The translations under genes and the position numbers were made by a program. From contig NZ_CP026167.1 in assembly GCF_002902985.1 (NCBI RefSeq), positions 186,001 to 250,000 of the forward strand: a stretch of DNA of 64,000 bases, read 5' to 3'. Positions 1 to 64,000 of this stretch are shown piece after piece. Within the stretch, counting starts at the first letter, position 1, and each line of letters begins with the position of its first letter. Under the pieces are notes generated by a model that searched no databases, was not told the origin of the DNA, and saw only the letters and a program-made list of their open reading frames with translations. This DNA comes from Leclercia sp. LSNIH1. Lineage in GTDB: Bacteria > Pseudomonadota > Gammaproteobacteria > Enterobacterales > Enterobacteriaceae.

Positions 1-622
1 TAATCAGCCGCTGCCCCAGGCGGGTAAAGAACTGGGCGTTGTCCAGCTCACGGCGTCCGCCGCGGGTGGCACCCTTCTCCGGCCAGGCGAAGATCAGATC
101 GATGTCTGAGGAAAAGTTGAGCTCGCCGCCGCCGAGCTTGCCCATCCCTAAAATCAGCAGCGGCTGCGGGGTGCCATTCTCACTGCATGGCGTCCCCCAT
201 TCACGACAGCAGGCGTCGTACAGCCAGTCGCGGGCGGTGACGATCAGCGTCTCCGCAAGGTGACTCAACTGCTGCAACGTGCTCTCTTCACTCACCAGCA
301 TCAGCGCCTGCGCCCAGGCGATGCGCACCATTACCCGGCGGCGGAAATGGCGCAGCTCGCGCATCAGCGCGGCTTCATCGCCGACATCTGCCAGCGCGTC
401 GCATAACCACTGCGCGTAGTGCTGCCACTCGTCCGCCTGCGGCGGCGCGGCCTCAAGCCCGGTCAGCCAGTCAGGATGTGCCGTAACGCTCTCCTGCACA
501 AAGTCGCTGAACGCCAGCACCTGCCTGGCCTGCTCGCTTAATGACGAGGCGGGTAATGTTTCCGGCAGACGCTCACATACCGTCTGCCACTGCTGCTGTA
601 AGGGTGAAGAAAGCGGCATCAT
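1..622 (-). CDS. glnE: Glutamine synthetase adenylyltransferase, N-terminal part (runs off left edge)
   Basis: Bifunctional enzyme that adenylylates glutamine synthetase (inactivating) and removes AMP again, under PII control, in the cytoplasm. The visible ~207 residues start [13 protein letters not shown] and contain the N-terminal nucleotidyltransferase core: [19 protein letters not shown] with its metal-binding DID, then FAWPEKG. They read very close to E. coli GlnE. Two consecutive ATGs exist (622 and 619). I used 622 because E. coli starts M-K-P, one residue before the P. The gene lies 18 bp downstream of ygiF on the same strand, as in E. coli, so they are probably co-transcribed. The C-terminal half is outside the window. 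Confidence 0.97.
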
Positions 623-640
623 GGGGGTTCCTTGCCTGCG

Positions 641-1942
641 TTAACGTTTTCCGCTGTGCAGCCAGAATGGCTCCTGCGAAATGGCTTCGTTGCGGAAATG
701 CTCAATTTCAATGTGCTGGCGCGTCTTAATGGCATGCAGCAGACCTTGCCAGTTTTCCAGCCAGGCGCGGGCCACCGGGCCGTCATAGGCCCCTGCCAGC
801 AGCAGCATGCTGTCGATGTTACGCGCCAGACGAATCAGCTGATCGCCATACTGATCCCCCAGCGGATGGGCGAAGGTGGTTTTCAGTTCAGCGGCGTGAC
901 GGGAGAGGTGAATATCGGCGAAGCGCTTAAAGTTATCCGCCATTTTGCTCTGCGCCTTCGCGTCGAGGAAGGTGCGCCAGCCGCGCGTCACCAGAAACTC
1001 GGTCAGCGCCAGTTTCGCGGTGGCGGTTTGCGGGCTGTAGACCGCCGTCTCGGCAGAGACATCCGACGCCATCAGGGTTTCGGTCTGGGTCAGCAGATCG
1101 CGTAAGTGAGCACTCGCTTTACGTGGCACAATGCCGCCGAACAGCGTCAGGCTGTGACGTACCAGCGCCATTGCCGCCAGCACCTCGGCTTTCGCCCCTT
1201 TCACGCCGCGGACCCACAGCTCCTCGTGATACTGCCACTGGCTGAGGGCCAGATCCAGCGAGGCTTCAAATCCCTGCTCGATGGAGGATTTCGGCGCGAC
1301 GCGCATAATCTCCAGCGGTTTCAGGGTGCGCGGGGCATTGCCCTGGGCCAGATGATAGCCGCGGGCCGCCTTGCTCAGGCTTCCCTGACGCAGACCGCTC
1401 TGGGTCACCAGCTTACGCGCCAGCTTCAGCACGTCATCGGCGTGGCCTTCCAGCAGCTCAAGCTCCAGCTCGCAGATCGGCTCCTGGAACTCGCCCGCTT
1501 TTACCTCACCCCGGTCGAGGGCGATTTCAATGCGGCTTTTACCTTCGTTCACCAGCCACTTTTCGCGCCAGAAATCGGTGCTGAACAGCGGGCTGGCGCT
1601 CTCTTCCAGGCCCTCGGGGAGTTGGCCTTCCGGCCACACTTCCGCCGGGAAGCGCGCCAGATCCAGCGCAGGCTGGTCAATATCAATGTTGTATTCCGGG
1701 CGCTGATGCAGACCGCCCACCACGCGACCACCAATTTTCATGGTCATCTCGTAGCGGTCATCAACGCCGCGGATGCGCAGCCCCCTGTCATGGCGACGCA
1801 GCCACAGGTCCTGAGTTTCGTAATAGATGTTGAGCAGTTGCACCGGCTCGTGATGTTCAGCTGTCAGCTGGTGCAGATGGTTTTTCAGCGCGTCGACGCT
1901 CTCATTTTCAACGATAAACTTTAATTCGATTTCCTGAGCCAT
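641..1942 (-). CDS. ygiF: Inorganic triphosphatase YgiF (CYTH + CHAD)
   Basis: Cytoplasmic tripolyphosphatase of 433 aa, the length of the E. coli protein. The N-terminal CYTH domain (about residues 1-200) opens MAQEIELKFIVEN, giving the signature ExExK-type acidic/basic motif (E4-I-E6-L-K8). The C-terminal part is an alpha-helical CHAD domain rich in His and Arg, a polyphosphate-binding fold. The reading frame is open upstream to 2050, but the ATG at 1942 gives the conserved CYTH start and full family length, so the longer version is rejected. It precedes glnE on the same strand and is divergent from ygiM. Confidence 0.95.
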   Translation of the reverse strand: MAQEIELKFIVENESVDALKNHLHQLTAEHHEPVQLLNIYYETQDLWLRRHDRGLRIRGVDDRYEMTMKIGGRVVGGLHQRPEYNIDIDQPALDLARFPAEVWPEGQLPEGLEESASPLFSTDFWREKWLVNEGKSRIEIALDRGEVKAGEFQEPICELELELLEGHADDVLKLARKLVTQSGLRQGSLSKAARGYHLAQGNAPRTLKPLEIMRVAPKSSIEQGFEASLDLALSQWQYHEELWVRGVKGAKAEVLAAMALVRHSLTLFGGIVPRKASAHLRDLLTQTETLMASDVSAETAVYSPQTATAKLALTEFLVTRGWRTFLDAKAQSKMADNFKRFADIHLSRHAAELKTTFAHPLGDQYGDQLIRLARNIDSMLLLAGAYDGPVARAWLENWQGLLHAIKTRQHIEIEHFRNEAISQEPFWLHSGKR

Positions 1943-2180
1943 GGCCTTGTTCTTTTGATTGCAGCACTGCGGGGTAAATTTAGGCGAACTTACTCGCCAC
2001 TTTTTTGTCAGTAGATAGTATTTTGCGCCAGATTGCCACGCAATGAGCAATTTGACGGGCGTAAAGTTTGTTAAAGTGGCAAACCCTACACGGAGGATTC
2101 CGAATGCTGACGAATCCTTTGCGTGGAGAAGCCGTTACCACTACTATCGTTCCACTTTTTACGAAAATAACGACTGCCTG

Positions 2181-2801
2181 ATGCTTAAATTACGCCTAAT
2201 CGGACTGACATTACTTGCTTTTAGCGCCGCAACAGCGGTTCACGCTGAAGAGAAACGCTACGTTTCTGACGAACTGAATACCTGGGTACGTAGTGGTCCG
2301 GGTGACAATTATCGCCTCGTGGGTACGATTAATGCCGGCGAGGAAGTGGTGCTGTTACAGAGCAATGCCGACTCTAACTATGGCCAGGTGCGCGACAGCA
2401 GCGGCCGTACCGCCTGGATCCCGTTGAAAGAGCTTAGCACCAGCCCAAGCCTGCGCACCCGCGTGCCGGATCTGGAAAACCAGGTCAAAACCCTGACCGA
2501 CAAACTGACCAATATCGACGCCACCTGGAACCAGCGCACGGCTGAAATGCAGCAGAAAGTGGCGCAGAGCGACGGGGTGATCAACGGTCTCAAAGACGAA
2601 AACCAGAAGCTGAAGAACGAGCTGATCGTCGCCCAGAAAAAGGTGAGCGCAGCCAACCTGCAGCTGGATGACAAACAGCGCACCATTATTATGCAGTGGT
2701 TTATGTATGGCGGCGGCGTGCTGGGTATGGGTCTGCTGCTGGGTCTGGTGCTGCCGCATCTGGTACCGAGCCGTAAGCGTAAAGACCGCTGGATGAACTA
2801 A
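2181..2801 (+). CDS. ygiM: SH3-domain membrane-anchored protein YgiM
   Basis: A 206-aa envelope protein, the E. coli length. It has a signal peptide ([17 protein letters not shown]...HA|EE), a bacterial SH3 domain (about residues 25-90, [19 protein letters not shown]), a coiled coil (about 95-165), and a C-terminal TM helix ([19 protein letters not shown]) ending in a basic tail RKRKDRWMN. The SH3 domain should be periplasmic, tethered to the inner membrane. The exact function is unsettled; the domains suggest a cell-wall role. The start at 2181 is chosen over an upstream in-frame ATG at 2043 because it opens directly into the signal peptide. It precedes cca by 58 bp. Confidence 0.93.
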
Positions 2802-2859
2802 ATCGCTATCTCTGCCACACTTACGTATTATTGCCATTTTTAATACGGGAGAGTGTGGC

Positions 2860-4101
2860 GTGAAGATTTATCTGGTCGGTGGTGCGGTTCGTGATGCGTT
2901 GTTAGGTCTGCCGGTCAAAGATAAAGACTGGGTGGTGGTAGGCGCCACACCTCAGGAGATGCTTGATGCGGGCTACCAGCAGGTAGGCCGCGATTTTCCT
3001 GTCTTCCTGCATCCGCAAAGCCGCCAGGAGTACGCGCTGGCGCGTACCGAGCGCAAATCCGGCGTCGGTTATACTGGCTTCACCTGTCATGCCGCCCCGG
3101 ACGTCACCCTTGAAGAGGATTTGCAGCGCCGCGATCTGACCATTAACGCCCTCGCCCAGGATGAAAACGGCCATATCATTGATGCCTATGGCGGCCAGTC
3201 GGATCTGCGAAACCGCATTCTGCGCCATGTTTCCCCCGCCTTCTCTGAAGATCCGCTCCGCGTGCTGCGCGTGGCGCGTTTTGCTGCCCGCTATGCCCAC
3301 CTGAGTTTTCGCATCGCCGATGAAACGATGGCGCTGATGGCCGCCATGACCAGAGCGGGCGAGCTGGAACACCTTACCCCCGAACGCGTGTGGAAAGAGA
3401 CCGAGAATGCGCTCACCACACGTAATCCACAGGTTTACTTCCAGGTGCTGCGCGAATGCGGGGCGCTGAAGGTACTGTTCCCGGAAGTGGACGCCCTGTT
3501 TGGCGTGCCGGCCCCGGCGAAGTGGCACCCGGAAATCGATACCGGCATCCATACCCTGATGACCCTGAGCATGGCGGCGATGCTGAGCCCGGAGGTAGAC
3601 GTCCGCTTTGCCACGCTCTGTCACGACCTCGGGAAGGGGTTAACGCCGCCCGAACTCTGGCCGCGCCACCACGGCCACGGTCCGGCGGGTGTGCGGCTGG
3701 TTGAACGGGTCTGCCAGCGGATGCGGGTCCCTAACGAGATCCGCGATCTGGCGAAGCTGGTTGCCGAGTTCCACGACCTGATCCACACCTTCCCGATCCT
3801 TAAACCGGCCACCATCATCAAGCTGTTCGACAGTATTGACGCCTGGCGCAAACCGCAGCGCGTGGAGCAGATCGCCTTAACCAGCGAAGCCGACGTGCGC
3901 GGGCGTACCGGGTTTGAAGCCAACGATTATCCGCAGGGGCGGTTGCTGCGTGAAGCCTGGGAGGTGGCGAAAGCGGTGCCGACAAAAGCGGTCGTCGAAG
4001 CTGGATTTAAAGGAGCAGAAATCCGGGAAGAGTTAACGAAACGGCGGATCCGGGCCGTCGCAGCCTGGAAGGAACAGCATTGCCCTCAGCCGAAAGACTG
4101 A
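2860..4101 (+). CDS. cca: Multifunctional CCA tRNA nucleotidyltransferase
   Basis: Adds or repairs the 3' CCA end of tRNA; the enterobacterial form also carries an HD domain with phosphatase and phosphodiesterase activity. 413 aa against 412 in E. coli. The nucleotidyltransferase head holds [10 protein letters not shown] (residues 7-16) and DKDWVVVG with its catalytic acidic pair. An [10 protein letters not shown] motif lies near residue 90. The HD metal site is visible as LCHDLGKG near residue 255. The start is GTG at 2860, as in E. coli cca. It converges with uppP, 10 bp away. Confidence 0.96.
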
Positions 4102-4111
4102 GGGCGGGCAA

Positions 4112-4930
4112 TCAGAAGAAGACCACGTATACCGCGGCCGCCACGATAAAGCGATAGATGGCGAACGGGATAAACGAGATGTGCTTGATCAGTTGCAGGA
4201 AGGTTTTGATGGCGATCAGCGCCACGATAAAGGCGGTGACAAAGCCCACGGCAAACATCGGGATGTCGCCCGCGGTCAGGAAGTGATAGCTCTTGTAGAG
4301 ATCGAGCGCGGTGGCGCCCATCATCATCGGCACCGCCAGCAGGAATGAGAACTCAGAGGCCGCATAGCGGCTCACGCCCATCAGCATCCCGCCTGAAATC
4401 GTCGCCCCGGAGCGAGAGAAGCCCGGCCACAGTGCCAGACACTGGAAACAGCCAATCATAAACGCCTGACGGTAGGTCATGTCGTCCAGACCCGGCGCGC
4501 GGGGCTCTTTCGGCTTCAGCAGCTCGGCGGCAATTAGCAGGATACCGCCGACCACCAGGGCATACATCACGTTAATCGGGTTAAACAGCGACTTGATGGT
4601 GTCGTGGAGTAACAGACCCAGCACTACCGCCGGAATCATCCCGAGCAGAATGTGCAGCAGCGTTAAACGCCCTTTACCTGTGCCTTCATGCGGCGGATGA
4701 CCAAAGTGGATGCCAATCAGGCCGAACAGGCGACGCCAGAACATCACCACCACCGCCAGAATGGATCCTAACTGGATCACTACCTCAAAGGTTTTCGCCG
4801 TTTCGCCTTCGAACCCCAGCAGATGGCCGACAATGATCATATGGCCTGTACTGGAAACCGGCAAAAACTCTGTCAATCCTTCGACCACACCCAGTATTGC
4901 TGCCACCAGCAGGGAGTGCATATCGCTCAT
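4112..4930 (-). CDS. uppP: Undecaprenyl-diphosphatase
   Basis: Integral inner-membrane enzyme that dephosphorylates undecaprenyl pyrophosphate to recycle the lipid carrier for peptidoglycan; also called BacA because overexpression gives bacitracin resistance. 272 aa, very hydrophobic. The two conserved active-site segments are present: [14 protein letters not shown] (about residues 17-30) and [13 protein letters not shown] (about 168-180). I start at ATG 4930 (MSDMHSLL). A TTG directly upstream at 4933 is in frame but unlikely. Confidence 0.95.
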
Positions 4931-5033
4931 CAATTAACCCCTAAAAGACAGAAAAAAGGGCTACCCAGGGGGTAACCGTAAAAGAAACAGCTCTAAGACT
5001 GATTTAACAGGAATTGGTTTAACTATTATACCT

Positions 5034-5402
5034 TTAAATGTTTCCTTTCAGATTTTGGCTACGTTCGATAATGACCCCGACATTGGCCGCCCGCGCAACC
5101 GCCCCCGGCTTGCTGACTTTGATACGCACCCATGGGGAGTTGAAGCGGCTGAGCAGCAGCTCCGCGACTTCTTCCGCCACACGCTCCACCAGCGCAAAAC
5201 GCTGGCCTTCCACGTGACTGATGACCGCGTCACTCACGTCGGCATAGCTCAGACAGTCGTTCACATCGTCGCTTTTTGCCGCGGCGAGGTTATCCCAGCC
5301 CATTTCGATATCGAACACGAGTTTCTGCTCGATGGTCTGCTCCCAGTCATACACCCCGATAGTGGTGATTACCGAAAGTTGCTCTATAAATACTATATCC
5401 AT
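5034..5402 (-). CDS. folB: Dihydroneopterin aldolase
   Basis: Folate-pathway enzyme converting 7,8-dihydroneopterin to 6-hydroxymethyl-dihydropterin and glycolaldehyde; also epimerises and oxygenates. 122 aa, the E. coli length, starting [11 protein letters not shown]. Conserved features include [17 protein letters not shown] (Glu of the pterin site), a central CLSYADV, and K in [11 protein letters not shown] (catalytic-lysine region). ATG at 5402 is used; the preceding GTG at 5405 is ignored. It is divergent from plsY, about 107 bp away, as in E. coli. Confidence 0.95.
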
Positions 5403-5509
5403 CACGACCTGCCTGGTTTTTGGCTAAACCGGATACCACTCCCGGCGAATTATGCGTATTATCCACAGATGCTAAGTACAAAACGACATTTTCAAAACGG
5501 AACAGCGTT

Positions 5510-6124
5510 ATGAGTGCAATCGCGCCTGGAATGATCCTCCTCGCCTACCTTTGCGGCTCAATTTCCAGCGCCATTCTGGTCTGCCGTATCGCCGGGTTGC
5601 CTGACCCACGCGAGAGCGGCTCCGGGAATCCGGGAGCGACCAATGTACTACGAATTGGCGGCAAAGGAGCAGCCGTAGCGGTTCTGATTTTTGACGTTCT
5701 GAAAGGAATGCTTCCCGTCTGGGGCGCGTATGCACTGGGCGTCACGCCGTTCTGGCTGGGGCTGATTGCCATTGCCGCCTGTCTGGGCCATATCTGGCCG
5801 GTTTTCTTTGGTTTTAAAGGTGGAAAAGGCGTCGCCACCGCGTTTGGCGCCATTGCCCCCATTGGCTGGGATCTGACCGGCGTGATGGCCGGCACCTGGC
5901 TGCTCAGCGTGTTGCTGAGCGGCTACTCTTCGCTTGGCGCCATTGTGAGCGCGCTGATTGCGCCATTTTATGTCTGGTGGTTTAAGCCGCAGTTTACCTT
6001 TCCGGTGTCGATGCTCTCTTGTCTGATCCTGTTGCGTCACCATGACAATATTCAGCGGTTGTGGCGGCGTCAGGAGACGAAGATCTGGGCGCGGTTGAAG
6101 CGGAAGAAGAAAGAGACGCGGTAG
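5510..6124 (+). CDS. plsY: Glycerol-3-phosphate acyltransferase PlsY
   Basis: Inner-membrane acyltransferase that transfers acyl from acyl-phosphate to glycerol-3-phosphate, making lysophosphatidate in phospholipid synthesis. 204 aa, multi-pass. The three PlsY active-site motifs are visible: [13 protein letters not shown] (about 36-48), [18 protein letters not shown] (about 95-112) and a later [10 protein letters not shown] segment. Its start is [11 protein letters not shown] as in E. coli; an upstream in-frame ATG at 5420 lies in the folB promoter region and is rejected. The C-terminus is basic (KRKKKETR). Confidence 0.95.
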
Positions 6125-6200
6125 CTTATATTGAGTTTAGTGGAATAGTTACGTTCACTTTATGACCAACAGAATATGACGTTCCGGAACCCGTGAACGT

Positions 6201-6229
6201 GATAAGGGGGCCACCGCGGCCCCCTTATC
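6201..6229. repeat. Perfect 12-bp GC hairpin, left side of element
   Basis: Stem gataagggggcc (6201-6212), 5-nt loop accgc, and exact complement at 6218-6229. There is no T-run on either side, so it is not a classical terminator. It is matched by a sister hairpin at 6659-6687. Confidence 0.8.
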
Positions 6230-6658
6230 AATCCCCGCGGCCCCGCGACGAAATCGGTGCTTCGCACTGCGCTCACCTCCCGACCTGCTGCCTGCGGTCG
6301 GCTCAACTCGACATCCTGTCTCGATTCGCCTCTGGCCGCCATCCCTGGCGTCCAGCCCTTGTCAGCCGGTCTCCGGTTCGCCGATTTCAGCGGGGACTCA
6401 ACACCCGTGCCACATTCCGGCAATAAAAGAATTTGCAGAGAAATGACATTCTGTTTCCTTCAGACCGCAGCGAAGGCAGAGGGAGCGTGAGTCCGGCTGA
6501 AAATCGCTGAGGCGTTGACCGCAGGCCGGGGCGAGGCGCATGGATGCGCCGAGAGGGCGTGACCTACATGGATGTAGGATCACGCCCGACCCGTTAGCCG
6601 GAGGGAATAAGCCGAAGGGACCGCGAAGCGGCGATTTTCTTTGCCGGGAGCCGGGATT

Positions 6659-6687
6659 GTTAAGGGGGCGGCGGCAGCCCCCTTAAC
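6659..6687. repeat. 11-bp GC hairpin, right side of element
   Basis: Stem gttaagggggc (6659-6669), loop ggcggca, and exact complement at 6677-6687. The stem sequence is the left hairpin's with one compensated base-pair change (gAtaag to gTtaag, with its partner), so pairing appears conserved across the two arms. Confidence 0.8.
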
Positions 6688-6790
6688 ACGTTCACCGCAG
6701 CGGGGCGTACATAACGCAGAGAAGTCATAGTGAACGGAACAATTCCACCACTCCAGAAAATAAGTGGGCGCTTAGCAACCGCCCCCATCC

Positions 6791-6805
6791 ATAAGCGACT
6801 CATAT
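6791..6805 (+). promoter_or_regulatory. Candidate NAC-binding site upstream of ureD
   Basis: ATA-agcgactca-TAT, an exact ATA-N9-TAT, the core recognised by the LysR-type nitrogen regulator NAC. It sits 63 bp upstream of the ureD ATG. The segment atgaca (6804-6809) and catact (6829-6834) could be a weak -35/-10 pair with a long 19-bp spacer. In K. aerogenes urease is activated by NAC under nitrogen limitation, so the placement fits. The motif is short, so chance occurrence is possible. Confidence 0.5.
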
Positions 6806-6867
6806 GACAGCCTTCATTTCCGCCAGGGCATACTAAAAAAACCCGACGGCGAGCAGATGGATAAAGC

Positions 6868-7695
6868 ATGTCAGCAACTCAGGCGCATGAAAAAACAGTA
6901 AAAGGCTGGCAGGCATCCCTTGCCCTGCACTTTTCCTACTCGCCTGAGAAAACCCTCCTCCACTCTGCCCGCCACGTCGGGCCACTCACCGTGCAGCGCC
7001 CCTTTTATCCCGAAGGTGAAACCTGCCACCTCTATCTGCTGCATCCCCCAGGCGGGATTGTCGGCGGGGATGAGCTGGCGATTACCGTTCATCTTGCGGC
7101 CCATAGCCACGCGCTGATCACCATGCCCGGCGCCAGCAAGTTCTATCGCAGCAACGGCGTCCTGGCGCGGCTGGATCAGCACTTCACGCTGGAGGAGAAC
7201 GCAACGCTGGAGTGGCTGCCGCAGGACACCCTTTTCTTTCCCGGGGCACAGGCCGCCCTGCGCTCGGTGTTCCATCTGCAGCGCAGCAGTACGCTGCTGG
7301 CCTGGGAGCTGTTTTGCCTGGGCCGCCCGGTGATTAATGAGCCCTTCAGCCACGGTCGTATTGAGAGCCGTCTCGAAGTCTGGCTTGAGGGTGAGCCGCT
7401 GTTAATCGAGCGCCAGCACCTGGCCGACGGCGATCTGACCCCCGTGGCGGAACATCCGTGGATCGGCACCCTGCTGTTTTACCCGGCGAGCGAAACACAG
7501 CTGGAGGAGGCCCGCGAAGCCCTGGCACCGCTGGAGCATTTCGCTGGCGCGACCCTCACCGACGGCCTGCTGTCGGTGCGCTTCCTCGCGCACGACAACC
7601 TGATTTGCCAGCAGGCGATGCGTGAGATCTGGCAGCGCCTGCGTCCGCAACTTACCGCCAAAGCCCCCTGTTCGCCCCGAATCTGGCACACCTGA
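6868..7695 (+). CDS. ureD: Urease accessory protein UreD
   Basis: Scaffold chaperone that binds the UreABC apoenzyme and, with UreF and UreG, allows carbamylation and nickel insertion. 275 aa. Typical UreD features are [12 protein letters not shown] (about residues 58-69), a segment [12 protein letters not shown] (about 90-101), and a C-terminal half with [10 protein letters not shown]. First gene of a compact + strand operon; the next gene ureA starts 10 bp after its stop. The ATG at 6868 is the only sensible start. Confidence 0.95.
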
Positions 7696-7705
7696 GAGAA
7701 GCACG

Positions 7706-8008
7706 ATGGAACTGACCCCCAGAGAAAAAGACAAGCTGTTGCTGTTTACCGCCGCGCTGGTCGCCGAGCGTCGTCTCGCCCGTGGCGTAAAACTCAATTA
7801 CCCGGAATCGGTGGCCCTGATCAGCGCCTTCATTATGGAAGGGGCGCGCGATGGGCAGACGGTTGCGGAATTAATGGAAGCGGGCCGCCATGTCCTGACC
7901 CGCGCCCAGGTGATGGAGGGCGTACCGGAGATGATCCCGGACATCCAGGTGGAGGCCACCTTCCCGGACGGCTCCAAGCTCGTCACCGTTCACAATCCGA
8001 TCCTGTAA
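7706..8008 (+). CDS. ureA: Urease gamma subunit
   Basis: Smallest structural subunit of the cytosolic (UreABC)3 urease. 100 aa, the same length as the K. aerogenes protein and very similar to it ([19 protein letters not shown] at the start, VTVHNP at the end). The start is at 7706; the frame is open upstream to 7622 inside ureD, but only 7706 gives the family N-terminus. Confidence 0.97.
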
Positions 8009-8017
8009 GGGGGCAAC

Positions 8018-8332
8018 ATGATCCCAGGGGAATATCAGATACAACCCGGCCAGATCGTCATTAACGCGGATCGCGATACCCGGACGGTGATCGTCGAGAA
8101 CCACGGCGACCGCCCGATCCAGGTCGGATCCCACTACCACTTTTTTGAGGTAAACCCGGCGCTTAAGTTCGATCGTGAGGCGACCCGAGGCTACCGGCTG
8201 AACATTGCCGCCGGTACCGCCGTGCGCTTTGAACCGGGGCAGAAGCGCGCCGTGACGCTGGTGGCTGTGGCAGGCGCGCAGCGTATTGTGGGCTTTCGTG
8301 GCGAGGTGATGGGTGAGGTCAACCATGGCTGA
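8018..8332 (+). CDS. ureB: Urease beta subunit
   Basis: Structural beta subunit, 104 aa. The conserved core [24 protein letters not shown] is interrupted by no gaps and is followed by an RFEPGQ motif. It bridges the alpha subunits in the trimer and also contacts UreD/UreF during activation. Its stop overlaps the ureC start by 8 bp, implying translational coupling and matched stoichiometry. Confidence 0.97.
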
Positions 8333-10028
8333 GATTTCACGTCAGGCATATGCCGACATGTTCGGCCCCACCACCGGGGATAAAGTCCGTCTCGCCGATA
8401 CCGAGCTCTGGATCGAGGTGGAAAACGATCTGACCATCTACGGCGAAGAGGTCAAATTTGGCGGCGGAAAAGTGATCCGCGACGGCATGGGCCAGGGGCA
8501 GATGCTGGCGCAGGACTGCGTGGATCTGGTGCTGACCAACGCGCTGATCGTCGATCACTGGGGGATCGTCAAAGCGGATATCGGCGTGAAGGATGGCAGG
8601 ATCTTCGCCATCGGCAAAGCGGGTAACCCGGACATTCAGCCCGGCGTGACGATCCCCATTGGCGCCGCCACCGAGGTGATCGCCGCCGAAGGGAAGATCG
8701 TCACCGCAGGCGGGGTCGATACCCATATTCACTGGATCTGCCCGCAGCAGGCGGAAGAGGCGCTGGTCTCCGGGGTCACCACCATGATTGGCGGCGGTAC
8801 CGGCCCTGCCGCAGGCACCAACGCCACCACCTGCACGCCGGGGCCGTGGTATATCGCCCGCATGTTGCAGGCGGTCGACACGCTGCCGGTGAATGTCGGC
8901 CTGCTGGGTAAAGGCAACGGCTCCAACCCGGATGCCCTGCGCGAGCAGGTTGCCGCGGGTGCGATTGGCCTGAAAATTCATGAGGACTGGGGTTCCACCC
9001 CTGCGGCGATCGACTGCGCCCTGACGGTGGCGGATGAGATGGATATCCAGGTGGCGCTGCACAGCGACACCCTTAACGAGGGCGGGTTTGTCGAGGACAC
9101 CCTGGCGGCCATCGCCGGGCGCACCATCCACACCTTCCACACCGAAGGGGCGGGCGGCGGCCATGCGCCGGATATCATCACCGCCTGCGCGCATCCCAAC
9201 ATTCTGCCCTCCTCTACCAACCCCACGCTGCCCTACACGGTGAATACCATCGACGAACACCTGGACATGCTGATGGTCTGCCACCACCTCGACCCGGATA
9301 TCGCCGAGGATGTGGCCTTTGCCGAATCGCGTATTCGCCGGGAGACCATTGCGGCAGAAGATGTGCTGCACGATATTGGCGCCTTCTCGCTCACCTCGTC
9401 CGATTCACAGGCGATGGGCCGGGTGGGAGAAGTGATCATCCGCACCTGGCAGGTGGCGCACCGCATGAAGGTGCAGCGCGGTCCGCTGGCGGAGGAGTCG
9501 GGCGATAACGATAACCTGCGGGTGAAGCGCTATATCGCCAAGTACACCATCAACCCGGCGCTGACCCACGGCATCGCCCATGAGGTCGGGTCGGTTGAGG
9601 CGGGGAAACTGGCGGACCTGGTGGTCTGGTCCCCCGCCTTCTTTGGCGTCAAGCCAGCCACCATCGTCAAAGGCGGGATGATCGCCTGCGCGCCGATGGG
9701 GGACATCAACGCCTCGATCCCCACGCCGCAGCCGGTGCATTACCGGCCCATGTTTGGCGCGCTGGGCGCCGCCCGCCACGCCACCCGTCTGACCTTTCTC
9801 TCGCAGGCTGCCGCCGATAACAACATTTCGCAGCAGTTGAACCTGCAGAGCGCCACTGCGGTAGTCAAAGGCTGCCGGACGGTGAAGAAGGCCGACATGA
9901 TCCACAACGGCCTGCAGCCGAACATTACCGTCGATGCGCAAACCTATGAGGTGCGCATTGACGGGGAGCTGATTACCAGCGCACCGGCAGAGGTTCTGCC
10001 GATGGCGCAACGCTATTTCCTGTTCTGA
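8325..10028 (+). CDS. ureC: Urease alpha (catalytic) subunit
   Basis: Hydrolyses urea to ammonia and carbamate at a dinuclear nickel site. 567 aa, exactly the K. aerogenes length, so residue numbers carry over. Nickel ligands: H134 and H136 in [10 protein letters not shown], carbamylated Lys K217 in GLKIHEDWG, further His in VALHSD and [15 protein letters not shown]. The flap Cys/His lie in [10 protein letters not shown] and the catalytic Asp in [11 protein letters not shown]. All key residues are present, so the enzyme should be active. The ATG at 8325 overlaps ureB; an earlier ATG at 8313 belongs to the wrong N-terminus. Confidence 0.98.
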
Positions 10029-10037
10029 GGAGGACTC

Positions 10038-10496
10038 ATGATCACCTTAACCCAACGCCTTGATCATCCCCATCCCGTTACCGCACACGTCACGCTGCCC
10101 ATTGATGTGCGGGTAAAGAGCCGCGCCCGCGTAGTGCTTAACGATGGCCGTGACGCCGGGCTGATGTTGCCCCGCGGTCTGTTGCTGCGGGGCGGCGACC
10201 TGCTTGCCAGTGACGATGGTCATGAAGTGGTGGAGGTCATTGCCGCCCCCGAGCCGCTGTCGGTGGTGCACTGCGCGGATCCGTTCCTGCTGGCTCGCGC
10301 CTGTTATCACCTGGGCAACCGCCACGTCCCGCTGCAGGTCATGCCCGGCGAATTGCGCTATCACCACGATCACGTGCTGGATGAAATGCTGCACCTGTTG
10401 GGCCTGGACGTCACTTTCGCCACCCTGCCCTTTGAACCGGAAGCGGGCGCTTATGCCAGCGAAGGGCACTCCCACTCTCACGCTCATTCACATTAA
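10038..10496 (+). CDS. ureE: Urease nickel metallochaperone UreE
   Basis: Delivers nickel to the UreDFG-apourease complex. 152 aa: an N-terminal peptide-binding domain, then a metal-binding domain with the conserved interface His in CYHLGNRHVPLQV. The tail EGHSHSHAHSH carries five His. This is a much shorter His-rich tail than that of K. aerogenes UreE, which has ten His in the last fifteen residues, so nickel storage capacity is probably lower while delivery is retained. Confidence 0.95.
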   Translation: MITLTQRLDHPHPVTAHVTLPIDVRVKSRARVVLNDGRDAGLMLPRGLLLRGGDLLASDDGHEVVEVIAAPEPLSVVHCADPFLLARACYHLGNRHVPLQVMPGELRYHHDHVLDEMLHLLGLDVTFATLPFEPEAGAYASEGHSHSHAHSH

Positions 10497-10505
10497 GGAT
10501 TAATT

Positions 10506-11045
10506 ATGCGTAAGTTGTTACCCCTGCTTCTGCTGGCCTTCTCCCTGCCCGCGCTGGCCCATCCGGGACACGGCAGCGACAGTTTTCAGGCGGGCTTTTT
10601 CCATCCCCTGACCGGGCTTGATCATCTGCTGATGTTGACCGGCGCAGGCGTGCTTGCCGCCCTGAGCGGCCGCAGGCTGCTGATGCCCTTTGCCACTCTC
10701 GGCATGATGCTCACCGGGGCGATTGCAGGCAGCCTGCTGGGGGGCTTTAGCGGCATGGAGATGCTGATTATCGCCTCGCTGGCGGTGTGTGGTGCCATGA
10801 TGTTCAAAACCGAAAACCGCCTGCTGCTGGCGGTGCCCGCGCTGGCGATGTTCCACGGCTGGGCGCACGGGGTGGAGATGGCAGGCCACAGCTTCTGGCT
10901 GTTTACCAGCGGCTTTATGCTCGCCAGCGCCGCGGTGCTGTGCGCAAGCTTTGCGGCAGGCCTGCTGCTGCGCCGTCACGACGGGCTGCGTAAAACCCTC
11001 GGCGGCGGGCTGATCGCCTCTGCCCTGCTGGCGCTGATGAGCTGA
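10506..11045 (+). CDS. ureJ: HupE/UreJ-family nickel permease
   Basis: Inner-membrane protein, 179 aa, with a signal-like start ([23 protein letters not shown]) and about six hydrophobic helices. The HupE/UreJ signature [10 protein letters not shown] lies at about residues 33-42, and a second His motif, [13 protein letters not shown], at about 117-129. The family imports nickel for hydrogenase or urease maturation. It is inserted between ureE and ureF, and its stop overlaps ureF (TGATGG), so it belongs to the operon and likely supplies Ni(II). Confidence 0.9.
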
Positions 11046-11719
11046 TGGAGCCGTCCCGCCAGTGGTTGCGCCTGATGCAACTCGCCAGCAGCAGTCTGCC
11101 GGTGGGCTCTTTTACCTGGTCGCAGGGGCTGGAGTGGGCGGTGGAAGCGGGCTGGGTCACTACCCCGGCGGCATTCAAAGCCTGGCAGTGTCAGCAGATG
11201 GAGCAAAGCTTTTTCCGCGTCGATCTGCCGCTCTTTTCCCGCCTCTACCACGCCTGTGAACAGCAGGATCTGGCGAGCGCCGCGCACTGGACGGCGTACC
11301 TGCTGGCCTGCCGGGAGACCCGCGAGCTGCGGGAAGAGGAGCGCAACCGCGGGGCGGCGTTTACCCGGCTGATCAAAAGCTGGGAGGCGGATTGCCCACC
11401 TGACTGGCTGGCGCTGTTCCCGCAAAGCCAGCTATGCGGTATGGCGTGGCTCGGTGTGCACTGGGGCATCGGCCTGCGCGAGATGGCGCTGAGTCTTGGC
11501 TACAGCTGGATCGAGAGCGCGGTAATGGCGGGCGTCAAGCTGGTGCCCTTTGGGCAGCAGGCGGCCCAGCTGTTGATCATCGAACTCTGCGATCGCTTTA
11601 CCGACGGGCTGGCGCAGGCGCTGTTGCTTTGCGATGACGAACTGGGCGCCGCCACGCCGCTGTCGGCCATCGCCTCGGCGCGCCACGAAACCCAATATTC
11701 ACGATTATTCCGTTCCTGA
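11045..11719 (+). CDS. ureF: Urease accessory protein UreF
   Basis: Accessory protein that joins UreD and acts on the GTPase cycle of UreG during nickel insertion. 224 aa, mostly helical. The family start motif [21 protein letters not shown] is at about 10-30, followed by [16 protein letters not shown] near 92-107. Its start overlaps ureJ by 1 bp and its stop is 9 bp before ureG. Confidence 0.95.
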
Positions 11720-11728
11720 GGAGTCTCT

Positions 11729-12346
11729 ATGTCTGAGTACAAACACCCCCTGCGCGTGGGCGTGGGCGGCCCGGTGGGGTCGGGTAAAACCGCCCTGCTG
11801 GAAGCGCTGTGTAAAGCGATGCGCGACACCTATCACCTGGCCGTCGTCACCAACGATATCTACACCAAAGAGGATCAGCGCATCCTCACCGAGGCGGGCG
11901 CGCTGGAGCCGGAGCGCATTGTGGGGGTGGAGACCGGCGGCTGTCCGCACACCGCCATTCGTGAAGATGCCTCGATGAACCTGGCGGCGGTAGAAGCCCT
12001 GAGCGAGAAGTTCGGCAACCTGGATCTGATCTTTGTCGAGAGCGGCGGCGACAACCTGAGCGCCACCTTCAGCCCGGAGCTGGCGGATCTGACGATCTAC
12101 GTGATCGACGTGGCGGAAGGGGAGAAGATCCCGCGCAAGGGCGGGCCGGGGATCACCAAATCCGATTTTCTGGTGATCAATAAAACCGATCTCGCCCCTT
12201 ACGTGGGGGCCTCGCTGGAGGTGATGGAGCGCGACACCAACCGCATGCGCGGCGAGCGTCCGTGGACCTTTACTAACCTGAAAGCGGGTGACGGGCTGGC
12301 AAACATCATCGCGTTTCTGGAAGAGAAAGGCATGCTGAAGGTCTAA
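11729..12346 (+). CDS. ureG: Urease accessory GTPase UreG
   Basis: SIMIBI-class GTPase whose hydrolysis drives nickel transfer into urease. 205 aa. P-loop GPVGSGKT at residues 14-21; metal-binding motif C-P-H in [35 protein letters not shown]; and the guanine-specificity motif NKTD in [12 protein letters not shown]. Last gene of the operon, followed by a hairpin. Confidence 0.97.
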
Positions 12347-12372
12347 AAAAAGCCTGGCGTGACGCCAGGCTT
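12345..12372 (-). terminator. Rho-independent terminator between convergent ureG and S8 peptidase
   Basis: Stem gcctggcg/cgccaggc (12352-12359, 12363-12370), 3-nt loop. On the minus strand it is followed by T7, which makes it a strong terminator for the peptidase gene. In the ureG direction the T-run is only two bases, so termination there would be weaker. Confidence 0.8.
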
Positions 12373-12377
12373 GCCGA

Positions 12378-14462
12378 TCATTTACAGGTGTTGTTCGACG
12401 CCCCCTCTTCACGCCATACGCCCCAACTGCTGAAGCCTTTGCCCGGCTCTTCCTGGCCCGGGTTGACGTACCACTGGTTAAACCAGATTTTACCGTTGTG
12501 GGACACTTTGGTGCATTTCACCGGATAGGCAATTTTTGGGTTATAGGCCGGAACGATCTCTTTGGCTGGGGTTTCATCCTGGGCCGGAGTTTCATCCTGG
12601 GCCGGGGTCTCGTCCTGGGCCGGGGTCTCGTCCTGGGCCGGGGTCTCGTCCTGGGCCGGGGTCTCGTCCTGGGCCGGGGTCTCGTCCTGCGCCGGGATGG
12701 CCGGCTTGCTGACCTTAATAGTCATGCTGTCCTGCGCTGTGCGGCCGTCCGCGCCGGTGGTGGTCAGGGTAAAGACCGCATCGCCCTCGGTATTCGCCGG
12801 GATCACCGCGTAGGCATGGGCGCTGTTCACGCTGCTGCTCAGGGTACCGTTCAGGTTCTGCTGCACAAAGAAGGTGCCAGCGCCTTTGGTCACGCTCCAG
12901 TTATACGATTTTGCATTGAGGCTTTGGCTGCCGTCCAGCGGCCAGGTTTTCACCCCCGTCGTGGGTGACTCCATGCTGTAATCCGCGCCCGCTGCTGCCG
13001 TCGGCGCCGGCAGGGTATCGCCCCCATCCTTCAGGGCCAATATTTTGGCCGCCGCCCGCGCCATATCCGGCTGGGTACCGATGGTCTGCCCGGTGCCGCT
13101 GGCGGCCGGTGTTCCGGTCTCCTGGAGGATTTGACGCATCTGTAGCGGCGTCACGGTGATCCCATGCGCTTTGGCGATCCCAGACAGGCTGGCCACCACG
13201 CCCGCCACGATGGGCGTTGCGGATGAGGTGCCGTTGAAGCTGCTGGTATAGTTGGCGTTAGGGGCGTTATAAAGCGGGCCGTAACCGGTGGTGGTGACAT
13301 CGTTGCAGCCCCAGGAGGAGCTGGTGACGCGCTTGCCGTAAGTACTGAAGTGGGCGCGTTTACCATCTTTGGCACAAAGCGCGCCGACGATAATCGCCCC
13401 GGAATCGCGAACGTTGGTATCCCACTTGCCGTTAAAGCCCGGCGCATCCAGGTTGATATTGCCGTTGCCTGCGGCGGTGACGACAAACACCCCTTTGTCA
13501 GTCAGGGCTTTGATAACATTGAAGTAGCTCTGATCGTTTTCAATCGGTATGTAGCAGTTTTTTTGACAGGTACCGGCCACTTCACCGCCGTAGGTCTGCA
13601 TGTTCAGCGACACCACGTCCCCGGCTTTGAGCTGAGGGATCAGCTTATACAGATTGCTTGAAGGCCAACCGGCATAGCCCACCTTGCTCTTCCAGCTCAG
13701 CCCGCGCACCCCGGCCCCGATATCCCGCCCGGCCAGAATACCCATGGAGGCTGTACCATGTTCCCGCTCAGAGCAGGTGGCACTGGTGCTGGTGGCGCTG
13801 CCCTGGCTGAACGCGATGGGCGGTAAATTGACATGTTGCGGGTTCCAGGCGCAGTTTTCTGAAGAGACAAGGGTAATATCTTCACCCTCATTGCCTTTAT
13901 AAAGGTTGACACTGTCGCGGTTAACCCCGCCCATAAAATAGCCCGCGCGCTTTTCATCCGGCGCTTTTAAATAATCCTGGAGATGGCGAAAATCCGGCAC
14001 TGAAACCGCACCGAGGCTGCCGCTGGATGCTCTTAAGCCAGGTCTGACGGCGCTGTTCTCTCCCTGCTCCTCTTCCAGCGAAACGGGAAGTGATTCCGGA
14101 TAGACCGCTTCAATATTTTGATTATGTTTCAGCTCGCTAATAATGCTGTTGATGTAGTTCTTATCCTGGTTCTTATCGCCCGGCAGATTAATACGCAAAT
14201 AGCGATCGAAGCCGTAGCGCTTATTTATCGCCGCCATTTCGGTGGTATTTTTATCGGCGGGATACATGGCGGTGGCTGCCAGTGAAGGGTCGCTCAGGGT
14301 CAGCGAAGGCTGGACGCCCGTGTCTGTCGATGGTTTCAGCTTAACAATGATCGCATCGTAGGCAACGCCCTCCTCCGCCAGGGTGGCCTGAGGTACGGTA
14401 TCGGCCCAGGCGGTGCTGGAGACGATCGCACAGATCAGTAACGATAAAATTCTTTTTTTCAT
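12378..14462 (-). CDS. Secreted S8 (subtilisin-like) peptidase with PKD-like and chitin-binding-like domains
   Basis: 694 aa. Sec signal peptide MKKRILSLLICAIVSSTAWA|DT; subtilase domain about 150-460; PKD/Ig-like domain about 485-580; seven PAQDET repeats about 587-630; then a C-terminal Trp-rich module (GKIWFNQWYVNPGQEEPG...WGVWRE) resembling CBM5/12 chitin-binding domains. Visible catalytic parts: His in EREHGTASMG, oxyanion Asn in VVTAAGNGN, and Ser in NGTSSATP. The expected Asp motif (family form FVDVE) reads LVSSE here, so the Asp seems replaced by Ser. ATG 14462 is chosen because AAGGAA (14479-14474) is correctly spaced from it; the TTG at 14471 is too close. No autotransporter barrel is present. 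It is divergent from a LuxR-type regulator. Confidence 0.88.
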   Translation of the reverse strand: MKKRILSLLICAIVSSTAWADTVPQATLAEEGVAYDAIIVKLKPSTDTGVQPSLTLSDPSLAATAMYPADKNTTEMAAINKRYGFDRYLRINLPGDKNQDKNYINSIISELKHNQNIEAVYPESLPVSLEEEQGENSAVRPGLRASSGSLGAVSVPDFRHLQDYLKAPDEKRAGYFMGGVNRDSVNLYKGNEGEDITLVSSENCAWNPQHVNLPPIAFSQGSATSTSATCSEREHGTASMGILAGRDIGAGVRGLSWKSKVGYAGWPSSNLYKLIPQLKAGDVVSLNMQTYGGEVAGTCQKNCYIPIENDQSYFNVIKALTDKGVFVVTAAGNGNINLDAPGFNGKWDTNVRDSGAIIVGALCAKDGKRAHFSTYGKRVTSSSWGCNDVTTTGYGPLYNAPNANYTSSFNGTSSATPIVAGVVASLSGIAKAHGITVTPLQMRQILQETGTPAASGTGQTIGTQPDMARAAAKILALKDGGDTLPAPTAAAGADYSMESPTTGVKTWPLDGSQSLNAKSYNWSVTKGAGTFFVQQNLNGTLSSSVNSAHAYAVIPANTEGDAVFTLTTTGADGRTAQDSMTIKVSKPAIPAQDETPAQDETPAQDETPAQDETPAQDETPAQDETPAQDETPAKEIVPAYNPKIAYPVKCTKVSHNGKIWFNQWYVNPGQEEPGKGFSSWGVWREEGASNNTCK
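12571..12696 (-). repeat. Seven tandem 18-bp repeats encoding PAQDET
   Basis: Seven head-to-tail 18-mers (gt[c/t]tc[g/a]tcctgggccgg[g/a] on the + strand) inside the S8 peptidase linker. The five right-hand copies are almost identical; the two left ones carry t/a variants. The unit is a multiple of three, so slippage changes linker length without breaking the frame. Confidence 0.92.
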
Positions 14463-14831
14463 TTTTGCCAACGTTCCTTAATGACATTTATTTATGTGAA
14501 ATCCCTTTTTTCACAATGAAAGAAAATCATCGTCCAGCCAATAAGAGCCTTCTTCGAATAAATAAGAACTGTCTCTACGTGTATTAGTTTCCCGATCTTT
14601 TTTGAACGCGAAAATGTCAACCGCAACGCAGAGTAAAAATAACCAAAATAATATGCATAACGCGAAAACGACAGGCACTCAGGCGAATAATACCAGCCGC
14701 CATAGCGCAAGACATTTCTAATATTAAAAATATCTTCCAAAGGATAATTAATACGCTCTCGCGGGGGTTAAAATTGGTTTTATAAATACGCTGGCCGTTA
14801 TCGTCTCAGCGTTCAATGCTGGAGAATTACG
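14463..14831. promoter_or_regulatory. AT-rich divergent intergenic region of peptidase and regulator
   Basis: About 370 bp between the divergent start codons of the S8 peptidase and the LuxR-type gene, distinctly AT-rich against GC-rich neighbours. It must contain both promoters. A small open frame on the minus strand (14492-14740) lacks similarity I recognise and a good RBS. I see no convincing operator. Confidence 0.5.
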
Positions 14832-15500
14832 ATGCGATTAAATTTAACCATTGCCGATGAGCACCCGCTGATTCGCCGGGGCGTCCGGGCGATGATCGAC
14901 GACATGAATAGCGCTGGCGCAGCGATTGCAATCAACGATGAAACGGAGTCGACATCCGATCTGCTGAAAACGCTGACCCGAGAGCTTCCCGATATCCTGC
15001 TGCTGGGCTACACGCTTAACGGCGCCCACAGCGCCGATCCGCTAAGCCGTATGGAGGGGCTGGCGCTGGTAAAAGGCCTGCGCCAGCGTTTTCCGGGGCT
15101 CAAAATACTTCTGCTGGCCCGCTACAAGAATCCGCAGCTTCTCCGCCTGGCCATTGAGACAGGAGCAAAGGGGTACGTTAGCCACAATATAAACGCGAAA
15201 ACCCTTCGCGACGCGCTCACCTGCTTAATGAATGACGACGTCTACGTCGAACCGGCGCTGCTGGAGCTGCTCTTCCCCGGTGAAAAGCCGGCCGCGGAGA
15301 CACTCTCCGCCAGAGAAGTGGACGTGCTGCGTTTACTTTGTAAAGGAGGGAGCCTGACGGATATCTCGCGTCGCATGCACCTGAGCATTAAGACCGTGAG
15401 CGCGCATAAAATTCGGGCGATGGAGAAGCTGCGGGTGAAAAATGACTGCCAGCTTTACTGCCTGCTGGCCCGCACCCGGATGTTTGATATTACCTTTTAA
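14832..15500 (+). CDS. NarL/RcsB-type regulator with atypical receiver
   Basis: 222 aa. An N-terminal receiver-like domain (1-125) starts LTIADEHPLIRRGVRAM, in which DE mimics the usual acidic pair. A C-terminal LuxR HTH lies at about 155-215 (LSAREVDVLRLLCKGGSLTDISRRMHLSIKTVSAHK). Layout and motifs resemble RcsB, but where RcsB has the phospho-acceptor (LITDLSM) this protein has LLLGYTL, a Gly. It therefore probably does not respond to aspartyl phosphorylation and may be constitutive or heterodimerise, as RcsB does with auxiliary regulators. RBS ctGGAGaat lies just upstream. It is divergent from the S8 peptidase, its most obvious target. Confidence 0.85.
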   Translation: MRLNLTIADEHPLIRRGVRAMIDDMNSAGAAIAINDETESTSDLLKTLTRELPDILLLGYTLNGAHSADPLSRMEGLALVKGLRQRFPGLKILLLARYKNPQLLRLAIETGAKGYVSHNINAKTLRDALTCLMNDDVYVEPALLELLFPGEKPAAETLSAREVDVLRLLCKGGSLTDISRRMHLSIKTVSAHKIRAMEKLRVKNDCQLYCLLARTRMFDITF

Positions 15501-15520
15501 CATCCGGGCCGGGTGAAAGA

Positions 15521-16534
15521 TCAGGCCGCAGGCAGTTCGGACAGTGGCCAGCGCGGGCGCACGGAGACGCTGAGATCCGCCGTGGCGTTCGATTTCAGAC
15601 GCACCATACCGGCATAGGCGATCATCGCCCCGTTATCGGTACAAAATTCCGGGCGGGCATAGAAGACTTCACCGCGGCGTTTTTGCATCATCTCAGCGAG
15701 CTTCGCGCGCAGCGTGCGGTTGGCGCTAACGCCCCCCGCCATCACCAGGCGCTTAAAGCCGGTCTGATCCAGCGCGCGTTTGCACTTGATCATTAAGGTA
15801 TCCACCACCGCATCTTCAAAGGCGCGGGCGATGTCGGCGCGTGTCTGCTCGTCGTCGTCATTATTCCGGATGGTATTGGCGGCAAAGGTCTTCAGGCCGG
15901 AGAAGCTGAAATCCAGACCCGGACGGTCGGTCATTGGCCGCGGGAAGACAAAGCGCCCTTCGGTGCCCTGCGAGGCCATTTTCGACAGCATCGGGCCGCC
16001 AGGGTAATCGAGCCCCAGCAGCTTGGCGGTTTTGTCGAACGCTTCACCCGCCGCATCGTCAATGGACTCGCCCAGCAGTTCGTACTGGCCAATACCGGTG
16101 ACGCTGATCAATTGCGTATGACCGCCGGAAACCAGCAGCGCCACAAACGGAAATTCAGGGGGATTCTCTTCCAGCATCGGCGCCAGCAGATGCCCTTCCA
16201 TATGGTGAACCGCGATAGCCGGAACATCCCACGCGAACGCCAGCGAACGTCCGATAGTGGCGCCCACCAGCAGCGCCCCCACCAGACCCGGACCCGCCGT
16301 GTAGGCCACAGCGTCAATATCTTTTGCCGTAAAGCCAGCCTCTTTCAGCGCCGCCTGGATCAGGGGCACGGTTTTACGCACATGGTCGCGGGAGGCCAGT
16401 TCTGGCACGACGCCACCGTAGTCGGCATGCAATTTTACCTGACTATACAATTGGTTGGCGACCAGCCCTTTTTCATCGTCGTAGATCGCGATGCCGGTTT
16501 CATCGCAGGATGTTTCAATACCCAGTACACGCAT
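15521..16534 (-). CDS. tsaD: tRNA N6-threonylcarbamoyladenosine transferase catalytic subunit
   Basis: Transfers threonylcarbamoyl from TC-AMP to A37 of ANN-decoding tRNAs, together with TsaB and TsaE. 337 aa, the E. coli length. Starts [20 protein letters not shown]; metal-binding HxxxH in [12 protein letters not shown] (about 108-119); ASKHA-fold motifs VSGGHTQL and [10 protein letters not shown]; a terminal metal Asp in [13 protein letters not shown]. It is divergent from rpsU, as in E. coli. Its stop converges with the LuxR-type gene at a 20-bp distance. Confidence 0.97.
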
Positions 16535-16987
<453 letters not shown>

Positions 16988-17034
16988 TCTATTGAGGACG
17001 CACGTCCTCAGTCGTCAGACAGAGTAGTAGTCGT

Positions 17035-17075
17035 AAGGCCGTGCTTCCGGAAGGAATGCGCGGCTTGTTTTCGTT
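17035..17075 (+). terminator. Intra-operon attenuating terminator between rpsU and dnaG
   Basis: Imperfect GC stem aaggccgtgc / gcgcggctt around ttccgg..aaggaat, followed by gttttcgttt. It corresponds to the E. coli T1 element that lowers dnaG expression relative to rpsU. A smaller hairpin, gaggacg/cgtcctc, lies just upstream at 16994-17009. Confidence 0.75.
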
Positions 17076-17103
17076 TATACGTTCCTAAAAATTTCTGGGG
17101 CCT

Positions 17104-18849
17104 ATGGCTGGACGAATTCCACGCGTATTTATCAACGATCTGCTGGCAAGAACCGACATTGTCGATCTCATCGACGCGCGGGTAAAGCTGAAGAAGCAGG
17201 GCAAGAACTATCACGCGTGCTGTCCATTCCATAACGAAAAAACCCCCTCTTTCACCGTAAACGGTGAAAAGCAGTTCTACCACTGCTTCGGCTGTGGCGC
17301 GCACGGCAACGCCGTCGACTTTTTGATGAACTACGACAAGCTCGAGTTCGTTGAAACCGTCGAAGAGCTGGCTGCCATGCACAATCTTGAAGTGCCTTAT
17401 GAAGCAGGCAGTGGCCCCAGCCAGATAGAGCGTCATCAACGACAAACGCTGTATCAGCTGATGGATGGCCTGAATTCGTTTTACCAACAGTCTCTCAAGC
17501 AACCTGCTGCTGAGCCTGCGCGTCAGTATCTGAACAAGCGCGGACTGAGCGACGATGTTATTGCGCGTTTCGCTATTGGTTACGCCCCGCCCGGCTGGGA
17601 TAACGTGTTGAAGCGTTTTGGCGGCAATAGCGAAGATCGTAAATCACTCATCGACGCGGGCATGCTGGTCACTAACGACCAGGGACGTAGCTATGACCGC
17701 TTCCGCGAACGGGTGATGTTCCCTATTCGCGACAAGCGTGGCCGGGTAATTGGTTTCGGTGGCCGCGTGCTGGGCGATGCCCTGCCGAAATACCTCAACT
17801 CCCCGGAAACCGATATTTTCCATAAAGGCCGCCAGCTGTATGGCCTGTATGAAGCCCAGCAGAATAACGCTGAACCGCAGCGGCTGCTGGTGGTCGAAGG
17901 CTATATGGATGTGGTGGCGCTGGCGCAGTTCGACATTAACTATGCCGTGGCGTCGTTGGGTACCTCTACCACTGCCGACCATATCCAGCTGCTGTTCCGG
18001 GTGACCAACACGGTCGTCTGCTGTTACGACGGTGACCGGGCCGGACGCGAAGCCGCCTGGCGCGCGCTGGAAACGGCGCTGCCTTATATGACCGACGGGC
18101 GCCAGTTGCGCTTTATGTTCCTGCCCGACGGCGAAGACCCGGATACGCTGGTGCGTAAAGAGGGCAAAGCGGCATTTGAAGCGCGGATGGAGCAGGCTCA
18201 GCCGCTCTCCACGTTTCTGTTTAACAGCCTGATGCCGCAGGTAGATTTGAGCACCCCGGATGGCCGCGCCCAGCTGAGCACGCTGGCGTTACCGCTGATT
18301 ACTCAGGTGCCGGGCGAAACGTTGCGCATCTATCTGCGCCAGGAGCTGGGCAAGAAACTTGGCATCCTGGATGACAGCCAGCTTGAACGTTTAATGCCAA
18401 AACTGGCTGAAAGCGGAGCGGTTCGCCCCGCGCCTCAGCTAAAACGCACAACCATGCGTATACTGATAGGACTGTTGGTGCAAAACCCGGAGCTGGCCCC
18501 ACGCGTGCCCTCTCTGGCGGGTTTAGACCACGAAAAGCTGCCCGGACTTGGCTTATTTGCAGAACTGGTCAACACTTGTTTGTCACAGCCAGGTCTGACC
18601 ACCGGGCAACTTTTAGAGCACTATCGCGGAACAAAAGCCTCCGCAACCCTTGAAAAACTGTCGATGTGGGACGATATAGCAGATAAAGAGATTGCTGAAG
18701 AGACCTTCACCGACTCGCTCAACCATATGTTTGATTCGATGCTTGAACTGCGCCAGGAAGAGTTGATTGCTCGCGAGCGCACACACGGTTTAAGCAGCGA
18801 AGAACGCCGGGAGCTCTGGATGATTAGCCAGGAGCTGGCAAAGAAATAA
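17104..18849 (+). CDS. dnaG: DNA primase
   Basis: Synthesises RNA primers at the replication fork and works with DnaB helicase. 581 aa, the E. coli length. CHC2 zinc-binding domain at the N-terminus (CCPFHNEKTPSF, then FHCFGCGAHGNA-type motif YHCFGCGAHGNA, about 40-70). TOPRIM core with VVEGYMDVVAL (about 262-272) and the acidic YDGDRAGREAAWR (about 308-320). C-terminal helicase-interaction domain ends QELAKK. It lies between the T1 terminator and rpoD. Confidence 0.98.
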   Translation: MAGRIPRVFINDLLARTDIVDLIDARVKLKKQGKNYHACCPFHNEKTPSFTVNGEKQFYHCFGCGAHGNAVDFLMNYDKLEFVETVEELAAMHNLEVPYEAGSGPSQIERHQRQTLYQLMDGLNSFYQQSLKQPAAEPARQYLNKRGLSDDVIARFAIGYAPPGWDNVLKRFGGNSEDRKSLIDAGMLVTNDQGRSYDRFRERVMFPIRDKRGRVIGFGGRVLGDALPKYLNSPETDIFHKGRQLYGLYEAQQNNAEPQRLLVVEGYMDVVALAQFDINYAVASLGTSTTADHIQLLFRVTNTVVCCYDGDRAGREAAWRALETALPYMTDGRQLRFMFLPDGEDPDTLVRKEGKAAFEARMEQAQPLSTFLFNSLMPQVDLSTPDGRAQLSTLALPLITQVPGETLRIYLRQELGKKLGILDDSQLERLMPKLAESGAVRPAPQLKRTTMRILIGLLVQNPELAPRVPSLAGLDHEKLPGLGLFAELVNTCLSQPGLTTGQLLEHYRGTKASATLEKLSMWDDIADKEIAEETFTDSLNHMFDSMLELRQEELIARERTHGLSSEERRELWMISQELAKK

Positions 18850-19013
18850 CAGAAAGACAAAAGTATTTAACGGCTTAAGTGCCGAATATCGATCGGGTAG
18901 ATCCCGACAGCCGCACTGAGAGGCAGCGGCAAAAATACAAGTACGCCCTCGCTTTAAAGGTTGGCAGCCGTATCGCCGACACCAATCAAACGAATAAGTG
19001 TGGATACCGTCTT

Positions 19014-20861
<1,848 letters not shown>

Positions 20862-20874
20862 TTCGTCCTGATGT

Positions 20875-20903
20875 AAAAAAGCTCCCTACGGGGAGCTTTT
20901 TTT
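20875..20903. terminator. Bidirectional terminator after rpoD
   Basis: A6-gctccc-tacg-gggagc-T7. The T-run follows the stem for rpoD and the complementary A-run serves transcription of mug from the other side. Confidence 0.9.
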
Positions 20904-20922
20904 ATGGCTGATGCTTCAGAGC

Positions 20923-21429
20923 TTAAAGCCCCCGCACGACCAGCGCCTCGTCCAGCTCCCGGTACGCCTCCACCAGCTTCTCCAGCGTTGCCCGGTTCAG
21001 GCCGCTCGGATTGGGCAGCACCCACACCTGCGTTACGCCGATGGTGATCTTCTGCTTTCCCCACTGCACCCCACGCTGGCTAAAAGCCTGCTCATACGCC
21101 TGCTTGCCGAGGACCGCCAGCGCCGCGGGCTGATAGTCCTCCATCTTTTTAACCAACTCGCGCCCGCCGCTGCGTAGCTCATGCAGGTTTACCTCACTCG
21201 CCTGCACCGTGGGCCGCTCCACCAGCATGGTGATGCCGCAGCGGGTATCCAGCAGCTGCTGCTCCTCTTCCGGCTTGAGTAACTTATCGGTAAACCCGGC
21301 CTGGTAAATCACTTTCCAGAAGCGATTACCGGGATGCGCAAAGTGAAAACCGGTATGGGCAGAGGACTTGCCCGGATTGATGCCGCAGAACACCACCCGC
21401 AGGCCTGGCGCCAGGATATCGCTGATCAT
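20923..21429 (-). CDS. mug: G/U mismatch-specific DNA glycosylase
   Basis: Removes uracil and ethenocytosine opposite guanine; base-excision repair. 168 aa as in E. coli. The active-site segment [25 protein letters not shown] (about 14-38) includes the catalytic Asn of GINPG. The intercalating-loop motif NPSGLNR lies near 140-146. It converges with rpoD across a shared terminator and sits next to ileX, the E. coli arrangement. Confidence 0.95.
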
Positions 21430-21554
21430 TATTACTCCTGCTTATTGATTCAGGCTTTAAGTATAAAAGATTGAAAATGCGTTGTTTATAAAAACAGCAG
21501 GCAGGTGCGTATGGCTGGATTGCAGCGAGCAGTTACTTTATAATCCTCCGCCAC

Positions 21555-21630
21555 GGCCCCTTAGCTCAGTGGTTAGAGCAGGCGACTCATAATCGCTTGG
21601 TCGCTGGTTCAAACCCAGCAGGGGCCACCA
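21555..21630 (+). tRNA. ileX: tRNA-Ile2, anticodon CAU (lysidine-modified), prophage integration site
   Basis: 76-nt cloverleaf including an encoded CCA end; it matches E. coli ileX except in the T-loop, where TTCAAAC replaces TTCAAGT. The 7-nt anticodon loop is CTCATAA with CAT anticodon; this tRNA reads AUA after TilS modifies C34. The 3' portion from 21585 is duplicated at 51078, marking it as attB of a prophage. The two T-loop bases that differ from the distal copy fit positions 59-60, so folding should be unaffected. Confidence 0.95.
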
Positions 21631-21635
21631 AATTT
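21585..21635 (+). repeat. attL core (3' end of ileX)
   Basis: 51-nt segment repeated at 51078-51128 with two adjacent differences (ac here, gt there, positions 59-60 of the tRNA). The identical left block of 28 nt and right block of 21 nt bracket the mismatch. Standard logic makes the intact tRNA's 3' end phage-derived. Confidence 0.93.
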
Positions 21636-21656
21636 TAGCTTTAAAATCATGTATAT

Positions 21657-21686
21657 AAGCCACCTTTAGAGGGTGGCTTTTTTATT
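21657..21686 (+). terminator. Terminator downstream of ileX
   Basis: Stem aagccacc/ggtggctt (21657-21664, 21672-21679), 7-nt loop, then T-run. It lies inside the prophage, so it is phage-supplied and would end ileX transcripts. Confidence 0.8.
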
Positions 21687-21811
21687 TCTACTTTTCGAGT
21701 GGCGATGAAATGGCGATGGATTTTTAGTGCAACGCTTTTATTCCCGGCTTTGTCGCACTTCTCTATTTGATAAAATTAGTCTTCACTTCAACTCTAAATG
21801 AGGGATCGTTG

Positions 21812-22177
21812 ATGAAAAAGATTCTCGGGTTAGCTTTCCTTTTAACCTCTACTTCTGCGCTTGCTGGCTTCATTCACCCGCTTGACTTCAATGGCTCAGA
21901 TACTCAAAAACAGGAAGTCATTAGTTATATCAAAGATCGCGTTAAGGCTGATTATTGCGACGGCAAGATAGATATGTGCCAGCCCACCACCTTGCGCATG
22001 ATGGAAAATGAGAACCTTGAGGCTTTTAAAAAATTAACTAAGGTGAGTGACCGAAAGGTATTAGATAGAGTTATCAAGGATTATTGTAAACGCGGGCTGG
22101 ATATGTGTACTTACAGCACAATTGCGATGATGTATGAAGAAAATGCGAAGGCTGATAAACAAGAACTCAGCTGGTAA
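21812..22177 (+). CDS. Secreted small protein of unknown function (prophage cargo)
   Basis: 121 aa with a clear Sec signal peptide (MKKILGLAFLLTSTSALA|GF). The mature ~100 residues contain four Cys arranged as two related segments: YCDGKIDMCQPTTLRMM and YCKRGLDMCTYSTIAMM. Both read Y-C-(6)-M-C-x3-T/S-x-MM, an internal duplication likely giving two disulfides in the periplasm. An AGGG RBS precedes ATG 21812; an upstream in-frame ATG at 21767 is rejected. It sits alone between attL and ogr, opposite to the late genes, with lower GC: the position of a lysogenic-conversion gene. I do not recognise its family. Confidence 0.8.
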   Translation: MKKILGLAFLLTSTSALAGFIHPLDFNGSDTQKQEVISYIKDRVKADYCDGKIDMCQPTTLRMMENENLEAFKKLTKVSDRKVLDRVIKDYCKRGLDMCTYSTIAMMYEENAKADKQELSW

Positions 22178-22188
22178 CGTTGATACGC

Positions 22189-22219
22189 TCGGCCTGCAAA
22201 CAAATGCCACTTGCAGGCC
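22189..22219. terminator. Hairpin between convergent cargo gene and ogr
   Basis: 10-bp stem cggcctgcaa/ttgcaggccg with an 11-nt loop; no T-run on either side, so terminator function is only suggested by its position between two convergent stops. Confidence 0.45.
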
Positions 22220-22235
22220 GCCTTCTGGGTCGCCA

Positions 22236-22454
22236 CTAAAGCCAGAGGTTCTGCTGCCCACCTCGTACAGGATGAGGAGGCGCAAAATCTACTTTGCCTG
22301 GCGTCACTATAAATCGCTGCACTGACTCCATCGTAACAAACGTGCAACTACAGTTGATATTGGTGCACTGGTGGTAACGTTCTTTAGTATTTTCAGTCAG
22401 ATAACGGCTAGTTCGCGCATGTGCTGCGTGCTGACATTGCGGACAATGAAACAT
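22236..22454 (-). CDS. ogr: Late transcription activator Ogr/Delta family
   Basis: 72-aa zinc-finger protein, the P2 Ogr length, starting MFHCPQCQHAAHARTSRYL. Four Cys ligands: C4-x2-C7 and C-x4-C in QCTNINCSCTF. It activates late promoters by contacting RNA polymerase alpha at sites of TGT-N12-ACA type; candidate sites are annotated at 29155 and 40129. The start at 22454 excludes twelve upstream in-frame residues. Last gene of the D operon side. Confidence 0.95.
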   Translation of the reverse strand: MFHCPQCQHAAHARTSRYLTENTKERYHQCTNINCSCTFVTMESVQRFIVTPGKVDFAPPHPVRGGQQNLWL

Positions 22455-22519
22455 GTTTACCCCACCATTCCCATTTAGTGAATCAATCATACCGCTTTGT
22501 TCACAAAATGAGAATACTC

Positions 22520-23668
22520 TTACCCCTCATTATCTTCACTTTCATATTCCACATCGGAAAGCTTCACTTCTAACTCCAGGCCCGTCGTATAACCGTTATT
22601 GCTAAGCAGGTGCGTTACCTTTGTAATCGTCCAGGCCTGATCGTCAATCACTCGCTTGAAACCGCTGACTTTAACCGGCGTTTCTGGACAGAGGTCAGCG
22701 CGACCACGCGCCAGGCTGATAGAAAATTCAGCAACACCCCGCTGAAGCTTGTCCCATTTAGCCTGCGCCGCCCGCATCGCCTGGGCCTTTGTTGCAAATA
22801 TTGTCGTGAGGGCAAAAACATTGTCAGCCTCACCGGCCATGTACTCGCCCTCTCTTGCTTCAGGCACTTTTACAGGCTTTGCTTTCGGATGCTGTGCCGC
22901 CCCTGCTTTGGCTGGCTTCTCTTTACGCTTTAGCTTTACGCTTTGCTTCTGCGGCTTTGGGTCTTTGGTGTGCAGCCATTTCGCCGTAACGCCGGTATAT
23001 GCCCCCCGATCAGCAATTGAGAAGTGGTGCCGGTCTCCGTCACTGCGGACAATAGTCACCTGCGGGATAGGTTTTCCGCTAACCGTCACGCCGCGCCCCG
23101 CTTTAAGAAATAGCAGCTTCCCCATTTTTACCGATACCTCGCCGCCGTTCCTCTCAGCAAGGCGGGTCAGGAATTTCACGTCTGATTCCTGGGCCTGATC
23201 GATATGCGTGATTTTAATCCCGTCCAGCTCCGGCGCGACACCTGCTTCCAGCTTGTTGCGAGCGGCTATAGCTCTCACTATTCCGCCGAGTGTGGTGTTG
23301 TGCCAGGACTCTTCACGCCGGGAATTTAATGTTCCACGAAAATCGGCGCTGCGGGCGCGCACGGTGACCACATCCGGCGCTCCCCTGTGCTCGACCTCAT
23401 CAACGGTGAAGGAGCCTTTACCGATTAATGCCTCTCTTTTCCAGCCGATGAACAGAGTCAGCTCCGCCCCTCGCGTTGGTAACACTACCCGGCCGTCGGC
23501 ATCGTTCAGCTCGATATCGAGCTGGTCAGCCTCAAATCCGCGGTTATCAGTTAGCGTCAGGCTCATCAGCCTGTCGCTGATGTTGCCGGTTATGTCCCGG
23601 CTGTCAATTTTCAGCACGTAAGCGGGAGTACACACCCCGCCCGCGCTGCCAGTCAGCGCATTAAGCAT
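22520..23668 (-). CDS. D: Baseplate hub / late control protein gpD
   Basis: 382 aa. P2 gpD is the tail-tube-like hub protein that links tube and spike, homologous to phage T4 gp27 and the VgrG N-terminus. Visible: SAGGVCTPAYVLKIDSRDITG, a tandem beta-barrel region, then a Lys/Pro-rich linker (about 245-275) before the C-terminal barrel. Start overlaps the gpU stop by 8 nt. Confidence 0.93.
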   Translation of the reverse strand: MLNALTGSAGGVCTPAYVLKIDSRDITGNISDRLMSLTLTDNRGFEADQLDIELNDADGRVVLPTRGAELTLFIGWKREALIGKGSFTVDEVEHRGAPDVVTVRARSADFRGTLNSRREESWHNTTLGGIVRAIAARNKLEAGVAPELDGIKITHIDQAQESDVKFLTRLAERNGGEVSVKMGKLLFLKAGRGVTVSGKPIPQVTIVRSDGDRHHFSIADRGAYTGVTAKWLHTKDPKPQKQSVKLKRKEKPAKAGAAQHPKAKPVKVPEAREGEYMAGEADNVFALTTIFATKAQAMRAAQAKWDKLQRGVAEFSISLARGRADLCPETPVKVSGFKRVIDDQAWTITKVTHLLSNNGYTTGLELEVKLSDVEYESEDNEG

Positions 23669-24149
23669 TAAGCAGCCCCGTCACAGTGGTGGAAACGTTC
23701 GACACCATATCCCCCGCTTTACCGACAAGCGTTTCGGCCTGCCGACCGATATCGCCATAAAGTGCAGCAAGTGATTCATCGACGCGGGTAAGGGTCATCG
23801 TAAAGTCGATTTTTCTCGGGGTGCCGTCACTAAAAAACACGCTGCCGGTTTCACTGACGTTATTGATAACGTACATACCGTAAATCGTGCCGCCGCCATC
23901 CAGCAAAGACCATGCGCGGCCTTCCTCGGCCATCAGGCGCACAGTAGTCATGGTCACCTTCCCGCCCGTCAGCTCTGGGTAAAGCACACCTGCAAGGGTG
24001 ATCTTTTCCTCTCCAGGGCCGAGATACTGAAATGCGTCACGCTTGCCTACACGCGAGTTTGACGGCCAGCGGTATTCCGCATCACGCTGAAGTGTCTGAT
24101 AGGGCAACGTCTGTCGCATAAAGACAAACATGCCAAGCGCTAACATCAT
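23661..24149 (-). CDS. U: Tail terminator-like protein gpU
   Basis: 162 aa, begins MMLALGMFVFMRQTLPYQ, nearly as in P2. It caps the tail tube or joins it at the proximal end. Part of the F-operon late transcript FI-FII-E/E'-T-U-D. Confidence 0.93.
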   Translation of the reverse strand: MMLALGMFVFMRQTLPYQTLQRDAEYRWPSNSRVGKRDAFQYLGPGEEKITLAGVLYPELTGGKVTMTTVRLMAEEGRAWSLLDGGGTIYGMYVINNVSETGSVFFSDGTPRKIDFTMTLTRVDESLAALYGDIGRQAETLVGKAGDMVSNVSTTVTGLLNA

Positions 24150-24164
24150 TGTGGTAACTCCTTA

Positions 24165-26879
24165 TCAGTCATAAGCCATGCTGGATCGGGCGCGGGCGCG
24201 CTTGTCACGCTCGAATTTTTCTAGCGCGTCCTGCACCTGCTGTTCAAGCTGGCCGCCAGGTGCGGCCCCTCCCGGTAGGGTGATGTGGTAATCGCTTTTA
24301 CTCTGATCGATATACGTCCGCCCTGTCGGCGCATTCACCGGTCGATAAGCCTGATATCCACCCGCCTGGTTTGCCGGGGTGTACCCTGCCGCCTGGCTGA
24401 CAGGTGACTTATGGCCCGCCCCGGCCTCCGGAAGTGCCTGATTTTGAGAGGCCGCTTTTGTTGACAGCGGCACGTCACTTCCAGCCCTGACTACGGCGGG
24501 CGGTGGCACGATAACCGGCGGCGCTACTTTTACGGGTTGCATAGTAATATTTGGCTGCGGCATAACTACGGGTTGCGGTACGGCGGCAGACTGCAACACA
24601 GAAGCGGGCTGTGGTGGCATACCTGCGGCACTGACTCCCAGCACTAAACCGCCGTTAGCCGCCGCGCTGGCACGCGCAGCCGTCTGATCCAGCTTGCTCG
24701 ACTCCTTATTAATTATTCCGAGCTTTTCAAGCACCCAGTCAATCCCGCTGCGTAGCTTATTGAATGCCACAAGCGGCATCAGCAGTGCATCCGCCAACGT
24801 TTTACCAAAATTCACTCCTGCATCACGGCAGCTATTTAGCGTGCTTTGTGTTGCCTGCACCGGCGCGATGAGTCCGGCAAACCACTGCGCGGCAGCTTTA
24901 AGTTTCTCACCGAGCCAATCGAACATGGGCTTAACCGGCATAAAAAGCTCACCAACCGGCGCGAATGCCGCCCGCAGCCCTTCGACCACGCCACCGAAGA
25001 AGGCGCTTATCGGTTCCCAATATTTGCGAATTAACAGAGCACCGGCGACGATAGCCGCAACCACAGCTACAACCGGCCAGGCAATGGCCCCAATAGCGGT
25101 CGCTATAGTTGTACCGGCGACACTGAAGCCTGTAGCCAGCAAGCCAGCCCCCGCAATCAGCGCATTAATGCCTGCCATTACCGGCCACAGTACCAGACCA
25201 ATACCACCCAGCACGGCAATCAGGCCGGTGACCGCCCCCGCCACTAATACAATTTTTGATACCAGCTCCGGGTTAGCCGTTACCCATGCGTTCATTTTTC
25301 CCAGCCATTGCGTAGCCGTCGCCGTAAGTTTACGCAGACGGTCATCCATGCCGCTGAATACATTCAGGCGCAGGCCGGACAACGCACCCTGTAGCCGCTC
25401 CATGTCCCCTGACAGATTATCGCGTAGGGTTTTACCCATATTGTCAGCCGCGCCGCTGACGTCTCCGAGCTGGTTTTTTGCGCCAGCCAGGGCCGCGAGG
25501 AACTTCGGGATCTGATCGACAGACAGGTCTTCAACTGGCGTACCAAACAGAGCTATCGCCGCGTTTGCCCGCTCTGCCGGATTTTTAATGGACAGCAGGC
25601 CACGTGCGGTTTTCTGCATTGCCGCGCGCGCCTTTTCACCCCCTCTGGCAATATCCGCCGACATTTTTTCCGCATTCAGGCCAATCTGCGTATATGCCGC
25701 GACGCTGTTTTTCGACATATCAGAGCCACGGATAGAAAACTCCTTTATGGCATCGCCGGTTTTATCGAGCGCGAATTTCCCCTGCTTCGACATCTCAACA
25801 AGCAGTGACATTGCCTCCGCCCCGGTAAAGCCCATATTACGAAAATGGGTCGAATATTCGTGCAGGATCTCTGGCATCTCGCCCCGCATTTGTGAGGACA
25901 CGCGCTGCATCCCGGATACGATCAGATCCAGCGCCTCGTCACTGTTTGCAGCGAGACCGTTCTTAATCATGATGCCCGCAATCTGGATGCTTTCTGCGGC
26001 TTCGCTGCCGAAGGCCGTCTGCATATCCAGCGCCTTGCGGGTAATGCGGGTTAGTTCAGCCTCGCCAACATCCCCCATCGTCCCCAGGGTGCTGCGAACC
26101 GCCGATACGGCCTCGGTGATATTCTCGATATCGCTGCTGACACCGGAGCTGCTAATTTCCTGAATGACGCGTACATATTGCTCCCCGCTGGCGGCGTCTT
26201 CACCCTGACGCGCCGCGATCAGCGCGCCGCTGTGCTGCGTCTGCACTTCCGGCGCAATCATACGGCTTCCCGCAAACAGCCCCGCAGTGCCCAGCCCCAG
26301 CGCCGCCGCGCTGGCGTTTCGCGCACCGGCAACCATTTCCCGGCCCCGCTCATAACGTTCTCTGACTGCATTAAGTCGGGCCTGTTGCTGGCTGACACGC
26401 GCCAGTTCAGCACGCTGGCGCTCCATGGCGGCGGTAGTCTGCGTGATGTTTCCGCGCAGCTGTCGCTCGGCAGCAGACAAATTGCGGGTATCTATACCGG
26501 CCTGTTGCAACCCGGAGCGCTGGCGCTGCACAGACAGGCGCAGTCCATCATATTTAGTCTGTAGCTCAGCAGCGCTTCGCCTGGCGTTATCCAGCGCTTT
26601 GACCTGCGCATTAGTGGGGTTAGTGGTGTTTCGCATCTGGAGCGCCAGCTCGGCCGCCTGCTCCTTTGCCTTTTTCAGCGCATTGCCGGTGACGGCAAGC
26701 TGCGCGCTGGCTTTACGAAATCCCTCAATCTGCCTGGCGCGCTCGTTCAACCCCTTTAATTCGTTCTGCGATCCGCGTATTTCTCCGGAGAGGGTGCGGC
26801 TTGCCTCCTGCACCGCCTTAAAGGGCCGCGACGCCTGGTCAACCGCCTTGAGCAATACCTGTAACTTAACGTCACTCAT
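24165..26879 (-). CDS. T: Tail tape-measure protein gpT
   Basis: 904 aa. Its length sets tail length. N-terminal coiled coil (MSDVKLQVLLKAVDQASRPF through ~190, Gln/Arg-rich), a TP901-like domain in the middle, hydrophobic segments around 545-640 (VAGAVTGLIAVLGGIGLVLWP and following), and a Pro-rich region (~735-830). Start overlaps the E' stop by 8 nt (ATGAGTGA), coupling it to the frameshift product. Confidence 0.93.
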   Translation of the reverse strand: MSDVKLQVLLKAVDQASRPFKAVQEASRTLSGEIRGSQNELKGLNERARQIEGFRKASAQLAVTGNALKKAKEQAAELALQMRNTTNPTNAQVKALDNARRSAAELQTKYDGLRLSVQRQRSGLQQAGIDTRNLSAAERQLRGNITQTTAAMERQRAELARVSQQQARLNAVRERYERGREMVAGARNASAAALGLGTAGLFAGSRMIAPEVQTQHSGALIAARQGEDAASGEQYVRVIQEISSSGVSSDIENITEAVSAVRSTLGTMGDVGEAELTRITRKALDMQTAFGSEAAESIQIAGIMIKNGLAANSDEALDLIVSGMQRVSSQMRGEMPEILHEYSTHFRNMGFTGAEAMSLLVEMSKQGKFALDKTGDAIKEFSIRGSDMSKNSVAAYTQIGLNAEKMSADIARGGEKARAAMQKTARGLLSIKNPAERANAAIALFGTPVEDLSVDQIPKFLAALAGAKNQLGDVSGAADNMGKTLRDNLSGDMERLQGALSGLRLNVFSGMDDRLRKLTATATQWLGKMNAWVTANPELVSKIVLVAGAVTGLIAVLGGIGLVLWPVMAGINALIAGAGLLATGFSVAGTTIATAIGAIAWPVVAVVAAIVAGALLIRKYWEPISAFFGGVVEGLRAAFAPVGELFMPVKPMFDWLGEKLKAAAQWFAGLIAPVQATQSTLNSCRDAGVNFGKTLADALLMPLVAFNKLRSGIDWVLEKLGIINKESSKLDQTAARASAAANGGLVLGVSAAGMPPQPASVLQSAAVPQPVVMPQPNITMQPVKVAPPVIVPPPAVVRAGSDVPLSTKAASQNQALPEAGAGHKSPVSQAAGYTPANQAGGYQAYRPVNAPTGRTYIDQSKSDYHITLPGGAAPGGQLEQQVQDALEKFERDKRARARSSMAYD

Positions 26880-27299
26880 TCGTGTTTCCGCTTCGCTGGA
26901 GCGCCTTCTCGCGCCATGTGAAAAGCTCGGTCAGGCTCAGGGGATATAGCTCTGATGGCGGCCAGTGGAAAATCACTGCGATATCCGCCATCAGATCGTC
27001 AACCGATAATTTTTTCGGGAAATCTACTGCACCGAACTCGGCGACAAAAAACCAACCACTTTCCCGGCCAGTGCCACAAAATCTGGCAATTCCAGCGTGG
27101 CGATTTCCTGCTCGGTCAGGTTCGGGGCCGTCATGCGCGGCAGCACCTTAATCAGGGCGTCAACCTCAGAGCTTGCCACCGCAGCCAGCCCGACACCGCG
27201 CAGCGTGCCAGCCGTCGGCTTAATCAGGGTGACTTCGGTAATTTCCTGCTCGCCACGCTTGATGGGTTTTTCCAGGGTAACAACGTTTTCTTTGCTCAT
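26872..27299 (-). CDS. E': Tail assembly chaperone gpE+E' (programmed -1 frameshift product)
   Basis: Ribosomes slipping -1 on TTTTTTG at 27051-27045 leave the gpE frame and continue FFVAEFGAVDFPKKLSVDD... to ...QRSGNTNE, with the stop at 26872. The extension (about 57 residues) strongly resembles P2 E'. E and E+E' are chaperones that bind the tape measure during tail assembly; the ratio is set by slippage. This entry includes the shared N-terminal part with gpE and cannot be read as one open frame. Confidence 0.88.
27024..27299 (-). CDS. E: Tail assembly chaperone gpE
   Basis: 91 aa, MSKENVVTLEKPIKRG...; the zero-frame product that stops at TAG shortly after the slippery site. Lys/Glu-rich N-terminus and hydrophobic middle. 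61 nt downstream of FII. Confidence 0.92.
   Translation of the reverse strand: MSKENVVTLEKPIKRGEQEITEVTLIKPTAGTLRGVGLAAVASSEVDALIKVLPRMTAPNLTEQEIATLELPDFVALAGKVVGFLSPSSVQ
27045..27051 (-). other. -1 ribosomal frameshift site TTTTTTG (E/E')
   Basis: T6G heptamer with zero-frame codons GGT-TTT-TTG. It is the same type of slippery site known for P2 E/E'. The extended frame stays open for about 57 codons and overlaps the T start. Confidence 0.88.
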
Positions 27300-27359
27300 G
27301 ATTTTCTCGCTTATTAATTTAAAAGAGGGTTACCGGCCAGGCTTGCTGGCCGGGATAAA

Positions 27360-27878
27360 TTACAGGCCGACGTTGCGGCGGTGCTGCTCCAGCTTATCCT
27401 CGCCGTTTACCTTTTCGACCATGTTGATGGTGTCGATCTCAACCAGCTCTTTTCCGTCCATCGTCAGGCGGAAATAGGTGCAGACAACCGGCAATTTTGA
27501 TTCCGTGTCTTCACCCTGTTTGGCCTCGCCGGTGTCGATCTCCTTCTGACGCCCGCGCATGACCACTTCAACGGCCACCGTTTCGCCGGAGTCGTCACGC
27601 TGGTAAGAGCCAGCGAAACGGATCGGCACGGCGTCAATGCCGGTTGCAGCATACAGGTTCCAGATAACATCATCCGGGAAGCCGCCGAGCGACCACTCCA
27701 TTGACAGCGCATCATCATCCAGACCGAGATCAACCGGCGCGACGCCGTTCATCCCTGCCCCGCGATAGTTCTCTAATTTGCGGGTTAACTTTGGCAGCGT
27801 GACTGATTTTGCGACCCCCTGATAGCTGTAGCCATCAAGGAACACGTTCATAAACTTAAGCTTGCGCGGCATTGCCAT
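27360..27878 (-). CDS. FII: Major tail tube protein gpFII
   Basis: 172 aa, the P2 length, MAMPRKLKFMNVFLDGYSYQG. It polymerises into the inner tube through which DNA passes. Follows the sheath gene by 14 bp. Confidence 0.95.
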   Translation of the reverse strand: MAMPRKLKFMNVFLDGYSYQGVAKSVTLPKLTRKLENYRGAGMNGVAPVDLGLDDDALSMEWSLGGFPDDVIWNLYAATGIDAVPIRFAGSYQRDDSGETVAVEVVMRGRQKEIDTGEAKQGEDTESKLPVVCTYFRLTMDGKELVEIDTINMVEKVNGEDKLEQHRRNVGL

Positions 27879-27892
27879 TTATCGGGCGCTCC

Positions 27893-29083
27893 TTAATTGC
27901 TGTTGACCGAGGAAACCAGATCCGCCAGATATTTGTCGGTAATACGCTGGCGCAGCGTCAGGTTTTCCAGTGGAGGAACCGGGGTGTAGTCATAGTCAAT
28001 GAACAATTTCCCGGCCTTGAGGGTTGCCGCGTCGTTGGACTCTTCGTCAAACCAGCAGGTGCCATCAACGATATAGCCTGCGGTTTTAAGTTCGCGGAAT
28101 TTGGCGTTGATGCCGTCCACAATGTCGCGGATCAGCGTCGGCGTGATCGGCCTGTCCATCGCCCAGGCATGCGCGGTAGCCATCGTGTCGGCGAGCACCT
28201 GCGCCGTGCGGGTGTAGTTTTCAAACAGGAACAACGGATCGTCAGAGCAGGTGCGGTTGCCCCAGAACTTAAAGCCATCGTTTCGGATAAGCGTTGTCAC
28301 GCCCGCCTCGTTGAGCAGGTCGGCATCGGTGCCTGGCTCCTGCAAATCCCAGAACACTGAGGCGCTGATGCCCGTCACGCCGTTAACGGCGACGTTTGAG
28401 AGCGTTTTATGCCATCCAGTCTCCTGGTCAATTTTGGCGCGCAGGCCCAGCGCCCGCGCCGTCGCCCATGCTTTGGCGCTGGCGTTCGCATTAGTGTCCC
28501 ATGCGATAAAGTCGGGCCAAATGACCATCAGCTCGCGCTGCCCGAAATTTTTGCGGTAGTTGATGGCATCAGAAAGGGTTTTACAGTCCCATGCACTGAC
28601 GTAGCCAAACGCGCGCAGCTTCTGGCACACCGACGCGATGGCTGTCGCCACTTCAAGACTGTCCAGCCCCGGCACGCCGATGATGCGTGGCTTAACGCCC
28701 GTCACGGCTTCGGCAGTCAGCAGCGCTTTCAACCCGGTGTATTTGCCTTCTTCGTCAGTGGTGCCGATGATGTTAGAAACCGTCTGCGCGAGCGCGGCTT
28801 CTTCATCTTCGCCGGTGCCTTCTGCAACGCGCACCACGACAATAACGGGCTTGCTCTGGTCAGCAATAGCCTGGAGGGACGCGGCCAGGGTGCCTTTTTT
28901 ACCGGCTTTACCGATAGCGCTTTGCACGCTGGTAATCAGCACCGGCTCATTTAGTGGAAAGGTAGCGGCATCGGCATCGCTGGCCGTGCAGACCATGCCG
29001 ATAACTGCCGTTGATACAGTGGAAATGACGCGTGTTCCGTCGTTGATTTCGACGATCTGCACGCCGTGATGAAAATCACTCAT
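27893..29083 (-). CDS. FI: Tail sheath protein gpFI
   Basis: 396 aa, the P2 length, starting MSDFHHGVQIVEINDG. Contractile sheath subunit; the C-terminal domain (WFDEESNDAATLKAGKLFIDYDYTPVPPLE) is characteristic. The frame is open 11 codons upstream (MTSPLNHGVNR), but the conserved N-terminus begins at 29083. First gene of the F operon, with an Ogr-type site 80 bp upstream. Confidence 0.95.
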   Translation of the reverse strand: MSDFHHGVQIVEINDGTRVISTVSTAVIGMVCTASDADAATFPLNEPVLITSVQSAIGKAGKKGTLAASLQAIADQSKPVIVVVRVAEGTGEDEEAALAQTVSNIIGTTDEEGKYTGLKALLTAEAVTGVKPRIIGVPGLDSLEVATAIASVCQKLRAFGYVSAWDCKTLSDAINYRKNFGQRELMVIWPDFIAWDTNANASAKAWATARALGLRAKIDQETGWHKTLSNVAVNGVTGISASVFWDLQEPGTDADLLNEAGVTTLIRNDGFKFWGNRTCSDDPLFLFENYTRTAQVLADTMATAHAWAMDRPITPTLIRDIVDGINAKFRELKTAGYIVDGTCWFDEESNDAATLKAGKLFIDYDYTPVPPLENLTLRQRITDKYLADLVSSVNSN

Positions 29084-29154
29084 CCGGTTAACTCCGTGGT
29101 TAAGGGGTGAGGTCATTGTCCTGGTGATGCCGGGCTTCGGCTATTTATGAGGGT

Positions 29155-29172
29155 TGGCTGCGGGCTGGTACA
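29155..29172 (-). promoter_or_regulatory. Candidate Ogr activator site of the FI operon
   Basis: On the minus strand TGT-accagcccgcag-CCA, a TGT-N12-[A/C]CA half-dyad like P2 late promoter sites. Its centre is 80 bp from the FI start codon; if it lies at -55, the transcript would start about 25 nt before FI, a sensible leader. Confidence 0.5.
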
Positions 29173-29280
29173 ACAGAACGAGGCGAGGAGTTTTTTTCAC
29201 CGAGCATGGTCATTTTTGACCGTACTGTTGCTGATGGCCAACACGATCATAATTAACCGTGCGCGCCGGTATCGGGGCAG

Positions 29281-29304
29281 AAAAAAGCCCCGCAATGCGG
29301 GGCC
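29281..29304 (-). terminator. Terminator of the tail-fibre transcript
   Basis: Minus-strand stem gccccgc-att-gcggggc followed by T6, 36 bp after the fibre stop. It separates the V-to-fibre operon from the FI operon. Confidence 0.88.
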
Positions 29305-29339
29305 GCTATGCTTCTTGCCTTACATTACTACTGACCAGC

Positions 29340-31394
29340 TCAAACCTCTGATGAGGCTGGATCCTGCTCGTTAACTTCAGGCATATCTAAACGCAAATCT
29401 ATCCAGCGATCGTCAGGTACATCCATCGCTTCGCCTGCAATGAACACCCCCGTTCTGCTATCAAATTTGCGCGCACTGACATTGATATTTAAAACTTCTG
29501 ATTCTGAGTCGTACGCTGCCTCTACAAAACAAAGCCTGTTCCCGTTCGCGTCCTGAGGGATTTCAATCTGCCAGCCTTCGGAGTGCAGACCCAGCGATCC
29601 AAGTACCTGATACCTGCCGGTACTGATTTTTTTAAATGTTACGCCGGTGGCTTCGTCATTAACCTCAATGCTGTTACCGAAAAGCCGTGCTATCGGCGAG
29701 GCTTGTTTAATAAACCCGTTCGTATCTACGGTGGTGTTTTGCGTGTGCCAGAAATTCGCTCGCCACGACTCAGCCCCCTCCAGTTGAGTAACAACAACGC
29801 CCACAACTTTTGTGTCTTTATTGATATAGTTCGTTGCAACATACCCAATGGTGGAGTTGCGGCCTGTAGTGATATTGTGCTTTAACTCAACTCCTGCTCC
29901 TCCGTATCCACCTGCCGGGTCGCTGCTGTAGTACCATGAGTAGTACGAATTCCGCTCATCGACTGAACGGGGTTGCGCCTGCACCGGCAGACCAAAACCG
30001 TGTCGGGAGCCTACCGTAATAACTTCGCCCTCTGCTGAACCTGCATTTAATTTTGCAGCAGTACCCAATCCAAGGTATTGGAGAACAGCAGCCACATCGC
30101 TCTTCCCGATGATGTCGCGCCCCACCTTGGTCAGATCGGTCAGTGCAGCGCTATCTGTCCCGCTGAAGTATGGGAGTTTATTAGCAGTACCCACCAGGCT
30201 GGCGATGGCAGTCAGAGTGGCATCAAGCGGTTGCAGGCTGTTCAGGTTATTTTTCGTTGCTAATCCGACAATTGTGTCGCTCGCTTTATGCCTTAAATAT
30301 GGATTGGTTTTGTCTCCACCTGCGAAGCCGACCACGCTACAGTCATCACCTTCGGTAGCCTTCAGGTATGCCAGAACAGCGGCAATATCGCTCTTTCCTA
30401 TTAAGTCTCGCCCTACCTGCGTCAGGTCTGTCATGCCGACAGTGTCCGCACCGGTGAAATACGCCATTTTATTGGCTGAGCCAACCAGCTTCGCTATTGC
30501 AGTCAGGGTGGCATCAAGGGGTTGCAGGCTGTTCAGGTTCTCTTTCGTTGCCAGTCCGACAATAGTGTCGCTCGTTTTGTGCCTGAGATATGGACTGGTT
30601 TTGTCTCCGCCAACGAAACCGACCACGTTGCAGCTATCACCTTCGGTGGCCTTCAGATATGCCAGAACAGCAGCAATATCGCCCTTCCCGATGATATCGC
30701 GCCCTACCTGAGTCAGGTCAGCCAGGGCCGCTGTTTCACTGCCACTGAAATAGGGAATTTTGTTGGCTGAGCCAACCAGAGCAGCAATCGCTGTGAGGGT
30801 GGCGTCAAGCGGCTGCTTATCTGCTAACTGTCTTGTGACGTTATCAGCATGCGCGTATTGTGTATGCGGGTCAGCACTGGCGAGGTGCTTTTTCATCACA
30901 TCATCAGCGTATGCCTTTACCTCGATCACCTTATCTTCAACATACTGCCGCGTCGCCAGCACGACCGACGGGTCGATCTTCAGCGTGACGGCCGCCGTGC
31001 TCGACACAATTAAAACCATACGAATGGTTTGCGTGCGCCCGCTTCCTTCCTGGAGCTGCGGCTTGTAGGTTTCCGCACAGTTCGCCACGGCAATCAGCAC
31101 GCCGTCGCTGTCATACAGACCAATCTCACGGATCCACCAACCGCCCTCATCCTCCGGGATAACCTGCTCGGCGATAATCTGGCTGGTATTGTTAGGGTCT
31201 ACGGTCAGCAGGTTAATCGGCGCAATTCGCCTGCGGTTAATCAGTGCCGTCTGCGAGGGATCCGGCGTCGGCAGTACGCCGTTTGCGTCACCAACAGCTA
31301 TTTGCGTCAGGTTTAATTTGGTGCCGAGCGCGGCAGCGTTCGCCAGCCGTGCCGCGCCCTGATTGGTCAGAATGGCATAATATTTCGCGGTCAT
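29340..31394 (-). CDS. H: Tail fibre protein (gpH-like) with tandem internal repeats
   Basis: 684 aa. The N-terminal ~170 residues are the P2-type fibre attachment domain (MTAKYYAILTNQGAARLANA, EGGWWIREIGLYD). Residues ~195-440 are two complete 97-aa repeats and one partial repeat starting PLDATLTAIA. The C-terminal part (~450-684) is the presumed receptor-binding tip, ending near WIDLRLDMPEVNEQD. No gpG or Tfa chaperone gene follows; the next feature is a terminator. The 4-nt overlap with gpI fits co-translation. The tip is not similar to anything I recognise. Confidence 0.9.
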   Translation of the reverse strand: MTAKYYAILTNQGAARLANAAALGTKLNLTQIAVGDANGVLPTPDPSQTALINRRRIAPINLLTVDPNNTSQIIAEQVIPEDEGGWWIREIGLYDSDGVLIAVANCAETYKPQLQEGSGRTQTIRMVLIVSSTAAVTLKIDPSVVLATRQYVEDKVIEVKAYADDVMKKHLASADPHTQYAHADNVTRQLADKQPLDATLTAIAALVGSANKIPYFSGSETAALADLTQVGRDIIGKGDIAAVLAYLKATEGDSCNVVGFVGGDKTSPYLRHKTSDTIVGLATKENLNSLQPLDATLTAIAKLVGSANKMAYFTGADTVGMTDLTQVGRDLIGKSDIAAVLAYLKATEGDDCSVVGFAGGDKTNPYLRHKASDTIVGLATKNNLNSLQPLDATLTAIASLVGTANKLPYFSGTDSAALTDLTKVGRDIIGKSDVAAVLQYLGLGTAAKLNAGSAEGEVITVGSRHGFGLPVQAQPRSVDERNSYYSWYYSSDPAGGYGGAGVELKHNITTGRNSTIGYVATNYINKDTKVVGVVVTQLEGAESWRANFWHTQNTTVDTNGFIKQASPIARLFGNSIEVNDEATGVTFKKISTGRYQVLGSLGLHSEGWQIEIPQDANGNRLCFVEAAYDSESEVLNINVSARKFDSRTGVFIAGEAMDVPDDRWIDLRLDMPEVNEQDPASSEV
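30075..30812 (-). repeat. 291-bp tandem repeats inside the tail fibre gene
   Basis: Copies at about 30812-30522 and 30521-30231, plus a partial third to ~30075, each encoding 97 residues (PLDATLTAIA.LVG...NLNSLQ). Repeats are in frame, so recombination would lengthen or shorten the fibre shaft. Confidence 0.88.
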
Positions 31395-32002
31395 GCGCTC
31401 ACTCTCAGGTTATCGATCAGATGAATGGCCGAAGCCGGGTAATATTCCCCGCCGACGGTGATCGTCTCGGGGGTATAGGGGTAAACAGTCAGGGCGTCAC
31501 CGAGGTAACAGCCTGCGCCGACAAAGGCGTTACCTGTTGCGCTGAGGCTGATAGCCAGCCCGGTCAGGTGACGGCTGGCGGGTTTGGCATCCTCGATAAG
31601 GCGCTCCAGCTCCTGATACATTTCGTCGGTAATGCCACTGTCCAGCACGCCCACAACCAGACGAAACGTCCCCGGCTCCTCGTTGAGTTGCCACCACTCC
31701 CGCACCTCAATCAGATAGCCGAGCGGCTCAACAACGCGGCGCAGCGCGCTGATGGTGCCTTTGTGCTGATGGACGTAAAACGAGGAGGCAATAACGCTGC
31801 GTTTGGTTGCCTCGGGCCAGTCGGGATCCCACCGGTCAACTGACAGCGCCCAGGCCAGATACGGCAACAGATTTACGGGGCAGGCAAACGGATCCCACAG
31901 CGTGCGCAGCGGCACCGGCACGCGCTCGATTTCTGCCGCTGCTGCTGCTGCTGCAACCTCCAGCACTGACGAGCCAACCGGCAGCAGGCGGTTATCACTC
32001 AT
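31391..32002 (-). CDS. I: Baseplate protein gpI
   Basis: 203 aa, MSDNRLLPVGSSVLEVAA... and WALSVDRWDPDWPEATKR, the typical P2 tail protein I. An Ala run (about 12-18) follows the start. The start overlaps the gpJ stop (ATGAGTGA). A second ATG directly upstream (32005) cannot be excluded. Confidence 0.93.
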   Translation of the reverse strand: MSDNRLLPVGSSVLEVAAAAAAAEIERVPVPLRTLWDPFACPVNLLPYLAWALSVDRWDPDWPEATKRSVIASSFYVHQHKGTISALRRVVEPLGYLIEVREWWQLNEEPGTFRLVVGVLDSGITDEMYQELERLIEDAKPASRHLTGLAISLSATGNAFVGAGCYLGDALTVYPYTPETITVGGEYYPASAIHLIDNLRVSA

Positions 32003-32903
32003 CATTGCCACCTGCTGAGATGGTGTACGCCGTGCAGAAGGAGGCCTGGTGTTTATCCAGCACGATATCGGCGACCGGCGCGGTCAGCTCTACGCGCTGC
32101 ACACCTTCAACATGCAGGGCGGCATAAATAGCAGACTGACGAATATCACGCCCGAGACGGCGCTGCGCGCTGATGTAGGCTTTCAGCTTTTCCTCAGCAG
32201 CCAGCCGGATCGGCTCAGACTCAGGGCCAGGGTAAAAATAGAGGGTGGCATCTATCCGGTACGACACAATTTCAGCCGCCTGCACTGTCACCCGGTCGCC
32301 CACCGGACGCACATCCTCCGCATTCAGTGCAGCCTCAACCACTGCCAGCAATTCGGGACTGGCTGCGCCGTCATTTTCGCGGGACAGCACGGTGATCATC
32401 ACGCACGCCGGGGACGGGCTGACGACTGAAATATCCGCCACGCGCCCGTCGGCGCTGCGGCCGTGATATTCGTAAGCGCCTACCGGCCCCGCAACGCTCA
32501 GCCCTTCAAAAGCCTGCTGCGCCCGCAGCCGCAAATCGGCATCGGACTCCATCACCGCAGGAGTGGGCGGGATTGTGGTTTCGTCTGCTGGCGTGACTGT
32601 CAGCCTGGGGGTGTTGTTATTAGCGGCCATCACATCAAGATCGTTACCGACGGAATAGGCAAGCGTTGTGCCGAGTCCTGCCTCATTCACCCGTTGCCGC
32701 CAGATAATTTCCCGGTAGGCGTTCTCCTCCAGATATTTGGTCAGCGGCTCCGACTCCAGTGCCAGCGTGCGGGCAACGGCCTCCTGCTGGCCTGCCGGGA
32801 AAAGCGAGATTAACGTCGCCTTACGCTCGGCCAGGATGGCTTCATAATCCAGCTTCTCCACAAAATCCGGCGCGGGGAGCTGGCTCAGGTCAATGCTGGG
32901 CAT
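31995..32903 (-). CDS. J: Baseplate wedge protein gpJ
   Basis: 302 aa, MPSIDLSQLPAPDFVEKLDYEAI; baseplate J family (T4 gp6-like wedge). It starts 4 bp after the gpW stop. Acts with W and I in the baseplate. Confidence 0.94.
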   Translation of the reverse strand: MPSIDLSQLPAPDFVEKLDYEAILAERKATLISLFPAGQQEAVARTLALESEPLTKYLEENAYREIIWRQRVNEAGLGTTLAYSVGNDLDVMAANNNTPRLTVTPADETTIPPTPAVMESDADLRLRAQQAFEGLSVAGPVGAYEYHGRSADGRVADISVVSPSPACVMITVLSRENDGAASPELLAVVEAALNAEDVRPVGDRVTVQAAEIVSYRIDATLYFYPGPESEPIRLAAEEKLKAYISAQRRLGRDIRQSAIYAALHVEGVQRVELTAPVADIVLDKHQASFCTAYTISAGGNDE

Positions 32904-32907
32904 AGTT

Positions 32908-33255
32908 TCAACTCACTGTGATGGAAAAAGAAAAGCTCTCGCCGATGTCGGCGATCTGCCCGGACAGCTCAACAACCATCTGCCCGTTAAACTGCCGTTC
33001 CGTCGTGATACCGGTCAGGGTGACGCGTGGCTCCCAGCGCAGGATCGCCATGTAGCAGGCCGCCTTGATTTGCAGCTCCAGCGCTGGAGTTTGTGGCTGG
33101 TCAATCATGGCCGACAGCAGGGAACCATAATTACGGCGCATCACACGCGAGCCGACGGGGGTGCGCAGGATATCTCCCAGGCTCTGCCGGATATGATCCG
33201 TATCGGTCAGCGCCTGGCCGGTGCTGCGGCTCATGCCGATATAACGCGCTGTCAT
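32908..33255 (-). CDS. W: Baseplate wedge protein gpW (gp25-like)
   Basis: 115 aa; T4 gp25 / P2 gpW family with the conserved SLGDILRTPVGSRVMRRNYGS core (about 25-45). Start overlaps the V stop by 4 nt. Confidence 0.94.
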   Translation of the reverse strand: MTARYIGMSRSTGQALTDTDHIRQSLGDILRTPVGSRVMRRNYGSLLSAMIDQPQTPALELQIKAACYMAILRWEPRVTLTGITTERQFNGQMVVELSGQIADIGESFSFSITVS

Positions 33256-33887
33256 AATGGCGCTCCTGTCTGGCCGCCGCTGTCGCCCGGGTGTTTATGG
33301 GTGTGCAGCACTTTGCCATTTGAAGACAGAGAGCCGCCGTTGTGCGTGATATCGCCGGTCATCGTCCCGCCTTTCTGTACCTCAAGCGTGCCGGTGGTCA
33401 GTTTGTTGGTGCAGACCACTTCCGGCGTGTCGAGGGTGATCCGTGTCTCCGCCTTGACCAGTACAACCGGCACGGTCGCGGTGATGCTCTTTGAGGCGGT
33501 AACGTCAGCGGTTTTTATGCCCGAGGCGATCAGGGCACTGGTTTCCGGCTCGTACTCGATAACTGCCCCGTCAGGAAAATCAACGCGCCAGGCATCAGCC
33601 GAAGCCGACGGTGCGGGGTGCTCATCAGAATAAATGCCGGGCAGCACAAACGCCGTGTCCATCTCGCCACCCACGGACAGGATTAGCACCTGCTCACCGA
33701 TGGACGGTGCCCACCATGTACGCGAGCGCCCGGCGCGGTGGGTCAGCCACTGGAGCCAGTCGGAGGTATTGCCGCCGGTCTGCACACGACAGCGCCCCGC
33801 ATCAAGGTCGGTTTCGACAATGACGCCGGTGCGGATCATGTTGCGCAGCAGGCGCGCGAGTTCCTGTAGGGATTCGAATGTTTTCAT
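33252..33887 (-). CDS. V: Baseplate spike protein gpV
   Basis: 211 aa, the P2 length, starting MKTFESLQELARLLRNMI. OB-fold at the N-terminus, then a beta-helical needle. The tip carries LHTHKHPGDSGG, the HxH-type motif that coordinates iron in P2 gpV. First gene of the V-W-J-I-fibre transcript. An upstream in-frame extension to 33923 is rejected. Confidence 0.94.
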   Translation of the reverse strand: MKTFESLQELARLLRNMIRTGVIVETDLDAGRCRVQTGGNTSDWLQWLTHRAGRSRTWWAPSIGEQVLILSVGGEMDTAFVLPGIYSDEHPAPSASADAWRVDFPDGAVIEYEPETSALIASGIKTADVTASKSITATVPVVLVKAETRITLDTPEVVCTNKLTTGTLEVQKGGTMTGDITHNGGSLSSNGKVLHTHKHPGDSGGQTGAPL

Positions 33888-33934
33888 AGGGGAAAGGATG
33901 CCGCCGGGGCTGACCGGCGGCAATTCAGGCGGGT

Positions 33935-33952
33935 TTTGTCAGGAATGGCACA
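33935..33952 (-). promoter_or_regulatory. Possible Ogr site upstream of gpV
   Basis: Minus strand TGT-gccattcctgac-AAA, a weak TGT-N12 match only 56 bp from the V start. With the usual -55 spacing the transcript would begin at the start codon, so either the site is a poor match or the spacing differs. Confidence 0.25.
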
Positions 33953-33956
33953 ACGA

Positions 33957-34406
33957 TTAATCAGAAAGGTGGGCGATTATGATCTCCTCAACGAGCTGCC
34001 GGTCTTCATCAGAAATGCCAAGCAGCTGACGCACCGGGTAAGCAACTTCCTCGCTGTTACGGGATGGACGGTCTTTCAGACCGAGCTGATGCACGCGGGC
34101 GATGCGCTGGACTTTCCCCGTAAAATCCACCACCGCCGCGCTGTCTGTACCCTTTGCTTTCATGTAACGGCTGGCGCGCAGCCTCTCAAACATCTGGCGC
34201 TTAACCCGACCGTTTTTCGCTTTAACGGGCTGGCGCTTTCGCGCCTCGTACGGTGTGCCGTCCGGCGCTTTCTGCGATTTAATTCGCTTCTGCTGCCCGG
34301 CCCGCACCTTTTTAGCGATATCCGCAGCCATACGGCGACGGCCAGACGGTGACAGCGTGGCAATCAGCGCGGCGAGCTTATCCTCAAAGAGCTGTAAGTC
34401 ACTCAT
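33957..34406 (-). CDS. S: Tail completion protein gpS
   Basis: 149 aa, highly basic, MSDLQLFEDKLAALIATLSP; P2 gpS family, needed to join or finish tails. Overlaps gpR by 8 nt. Confidence 0.92.
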   Translation of the reverse strand: MSDLQLFEDKLAALIATLSPSGRRRMAADIAKKVRAGQQKRIKSQKAPDGTPYEARKRQPVKAKNGRVKRQMFERLRASRYMKAKGTDSAAVVDFTGKVQRIARVHQLGLKDRPSRNSEEVAYPVRQLLGISDEDRQLVEEIIIAHLSD

Positions 34407-34866
34407 CCCACTTACTCACCAGTTCGCCAGCGACATACAGCTCCAGCGGGCGCGTTACCGGCTCCGGCGGTGGCGGCTCGGGGATGTTCTGCACATGCAA
34501 CGCTTCCCCTTGCTGCTTAACCAGCGTGCGCTCGGTGAGCATCAGGCTGATGCTGATATCAATGCTGCTGTCGTTATTGATATCGGCGTACCACGTAAAC
34601 CCGCGCTTTTTCCCCTCGTCGGTGGTCATGATATCGGGCTGATTTTCCCGCAGCCAGGCCATGATCGGCACGAGCAGCAGATCGATATCCTGCGTGTAGT
34701 CGGTCACCACCACGTTAAGCGCGTACCGCTTTTCAAACGACAGCGACGCGGCCAGCGTGGCGGCGATACTGCCGTTATCAACAAAGAGCCGCAGCATATC
34801 GGGGTTATTTTGCAGCGTAGGGACGGCTTTATTTAGCGCCTGGCGTAGCGAATTGGGTTTCAGCAT
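34399..34866 (-). CDS. R: Tail completion protein gpR
   Basis: 155 aa, MLKPNSLRQALNKAVPTLQ; P2 gpR family. Its start lies inside the lysC coding region (38-nt overlap), linking lysis and tail genes in one transcript. Confidence 0.92.
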   Translation of the reverse strand: MLKPNSLRQALNKAVPTLQNNPDMLRLFVDNGSIAATLAASLSFEKRYALNVVVTDYTQDIDLLLVPIMAWLRENQPDIMTTDEGKKRGFTWYADINNDSSIDISISLMLTERTLVKQQGEALHVQNIPEPPPPEPVTRPLELYVAGELVSKWDE

Positions 34867-35119
34867 CGTGCGCCTCCTGACAATCTTTGATTATTTCCAC
34901 CTGAAGCCCGCAGGACGCGAGCGCCGCCTCTAACTGCCGGTTATCCGCCGCCAGATCGCCCGCCGTTAGCAGACTGTTGCCCGGCACCGGGCAGCTTGTC
35001 ACGCGTGGACAGCCAATCCAGATAATCTCTGGCGCTGGCGAAGGCGGGGCGGGCGTGCAGCCGGATAACATCGTCAGGCAGAGCAGCAGCAGACCAGTCA
35101 CGTAAAATCGGGTTCGCAT
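34829..35119 (-). CDS. lysC: Outer-membrane spanin subunit (Rz1-like, LysC)
   Basis: 96 aa lipoprotein: MRTRFYVTGLLLLCLTMLSG|C with lipobox LSGC, followed by a Pro-rich stretch (TPAPPSPAPE). Works with LysB to fuse inner and outer membranes in the last lysis step. It starts inside lysB in another frame. The chosen ATG at 35119 gives the lipoprotein signal; a longer frame upstream is rejected. Confidence 0.9.
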   Translation of the reverse strand: MRTRFYVTGLLLLCLTMLSGCTPAPPSPAPEIIWIGCPRVTSCPVPGNSLLTAGDLAADNRQLEAALASCGLQVEIIKDCQEAHDAETQFATPGAK

Positions 35120-35390
35120 CGGTTTCCCTCTGTATTTGTGCCTCACGGGACAGCGCTCCGGCACTCGCCCGGCCCTGTAACAGCCGCAGCTCTGCTTCGC
35201 GTTTTTGTCCCTGAATATTTTCACTGTTCAGCCTGGCGATCGCTTTGTCACGGCTTTCGATACCCGCCGACAGCGTGCCGATAATCAGCTGCGCACTTGC
35301 CAGTTCGTCACTTGCAACCGACCAGCGCCAGCTGGTTAACGCCAGCGCTACCAGAGCCGCAGCTAAAAGCGAGGCTATGATGCGCGGCAT
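34941..35390 (-). CDS. lysB: Inner-membrane spanin subunit (Rz-like, LysB)
   Basis: 149 aa: one N-terminal TM (IIASLLAAALVALALTSW), then a coiled-coil periplasmic part (about 25-95), as in Rz. The C-terminus is Gly/Ser-rich. It shares 179 nt out of frame with lysC. Confidence 0.88.
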   Translation of the reverse strand: MPRIIASLLAAALVALALTSWRWSVASDELASAQLIIGTLSAGIESRDKAIARLNSENIQGQKREAELRLLQGRASAGALSREAQIQRETDANPILRDWSAAALPDDVIRLHARPAFASARDYLDWLSTRDKLPGAGQQSANGGRSGGG

Positions 35391-35776
35391 GTTGCACCTG
35401 CCTCAGCGAGTGCAGATCGGCAAATCTGAAATATGATCACCGTCAACACATAACTGACCAGCGTCAATAGCCAACCCGAGCAGGCCAGACTGATTACGAT
35501 GAGTATTTTCATTCCCCACCCGTAAACGCGGCTAAGCACATTTTTTGCGGGGCGATTAAAAAGCCGAGCCAGCTGCGCGTGTATTTTTTCACGGCTTTCT
35601 CTGCCAGCCATGTAGGCAGCAGCACCCGTGACAGCAGCCAGCCAGACAAAAATATTCATCACCCAGATGAACGCAGCGGGCAGGTTAATCAGCCAGGTCT
35701 GCGGATCACGGATCCCGGCAATGAGCAGGGCGATATAGGCAACTTCAAAAATCACATTCAGTATTTTATTTTTCAC
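35375..35776 (-). CDS. Membrane protein at the LysA position
   Basis: 133 aa, start GTG at 35776 overlapping the endolysin stop (GTGA) and preceded by AAAAGGGG; the ATG at 35797 inside the endolysin frame is less well placed. Three or four TM helices (ILNVIFEVAYIALLIAGI; LINLPAAFIWVMNIFVWLAAV; ILIVISLACSGWLLTLVSYVL). P2 has lysA, a lysis-timing protein, at this position; similarity is by place, not by sequence I recognise. It could be an antiholin-type modulator. Confidence 0.7.
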   Translation of the reverse strand: MKNKILNVIFEVAYIALLIAGIRDPQTWLINLPAAFIWVMNIFVWLAAVTGAAAYMAGRESREKIHAQLARLFNRPAKNVLSRVYGWGMKILIVISLACSGWLLTLVSYVLTVIIFQICRSALAEAGATCRAS

Positions 35777-36288
35777 AGCGAAACCCCTTTTAAGCATCTG
35801 GCCATCTCTCGCTCGCGACGGTTATCCAGCCCCTGATTGAAAACACCTTTCACATATACCCAGCGAGGCAGCTGATTACATGCCTCTCGCCATTTTTTCT
35901 GGTTCAGCAGCTTTACCAGCGTTGAACTACAGGCGTTACCCGTACCAACATTGAAGGCAAAGCTAATCACAGCGTCATAGACCGGCTGCGGCATTACGAC
36001 AGGTGCGCAGACCGCGAGACGCCGCTCAGTATTCAGTACATCGGCGATCAGATTTGTCGCTGCCTGCCGTTCTGTGATGTCGCCTTTCGGCACCACCCCC
36101 GCAGTGTGGCCGATGCCCGACGTCCATACCCCGGCGCTGCACTGGTAAGGGCGCAAACGGCAACCCTCCAGATCGCCGATGAGGGCCAGCCCCTCCGGTG
36201 AGGTCTGGAGCAGACGAAAGTCGGGTAACAGCACTGCCAGCGCCAGCACGGCCGCCACACTGCAACGTTTAATCACTGACATATTCAC
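35773..36288 (-). CDS. K: SAR endolysin of phage P1 Lyz type (gpK position)
   Basis: 171 aa, GH24 lysozyme cleaving peptidoglycan glycan strands. N-terminal hydrophobic, weakly polar helix (VAAVLALAVL) is a signal-arrest-release anchor. Catalytic spacing E41-x8-C50-x5-T56 carries Cys where most family members have Asp, and C43 and C9 are placed like the regulatory Cys of P1 Lyz, in which a disulfide blocks the active site until the SAR helix leaves the membrane. So it is probably exported inactive and activated after membrane depolarisation. Start overlaps the holin stop by 4 nt. Confidence 0.88.
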   Translation of the reverse strand: MNMSVIKRCSVAAVLALAVLLPDFRLLQTSPEGLALIGDLEGCRLRPYQCSAGVWTSGIGHTAGVVPKGDITERQAATNLIADVLNTERRLAVCAPVVMPQPVYDAVISFAFNVGTGNACSSTLVKLLNQKKWREACNQLPRWVYVKGVFNQGLDNRREREMARCLKGVSL

Positions 36289-36500
36289 GGCCTCTTTGGT
36301 GGGGGTGCGATAATGACAGGCTGCATTTTTTTATTGGCTTCCAGCAGATAACTCATGTGCCGGTAGTACCAGTTCACGCCAACGGTAAAAATCACCCCCA
36401 GCACGCCGAACCATGCGGCGACGTCCTGCGGTGTCATGGCTCCGAACGCGGCCAGGGCCACGCTCAGCCAGTAGGCTAAAAACGATGTGATTCGCTCCAT
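36285..36500 (-). CDS. Y: Holin, short two-TM (pinholin-like)
   Basis: 71 aa starting MERITSFLAYWLSVALAAFG, two predicted TM helices (about 5-21 and 30-47), basic Pro-rich tail. Two TMs and this size resemble the lambdoid S21 pinholin rather than the longer three-TM P2 gpY. Paired with a SAR endolysin, it would only need to depolarise the membrane. Frame is open four codons upstream (MGLS), not used. Confidence 0.82.
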   Translation of the reverse strand: MERITSFLAYWLSVALAAFGAMTPQDVAAWFGVLGVIFTVGVNWYYRHMSYLLEANKKMQPVIIAPPPKRP

Positions 36501-36502
36501 AC

Positions 36503-36706
36503 TCAGTCCCATAGGTTTACAGTCTCTGATACCGGGGCCGCCTGCACCTCGGGCAGCTCGACCGCCGTACCGTGCGGCAGTACCGCCCCCATCCCGGCCA
36601 GTCCCGGATTGGCGGCAAGCACCTCCTCAAATACCCCCTCAGTGCGCCCGTAATACCGGGCGCAAATCATGTCCAGGGTGTCCCCCTGCTGTGCGACGAC
36701 GCGCAT
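36503..36706 (-). CDS. X: Tail protein gpX (LysM-like)
   Basis: 67 aa, P2 length, MRVVAQQGDTLDMICARYYG; small LysM-type tail-hub adaptor. Its ATG overlaps the gpL stop by one base. A longer upstream frame is rejected. Confidence 0.93.
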   Translation of the reverse strand: MRVVAQQGDTLDMICARYYGRTEGVFEEVLAANPGLAGMGAVLPHGTAVELPEVQAAPVSETVNLWD

Positions 36707-37206
36707 CAGATTTGGCCGACGATGCAGCGTGATTTCCCCTGGAGGCGGGCCACAGCCCAGCGCATATCCCGCCACATCTCATCAATCGTGGTGTCGATTG
36801 AATCCGCTTTTTTATCGCCTTTCGCGCTGGCGTCCACACCGCGATAACGCTCGTACAGCGTGGCCGTGGTCATCGCCGAGACGGCGCTGAGGTACTGGAA
36901 AACCCGCTCGCTTTCACCGTCGATTTGCTCGGCCGGCACGTCAGCCAGGTGCTCAAATCCGGCGGCCATCTGCCGGGCGCGGTAGTCGTACAGCTCCGCG
37001 TTGGTTTCAGCCATGCCCGTTTTGATGGCCTGCCTCAGCCGGTCGGGGGTAACGGTCTGCTCCAGGCGCATTAGTTTTCGCACGCGCTTCGGATCGATAT
37101 CAGGAAAGAAAAACGTGTTTTTAATCACCGGCTCGTCGCCCGCAGGCGGCGGGATAACTACCGGGCCGCTGCTCTGCGGCGTGTCGTTCTGAATAATCAG
37201 CGTCAT
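36706..37206 (-). CDS. L: Head completion protein gpL
   Basis: 166 aa, MTLIIQNDTPQSSGPV; the block TFFFPDIDPKRVRKLMRLEQTV and YERYRGVDASAKGDKKADS are strongly P2-like. It closes the head-tail connector after packaging. A long upstream frame (to 37440) overlaps gpM and is not coding. Confidence 0.93.
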   Translation of the reverse strand: MTLIIQNDTPQSSGPVVIPPPAGDEPVIKNTFFFPDIDPKRVRKLMRLEQTVTPDRLRQAIKTGMAETNAELYDYRARQMAAGFEHLADVPAEQIDGESERVFQYLSAVSAMTTATLYERYRGVDASAKGDKKADSIDTTIDEMWRDMRWAVARLQGKSRCIVGQI

Positions 37207-37306
37207 CATGACTACCTCTGAAAAGGGTGGGCGGTGGACGCCGATCGCAGGGAAGGTGAAAACACCACCATTGACCGGCGTGCCGCCCGGCGCGGGGCGC
37301 ATTCTG

Positions 37307-38056
37307 TTAACTGGCGATTTTTCTCGGTCGGCCACGTTTAGCCGGGGTCGCGCTCTTTGCTTTACGCGGGCGCGATGCCGCCGGGGCCGGTTTCGGTTTC
37401 GCCTCGGGCTTCGGGCGCAGCTCGCGCTCAAGCCGTTCAATTTCTTTTTTCACGCCCGCCTGACAGTCGAGACGCATTGCACGCTGTAGGTGTGCCAGCG
37501 CATCTGCAACCTGACCGCCATCACGCAGCACCAGACCGGTAATTTTGTGCAGCTTCGCCCGCACCATATCCGGCATGTCGGCGGATTCAGTCAGCGCCAG
37601 TACGTCAAGCAGCAGGCGAACATCGACAGGCTCACAGGCGGCATGGGCCCGCATCGCGGCGAGCGCCACCTCCTCGGTGAACATATATACCGGCGTGCGG
37701 CGGTGTTTCCCCGGCATGGCCAGGCCAAACTGAAAGGCATAACGGGCAATATCCAGCGCACCGGCGATATCACCGGCATCGAGACGCCACAGCATCACCG
37801 TCATCAGAATGTCGTCCTGTGCGCCTTTGCCCTGCTCAAGCGCGCCACTGACCCACGGGGCATAGAACGGCAACAGCTCCCGCTTAATCTCCGCCTTGCG
37901 CTCTTTCGAATGGATGGTTTTTAGCGTGCGTTGGTCTGCGGCCAGCTTAACCAGCATCTGCTCGTAGGCAGTGGCATGTCGCAGCGGGTTTGCAGCCCGC
38001 TGCGTGGTTGTGGAGGCCGAGACCCGCATCATGTGACGCTGTGCGGGACTCGTCAT
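37307..38056 (-). CDS. M: Terminase small subunit gpM
   Basis: 249 aa, begins MTSPAQRHMMRVSAS. P2 gpM carries the cos-cleaving endonuclease-associated function with gpP. The C-terminus is a basic Pro-rich tail with an AT-hook-like KRGRPRK, which could aid DNA binding. 3 bp after gpN. Confidence 0.93.
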   Translation of the reverse strand: MTSPAQRHMMRVSASTTTQRAANPLRHATAYEQMLVKLAADQRTLKTIHSKERKAEIKRELLPFYAPWVSGALEQGKGAQDDILMTVMLWRLDAGDIAGALDIARYAFQFGLAMPGKHRRTPVYMFTEEVALAAMRAHAACEPVDVRLLLDVLALTESADMPDMVRAKLHKITGLVLRDGGQVADALAHLQRAMRLDCQAGVKKEIERLERELRPKPEAKPKPAPAASRPRKAKSATPAKRGRPRKIAS

Positions 38057-38059
38057 CGG

Positions 38060-39136
38060 TTACGCTCCTGCTACCGGCTCGGCTGCTGCCTGCGCCTGGG
38101 TGAAGGTGCCGACCTTGATGTTTTCCACCAGGCAACCGGCGGCGTAGTCTTCAACCACAAAATCGACGTTCATCGACTCGTAGTTTTCCACGCGGTCGAG
38201 TTTCGCGTTTTCGTCAATAACCCGGCGATGACTCTCGTCCATAAAGTAGATGGACAGATTATCGAGGCGCGTCACAAACAGCGCATTGGCCGGGAAGTAC
38301 GGCACACGCACCGCCGGAAGGTTACCGATGCGTTTCTGGCTGGCGATCACGTCAGCGGCCATGGCTTCGGTATTGGCCTGCTCTTTGTTGACGATCGGGA
38401 AATATTTGTCCGCCAGAAGCTGACGACCCACAATCACCACTAGATCGGGGTCTTCCTGATACCACGGCTCGATAAGGTTGTTCGTGGCATCCATCACCAG
38501 GGCGTCGAGGTTTTCATAGTCGCCACCTTTACCGATGCGGATCACATCGGAAACGACCGCGCCGTCGTCATCGGTGACCTTATTCATCACACGGCCCGGT
38601 GCTTCATTGCGGTATTTCTGCATCCAGCCCACGGCCACGTCCTGAAGCATCGGGTTTTCCGCACGGTTTGACGTCGCGGCGCGTTTCACGCCGTTAAAGC
38701 CGACCATGATGAAGTCCAGCGACTGGCGCTTGGTGATGGCATTGCGGATGCGGATCTGGAAGTCCTGAAAACGCGCCCACAGGTCGAGCGTTTTGTAACG
38801 GATATGGAAATCGAAGTTAATCTGATCGCACTCGTACTTGTTGCTCTCCAGCGCGGCGAAGTCGCCGGTCTTACGCTCCTGACCGTTGGCAGTGTCCGCC
38901 GTGCTGGCAATGGAGCCAGTCACGCCGACCCCAACTTTTTCGCCCTTCAGCTCACTGACCGGCACGATATTGATGCGGGTCAGGAAATCGGAATTCTCCT
39001 GCACGGTGTCCATCAGAGTCTGAGTCACCGACGGGTTGACGGTGAATTTTTTCGACAGATCGCTTACCTCCACACCGCTCAGCTCAGCAATTCGGGAGAG
39101 ATACTTATTAAATTTAAAACGGGTTTCCTGACGCAT
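38060..39136 (-). CDS. N: Major capsid protein precursor gpN
   Basis: 358 aa, P2 length class. Starts MRQETRFKFNKYLSRIAELS; the N-terminus is removed by gpO during maturation. Contains NNLIEPWYQEDPDLVVIVGRQL, nearly identical to P2. Confidence 0.96.
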   Translation of the reverse strand: MRQETRFKFNKYLSRIAELSGVEVSDLSKKFTVNPSVTQTLMDTVQENSDFLTRINIVPVSELKGEKVGVGVTGSIASTADTANGQERKTGDFAALESNKYECDQINFDFHIRYKTLDLWARFQDFQIRIRNAITKRQSLDFIMVGFNGVKRAATSNRAENPMLQDVAVGWMQKYRNEAPGRVMNKVTDDDGAVVSDVIRIGKGGDYENLDALVMDATNNLIEPWYQEDPDLVVIVGRQLLADKYFPIVNKEQANTEAMAADVIASQKRIGNLPAVRVPYFPANALFVTRLDNLSIYFMDESHRRVIDENAKLDRVENYESMNVDFVVEDYAAGCLVENIKVGTFTQAQAAAEPVAGA

Positions 39137-39193
39137 ATTTTTTCCTGAAATTTGTAATTAATCGGGGTTCACTGTCTGCCGTTCGCGGGCCTG

Positions 39194-40048
39194 TCAGCAG
39201 TTCGTCAGCGTCGATTCACCGCCACCGCCGGTACTCAGCTCGCGGCGCGGCTGATGACGGCTTGGTGTGTTATCGAGCGTGGTTTTGAGCTGCGAAAATG
39301 CCTGACTGGTCTGCTCCGCCTTACTTGTCACATCCTGCCTGAGGGAGGCAAAGGAAGTTTCCAGCGCAGCGAGACGCTCATCGGATGCGCTGAGGCTGGT
39401 CTGCATATGCTCACTGACCACCGTCACCGCTTCATGCACATCAGCGAAACGGGCGTCATCGCTTGCCTGCTTGCGGCCAAAAATGCTTTTCACGGTGTCG
39501 CTTAATTTGGTGAAGACGGTTTCGGCCTGGTCTTCAAACTCCAGCTCCGCCAGGGTGGCGACAGAAATCAGGTTGTCCGGGGCTGTCTTGAAGCGGTTAA
39601 GCGGATTGCTTTTCGCAGTGCGGCAAAATTCAAGATATTCGGTGCCGAGGCTTGCCGGGTCATCGGTGACGGCCAGGCCGACCAGATAACATTTGCCGGT
39701 GTTGGCAAAGTTCGGCTGGATCTCCATGGAGGTGTAAACCTTCTGGCCCTTGCCGACCATTTCCACCAGGTTGTCGAGCGGCGCGATTTTGCCGAACAGC
39801 GCCCATTTACCGTTAAGCGCCGAATCGTCTTCGATTTTTTCAGCCTTCAGCTCCACCACGTCACCGTAGCGGTTGAATGCACCATCCGGGAGGATGCCGC
39901 GCAGATGTTCCAGGTTAATACGGCAGCCATAGACGCGGGGGTCAAAACCTGCGGCCATTTCCTGAATATCGGTCGCGCTAATTACGCGGCCGTCGCAGGT
40001 ATCGCCCTCAACGCCGATACGGAAAAACTTACTCACTTTTTTTGCCAT
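39194..40048 (-). CDS. O: Capsid scaffold and maturation protease gpO
   Basis: 284 aa; internal scaffold with N-terminal serine protease. Catalytic triad expected as Asp in GVEGDTCDGRV, His in INLEHLRG, Ser in VYTSMEIQP, all present. The C-terminal half (about 195-260) is a coiled coil acting as scaffold, as in P2. First of O-N-M-L, divergent from P. Confidence 0.94.
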   Translation of the reverse strand: MAKKVSKFFRIGVEGDTCDGRVISATDIQEMAAGFDPRVYGCRINLEHLRGILPDGAFNRYGDVVELKAEKIEDDSALNGKWALFGKIAPLDNLVEMVGKGQKVYTSMEIQPNFANTGKCYLVGLAVTDDPASLGTEYLEFCRTAKSNPLNRFKTAPDNLISVATLAELEFEDQAETVFTKLSDTVKSIFGRKQASDDARFADVHEAVTVVSEHMQTSLSASDERLAALETSFASLRQDVTSKAEQTSQAFSQLKTTLDNTPSRHQPRRELSTGGGGESTLTNC

Positions 40049-40128
40049 CGTCAGGAGTCCTGATTGTGGGGTTACGGGTTCGGGGTTAGTTTTCCCGACT
40101 CGGCACCCTTCCGGCTATCGGTGCCGGA

Positions 40129-40146
40129 TGGGTACGCCCTCACACA
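40129..40146. promoter_or_regulatory. Candidate Ogr site shared by divergent O and P promoters
   Basis: Minus strand TGT-gtgagggcgtac-CCA; plus strand TGG-N12-ACA. Centre lies 89 bp from the O start and 79 bp from the P start, so a single partly symmetric site could serve both at the expected -55. Confidence 0.5.
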
Positions 40147-40215
40147 ACAGCGCCTTAGCGATTCGTAAGCGGCTCATCAGTAGCCTTGCCCTGTATCAAT
40201 CACGGCGAGGCATCC

Positions 40216-41985
40216 ATGACCATCACCACCGACACGACGCTTTTAAACGATCCGCGACGACAGGCGGCGCTGCTGTACTGGCAGGGCTTTTCCGTGCCGC
40301 AAATCGCTGAAATGTTGCAGACCAAACGGCCTACCGTGCAGAGCTGGAAACAGCGCGACGGCTGGGACGAAACCGCACCGATTAACCGGGTGGAAAGCAC
40401 GCTTGAAGCCCGGCTCATCCAGCTCTACGCAAAGCCGGATTTAACCGCGCATGATTTCAAGGTTGCCGACTTTTTGTCGCGCCAGATGGAGCGTCTTGCC
40501 CGGGTCAACCGCTACGGCCAGACCGGCAACGAGGCCGATCTCAATCCCAACGTGGCGAACCGCAACAAGGGTGAACGTAAGAAGCCGAAAAAGAATTTTT
40601 TCAGCGAAGAGGCTATCGAAAAACTGGAGGAGATTTTCCTCGCGGAGTCGTTCGAGTATCAGCTCAAATGGCACCGTGCCGGGCTGGCTCACCGCATCCG
40701 CGACATCCTGAAATCCCGCCAGATCGGCGCAACGTACTACTTTTCCCGCGAGGCGCTGCTGCACGCCCTGAAAACCGGCCATAACCAGATATTTTTATCA
40801 GCCTCAAAAACACAGGCGTATGTGTTCCGGGAATACATCATCCAGTTTGCGCGCCTGGTCGATGTTGACCTCTCCGGCGACCCGATTGTGATCGGCAACA
40901 ACGGGGCAAAGCTGATTTTCCTCGGCACCAACTCCAACACCGCGCAGAGCCATAACGGCGACCTGTATGTTGATGAGATTTTCTGGATCCCCAACTTCCA
41001 GCGGCTGCGTAAGGTTGCCTCGGGCATGGCCTCGCAAAAGCACCTGCGCACCACCTATTTTTCAACACCTTCCTCCCTCGGCCATGGTGCATATCCGTTC
41101 TGGTCGGGCGAGCTGTTTAACCGGGGCCGGGCCAGTGCCAGTGAGCGTGTCGAGATCGATATCAATCATTCCGCGCTGGCCGCCGGGGTTGCCTGCGCGG
41201 ACGGGCAGTGGCGGCAGATTGTTACCATTGAGGATGCGCTTGCCGGGGGCTGTACCCTGTTTGACCTGGACACACTGAAGCGCGAAAACAGCGCCGATGA
41301 TTTCCGCAACCTGTTTATGTGCGAATTTGTTGACGATAAAGCCTCGGTGTTTCCGTTTGAGGAGCTGCAACGGTGCATGGTAGACAGTCTGGAGGAATGG
41401 GAGGACTACGCCCCGTTTGCCGATCGTCCTTTCGGCCAGCGTCCGGTCTGGATTGGCTACGACCCGTCACACCGGGGCGACAGCGCCGGGTGCGTGGTAA
41501 TCGCCCCGCCGATGGTGACCGGCGGCAAGTTCCGTATTCTGGAGCGCCATCAGTGGAAGGGCATGGACTTTGCCACCCAGGCGAACGCAATCCGCGAGCT
41601 GACCGAAAAATACTACGTCGAGTATATCGGTATCGATGCAACTGGCCTCGGCCAGGGTGTATATCAGCTGGTTCGTTCCTTCTACCCGGCTGCCCGCGAG
41701 ATCCGCTACACGCCGGAAATTAAAACGGCAATGGTGCTCAAGGCAAAAGACACGATCACCCGCGGCTGTCTGGAGTATGACGTTGCCGCAACCGACCTCA
41801 CACAGTCATTTATGTCCATCCGTAAAACCATGACCGGCAGTGGGCGCAGCTCGACCTATGAGGCCAGCCGCACCGAGGAAGCCAGCCACGCCGATCTCGC
41901 CTGGGCCACCATGCATGTACTGATCAACGAGCCGCTTACCGCTGGCAGCGGCGGGGCTTCATCTTCTATTCTGGAGTTCAACTAA
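40216..41985 (+). CDS. P: Terminase large subunit (ATPase) gpP
   Basis: 589 aa (P2 590), MTITTDTTLLNDPRRQAALLYWQ. N-terminal HTH-like segment (FSVPQIAEMLQTKRPTVQSWK). Walker A-like motif in ILKSRQIGATYYFSREAL (about 168-185) and Walker B in NGDLYVDEIFWI (about 249-260). C-terminal nuclease-like domain begins VWIGYDPSHRGDSAG, with acidic metal ligands. Packages DNA from cos. An earlier in-frame ATG (40186) is ignored. Confidence 0.95.
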   Translation: MTITTDTTLLNDPRRQAALLYWQGFSVPQIAEMLQTKRPTVQSWKQRDGWDETAPINRVESTLEARLIQLYAKPDLTAHDFKVADFLSRQMERLARVNRYGQTGNEADLNPNVANRNKGERKKPKKNFFSEEAIEKLEEIFLAESFEYQLKWHRAGLAHRIRDILKSRQIGATYYFSREALLHALKTGHNQIFLSASKTQAYVFREYIIQFARLVDVDLSGDPIVIGNNGAKLIFLGTNSNTAQSHNGDLYVDEIFWIPNFQRLRKVASGMASQKHLRTTYFSTPSSLGHGAYPFWSGELFNRGRASASERVEIDINHSALAAGVACADGQWRQIVTIEDALAGGCTLFDLDTLKRENSADDFRNLFMCEFVDDKASVFPFEELQRCMVDSLEEWEDYAPFADRPFGQRPVWIGYDPSHRGDSAGCVVIAPPMVTGGKFRILERHQWKGMDFATQANAIRELTEKYYVEYIGIDATGLGQGVYQLVRSFYPAAREIRYTPEIKTAMVLKAKDTITRGCLEYDVAATDLTQSFMSIRKTMTGSGRSSTYEASRTEEASHADLAWATMHVLINEPLTAGSGGASSSILEFN

Positions 41986-43019
41986 TGCGAAAACGTAACA
42001 AGCGCCAGCGCAGCCAGCAGGTAACAGAAACCACCGCCACCGGCGCACAAAAAATGGAGGCATTCACCTTCGGCGAGCCGTCCCCGGTACTCGACCGCCG
42101 CGACATTCTGGATTATGTCGAGTGCGTGACCAACGGCAGATGGTACGAGCCGCCGGTAAGCTTTACCGGACTTGCCAAAAGTCTGCGGGCCGCCGTGCAT
42201 CACAGCTCACCGATTTACGTGAAGCGCAACATTCTGGCGAGCACGTTTATGCCGCATCCCTTGCTCTCGCAGCAGGATTTCAGCCGCTTTGCGCTCGATT
42301 TTCTGGTGTTCGGCAACGCCTTTTTTGAAAAGCGTATGAGTGAAACAGGTCGCGTACTGAAGCTGGAAGCCTCACCGGCGAAATACACCCGGCGTGGCGT
42401 AGAGCTTGATACCTACTGGTATGTGCCGACTTTCTCAAACCCACATCAGTTTATGTCTGGATCGGTTTTTCACCTGCTGGAGCCAGATATCAATCAGGAG
42501 CTGTACGGGATGCCGGAATATCTCAGCGCTCTTAATTCAGCCTGGCTAAATGAGAGCGCGACGCTGTTCCGCCGCAAGTACTACCAGAACGGCGCGCACG
42601 CGGGTTACATCATGTACGTGACCGACGCGGCGCAAAGCAGCACCGACGTTGAGGAGCTTCGTCAGGCAATGCGCAGTTCGAAAGGACTTGGTAATTTTAA
42701 GAATCTTTTTTTCTATGCACCGAACGGGAAACCGGACGGCATCAAAATTGTGCCTCTCAGCGAAGTTGCCACGAAAGACGATTTTTTTAATATCAAAAAG
42801 GTCAGCGCTGCGGATCTGCTGGACGCTCACCGCATTCCGTTCCAGCTCATGGGCGGCAAGCCTGAAAATATTGCCAGCGTGGGCGACGTTGAGAAGGTAG
42901 CAAAGGTGTTCGTCCGCAATGAGCTTATGCCATTACAGGACAGGATCCGGGAGGTAAACGGCTGGCTCGGCGAGGAGGTTATCCGCTTCAAAAAATACAG
43001 CCTCGAAACAGACGAATAA
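41985..43019 (+). CDS. Q: Portal protein gpQ
   Basis: 344 aa, phage portal family (PBSX-like), with FTFGEPSPVLDRRDILDYVEC near the N-terminus. Start overlaps the P stop by 1 nt (TAATG). Forms the head vertex for DNA entry. Confidence 0.95.
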   Translation: MRKRNKRQRSQQVTETTATGAQKMEAFTFGEPSPVLDRRDILDYVECVTNGRWYEPPVSFTGLAKSLRAAVHHSSPIYVKRNILASTFMPHPLLSQQDFSRFALDFLVFGNAFFEKRMSETGRVLKLEASPAKYTRRGVELDTYWYVPTFSNPHQFMSGSVFHLLEPDINQELYGMPEYLSALNSAWLNESATLFRRKYYQNGAHAGYIMYVTDAAQSSTDVEELRQAMRSSKGLGNFKNLFFYAPNGKPDGIKIVPLSEVATKDDFFNIKKVSAADLLDAHRIPFQLMGGKPENIASVGDVEKVAKVFVRNELMPLQDRIREVNGWLGEEVIRFKKYSLETDE

Positions 43020-43028
43020 CCCACCCAC

Positions 43029-43055
43029 AGCCGTCCGCGAGGCGGCTTTTTCTTT
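43029..43055 (+). terminator. Terminator after P-Q
   Basis: Stem agccgtc/ggcggct (43029-43035, 43041-43047, one G-T pair), 5-nt loop, T4 then C. Located 10 bp past the Q stop. Confidence 0.7.
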
Positions 43056-43194
43056 CCCCTCGCTCTACGCCCCTCAGACACGCCACACGGCGTGCTCATG
43101 TACGCCTATCCCTTTACATCACCCCAACCCGAACGGCGCGACAGCGGCGCAGCAGCGGCGCAAATATTAATTTAATTATCGCGCTCAGCGCGCA

Positions 43195-43213
43195 ATGCTT
43201 TCCCCGCCACGCC
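43195..43213 (-). other. cos site (19-nt cohesive-end core, 186 type)
   Basis: Minus strand reads GGCGTGGCGGGGAAAGCAT, which as I recall is the 19-nt cohesive end of phage 186 (P2 differs at two positions). It sits between Q and the SOS cassette, the usual cos location. The interval 43056-43194 has no gene and probably includes terminase-binding sites. Confidence 0.9.
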
Positions 43214-43256
43214 TGCCCGCTTTATGGGTCGGTTTTAATGCACCTGCATGACCCAC

Positions 43257-43282
43257 AAAAAAGCCCGCCGGGACTGGCGGGC
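43257..43282 (-). terminator. Terminator of the SOS cassette
   Basis: Minus-strand stem gcccgcc/ggcgggc, 6-nt loop, T6. Lies ~90 bp after the stop of the UmuD-like gene and shields cos from transcription. Confidence 0.88.
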
Positions 43283-43372
43283 CTGAGCGTTAACGATCCT
43301 CAAACGATCATGCAAATTCATGCACCTTATGCACGCATGACTGCAAAACGGGTAATTAGGGGTAAATATTCC

Positions 43373-43696
43373 CTAAATTACCGGGCAATTATCGTCACTG
43401 ACAGCACGATTTATCAGGTGTGTAACCCGGCCTAAAACTACCACGTCGTCAAGCGCGTCGCCTTCCAGCGCCTCGCCGTCTGAGGTTATAAAAGAGTGAC
43501 CGGCGACTTTTGCAAAATGCGTACGCCCGAATGCCTGGATCAGAACATCTGCACCTGGCGGGCATTTTAGTGCGGGGTTAATCACCGCATACCCTGCTGA
43601 CGTTTCAATAATACGACTGTTAGCTGTGATGCCGCATAAGCTGTTTGGAGTCAGGACAGTCTCTACGTAGTCCTGTGCCGGGCTAGGAAATCCCAT
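43373..43696 (-). CDS. UmuD-like (S24 family) protein, LexA-controlled
   Basis: 107 aa. The start MGFPSPAQDYVE matches UmuD exactly where RecA-stimulated self-cleavage leaves UmuD' (G-F-P-S-P-A-A-D-Y-V-E); the N-terminal arm is absent. The rest fits the shortened UmuD core: GADVLIQAFGRTHFAKV and a C-terminal VVVLGRVTHLINR like UmuD's VFGVVIHVVK. A Ser (ANSR) and a Lys (FAKV) could correspond to the catalytic pair, but the usual SGDSM motif is not intact. RBS gaggcg is 6 nt upstream. Second gene after the LexA box. In phage 186 the Tum antirepressor is encoded in this position; a Tum-like role is an inference. Confidence 0.78.
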   Translation of the reverse strand: MGFPSPAQDYVETVLTPNSLCGITANSRIIETSAGYAVINPALKCPPGADVLIQAFGRTHFAKVAGHSFITSDGEALEGDALDDVVVLGRVTHLINRAVSDDNCPVI

Positions 43697-43770
43697 AACT
43701 AACGCCTCGCTGTGCTCGTTGTTTGAGCCTTGCAGGTGTTAGAAACCAGTTCTAACACCTGCAACGCTCC

Positions 43771-43956
43771 TTACTCAAAAGGAATGGCAGAGAAGATTAC
43801 GGAAAACTGCCGGTTGCGTAGTGTGGCGTCGCCAGCTATCTCGGCTATCAGGTTCAGCGCTATTTCCCTGTCTCGCTCATGACAAACACCCTCTGATACC
43901 AGTCTGGCAATCAGCTCTACACGTTCCAACCGTACCCGCTCTTGTAAATCGTCCAT
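43771..43956 (-). CDS. Small protein, first gene of LexA-controlled cassette
   Basis: 61 aa, charged and helical (MDDLQERVRLERVELIARLV), no recognised family. It lies directly downstream of the LexA box and 74 bp upstream of the UmuD-like gene. RBS AGGGGGG abuts the ATG; the start may be 43959 or 43956. Not DinI-like by sequence, although 186 carries a DinI-like gene near here. Confidence 0.65.
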   Translation of the reverse strand: MDDLQERVRLERVELIARLVSEGVCHERDREIALNLIAEIAGDATLRNRQFSVIFSAIPFE

Positions 43957-43976
43957 CATCCCCCCTAACAACTACA

Positions 43977-43992
43977 CTGTATATAATTACAG
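43977..43992. promoter_or_regulatory. LexA (SOS) box
   Basis: CTGTATATAATTACAG, a CTGT-N8-ACAG palindrome with extended flanks ACTG..CAGT. It is 20 bp upstream of the first start codon and overlaps a probable -10 (TATACT on the minus strand). It should make the cassette DNA-damage inducible. Confidence 0.88.
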
Positions 43993-44105
43993 TATATAAA
44001 AAACTGTGGGATGTGAAATGTTTTTTTATCTTTCAATCGGATATCTCTGAGGGAAATTATTAAGCGCAACAATGGTTAACCGCACTCACCTGTAAATTAG
44101 CAGCG

Positions 44106-46319
44106 TTATTTTGCGGCCTTTTCGAGCTGGCGCACCCTGCTCATGATGCTGGCCGCCCTGGCTGAGGCTGGCGTATTAGCAGCATAAACGTCACCACTCG
44201 CCGAACCTCTACGCCAGCGGCCACCAATAAACAGCGCCGCGCCGGAAATTAAAGACAGCGCCTCTCCCCGGCTGAGTGTTTCGCCGGTTAAAAGGTGCAT
44301 TTCGTCAGTTGCCCTGGCTATGGCCGCCGCGTTCTGCTCTGTAACGTGGTCGAATTTTTGCCCGGTAGCCGTTTTTTTCTTCCGCAAACGCTCCGTTAAC
44401 TGTCTGCGCTCACGCCGGTTTAGTGGCCGGGTGAGATCGATACCGGGATCCGCCACCGGATCCCCCGTACAGTTATTGACAGAACTCCGAGAGGGCGCAG
44501 GCGCGCCCTTAACGTCAACGGCCAGGTCAACGGCCCGCTTCGGTACAATTTTCCACTGCACAACGCGGGTCACGATTGGCGAGCCGTCGCCAACCTCGGT
44601 GTCATAAACGCCCTTAACACGGACGGTTTCCTCGCCGTAGTCATTGACCGAATCGCTGCTTTCGTACCAGGTGCGCACCTGCAAATCGTCACGGCGTACG
44701 AACGGGCCGCCCTGGGCGTTTACATAACCGGCCCAGTCGCCTGCGTCAGCTGCGTCATGCACAAGGGCAAATTCGATACTCAGGCCGCGCGCCGTTTCTG
44801 CGTCAGCCATTCGACGCAGCTCGCGGTAAACGGTGACCGGCGCGCCGCCAACAAACTGAAACTGCCGGATGTGCCAGCGGGCCGCCCAGGCAGAAACAGC
44901 GGGCGCGGTCTCTTTAAGCGTTTCGCCGCTCTCGTCATCGCGCTCATCGTCCAGGGCGTAGCCGTCGATATTTTTGCTGATGTATTTTGCAACATAGCCA
45001 GTTGCGCTCCCTTTGTCGGGGTCAATAGCCTCAGCATGGAAGCGGGCCTTACGGGCTTTATCGCTTTTCAGTTCCTGACGGTCTTCCTTGCAGGCGTATT
45101 TGCTGATGATGGCGCGTACGCGGGCCACGTCTTCCGGCAACATGAACATCAGCATATGCCAGTGCGGCGTGCCATCGTGGTGAGGCTCGGCCACTCGGAT
45201 CCCGAACACGCGGATCTCATCGCGGTGAAGTTTGGCGCGGATTTTGGCCCACAACCCGGTAAGGTAGCGCTGGGTATCCGCCGGGCTGGAGCCGTTCCAT
45301 TTGGTATTACGGTAACCGGCGCGGGTTGTTGCGTGGAATTTTGACGGGGCGGTGAGGGTGTAAAACTCACCGACATAGCCCAGCTCGTTGCAGATATTTT
45401 CAAAGCCACGGATGCGGGTCATCAGCTCACAGCGACGGATCGCCGGATTAGCTACGCTGCCGTCATATTTGTCGATCAGGCTGATGCGGTTGCCTTCCTC
45501 GTCTTCCAGTTCCATTCCCTTAAGAAACTCACGCGTGCGGCGTTTCTGCTCACGCCATTCTGTAACGCAGCCCTTGCTTGCGTAAGCCTTGCGAGTCTTG
45601 CTGACATTGCCCAGGGCAATTTGCAGATGCTCGCGCCACTCAGCAGCGACACGACGCAGGCGGCCCTGCCACCATTTTTCTGAGGCCATGCGCAGGGTGG
45701 CCGGGGCCACATCCTCAGCCGTTACAAATTTAGTGGTGATGCGCTCCCATAGCGGCGGCGCATTCCTGAAATGCCGGGTGATGCGGGCGGCGCAGTGGTA
45801 GGAGGCGTGAAGGATTTTTAGGTCACTGCCGGCTTCCACCTCGATGGCGCCCAGTTCGGAAATAATGAAATTCGCGATATCACCGGCCAGCAGATCGATA
45901 TCGGCTTTTGACATATCCGGCAGGCGGTTAAACCGAGCCGTCATGTTTACCAGGCGGGACGCCATAAAGCGCACGTCAGCGGCGTCAAAATGGCCGCCGA
46001 ACGCAGCGCCGGAAACGTCTGACTCGATCCCTGTGATGCTGTATTTATTTGAAACCAGCTCAAGGCGTGGCAATGCCTTCCGGGTGAAATTCACCAGAAA
46101 GGCATTGGCTCGCGCTAAACCGTGGTGGCGCTCCAGCTCATCAGCCCGGCGGCGCACGTCGTAACGTACGCAGTCCGGCTGTAACTCCAGCTCATGCCGC
46201 GCACGCAGCAACGCCGCAATCTGCTGATCGCGGCGGTGCTGTTCTGCGTGTGTCAGGTACGGGCTTGCGATAGCGTCGCGGGGCGCGTTCCATACGTAAG
46301 GCAGGGCAACATCACTCAC
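44106..46319 (-). CDS. A: Replication initiation endonuclease gpA
   Basis: 737 aa; rolling-circle initiator of the HUH class. HUH motif PHWHMLMF (about 390-397) and the two-Tyr motif YVAKYISKN (about 447-455), where the nicking tyrosines lie. In P2 the origin lies within A itself. Overlaps dam by 4 nt, so the early operon runs int-distal genes to A. Confidence 0.94.
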   Translation of the reverse strand: MSDVALPYVWNAPRDAIASPYLTHAEQHRRDQQIAALLRARHELELQPDCVRYDVRRRADELERHHGLARANAFLVNFTRKALPRLELVSNKYSITGIESDVSGAAFGGHFDAADVRFMASRLVNMTARFNRLPDMSKADIDLLAGDIANFIISELGAIEVEAGSDLKILHASYHCAARITRHFRNAPPLWERITTKFVTAEDVAPATLRMASEKWWQGRLRRVAAEWREHLQIALGNVSKTRKAYASKGCVTEWREQKRRTREFLKGMELEDEEGNRISLIDKYDGSVANPAIRRCELMTRIRGFENICNELGYVGEFYTLTAPSKFHATTRAGYRNTKWNGSSPADTQRYLTGLWAKIRAKLHRDEIRVFGIRVAEPHHDGTPHWHMLMFMLPEDVARVRAIISKYACKEDRQELKSDKARKARFHAEAIDPDKGSATGYVAKYISKNIDGYALDDERDDESGETLKETAPAVSAWAARWHIRQFQFVGGAPVTVYRELRRMADAETARGLSIEFALVHDAADAGDWAGYVNAQGGPFVRRDDLQVRTWYESSDSVNDYGEETVRVKGVYDTEVGDGSPIVTRVVQWKIVPKRAVDLAVDVKGAPAPSRSSVNNCTGDPVADPGIDLTRPLNRRERRQLTERLRKKKTATGQKFDHVTEQNAAAIARATDEMHLLTGETLSRGEALSLISGAALFIGGRWRRGSASGDVYAANTPASARAASIMSRVRQLEKAAK

Positions 46320-47170
46320 GCCCGCACCTCATGAATGACCGTTCTGTCGCACCCTGCCGCATAATCGACGCCCATCCAGACGAATGGCTTAGAAACAGCG
46401 ATAACCTCAGCGGCACGCTTACTCTTACCGGCGGCCACACCAACACTACGGGCGGTGGTGATTTTGTGAAGGGTGAAATTACGGTACAGCGAGCCGATCA
46501 GAAGCGTGTCGCTGTTGGAGGCAACAACCGGATGCCCTTCTGATGACCGGCGCTCCAGAATAGAGGCCAGACGATACTGGTCATCCTCGCTAAAGCCTGC
46601 GGTATGATAACCGGCAAATGTACCGTCATACGGCGGATCGCAGTAAATCACATCACCGGGCAGCAGCTGCGCCAGAGTCTCTTCGTAACCGGCACAGATG
46701 AACGTTGCGCGCCAGGCCTTTTTAGCGAAGGCGCGGATTTCATTTTCCGGGAAATACGGCGCTTTGTAGTTACCGTAAGGCACATTGAAATCCCCGGCAC
46801 GGTTATAACGGCAAAGCCCACGGTAACAATGGCGATTCAGATAAAGAAAGTATGCCGCTTTATCCAAAGGGGTAAGTGAGCCAGTATTAAAATACTGACG
46901 GCATTTGTAATAGCCGCTCTTGGTATTGAACTCTGCAAACAGGCGTTCAACCAGATGAATAAAGCCGAGCACATCGTCTTTAATCTGCTGATACATGTTG
47001 ATCAGGTCAGGATTGATATCCGCAACGAGATAGCTGGGATAACCCGTTTCCATCATAACAGCGCAGGAACCTGCGAACGGCTCAACCAGTCGCGAGCCAT
47101 CAGGCAGGTGCTTTTCCAAGAGCGGCATAACGGCGGTTTTATTTCCCGCCCATTTCAGGATGGTGCTCAC
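46316..47170 (-). CDS. dam: DNA adenine methylase (Dam/D12 class)
   Basis: 284 aa. SAM-binding LVEPFAGSCAVMMET (about 28-42) near the N-terminus KWAGNKTAVMPLL, and catalytic DPPY in VIYCDPPYDGTF (about 182-193). Specificity GATC is expected for the class but is not proved. Many 186/P2 relatives carry such a gene; it may protect phage DNA or affect packaging and host gene control. Confidence 0.93.
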   Translation of the reverse strand: MSTILKWAGNKTAVMPLLEKHLPDGSRLVEPFAGSCAVMMETGYPSYLVADINPDLINMYQQIKDDVLGFIHLVERLFAEFNTKSGYYKCRQYFNTGSLTPLDKAAYFLYLNRHCYRGLCRYNRAGDFNVPYGNYKAPYFPENEIRAFAKKAWRATFICAGYEETLAQLLPGDVIYCDPPYDGTFAGYHTAGFSEDDQYRLASILERRSSEGHPVVASNSDTLLIGSLYRNFTLHKITTARSVGVAAGKSKRAAEVIAVSKPFVWMGVDYAAGCDRTVIHEVRA

Positions 47171-47358
47171 TCTCCACTCTCCTTATAGCTAATTTCCACT
47201 ACGGAAATAAGACCGCTCACGATCTCGTTAAATCTCGTTGCCGCATCCGTATCGTTAACCGCAAGCATGGATGCCTGAGCCAGAGTCACGATACGCATCT
47301 TGTTTAATACTTCTAATGCCCCTTCTCGTTTGGCGCGCTCCAACTCACTAGTTGTCAT
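47167..47358 (-). CDS. Small early phage protein, unknown
   Basis: 63 aa, predicted helical, MTTSELERAKREGALEVLN. Overlaps dam by 4 nt and is abutted by the zinc-finger gene, so it is translated within the early operon. No family recognised. Confidence 0.65.
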   Translation of the reverse strand: MTTSELERAKREGALEVLNKMRIVTLAQASMLAVNDTDAATRFNEIVSGLISVVEISYKESGE

Positions 47359-47580
47359 TCAGACCCCCTTGTAGTGTTTGCCTTTCAGCTCGGCGATTTC
47401 CTGACAGGTGACGCAGCACTGCACGCCCGTAATAACAGCGCGGCGAGCAGCAGGAATATCGCCGCCGCACGCCTGGCAGAAGAACGCAGAAGGCGCAGCC
47501 GGACGGCTACGCGCGTTGTGGATGTGGCGCTCACGGTTTTCCTGTTCACGCTGCTGTGCAAGATCCATTGAGTCGGCCAT
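47359..47580 (-). CDS. TraR/DksA-type zinc-finger protein
   Basis: 73 aa. C4 zinc motif CQACGGDIPAAR...CVTCQEIAE. TraR-like proteins bind RNA polymerase's secondary channel without ppGpp; P2 relatives often have one here. N-terminal acidic helix (MADSMDLAQQREQ) fits. Confidence 0.87.
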   Translation of the reverse strand: MADSMDLAQQREQENRERHIHNARSRPAAPSAFFCQACGGDIPAARRAVITGVQCCVTCQEIAELKGKHYKGV

Positions 47581-47813
47581 TAGTGCAGCTCCTGAGATTC
47601 GTTTTCAAAGCGGGCCGCTTCACGGCGCAGCAGTTCGGCGGCTTCTTTGCCGTTCAGCCCCTGCTGGGTGATGTGGATAGCCAGCGACTCAAGACGGATT
47701 GAAACGGCGAGCGCGCGGTCTTTACGCTCCTCATTTTTTGCGGCTGTCAGCAATACGGTCAGCGCATCGTTGTCAGCTTTAAACTTGCGGGTTTCGGTAT
47801 TTCGCATATTCAT
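47580..47813 (-). CDS. DUF2732-like early phage protein
   Basis: 77 aa, charged helical protein (MNMRNTETRKFKADNDALTVLL). It resembles the small DUF2732 proteins typical of this cluster; function unknown. Overlaps the zinc-finger gene by one base. Confidence 0.72.
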   Translation of the reverse strand: MNMRNTETRKFKADNDALTVLLTAAKNEERKDRALAVSIRLESLAIHITQQGLNGKEAAELLRREAARFENESQELH

Positions 47814-47876
47814 TTCTCCAGAATTTGGGCAAAAGAATGCCCGGCGGGTTTACGCCATTAATTTCGTTTGGGTTAA

Positions 47877-48248
47877 TTACTCGGGTAGTACGCTTTCATG
47901 CAGCGAGAAACGACGGGGTAGAATTTCGCCCCAGCGCGCTATTTCATTCATTGCCTTAATCAGCAACAACCGGCGGGACTGGTCGAAATATTCAAACGGC
48001 CTGCCGACCTCATCACTTTTAAACGCGCCTGGCTCGTTGCGGTTCGCCAGCGTCATGACAACGAATTTAAAGTTGTCATCCAGCTTGTTGAAATTACGCA
48101 GCGCCCCGTTTTGCGTGGCTTTTAGTTTCTGATGAAACCGGGCGAAACACTCCTCGCCGCTCATTTTTTCCGGCTGCACATCAGCACAACCAGCATTATT
48201 AAACGGCATTGCACCCGCGTTCATTGGTGCGGACATGTTATTAATCAT
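47877..48248 (-). CDS. DUF5347-like early phage protein
   Basis: 123 aa. N-terminus is Asn/Met/Ala-rich (MINNMSAPMNAGAMPF), then MSGEECFARFHQKL. Family assignment rests on cluster position and overall pattern. Overlaps the fil gene by 4 nt. Function unknown. Confidence 0.65.
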   Translation of the reverse strand: MINNMSAPMNAGAMPFNNAGCADVQPEKMSGEECFARFHQKLKATQNGALRNFNKLDDNFKFVVMTLANRNEPGAFKSDEVGRPFEYFDQSRRLLLIKAMNEIARWGEILPRRFSLHESVLPE

Positions 48249-48448
48249 ATCAACCTCAAAAAAGCTTTAACCCGGCGTTTAAACGACGCGGGGCGCGCAG
48301 TACGAAGTTCACTTAATAATGCCGACTGATCGCGACTGGGGTTCCAGCTCTTACGGTCGCTTCCCATGATCCAGCCGTGGCCGTAATGCATGGATGGACT
48401 TTGACGAACAAGCAGCGATGCGAATGAAGGTTCATGTTTCATGCTCAC
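48245..48448 (-). CDS. fil: Filamentation protein Fil-like (phage 186)
   Basis: 67 aa. The segment QSPSMHYGHGWIMGSDRKSW is typical of the 186 Fil group, which blocks host division during induction and makes cells filament. Located between cII and the DUF5347-like gene as expected. Confidence 0.7.
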   Translation of the reverse strand: MSMKHEPSFASLLVRQSPSMHYGHGWIMGSDRKSWNPSRDQSALLSELRTARPASFKRRVKAFLRLI

Positions 48449-48449
48449 C

Positions 48450-48959
48450 TCACATCAGCCCGAAGGTTGCGCCGATGCCGCTCACAGTATCTACAGCGCC
48501 AGCTACCGCAGGGTTACCCTGGATGCGGCATTGCACTGCCATAGCGGCCAGAAACAGGCAACGGATCCCGACGTTGACGCTGGACACCATCGAATTTTTT
48601 CGGCACTGCGTCATGCGTTCCGTTGATATTGCCCCTGCTGCGAGTTGGCCCACATCTGCCGTTGCCTTCATGACATAAACCGGTAGCTTTTCACTAGCCA
48701 GCTCATTTACCGGCACACACGGCATACAGTGCAGTTGCGCCAGAAAGCCATCAACCAATGTTGAGTCTTCAGTGATATCGGTCAGCAGCATAATTTCCGG
48801 GGCTGTCAGTTGATGCGGCTGATCCGGATTTAACTTGTTGCGCAGTGTCTGCGGCTTGATGCCTGCTTTGTCCGCAAGCTCGACCATATTGTGACGCGCT
48901 GCAAATGCCTGGCAGGCTGCGTCATAGTGGCGATGTGTGGAAACCTTAAAATCAAACAT
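48450..48959 (-). CDS. cII: Phage regulatory protein CII (186 type)
   Basis: 169 aa, MFDFKVSTHRHYDAACQAFA; N-terminal HTH (ELADKAGIKPQTLRNKLNPDQ, about 27-47). In 186 CII activates the pE promoter to establish lysogeny. Not related to lambda CII. Confidence 0.88.
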   Translation of the reverse strand: MFDFKVSTHRHYDAACQAFAARHNMVELADKAGIKPQTLRNKLNPDQPHQLTAPEIMLLTDITEDSTLVDGFLAQLHCMPCVPVNELASEKLPVYVMKATADVGQLAAGAISTERMTQCRKNSMVSSVNVGIRCLFLAAMAVQCRIQGNPAVAGAVDTVSGIGATFGLM

Positions 48960-48989
48960 GCTTCTCTCCCTGAGTTCACATAATGTGAA

Positions 48990-49253
48990 TCACGCACCGA
49001 TAACGAGTTGGAAACGGGAATGACCTAACACTTTGCGCATCTGTTCTTCTTTCCATCGTGCGTAGTAGATGCGAACCATCCCGCTGGCACGTTTGCGCCC
49101 TGGCTTGATAACGCGCGGCTCGATAGGAACACATGGCTGTTCGCCAGTTGTCCAGCGACGGACCGTAGCTATAGAAACTCGCTCTAAAGCAGCAAATTCT
49201 TGAGGTGAAACTATCTCGCTAGGGATTTTCACGATTGTAATTTCAGAGGCCAT
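48990..49253 (-). CDS. apl: Excisionase and repressor Apl-like
   Basis: 87 aa, with SEIVSPQEFAALERVSIATVRRWTTGE, an HTH closely matching 186 Apl. It promotes excision and represses pR/pL. First gene leftward from the genetic switch, divergent from cI. Confidence 0.87.
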   Translation of the reverse strand: MASEITIVKIPSEIVSPQEFAALERVSIATVRRWTTGEQPCVPIEPRVIKPGRKRASGMVRIYYARWKEEQMRKVLGHSRFQLVIGA

Positions 49254-49382
49254 ATTGCATCATTCCCAGTTTGCCAAAGATTGCCATTGATTCTCTGCGA
49301 TTATCACGAAGTATCATCAATGACGGTACACAGTTGTGAAATGTACTTAACAAATGTGTATTGGTCAATAAGGAAATTACAA
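49254..49382. promoter_or_regulatory. cI/apl genetic switch
   Basis: 129-bp AT-rich gap between divergent apl and cI that must contain pR (leftward) and pL (rightward). Repeated elements such as ttgccaaagattgcca and tgaaatgtactt/caaatgtgta are visible, but I cannot assign CI or Apl operators by eye. Confidence 0.5.
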
Positions 49383-49961
49383 ATGAAGATCAGCGACTAC
49401 ACATTTGAGCCGTTAGCTATCTTGGATAGGATTTGTGAGGTTTACGGTTTTAGTCAGAAAATTCAGCTTGCTAATCACTTTGATATTTCTGCTAGCTCCC
49501 TCTCCAACCGCTATACACGGGGCACAATTTCCTATGACTTTGCTGCGGTTTGTGCTCTTGAAACGGGCGCTGATCTCCGTTGGTTACTGACCGGCCAGGG
49601 GGAAAGGTATAGTGAAAAGTCAAGCTCACCCGAAGCTGCAAAGATTGAAACATTCACATTAAGTGAAGAAACCCTTACCAAAGATAGCGTATTGAGTATC
49701 AGCACTAAGTTTTTCACTAAGCCTCTTGCCGATGGGTTAGGGGTTAAAGCTGATGGCAAATTGTATTTTGTTGATAAAAATATCCCTTTTGCTGATGGCA
49801 CATGGTTGGTTGATATTGAAGGCGCTATTAGCATCCGGGAGCTAACACGATTACCCGGCAAAAAGCTACACGTTGCGGGTGGCAAAGTCCCTTTTGAATG
49901 TAGTTTTGATGAGATTAAAACGTTAGGCCGCGTAGTAGGGATTTATAGCGAGGTTAACTAA
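49383..49961 (+). CDS. cI: Phage repressor CI (186 type)
   Basis: 192 aa, the 186 CI length, starting MKISDYTFEPLAILDRI. HTH region GFSQKIQLANHFDISASSLSNRYTRG and C-terminal ELTRLPGKKLHVAGGKVPFEC are nearly the 186 sequence. 186 CI is not self-cleaved, so induction needs an antirepressor. The frame is open upstream to 49281 but the RBS AAGGAA precedes 49383. Its stop overlaps int. Confidence 0.93.
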   Translation: MKISDYTFEPLAILDRICEVYGFSQKIQLANHFDISASSLSNRYTRGTISYDFAAVCALETGADLRWLLTGQGERYSEKSSSPEAAKIETFTLSEETLTKDSVLSISTKFFTKPLADGLGVKADGKLYFVDKNIPFADGTWLVDIEGAISIRELTRLPGKKLHVAGGKVPFECSFDEIKTLGRVVGIYSEVN

Positions 49962-51010
49962 TGGCCGTAAGGAAAAATCCCGCCGGTGGGTGGATCTGCG
50001 AGCTTTACCCTAATGGGGCCAATGGTAAACGTATCAGACGAAAATTCGCTACCAAAGGAGAGGCGCTGGCCTATGAGCAATACACAGTCCAAAACCCGTG
50101 GAATGAGGAACAGGAAGACCGGCGCACACTGAAAGACCTGATTGATTCATGGTATAGAGCACACGGTATAACTTTAAAAGATGGCCTCAAGCGTCAGTTA
50201 GCCATGCACCATGCCTTTGAGTGCATGGGCGAACCTCTCGCCCGCGATTTCGATGCGCAAATGTTTTCCCGTTATCGAGAGAAGCGCTTAAAGGGCGACT
50301 ACGCCCGATCAAATAGAGTGAAGGAAGTATCTCCACGCACGCTCAATCTTGAGCTTGCCTATTTTCGAGCGGTATTCAATGAGCTAAACCGCCTCGGGGA
50401 ATGGAAAAGCGAGAACCCGCTAAAGAATATGCGCCCTTTCCGTACGGAAGAAATGGAGATGGCCTGGCTAACTCATGACCAGATTGCACTACTGCTTTCA
50501 GAGTGTAAACGCCATGACAATAATGACTTAAGTACGGTAGTAAAAATTTGTCTTGTTACTGGTGCCCGCTGGTCTGAGGCTGAGGGGCTTAAGAAATCCC
50601 AGCTTTCGAAATACAAGATCACCTTTACTAAAACTAAAGGAAAAAAAAACCGAACCGTACCGATAAGCCAGGAGCTTTACAACGCTTTGGTCGAAGATAA
50701 AAAAGATGCTAAGGGTAAGCTTTTTAGTGAATGCTACGGGGCGTTCCGATCCGCACTGGAAAGAACTGAAATTGAGTTACCTGCCGGGCAGCTTACCCAC
50801 GTTCTACGCCATACCTTTGCTAGTCACTTTATGATGAATGGTGGTAATATTTTGGTCTTACAACGAGTGCTCGGCCATACCGACATAAAAATGACTATGC
50901 GTTATGCTCATTTTGCGCCCAATCACTTAGAGGACGCAGTTAAGCTGAATCCACTGGCGGTAAGTGGCGATAAAGTGGCGGTAGAAATGAGTAACATTGA
51001 TAATCCTTGA
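49961..51010 (+). CDS. int: Tyrosine-recombinase integrase
   Basis: 349 aa. Catalytic residues: Arg in TGARWSEAEG (about 200), HxxR in THVLRHTFASHF (about 275-286), His in VLGHTDIKM and nucleophile Tyr in MRYAHFAPNH (about 315). Start overlaps the cI stop by 1 nt, so it is made from the lysogenic transcript. It lies 68 bp from attR. Confidence 0.95.
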   Translation: MAVRKNPAGGWICELYPNGANGKRIRRKFATKGEALAYEQYTVQNPWNEEQEDRRTLKDLIDSWYRAHGITLKDGLKRQLAMHHAFECMGEPLARDFDAQMFSRYREKRLKGDYARSNRVKEVSPRTLNLELAYFRAVFNELNRLGEWKSENPLKNMRPFRTEEMEMAWLTHDQIALLLSECKRHDNNDLSTVVKICLVTGARWSEAEGLKKSQLSKYKITFTKTKGKKNRTVPISQELYNALVEDKKDAKGKLFSECYGAFRSALERTEIELPAGQLTHVLRHTFASHFMMNGGNILVLQRVLGHTDIKMTMRYAHFAPNHLEDAVKLNPLAVSGDKVAVEMSNIDNP

Positions 51011-51077
51011 TAGTTTTTGATAACGTAACCGCCTGTTTTTTAACGCAAGTTATTGTTTTTCGGTTGTTGTTATAGGA

Positions 51078-51128
51078 ACTCATAATCGCTTGGTCGCTGG
51101 TTCAAGTCCAGCAGGGGCCACCAAATTT
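51078..51128 (+). repeat. attR core (distal copy of the ileX 3' end)
   Basis: 51-nt copy of 21585-21635 with gt in place of ac. It carries the usual enterobacterial T-loop and CCA end but no 5' tRNA half, so it is not a functional tRNA. Could also be the shared att of two tandem prophages. Confidence 0.92.
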
Positions 51129-51269
51129 ATCCTTGAATAACAGCATCTTGAACCATATTCGTATCTTAACCTTCAAATCTTTTCTATCTTAGTGTCGCAA
51201 AAGTGTCGCATCGACTTTGCTGTTTCGCAGTACGATGAGCTTTTCATTCGCATGTGTATAGGTGTTCTG

Positions 51270-51950
51270 ATGGAAGATCTCAAAACAGCCAGCGCCAGAT
51301 TAGTGCTTTCCTCAGTAGGTTTGATACTACTGCTTGGCGGATGGGCATCTTTTGCAAATGAAATACCTATCGGCAATATGGGTTTGAAATTAACCTCTCT
51401 TTATGTAGCTCCTTTTCTACTCTGTGGGTTTTGGCTTTATAGCTGGCAACGATTCTTCGTTCTGGCGCGCCACAGTAATAAGCCAGATATTGATAAGCTT
51501 CTTTTATCTAGTATAAATACTGCTTGCAACGCTAATCAAAACGACTTAATCAGGAGCGTATTCCGCCCTCAAAACTTCAATCTCAAGTTACCAGTCATGG
51601 TCCGAAAATGGGGACGGTCAAGTGTCTACATTCCTGGAGATGCTAAGGCAGACTATGTTGTTTACAATCGTTCCTTCGCTAGAAGAGACTTCATGTTTTG
51701 TTATTTAGGGAATGATATAAATGATAACGCCCTTTATGTTCATTTTGGTCCAAAAGCATCAAATATCCAGAATGGCACCCTCAGACCAAACTCTCTTGGT
51801 TATTGGAAGTGCATTAGTTTCGAACTCAAGCATTTAATTAATAACTCATTCAAGCTTCCTCTAATAGGTGCGCATTATTTTCCGCACATCTTTGCCTGGT
51901 CAACTTTGGTATACCTATCGGTCTGGATTTGTAGATACAGCTTCTCATAA
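51270..51950 (+). CDS. Membrane protein of unknown function between the prophages
   Basis: 226 aa, low GC. Two N-terminal TM helices (LVLSSVGLILLLGGWASF; LYVAPFLLCGFWLYSWQRFF) and a C-terminal TM (IFAWSTLVYLSVWICRYSF), with a ~120-residue soluble middle that is Asn/Lys-rich. ATG 51270 is chosen because it has a GGTG RBS and a clean N-terminus. Location just outside the att copy and base composition point to mobile cargo. Family not recognised; a phage-exclusion or conversion role is only conjecture. Confidence 0.68.
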   Translation: MEDLKTASARLVLSSVGLILLLGGWASFANEIPIGNMGLKLTSLYVAPFLLCGFWLYSWQRFFVLARHSNKPDIDKLLLSSINTACNANQNDLIRSVFRPQNFNLKLPVMVRKWGRSSVYIPGDAKADYVVYNRSFARRDFMFCYLGNDINDNALYVHFGPKASNIQNGTLRPNSLGYWKCISFELKHLINNSFKLPLIGAHYFPHIFAWSTLVYLSVWICRYSFS

Positions 51951-52581
51951 CGTGTCTTAAAAAAACTGATACGAATTTAACTAGAAGCTGCCTCTTGATG
52001 AGATAACCTAGATTCTGACTGCCCATCAACACATCGAAATTATTCTTCGTCACACACTCTTACGCGCTTTTCAGTTTTGGAAATCGGCGGTAAACCCCCG
52101 CAAGCCGCGCCAGCACTGACATTTCCGATTACGGCTTGCTCTACGCGCCCGCGAAATTTGATCGTCTCAAGTCATGTAAAATTAAAAATTCTCTTTGATA
52201 TCTACTAGTTAGTTTTTTCTCTAGATCCTTTTTTGATCCTTATAACTGAAAAAAACTGGAAATGTTTGCAATTTTTTCAGTGCTGGTTTTCCGCGAAGCC
52301 GCCAGCTGTGGCGTGCTCTGGCGGGCTGGTTTGTAGAAAATTAAAACTGAAAAATTTCTACGATCCAAAAACCGCAGGCGGGTGCGGTGTAGTGCCGTTT
52401 TTGTCTGCGCCACGTTTATTTTGTGGCTGCACCGCTGCGCCAGCCCTGCGGCGTGCCTCTGATCGTTTCGTGGTATTACATGCGGGTGGGTTGTCTGCTG
52501 ATGCGCTCATGGCGCGTTATGGTGCGTCTGGTGAGAAGGCGTAAAAAAGCCCGCGCATTGGCGGGCAAAAGGTGCATTCAT
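51951..52581. other. AT-rich interval without confident gene
   Basis: About 600 bp. An open frame on the + strand (52233-52544) could code for 103 aa, but composition changes sharply inside it and I recognise nothing. Short direct repeats (gatcct..tttttgatcct) and a minus-strand terminator are visible. It probably marks the left end of the second prophage. Confidence 0.4.
52543..52566 (-). terminator. Terminator of the second prophage's tail operon
   Basis: Minus strand stem gcccgc/gcgggc with 6-nt loop, followed by T6. It lies 16 bp past the hub/spike stop. Confidence 0.85.
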
Positions 52582-54279
52582 TCAGGCAATTATCTGTTCG
52601 TACTTTCCTCGTGTTACGCCTGCCTTGCTGGCCGTTTCCGTAAAGGCACTGGCCTGGTTTGGTGCGCCTGTTCCCGGGTGCGTATGTCCGGCGCACTGCT
52701 GCGCCAGTTCTGCCAGCAGATCGATGGTATCCAGCAGCATGGTGAGGGTGTTGGTGCTCCCGTTTCCGATATGCACCGTATCGCCAATAATCTGCTGACC
52801 TGCGGCCACGCTCTTACGCAGGGCGGCAATCTTCTCTGTCAGCGCACCGCCCGACTCAATATCAATATTCCCGGCCACCTTGCTGGACTGCCGGCCTTCA
52901 ACATCCGTTTCAGCATCGCCTTTGATGCTGGCCAGATAGTTACCTCCTGCAGCCATCGCATAATCGCCCGTGGTGATTTGCTGGATCACTCCGGCCATCA
53001 GTGTGGCCGTGCCGATCACCGTTGTTTTATCGGTGGCTTTGATGGTTGTTTCCCGCGTCACCAGTTCACGGGTTTCCGTATCAGCGGTAACGCTACGTGT
53101 CATTGATGTTTCACGAATAGCCTGATCGGTCTGCCGCTCCCAGTCGCCGCCCTGGGTAACGCGCTGCGATACACCATCACGTTGCTGCTGCAGCTGTTCG
53201 CCCGGTTTCACATCCGGCAGGCTCGTCCCTTCCGGCATGGTCTGGCGCACAAACGGCTTATCCGGGCGCCCGCCCGTAAATCCGACTTCTACCAGGGTGC
53301 CTTCCGGCGGAAACTGAAACATACCCGAATCATTACCGGCCATCGGAACCGGCAGCGGCACGGCAGAGTAAACCGGGGTTGTACTGTCCGGGTTGCCGTC
53401 TGCGTCAAGCAGCTGCACATCCACCGCATAACGCGGGCGATAGGGATCAGCAAAATTCCCGCTGGAAACGGGCTCACTGGCTGCGACCACCCGCGCCATC
53501 TTCGGCACATGCAGGCCGCTGGCCAGCTCCGGGTAATGGCTTTCAATCTGTCGCTGCATCGCTGTTTTTTGCAGTGGTTTCCCCGTTGCCTTGTTGCGCG
53601 GCGTCCAGGTGATCGCCATTGTGTCATTGGTCAGCGCAACCCGTGTCAGACGTTCGCCGTTCACCTCCACGCCCGGACGCAGGGACTGGATCAGTGGCAG
53701 CGTCATCGTATTGCCGCCCGCCGCGCCCTGGCTGAACTCATGCGGGATTTCAACCGGACGCCCGGCGAACAGCGCCGCCTCTGCACCGCCTGCGTACATC
53801 GACCCGTCAGGCAACTGATACCAGACGTAATCGTTAATACCGAAGGCTTTACCCAGATTGCTCAGCAGCTGGAAGCCCGTACCTGAATGGGTGAAATGCG
53901 GGATCGGCGTCCTGCTGTAACTGGCATCCGGGACGGACACAGTGATGCCGCTGTTTTCCGTCAGCCAGGCAGCAACGTCGCGCAGCGTCGGGTGCTGAAA
54001 TGAACATGGCCACGCCCTGTCAAAGACGCCTGCCAGCTCCCGCACAAACAGACGCATAAACCCTTTTTCAGCTGACTGCGCACGCTCAACGTACCCGGTA
54101 AACCAGCGCAGCAGCTGACCGGAATAGCCCACATCAAGGCGCACCATCTTCCCGGTATAGTCCTGATCGGTCTGGGCCGTAATAAAGCCCCGGCCGCAGC
54201 TGTTCAGCTCCAGCACCAGATTCACATCGGCCACATGGGTTTCATCAGTGGACAAATAGAGGCGTTTAACTGGTTTCAC
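52582..54279 (-). CDS. Fused baseplate hub and spike protein (VgrG-like)
   Basis: 565 aa combining in one chain what P2 splits into gpD and gpV. Residues ~1-330 are hub-type (MKPVKRLYLSTDETHVADVN; tandem beta-barrels), ~330-400 an OB-like domain (FQFPPEGTLVEVGFTGGRPDKPF), ~400-500 beta-helical repeats (TETRELVTRETTIKATDK), and a tip with AGHTHPGTGAPN, an HTH motif like the iron-binding tip of gpV. Last gene of the operon. Confidence 0.87.
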   Translation of the reverse strand: MKPVKRLYLSTDETHVADVNLVLELNSCGRGFITAQTDQDYTGKMVRLDVGYSGQLLRWFTGYVERAQSAEKGFMRLFVRELAGVFDRAWPCSFQHPTLRDVAAWLTENSGITVSVPDASYSRTPIPHFTHSGTGFQLLSNLGKAFGINDYVWYQLPDGSMYAGGAEAALFAGRPVEIPHEFSQGAAGGNTMTLPLIQSLRPGVEVNGERLTRVALTNDTMAITWTPRNKATGKPLQKTAMQRQIESHYPELASGLHVPKMARVVAASEPVSSGNFADPYRPRYAVDVQLLDADGNPDSTTPVYSAVPLPVPMAGNDSGMFQFPPEGTLVEVGFTGGRPDKPFVRQTMPEGTSLPDVKPGEQLQQQRDGVSQRVTQGGDWERQTDQAIRETSMTRSVTADTETRELVTRETTIKATDKTTVIGTATLMAGVIQQITTGDYAMAAGGNYLASIKGDAETDVEGRQSSKVAGNIDIESGGALTEKIAALRKSVAAGQQIIGDTVHIGNGSTNTLTMLLDTIDLLAELAQQCAGHTHPGTGAPNQASAFTETASKAGVTRGKYEQIIA

Positions 54280-54282
54280 TTA

Positions 54283-54828
54283 TCACTCCAGGGCATCGTT
54301 TACGGGTTTCAGAACCTTGCGTTCAAACCACGTCATTTTTTCATCTGATTCACCCGCGCTTGCGACTCCTGAACCGCCTGCGCCAGCGCCAGCCCCCTGC
54401 GCTTTACTGGTTGCGCGGGAAGTTGCAACGGCTTCTTTTTTCTCTGCCACGCTCAGGAACTCGGTCAGGGTAAACGTGACAAGCCAGGACATACGCCCTT
54501 CCTGCTGCGGCGCGTCAATCGTCCCGGAAAACGAGGCTTCACGCAGATTGACTGCACGGGCAACATTATTTGCAACCCGGTACACAGTGCGCGCGCCACC
54601 TGATCCCGTGGCGTTGGCCAGCTGGAACAGGCGCGTGAGAATATCGATATCCTTAAACGGGATTTCACCAGATACACGCAGCTCCTTGCCTTTTGCACCT
54701 TCTTCGGACTTGGCCGTGGATGATGTACCGCCCGACTGGTCTTTATCCGGGAACTGCTGGGAAACGGTGATCCGCATATTTTTAAGCCGGATGGCTTCGC
54801 CGTTAAGCGCCAGCGTGATCGCTGTCAT
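54283..54828 (-). CDS. Baseplate-associated tail protein
   Basis: 181 aa. Beta-rich first 130 residues (MTAITLALNGEAIRLKNMRI), then an Ala/Gly-rich linker (AQGAGAGAGGSGVASAG) and a charged end. 3 bp before the hub gene, overlaps the upstream 239-aa gene by 26 nt. Precise role unknown; the place suggests hub or tube adaptor. Confidence 0.75.
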   Translation of the reverse strand: MTAITLALNGEAIRLKNMRITVSQQFPDKDQSGGTSSTAKSEEGAKGKELRVSGEIPFKDIDILTRLFQLANATGSGGARTVYRVANNVARAVNLREASFSGTIDAPQQEGRMSWLVTFTLTEFLSVAEKKEAVATSRATSKAQGAGAGAGGSGVASAGESDEKMTWFERKVLKPVNDALE

Positions 54829-55522
54829 GGATCATCCTCCTGATGCTGCTTAGGTCGGAACCGGTCAGCATGATGGCAGCGGTATAAATCGACGACATTG
54901 CCGGAATATCTGTGAGCAACTCCCGCACCATCTCAGTACCGCTTCCAGTTGATGTAAACACCCAGGCGCTGGCGCTCTTACCCGCCAGCTCTCCCGCCGC
55001 CTCCGCAATTTCTGACAGCAGCCCGGCACGCTGCTCCATAAAATCTACCAGGCTGGCTTTCAATCCTGTAAGGCTTAGTGAACCGACAGCGGCAGCACTG
55101 GCAACAGCCGCCGCGGTACTCATGGCTCTCGTTGTTGTCACAGAAAGCGGCAAAGGATCCGGAAGGCTATTCTCAGCTTTAGCTGGTATCTGCATTTTCA
55201 CCGTTTCAAGCTCTGCTGCAGAACGTGCCAGCCTGGAAACCTGTTTAAACGCCGGAGCCGGGAATACCGCCGTCAGTGGTTCAAGATTTGTCATGAATTC
55301 ATCATATGTCTGCCCGGCCACCATTAAGACCACTACATCCATGCTATCAGCAAGGCTAACCAACTTTTTCGCCAGCCACCGCACTGCATTATCCGGACTG
55401 AGATAGACTCCATTGAGCGTCTGCTGCCCCAGTCCATATACCCACGGATGTGCGGTGACTGTCGTGACGTTATCCGCTGGTACGCCCATCTTCAGCTGTA
55501 TTATTTTCCTCTCCCACATCAT
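54803..55522 (-). CDS. Phage tail protein, unknown role
   Basis: 239 aa, MMWERKIIQLKMGVPADNV; first half alpha/beta, second half Ala-rich (about 135-155). RBS AGGAG precedes ATG 55522. Encoded between the fibre and the baseplate adaptor. I do not recognise the family; a fibre-associated or assembly role is inferred only from order. Confidence 0.7.
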   Translation of the reverse strand: MMWERKIIQLKMGVPADNVTTVTAHPWVYGLGQQTLNGVYLSPDNAVRWLAKKLVSLADSMDVVVLMVAGQTYDEFMTNLEPLTAVFPAPAFKQVSRLARSAAELETVKMQIPAKAENSLPDPLPLSVTTTRAMSTAAAVASAAAVGSLSLTGLKASLVDFMEQRAGLLSEIAEAAGELAGKSASAWVFTSTGSGTEMVRELLTDIPAMSSIYTAAIMLTGSDLSSIRRMIHDSDHAGA

Positions 55523-55550
55523 GTCTGCTCCTGTTCGTTAAATTTTCTTG

Positions 55551-58500
55551 TTAACGAGCCTCAAGAGCAACAAGACGGGAATTGATATCTTTATAGTTGG
55601 TCAGCAAGCGTTCAACAGTGCGCCTTTGCAAAGCAGCCTCAAGTATTAAGGCTTCTTCGTAACGGATGCCATAGCGATCACCTGCTTCACGGATGCAGAT
55701 CATCTTCCCGGTTTCGTACTGTTCCAGTTCCCACTCTTCAGTCACTTCGTTGAAAATTTCACGCGTTAAGACTTCTGGCTCATATTCAGCATCCCACTCG
55801 TCGTAGCACAGGAAAGCAAACCGGTGCGCATCCAGGCCGTGGCGAGCGAACGCCTCAACCGCACGCTGGGCGATGATACCAAAGTGCCAACGTGCCCCGT
55901 CTTCGCCTTTTGCCTCAATCCGGTCCAGTAGCTGGTATTGAACCAAATCCACTTCAGACCAGGCGTCCAGCATCTTATCGGCGGAGTTATCCTCCATCAC
56001 GCGTTCATCTGAAGTGATGTCATCGCTTGAATAGCCACGCGCTAGCATTAGTGGCTCACCTTTAGCCCTCCCGTCAGACAGCACAGTGAATGCAGTCTGC
56101 GTTGTGCCGCCAGCCCAGGCGTTTGACGCACTACCTAGCGTGTAGGCATTGGTCTGATTTGGCGTCAGAGTGGTTGAACCGACCTGGAGGTAGTTTCCGG
56201 AGCCCGTGTCCAGTCGAAGCGTCTGGTTTTGGGCCAGTGAAATAGTCCGTGTCGTGCCGTCCGAATTGAACAGTTTTAACTGGGCTGTGGTTCCTCCACC
56301 AACGGCCATAGAAACCGCACCGTCGCACATAAATCTGAAACGGTCGGCTGTAACAAACACTCCGGCAGGGACGGGGATGTCCTTAATGCGCCATTCGAAC
56401 GTGCCTGACATGGTGCCAAAATACTGACCCAGGGCCGGAGCGTGAACCACGTTACTGTTTGCATCACCGGTAATGGTTGATTTATCCCCAATGGCAGAGG
56501 CCTGAGCGAAAATGCTGGTTCGCGCGCCGGGGTGTTTAATTTCCACAAAATTACGGGTGGTGCCCACCTCAAAATTCACGATACCGGATGCGGTATAGTG
56601 AGGGAAAATAGAGGCATAATTGTTTTTGGCCGAGTCACGGAAACGCATATGGTACGCAGTCTGCACTCCGCCTATTGAGTTAACACCTGTACACCCTTGC
56701 ATATAAACATTGTCAAAAACGTTAGCGTCGCCAGTCGTGGTCGCCCCGTGCGCCTGCGTTGCAGCAGAATCGGTATAGTCCGCCATGACGTTGGATATCA
56801 GGTTATTATGCCCACCACCGGCCTCAACAGCACTAAACCCCGGCTTGCTGGCCAGAACATTATTGATGATGTTGCCGTTTGGCGTGAGGGACGTCTGCGT
56901 CCCGAGATAGACTCCGTTTTCACAATCATCACCGATGACATTTGTCGTGATGTTGTGCCTCGCATCATCCTTGAGCTCAACCGCACCGAATTGAGGATAG
57001 CCTGTTGCAATAACGCCATCGACAATTGACTTGCGGTTAAGCGCAAGCAATACACAGCCAGCATCAGCACCGCTAACAGACTTTGTATATTTTCCGCGAA
57101 TACTTTTAACGATAAAGCCGGTCTGGTACGGAATAGTGTTGTTATACAGAATTATGGAAAAGCCGGTACCTTCAGCCCCTTTAAAATTCAGGTTCTCCAG
57201 GGTGACGTCGTTGCCATCCTGAATGTCTAACTGATGCCCCTGAGTGGTGGCAGCGCCGCCTTTACTGGATTCAATATCCAGGTTTGCAATACGTCCACCG
57301 TCTGGCTTGCGGAATGACAGGAAATTCCCGGTCGCAGAGACCTGCTTCAGCTTCGATTTCAGGGAACCAATCAGCCTGGCTACAGAAAATAATCCCGGGC
57401 TGCATCTGGCGGTACCTTCCGGCACCCGGGCCGGGATACCAAGAACGGAATTGAACGCCGCAGTGTCATCAGCCACCCCGTCAACCTTAGCTCCCCAGCT
57501 GCGCACATCACCCTCATCCCGCCAGCGTGACATCTGTAGTTCAGGGTTATTCTCTGCGCCAGCAGGATCAGCTATATCATCACGGAGAGTATCGGCCCCA
57601 TCCAGCCCAAGCTTTGACAGAACACCGGCCGCATCTGATTCCGCAATCACCTCTCGGGCAAAGTCGCTAATTCCTGTAGTCTTCAGCCTTGAATCTGTAT
57701 CAAAGAACGGCACAACGTTTGGTTTGATTGGCATCCCTACCAGTTGAGCCATCGTGCCAGCCTGACGAAGATCCACAACCGTGCCATCAGCCAGAATCTC
57801 GGCAATAGCAAACACGTAATGTTGTTCATCCCCTGAGACATAATTTACCAGGGTATCCGCCACGGTAATTTTCGTAGCTGGCGCCCAAACGCTGGTCAGC
57901 GTTCCGCGCCAGCAAACATCCACCCAGATTTTGGCTGGCCTTGATGCAACCACCACGGCCTGATCAAACAGCAGTTCAGCGCGTAGCCCTTCGATGTAGG
58001 CGGCACCCTTTTTAACCAGGTAGTTTCCGTTCTCACCCGATACCAGGAACCCGTCTTTCAGGAAGGAAGCTGCGCCGTAGGTATCTTTGTTCTCCTTGCG
58101 GATACGCTCATCAACGCCATTCAGACGCGCAGTAAAGTCAATCTGCCACGTATCTGCAGGTGTGGTGATTTGCGTTTCCGTCGACGCCCCGTTGTATTCC
58201 ATCAGGAAGGAACGGGTTAACACGTTACCCTGCTGGCCGGACTGGGTACGGATTTTCTTCTGCGACGGCGCATGCACGATCATCGCCACCACACCGCTAG
58301 CTTTATTGAGCAGTCCCACCCAGTTAAATTCGAAATCACCCACGTCTGCACCCAGCACCACCGAGTAAACCACGGCGTTGCTGTTCACCATGCCCGTTTT
58401 GCTCACGGCCTGGCGATGCACGATTTGCGCCGCAGGTGGCAGTCCTTCGGTGCGGTCGATGGGATCGGTAATATTCAGGTCTGGCACACTGGCAAAAATG

Positions 58501-58586
58501 AACTCATCCAGCGTAAGCACGCCTCCATTGGCCGCTTCCTGCGCCTTAAGCTCCTCAAAGGCCTGGGTGATAACGGTCTGACTCAT
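55551..58586 (-). CDS. Tail fibre/tailspike with pectate-lyase fold and S74 chaperone
   Basis: 1011 aa. N-terminal tail-attachment domain (MSQTVITQAFEELKAQEAAN; GDFEFNWVGLLN, ~1-150) like P2-type fibres. From ~345 the WGAKVDGVADDTAAFNS motif opens a pectate-lyase-like beta-helix that may bind or cleave surface polysaccharide. The last ~175 residues are a peptidase S74 intramolecular chaperone: self-cleavage motif SDGRAK at about 837-842, then DLVQYQLLDRIEAKGEDG and HFGIIAQRAVEA. The chaperone trimerises the fibre and is cut off, which fits the lack of a separate fibre-assembly gene. Confidence 0.88.
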   Translation of the reverse strand: MSQTVITQAFEELKAQEAANGGVLTLDEFIFASVPDLNITDPIDRTEGLPPAAQIVHRQAVSKTGMVNSNAVVYSVVLGADVGDFEFNWVGLLNKASGVVAMIVHAPSQKKIRTQSGQQGNVLTRSFLMEYNGASTETQITTPADTWQIDFTARLNGVDERIRKENKDTYGAASFLKDGFLVSGENGNYLVKKGAAYIEGLRAELLFDQAVVVASRPAKIWVDVCWRGTLTSVWAPATKITVADTLVNYVSGDEQHYVFAIAEILADGTVVDLRQAGTMAQLVGMPIKPNVVPFFDTDSRLKTTGISDFAREVIAESDAAGVLSKLGLDGADTLRDDIADPAGAENNPELQMSRWRDEGDVRSWGAKVDGVADDTAAFNSVLGIPARVPEGTARCSPGLFSVARLIGSLKSKLKQVSATGNFLSFRKPDGGRIANLDIESSKGGAATTQGHQLDIQDGNDVTLENLNFKGAEGTGFSIILYNNTIPYQTGFIVKSIRGKYTKSVSGADAGCVLLALNRKSIVDGVIATGYPQFGAVELKDDARHNITTNVIGDDCENGVYLGTQTSLTPNGNIINNVLASKPGFSAVEAGGGHNNLISNVMADYTDSAATQAHGATTTGDANVFDNVYMQGCTGVNSIGGVQTAYHMRFRDSAKNNYASIFPHYTASGIVNFEVGTTRNFVEIKHPGARTSIFAQASAIGDKSTITGDANSNVVHAPALGQYFGTMSGTFEWRIKDIPVPAGVFVTADRFRFMCDGAVSMAVGGGTTAQLKLFNSDGTTRTISLAQNQTLRLDTGSGNYLQVGSTTLTPNQTNAYTLGSASNAWAGGTTQTAFTVLSDGRAKGEPLMLARGYSSDDITSDERVMEDNSADKMLDAWSEVDLVQYQLLDRIEAKGEDGARWHFGIIAQRAVEAFARHGLDAHRFAFLCYDEWDAEYEPEVLTREIFNEVTEEWELEQYETGKMICIREAGDRYGIRYEEALILEAALQRRTVERLLTNYKDINSRLVALEAR

Positions 58587-58594
58587 AAAAGCAC

Positions 58595-59233
58595 CTATAA
58601 TTTTGCGCCAAAGACGGCGTTATTTTCGTTATGTGATACAGCGGGGAATACCATGTACTCCCCGTATTCCCTGTCAGTACCGGACACAGACTCACGGGCG
58701 CTGTAGCAGATCAGCTCCCCTTCATCCCAACCGGCATTGATAAACAGTTTCAGTGTCGTCATGACCTCGTACTGGTAACGGCGACAGGTTCGCCCGTACT
58801 GGCGGATAATCTGGATCATCAGCTCAGTATTCGCCGCCAGCTGACTGTCAGAGACGCGAACCGTGATAATGTCCCAGTCAATACCAGGCTGACGCTCGAC
58901 CAGCTCCACATACCCGATGCCGAGTCGCTCGAAAATCGCGATAAACCCCGCAACCGACCCGGCATCACGGGCATTAACAAAGGCATACGCCACACGTTTA
59001 CGGAACAACGCCAGCGGCTCATGTTTAAACCGGGTGATATCCCTGTCCCACGCCAGCAGGTTCAGCAGTGACTCATTGCAGGTCAGCGGATCAAACTGGT
59101 TAACTGGCCAGGTGATCCAGCCATATACCCGCGCCCAGAATCGCCGGGCGGCGGCAAGCAGCTTTTTCGGCTCCCCTTCGTTCATCCAGAACGGCAGCGC
59201 CAGTGACGCCAGCTTTTTCAGAAAATCAGGCAT
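58595..59233 (-). CDS. Baseplate protein gpI-like
   Basis: 212 aa, MPDFLKKLASLALPFWMNEGE; tail protein I-type with LLNLLAWDRDITRFKHEPL. 8 bp before the fibre gene and overlapping J by 8 nt, the usual J-I-fibre order. Confidence 0.85.
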   Translation of the reverse strand: MPDFLKKLASLALPFWMNEGEPKKLLAAARRFWARVYGWITWPVNQFDPLTCNESLLNLLAWDRDITRFKHEPLALFRKRVAYAFVNARDAGSVAGFIAIFERLGIGYVELVERQPGIDWDIITVRVSDSQLAANTELMIQIIRQYGRTCRRYQYEVMTTLKLFINAGWDEGELICYSARESVSGTDREYGEYMVFPAVSHNENNAVFGAKL

Positions 59234-60410
59234 CCTTCAGCTCCACGGTCAGACTGGACAAACGCGGGACATTCAGATCGCTGACGATATCGGTCAGCGA
59301 AAACGCCAGAGAGTCGATCACGGCGTAGGTTTTGTGCAACTCCCGCCCGAGGTTTGAAAATGAAAACCGGTCATACGGCCAGGTACGTTTCACGTCAAAA
59401 TCACTGTTTTCCCGGAACGCGCTGCGGATCAGGTTTTCAACGCCCGATTGCAGGGCGGTGTATTCATCCACAGCAAGATTTGCCAGGTTCTCCACGTACA
59501 CGGTCACAGTCAGCTGATGCAGGGTTTCCGGCAGGGGAAAACACTGCATATCATCGCCATGCCCGTGGTGGCCCTGCCCGGTGATATGCTCATTCACCGC
59601 GTCAATAAAGGGTTGCGAAATGACCCCCGTATCCAGCAGCAGATAAGCGTTTGCCGTACCCGGCCCCCGCGGCGCGTCATGCTCAAAATAAATGCGGTCA
59701 ATACTCAGCCCAGCCACGCTGGCAATCATTGAGCGGTAAACAGCATCGGTGTGGTAATTACCCACCAGGTTGAACTGGTTCCGGCAGCGTTCGCGCAGCT
59801 CGTCATCGCTCTCTTCATCCGCGCCCGGTGTGGTCAGCCAGTCATCCTCATTGACCACCCGGCTGATGCCCGCCACGGCCACAGGCAAAATACGGTAATA
59901 GCCCGGCGCAAGGTTCCAGGCGCCGCCCGTGGCGGAAGCAGTTACCGGGATCAGGGCGCTGGCCATATCGGCGGTAATGGTAAAGTCCGCCGTAGTGGCC
60001 AGCTCGTACACCACCCCGTTAATGCGCTCAGTCTGGATACGCGTTCCCGCCTTCACCGTGACCACGGCGCGGGCATCCATTTTGTAAAAACGAATGACGC
60101 CCTGGGCGGCAACAGCGGGTTTCGGCGTCACGTTCACCGCCCACGCCAGCAGTCGCAGCAGCTGACCGGATGCCGTGGCCACGAACATGTTCGCCAGCAC
60201 CGTGGATACCAGGACGTCCTTGAGCCACAGAACGGGCGTGGTCACGATGGCAGTGATCAGCCGCCAGAAGGGCGACATGCGGGAGGTATTGGTAATCAGC
60301 CCCTCTTCTGCCGCGATGGCGTTGAACTGCGTGCGCAGCTCCTCCGCCGTGGTCGGCATTCCGCTTTTCTTCACCACTTCGTTAAAATCAACATCCGGCT
60401 TCGTTGTCAT
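59226..60410 (-). CDS. Baseplate J-like protein
   Basis: 394 aa baseplate J family: ITADMASALIPVTASATGGAWN followed by DDWLTTPGADEESDDELRERCRN, the typical J signature. Wedge component. Overlaps the DUF2590-like gene by 4 nt. Confidence 0.92.
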   Translation of the reverse strand: MTTKPDVDFNEVVKKSGMPTTAEELRTQFNAIAAEEGLITNTSRMSPFWRLITAIVTTPVLWLKDVLVSTVLANMFVATASGQLLRLLAWAVNVTPKPAVAAQGVIRFYKMDARAVVTVKAGTRIQTERINGVVYELATTADFTITADMASALIPVTASATGGAWNLAPGYYRILPVAVAGISRVVNEDDWLTTPGADEESDDELRERCRNQFNLVGNYHTDAVYRSMIASVAGLSIDRIYFEHDAPRGPGTANAYLLLDTGVISQPFIDAVNEHITGQGHHGHGDDMQCFPLPETLHQLTVTVYVENLANLAVDEYTALQSGVENLIRSAFRENSDFDVKRTWPYDRFSFSNLGRELHKTYAVIDSLAFSLTDIVSDLNVPRLSSLTVELKDA

Positions 60411-60736
60411 AATTCCGCCCTAACCGATACCGAACCAAAATCCCATGTACCCGCAGTGATCCACAGGCGCTTTGCGCTTTCCTCTGTGATCACCACCGTT
60501 CCCGGCTCTATTCGCTCATCGCTTTCAATAAGTAATTCCAGCCGGGTTAAAATATCTCCGCGCATGGTCGGACTGCGCTCAGCAATTAATTCAGTAGCAA
60601 GACCGCTTTCGAGAATTGAATGCACAATGTCCTGCCCGATACTTTGTTTGTTATTGCAAAGCACAGGCTCATTACCGGAGTTAAGAACGAAATTCCGACC
60701 CTCAATCAGTAAATCAATATATAAAAGTTCACTCAT
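60407..60736 (-). CDS. DUF2590-like phage tail protein
   Basis: 109 aa, MSELLYIDLLIEGRNFVLN...; start overlaps the tape-measure stop (ATGA). It has the size, order and style of gp25-like/W wedge proteins in other tails. The DUF2590 label is from memory of this gene order. An in-frame ATG five codons upstream is rejected. Confidence 0.75.
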   Translation of the reverse strand: MSELLYIDLLIEGRNFVLNSGNEPVLCNNKQSIGQDIVHSILESGLATELIAERSPTMRGDILTRLELLIESDERIEPGTVVITEESAKRLWITAGTWDFGSVSVRAEL

Positions 60737-62700
60737 TGCAGTTCGCTCCATTCCGCAAGTTGTCCCGGCGTCATTGCTTCCTTCGGATAAATATTTACCT
60801 GTCCGTAATGTTTGCTCTGGTCAGTCACTGATTTAGCGTTGCTGTTAATGGTTTTGCTGATACCACCTTTATCAACACCCGTTAGATTCCCGCCCGTGGA
60901 TAATGTATTTTGCGTTAATGGCTGCTCGCTATTGCCTCCGGCAAGCGAAATATCCACGCCCGGAATTTTATTCAGCTTTTCTACAATCCAGTTCCATGAG
61001 TTTAAAAACGTGGCTTTGATGGTATTCCAGACATTGTCGAATAAGCCGACAATGCCGCTTGCCATACCCGTCAGTGAATCCAGCGGAGAAAAACCGGTAA
61101 GCAGAGCCACAAAACTGTTCCAGCCATCGGCGATTGACTGCCATGCACTCTGGAACACTCCAGCCACCCAGATCACGGCTTCGGCAAGCACCTTAAACGC
61201 CGCGGTATTCATCACTGCCGCTTTGATGGCTTCCCAGTTCTTAACCAGCAACCAGCACCCGGCAACCAGCAGGGCAATCGCGCCGATGATCAGCAGTACC
61301 GGCCAGCTCATCAGGTTGATGCCGATCCCGGCCATTACCGCCGCCATGCGTACGGCAAGCAGGGCACCGCGCAGAACGGCCAGCCCGGCATTCCACACGG
61401 CGACGGCCTTTGTGGACAACCAGACTGCGGCGGTGTAAAGCTTCGTCACTGACGTCAGCGCCGCCCAGATCCCGCGCAGCCCGGTCATCACGAAGAACGA
61501 CACCCCCATAACAACATTCGCCAGGGCCCCGGCTGCGGCCATGCTTAACACCGCAAGCGTCACATACCCCACGACGCGGGCGATATTCGGGAACATCTGC
61601 ATCCACTTCACGAAGGTGGCACCCATATCGGCCAGCTTATTCAGCAGCGGATACAGCACGGGCAGCAGCGTCAGGCCAATCACGGTCTGCGCGGCATTCA
61701 GGATGGCCACAAACCTGTCCCACGGCTTGACCATTTTCGCGGCCATTTCCTGGGTACGTTTCAGACCGTCAGAACCGCCCAGCTCAGTGATGTTGCGCTG
61801 CAGCGAATCAATATTGCCGTAGAGCTGCTTCACCACCGCCGAACTGTCACCGAAGGCGTCATCCAGCTCTTTTTGCGCCTTAAGGTTGCCCTCCAGGCTC
61901 TTTCCGTATTTGCCCTGCAACTTGATGAGCATGTCCGGCATCGAGAGCATATTTCCCTGCGCGTCCTTAAAGGACAGCCCCAGCTTTTTAGCACCTTCCA
62001 CCGCGCTGTTCATAAACGACTCATAGGCACCGCTGGCCTCAGATCCCAGGCTGCGGCTCAGTTGCCCCAGCACGGCCAGCTGCTCATCGATCCCGATATT
62101 GAAGTTATTCCCGACACCGCGCGCGCCTTCCATCAGGTCTTTAATCGCGCCCATTTCCACGCCGAACCGCTGGCGCATCACCGTCATTTTTCCTGCCAGC
62201 TGCTCGGCAAACTGCACCTTGCCCAGGCGGTCAGCGTCGCTTTTAAAGTTGGCGAACATCTGCCCCATAAACTCAGAGGTATCCTGAGAGGTGGCTTTCA
62301 TCGCAAAGGCCAGGGTATTGGCGACCTTGGTCATCTTCGGCAGCTCTTTCGCCGTCAGACCGTCAATTGCTCCGTTAATCTGCGCCGTAGAGTTGACGAA
62401 CTCGACGGCGCTTGCCCCATAAGTGGCGCTGAACAGCAGCGCATCACGCCGGACAGATTCTAGCGCCGTACTGTCGATACCCCGCGCCGAGGCCTCATTA
62501 AGCGCATCAAACATTTCAATAGCCGGGGACAGTGCGCCGCGCACGGTCTGCGCGACGCCCCACGTGGCCAGCGCGCCCACGCCAATACGTTTAAACGCAT
62601 CCTTTGATTTATCTGCAAAATCCGTCACCGACGTCTGCGCCTGTTTTAACGGGCGCGTTAATTTGTCGATCAGGCTTAATGTAAAATCCAGTTGTCTCAT
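60733..62700 (-). CDS. Tail tape-measure protein (second prophage)
   Basis: 655 aa, MRQLDFTLSLIDKLTRPLK; TP901-type core (DALNEASARGIDSTALESVRR; MKATSQDTSEFMGQMFANF) and hydrophobic segments at about 355-490 (VGYVTLAVLSMAAAGALAN; SWPVLLIIGAIALLVAGCW). Shorter than the 904-aa gpT of the first prophage, implying a shorter tail. Start overlaps the stop of the frameshift product (TAATG). Confidence 0.92.
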   Translation of the reverse strand: MRQLDFTLSLIDKLTRPLKQAQTSVTDFADKSKDAFKRIGVGALATWGVAQTVRGALSPAIEMFDALNEASARGIDSTALESVRRDALLFSATYGASAVEFVNSTAQINGAIDGLTAKELPKMTKVANTLAFAMKATSQDTSEFMGQMFANFKSDADRLGKVQFAEQLAGKMTVMRQRFGVEMGAIKDLMEGARGVGNNFNIGIDEQLAVLGQLSRSLGSEASGAYESFMNSAVEGAKKLGLSFKDAQGNMLSMPDMLIKLQGKYGKSLEGNLKAQKELDDAFGDSSAVVKQLYGNIDSLQRNITELGGSDGLKRTQEMAAKMVKPWDRFVAILNAAQTVIGLTLLPVLYPLLNKLADMGATFVKWMQMFPNIARVVGYVTLAVLSMAAAGALANVVMGVSFFVMTGLRGIWAALTSVTKLYTAAVWLSTKAVAVWNAGLAVLRGALLAVRMAAVMAGIGINLMSWPVLLIIGAIALLVAGCWLLVKNWEAIKAAVMNTAAFKVLAEAVIWVAGVFQSAWQSIADGWNSFVALLTGFSPLDSLTGMASGIVGLFDNVWNTIKATFLNSWNWIVEKLNKIPGVDISLAGGNSEQPLTQNTLSTGGNLTGVDKGGISKTINSNAKSVTDQSKHYGQVNIYPKEAMTPGQLAEWSELQ

Positions 62701-63148
62701 TATGAGCCTTTAAACGCGGTTCCAATTCCATTAGCCACCGCTACTTTCATATTTTCCCAGTAGCGGTTATCGAGCCAGACGGCAGCGGCGATATCATCAA
62801 TATTATCTTCCCCGTTGGGGAGGTAATGGCGGCGTAATATTACGTACTGGCTGAGTCCATTTGATTCAATCGCATGGACTCGCGCTGTTAGTTTTTTACT
62901 TCGATTTCCAGTTCAGGCGCGTAAATTTCATTTACTTTCGCAACCAGCTGCAGCGGCACGCCCGGACGGGTAATAAAGTCTTCCAGCGCCGTTTTACTTT
63001 CCGTTGCCACGATACGTTTTAAATAACTGACAGCCGGGGCGACTTTGTTATCCATCGACATATCATTAATGAACTTGTTATAGGCGGTCACGTTTGGCTC
63101 AAATACCAGCTCAACACCTGCAATAGCTAATTTAATTTTCTCGCTCAT
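62700..63148 (-). CDS. Tail assembly chaperone, -1 frameshift product (G-T type)
   Basis: Shares the first ~85 residues with the 86-aa chaperone, then slips -1 on AAAAAAC (62897-62891) and continues KKLTARVHAIESNGLSQY...VWLDNRYW...GTAFKGS for about 62 residues to TAA at 62700, right at the tape-measure start. This frame has no start of its own. Longer chaperone forms bind the tape measure in many tailed phages. Confidence 0.85.
62888..63148 (-). CDS. Tail assembly chaperone, zero-frame form (G type)
   Basis: 86 aa, MSEKIKLAIAGVELVFEPNV...EIEVKN; the stop TAA directly follows the slippery heptamer. Starts inside the end of the Rz1 gene. Similar in place to lambda gpG and P2 gpE. Confidence 0.88.
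   Translation of the reverse strand: MSEKIKLAIAGVELVFEPNVTAYNKFINDMSMDNKVAPAVSYLKRIVATESKTALEDFITRPGVPLQLVAKVNEIYAPELEIEVKN
62891..62897 (-). other. -1 ribosomal frameshift site AAAAAAC
   Basis: A-AAA-AAC fits X-XXY-YYZ; zero-frame codons GTA-AAA-AAC-TAA. It differs from the T6G site at 27045. Confidence 0.85.
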
Positions 63149-63431
63149 TTATTTTTTCTCTCTGGTTAATTTCATCCACGAGCGTGTTATGTCGCGCCGC
63201 GCAGACGGAATATAAATTTTGATAGTTAAGTAATGCCCCGGCGACCAATGCCCCGGTGACTCCCTCAAGGCGCGGCAGTTCCTCCGGGCACTTTGTTTTG
63301 AGGTTTTCCTGATAGGGCACGCCCGGCTCTGGCTGCGGCTTCGTTGAACATGCTGACAAACTCGTCAGACACGCACACGTTAGTAAAAACCGGCTTAACC
63401 ATTTCGGTGCGAATTTCACGCGGCTGCGCAT
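63132..63431 (-). CDS. Outer-membrane spanin subunit, Rz1-like
   Basis: 99 aa lipoprotein: MRSRVKFAPKWLSRFLLTCA then lipobox LSAC (SLSA|CSTKPQPEPGVPY), Pro-rich after the Cys. ATG at 63431 lies inside Rz in another frame; its last 17 nt overlap the chaperone start. Confidence 0.83.
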   Translation of the reverse strand: MRSRVKFAPKWLSRFLLTCACLTSLSACSTKPQPEPGVPYQENLKTKCPEELPRLEGVTGALVAGALLNYQNLYSVCAARHNTLVDEINQREKINEREN

Positions 63432-63630
63432 TGGCCAGCGCCTCCAGTTTGTTTTCAAGACTGCGCGCTGACTCACTGGCAATGGTCTGCGTGGTGGCGC
63501 GGGTTTTGTTTGCCGCAGCCGTTGCTGCCGTAGTGATCGATAACTCCAGGCTGTCACGTCGCCAGTCAGCGGTAAGCCAGCCCCAGGCGAACGCCACTGC
63601 AACCAAAATCAACCACTGACCAGTTGTCAT
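63265..63630 (-). CDS. Inner-membrane spanin subunit, Rz-like
   Basis: 121 aa: N-terminal TM (WLILVAVAFAWGWLTA), then Ala/Thr-rich coiled coil (about 28-65). Starts within the endolysin stop (TGATG). The pair with the nested Rz1 makes a classical two-component spanin. Confidence 0.83.
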   Translation of the reverse strand: MTTGQWLILVAVAFAWGWLTADWRRDSLELSITTAATAAANKTRATTQTIASESARSLENKLEALANAQPREIRTEMVKPVFTNVCVSDEFVSMFNEAAARAGRALSGKPQNKVPGGTAAP

Positions 63631-63971
63631 CAGCGCACCCCGTTGTGTTCCAGGCTGAAATGGTTGCCGTCCGGGTTGGACTTGAAGCGCCCGCCCCAGC
63701 TGCCGCCCAGCGACTCCCAGTATTCACCCAGCGGCAGATACGCTTCGCTCTTGTCCTGGTACTGGCCGTTAATGAACAGGTTAAAATCTACGGCCAGACG
63801 CTGGGTGTGCAGGCTGTTCGCGATCCCGCTGCCCTTCTTCGCATTCAGCGCCGCCTGTTCCGGCGTGCGGTATGCCTCGCCATACGTCAGACGGTAGCCG
63901 TGGGTTTCAGCCCACAGCACCAGATTGGCCACCATGATGGTGAACAGCTGCTGTTTTTCGCTCAGTGTCAT
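63630..63971 (-). CDS. M15-family peptidoglycan endopeptidase (endolysin)
   Basis: 113 aa. Peptidase M15 zinc site: H55 and D62 in NSLHTQRLAVDFNLF, H104 in DGNHFSLEHNG; the trailing Glu-His is also typical. Cleaves peptide cross-links (L-Ala-D-Glu or similar), unlike the GH24 enzyme of the first prophage. No signal or SAR helix, so it needs a large-hole holin. Confidence 0.88.
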   Translation of the reverse strand: MTLSEKQQLFTIMVANLVLWAETHGYRLTYGEAYRTPEQAALNAKKGSGIANSLHTQRLAVDFNLFINGQYQDKSEAYLPLGEYWESLGGSWGGRFKSNPDGNHFSLEHNGVR

Positions 63972-64000
63972 TGTGCTTCGCTCCCTTCCTTTTTCCCGGC
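63968..64000 (-). CDS. End of an upstream gene, probably the holin (partial)
   Basis: Only ten C-terminal residues (AGKKEGSEAQ) and TGA are inside the window, overlapping the endolysin start (ATGA). A charged Lys/Glu tail just before the endolysin is usual for a holin, but identity cannot be shown. Confidence 0.35.
   Translation of the reverse strand, partial: AGKKEGSEAQ

Follow-up and report, generated by a model that had tools for sequence, protein, structure and literature searches.

A short minus-strand operon in the 64,000-nucleotide stretch of Leclercia DNA analysed here (the window) is best explained, with a probability of roughly 0.7, as the SOS (tum) operon of a 186-like prophage, in which a stand-alone N-terminal domain of Tum (TumN) would be the antirepressor and a HumD-like UmuD' an accessory protein, and in which the first gene follows the class of the repressor, not strictly. 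Tum, HumD and split tum genes are already known; what we add is a variant, a stand-alone TumN and a born-cleaved UmuD' in one operon. Among the titles and abstract openings listed by searches of open-licence papers, we found none that describes a Tum-UmuD' operon.

Prophage setting and operon layout

Both ends of the 186-like prophage are present in the window, bounded by a 28-bp direct repeat (21585-21612 and 51078-51105) that derives from tRNA-Met and provides attL/attR candidates. The original prediction had placed a 61-aa and a 107-aa gene behind a LexA box, at the tum position between gene A and cos, in a phage with a 186-type CI. As observed in Table 1, both open reading frames were found on the minus strand, flanked by a gene A homologue and a 19-base cos, and the CI of the window is 69% identical to 186 CI over 192 residues. 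The first open reading frame has 61 codons (43771-43956), or 62 if the start is at 43959. The 186 record is linear, with cos at the end opposite its right part. In a 1-kb stretch scanned for them, four terminator-like sites were found against 1.1 in shuffles, and the three Rfam matches near the operon all fell below the gathering score and were taken as chance.

Table 1. Features of the putative tum operon and its surroundings (window coordinates)
Feature	Position	Strand	Basis or remark
Terminator-like stem with T-run, operon end	43261..43284	-	terminator scan; intrinsic type
cos	43195..43213	-	identical to 19-base 186 cos
UmuD'-like gene, 107 aa	43373..43696	-	PHROG_3469
Hairpin, 15-bp stem, intergenic between tumN and UmuD'-like gene	43730..43764	-	
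tumN, 61/62-aa stand-alone Tum N-terminal domain, candidate CI antirepressor	43771..43959	-	PHROG_189, 186 Tum identity
LexA box	43977..43992		20-mer 17/20 against consensus TACTGTATATATATACAGTA
Gene A homologue (nicking at replication origin), upstream neighbour of operon	44106..46319	-	
CI repressor, 186 type, expected TumN target	49383..49961	+	69% identity to 186 CI
int	49961-51010		

The first gene encodes a Tum homologue

In the profile search proposed for comparing the 61-aa protein with Tum, it matched PHROG_189 (positions 4-60 of 151, E 4e-20), and it is 65% identical to residues 4-60 of 186 Tum over 57 residues; neither the 61-aa nor the 107-aa protein reached the Pfam cut-offs with any family. 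The window thus shares with the p95 SOS operon of 186 this N-terminal domain, the LexA box, the place between A and cos and a similar CI. However, 186 Tum (146 aa) carries a DinI domain fused behind this part, whereas in the window the reading frame stops after residue 61, no DinI is found in a 20-kb stretch, and the N-terminal domain stands alone before the UmuD'-like gene. We do not count the fused DinI domain as defining Tum, since PSP3 (tumA/tumB) and Fels-2 (STM2728/STM2726.1) have, like the window and at the same place, two separate genes; the second of these is DinI-like in both phages, while that of the window is UmuD'-like. In a protein database 221 relatives of the 61-aa protein were found and, among the 120 listed, many have about 63 aa and some bear the name Tum in their source records; fused Tum proteins could not appear among them, because the search covered only proteins of up to 1.75 times the query length.

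A passage of PMC7708051 presents Tum as the SOS-made inhibitor of CI in 186, and passages of PMC3121763 liken 186 Tum to an antirepressor-DinI fusion and cite a personal communication assigning the antirepressor role in PSP3 to the upstream half. The Gifsy GfoA/GftA system also has an antirepressor in a LexA operon, there with a DinI homologue as partner; its gene order is the reverse of that in the window, and the passages describing it mention no UmuD'-like gene (PMC3121763). The original prediction had offered either the UmuD'-like protein or its 61-aa partner as the antirepressor. It is the partner, a Tum homologue, that stands as the candidate, and its homology to 186 Tum suggests that it may bind CI; the other half of the proposal was not supported, the UmuD'-like gene being 84-97% identical across several CI classes.

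A LexA box is kept ahead of the operon

No CTGTN8ACAG other than CTGTATATAATTACAG occurs in the window. The expected number there is 0.54, and at least one occurred in 37 of 100 shuffles, so that a LexA box by itself proves little. It had been described as near-perfect, and the 20-mer around it agrees at 17/20 positions with what we take to be the LexA consensus (Table 1). In the loci of relatives, a LexA-type box lies just upstream of the first gene in 46/46 genome-contig loci with a model match (47 were fetched, L067 having no model match) and in 79/80 viral loci with a model match (the best 80 of 356), the single miss beginning at a contig end, against a background of 4 in 6597 tiles of 160 nt. 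For the UmuD'-like gene, a box was present within 480 nt at 32 of the 37 viral loci scored; of the five misses, three lie at contig ends and two (L166 and L172) are real at that distance. A sigma-70 scan of 1 kb gave a single promoter-like site, away from the LexA box, where chance gives a mean of 1.0. From the box, tumN and the UmuD'-like gene would be expected to come under damage-induced control by LexA.

The second gene encodes a UmuD'-like protein without the self-cutting residues

The 107-aa protein starts M-GFPSPAQDYVE, and the UmuD of the same genome reads GFPSPAQDYVEQR directly after the QC of its cleavage point. The residues that follow this point agree at 11/11 positions, as anticipated from the claim that the protein begins exactly where UmuD cuts itself, and G2, F3, S5 and P6 are invariant in 30/30 aligned sequences, one being the query and the others 29 of the 79 found. 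The likeness extends beyond the N-terminal arm: lack of a UmuD fold would have spoken against the prediction, and the protein has both the UmuD' fold and homology outside the arm, with a single-sequence match to UmuD' in the PDB that is not significant (E 0.09). Of the profile families proposed for comparison, the UmuD-like PHROG_3469 includes it and Pfam S24 gave no match. When it is aligned to UmuD, an 11-residue gap spans the Ser60 loop and the Lys97 column holds Ala. These two residues are, as we assume, the catalytic pair of S24 self-cleaving peptidases (UmuD, LexA), and judged by them the UmuD'-like protein does not appear to be such a peptidase. The gene is under purifying selection (dN/dS 0.02-0.11), which rules out a decaying relic.

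A close parallel is HumD of phage P1, annotated as complementing UmuD', which also lies behind a LexA box, starts MGFPSPA and is a UmuD' without the cleavable arm; its C-terminal end reads DDCPVI, that of the window protein SDDNCPVI. However, HumD, at 129 aa, has Ser and Lys at the aligned positions, whereas the 107-aa protein lacks both, and TumN has no match in a 4-kb P1 stretch. P1 HumD is presented in a passage of PMC7092418 as an already activated, shorter UmuD.

The UmuD'-like gene occurs in several operons and alternates with DinI

Twelve distinct P2-like loci, including the window, have the UmuD'-like gene, and in 10 of the 11 others the protein is 84-97% identical to that of the window (L294 is a P2-like UmuD' locus outside this identity listing). 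The first gene ahead of this near-constant gene is of three types, and the accompanying CI belongs to several classes. In a tblastn search 73 phage records matched it, 47 of them Klebsiella phages, with 50-61% identity among the 40 listed. Lambdoid phages carry it in other LexA operons, and there are three operon contexts in which a LexA box precedes it. The UmuD-like proteins of mEp390 and phiES15 belong to the same PHROG_3469 family, and the lambdoid gene follows either a 79-82-aa PHROG_3893 gene by a TGATG overlap or a LexA box directly; in mEp390 the order is LexA box, 79-aa gene, UmuD'-like gene, with a DinI gene diverging alongside. The Leclercia genome itself has three further loci (L004, L005, L006) in which a LexA box precedes a 79-82-aa PHROG_3893 gene running into a UmuD'-like gene, together with a fragment and the chromosomal umuD. 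On contigs C2 and C3, which are probably plasmids, umuD-type genes (L014 and L015) each have a LexA box and are followed by a umuC-like open reading frame recognised by eye. Since the lambdoid and own-genome copies lie in other operons, the UmuD'-like protein does not depend on a 186-type repressor being present.

At 249 loci, not dereplicated, DinI adjoins or is fused to the first gene in 125 and UmuD' is present in 18 (including contigs fetched twice), with no locus having both; clustering of the second genes at 212 loci gave 105 DinI and 18 UmuD'. Reduced to 113 distinct combinations, the counts are 41 DinI, 10 UmuD', 62 neither and 0 both (p 0.013, from related loci), and with 62 having neither, many phages manage without either. 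Passages of PMC6363387 describe DinI as a RecA modulator and the access of UmuC to the nucleoid as waiting for UmuD cleavage, late in the response; in a passage of PMC3121763, deleting the dinI genes of Gifsy-1 and Gifsy-3 had no significant effect on induction. The DinI slot and the likeness to HumD would point to a role directed at Pol V and RecA, leaning to activation.

The type of the first gene follows the CI class, not strictly

The first genes of the 12 P2-like UmuD' loci fall into three types: T1 (the window, L069, L191, L193), T2 (L187-L190, L294) and T3 (L186, L192, L194). Phage 186 falls in T1 with a class a CI, Fels-2 in T2 with class c and PSP3 in T3 with class d. Profiles of T1 align with those of T3 and of T2, while T2 and T3 do not align directly; PHROG_1993, PHROG_698 and PHROG_8554 bridge the types. 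CI could be read at 10 of the 12 loci, where T1 goes with a 186-like CI (3/3), T2 with classes b/c (4/4) and T3 with the double-HTH class d (3/3); gene A identity to that of the window is 35-97% within T1, 34-92% within T2 and 95-97% within T3.

A wider set of 249 loci, 217 with a CI, gave 136 after dereplication and 135 after one with a CI score <60 bits was dropped. At a relative score of 0.35 there are two CI clusters (T1 40 and T2 50; T3 44 and T1 2), so that T1 and T2 are not distinguished there; at 0.45 there are eight, and 131 of the 135 loci lie in a cluster dominated by their own type, with 4 elsewhere and T1 spread over several clusters. The link between Tum type and CI therefore depends on the threshold and is not strict. 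Within the commonest A class, T1 splits 34 to 2 and T3 0 to 32 between the two CI clusters (few T2 loci omitted), and T2 also tracks an A class; because the loci were fetched by first-gene type, as the best 80 of each scan, and are mutually related, p values overstate their independence. Type information in CI has means of 0.350 in the DNA-binding domain and 0.320 in the C-terminal domain, with the top columns near the HTH and relatedness uncorrected; as these hardly differ, they locate no target domain of TumN.

Five loci depart from the usual pairing. L226 has a TumN near-identical to that of the window and a CI sharing 67 of 186 aligned residues (32/80 + 35/106), in L234 and L271 a T1 gene accompanies a class d CI, and T1 is found with class b in L263 and T2 with class a in L301. 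A strict one-to-one specificity of TumN for CI is ruled out by these pairs; such loci may encode broad-range antirepressors or belong to prophages that cannot be induced. Passages of PMC3121763 describe other antirepressors acting on non-cognate repressors, which could explain such pairs; the weakness remains.

A hairpin between the two genes

With its outer arms, the intergenic hairpin has a folding energy of -31.8 kcal/mol (z -8.1 against shuffles), and no U-run lies behind its stem. All 12 P2-like UmuD' loci have an inverted repeat of differing sequence at the same place, before a conserved leader of ~36 nt. When 162 nt were folded at minimum energy, a simple stem was read by eye in 10/12 loci (not L192 and L193), and cut pieces of L187 and L192, lacking part of one arm, did not stand out from shuffles (z -1.9 and -1.4). 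Over the nine T1 and T2 sequences (T3 was omitted because its register is shifted by one) 92% of pair cells pair, against 31-48% when slid and with 0/500 shuffles as high; four pairs are changed on both sides, a number equalled by 43/500 shuffles, and further pair types show no excess (458/500). The hairpin thus appears to be kept, in part with covariation, and is possibly an attenuator or a processing site.

Discussion

We propose that DNA damage, through cleavage of LexA, would switch on both genes of the operon at once. As a free-standing counterpart of the antirepressor half of Tum, TumN would bind CI and end repression, and the prophage would be induced. The UmuD'-like protein, in which the self-cutting residues are lost, would need no RecA-assisted cleavage and would most likely join the host UmuC, giving Pol V activity or a Pol V-type control of RecA filaments immediately on induction, a function that P1 HumD reportedly provides. 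Its gene would occupy the slot where relatives often have DinI, another modulator of RecA and the SOS response. Both the contact with UmuC and the direction of its effect are predictions, and we put an activating, HumD-like role at just short of an even chance.

The original prediction had named modulation of host Pol V as the alternative to antirepression, and from the comparisons made here it seems the better reading of the UmuD'-like protein. That this protein acts as an antirepressor, alone or jointly with another, by pairing with the C-terminal domain of CI, which has the same fold, is very improbable and was rejected as the main reading: its identity to that domain is 11%, the C-domains of M. 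tuberculosis LexA (8.1-9.2) and lambda CI (8.2-8.5) score alike, the gene hardly varies beside several CI classes and is found in phages of other kinds, and the operon already has a Tum homologue. We also doubt that the gene is a passenger (moron) with no role in induction or the SOS response of this phage; this improbable view could draw on the many combinations with neither DinI nor UmuD', and it has to contend with the low dN/dS, with the LexA box ahead of the gene in three operon contexts, and with a box within 480 nt of it at most scored viral loci.

A damping effect deserves more weight, and still we judge it rather unlikely. The protein would then be a decoy for UmuD, UmuC or RecA filaments and lower Pol V mutagenesis in the producing cell, as its place in the slot of the RecA modulator DinI, beside which it is not seen there, might suggest; Ser60, Lys97 and 11 core residues are gone, so that contact surfaces may differ. 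However, the 11 residues after its Met are those of host UmuD', the HumD that shares its MGFPSPA start is annotated as complementing UmuD', and in lambdoid mEp390 a DinI gene adjoins the UmuD'-like operon.

Returning to the tum operon with TumN and an accessory UmuD', we tentatively suggest, at somewhat less than even odds, that the P2-like tum operon is a module with two sockets, one for a Tum antirepressor that fits the CI class and one for an SOS modulator, either DinI or a born-cleaved, catalytically dead UmuD', and that it couples induction to instant control of Pol V and RecA. If so, induction would not have to wait for the host to cleave UmuD, which is slow. Natural variation separates the two jobs of Tum, and the prediction is that the type of antirepressor, and not the DinI or UmuD' partner, sets which repressor is opened. 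A compact UmuD' without a catalytic centre may also help to define what the polymerase and RecA require of UmuD', and the question of why SOS-induced prophages keep SOS modulators next to their antirepressors becomes testable.
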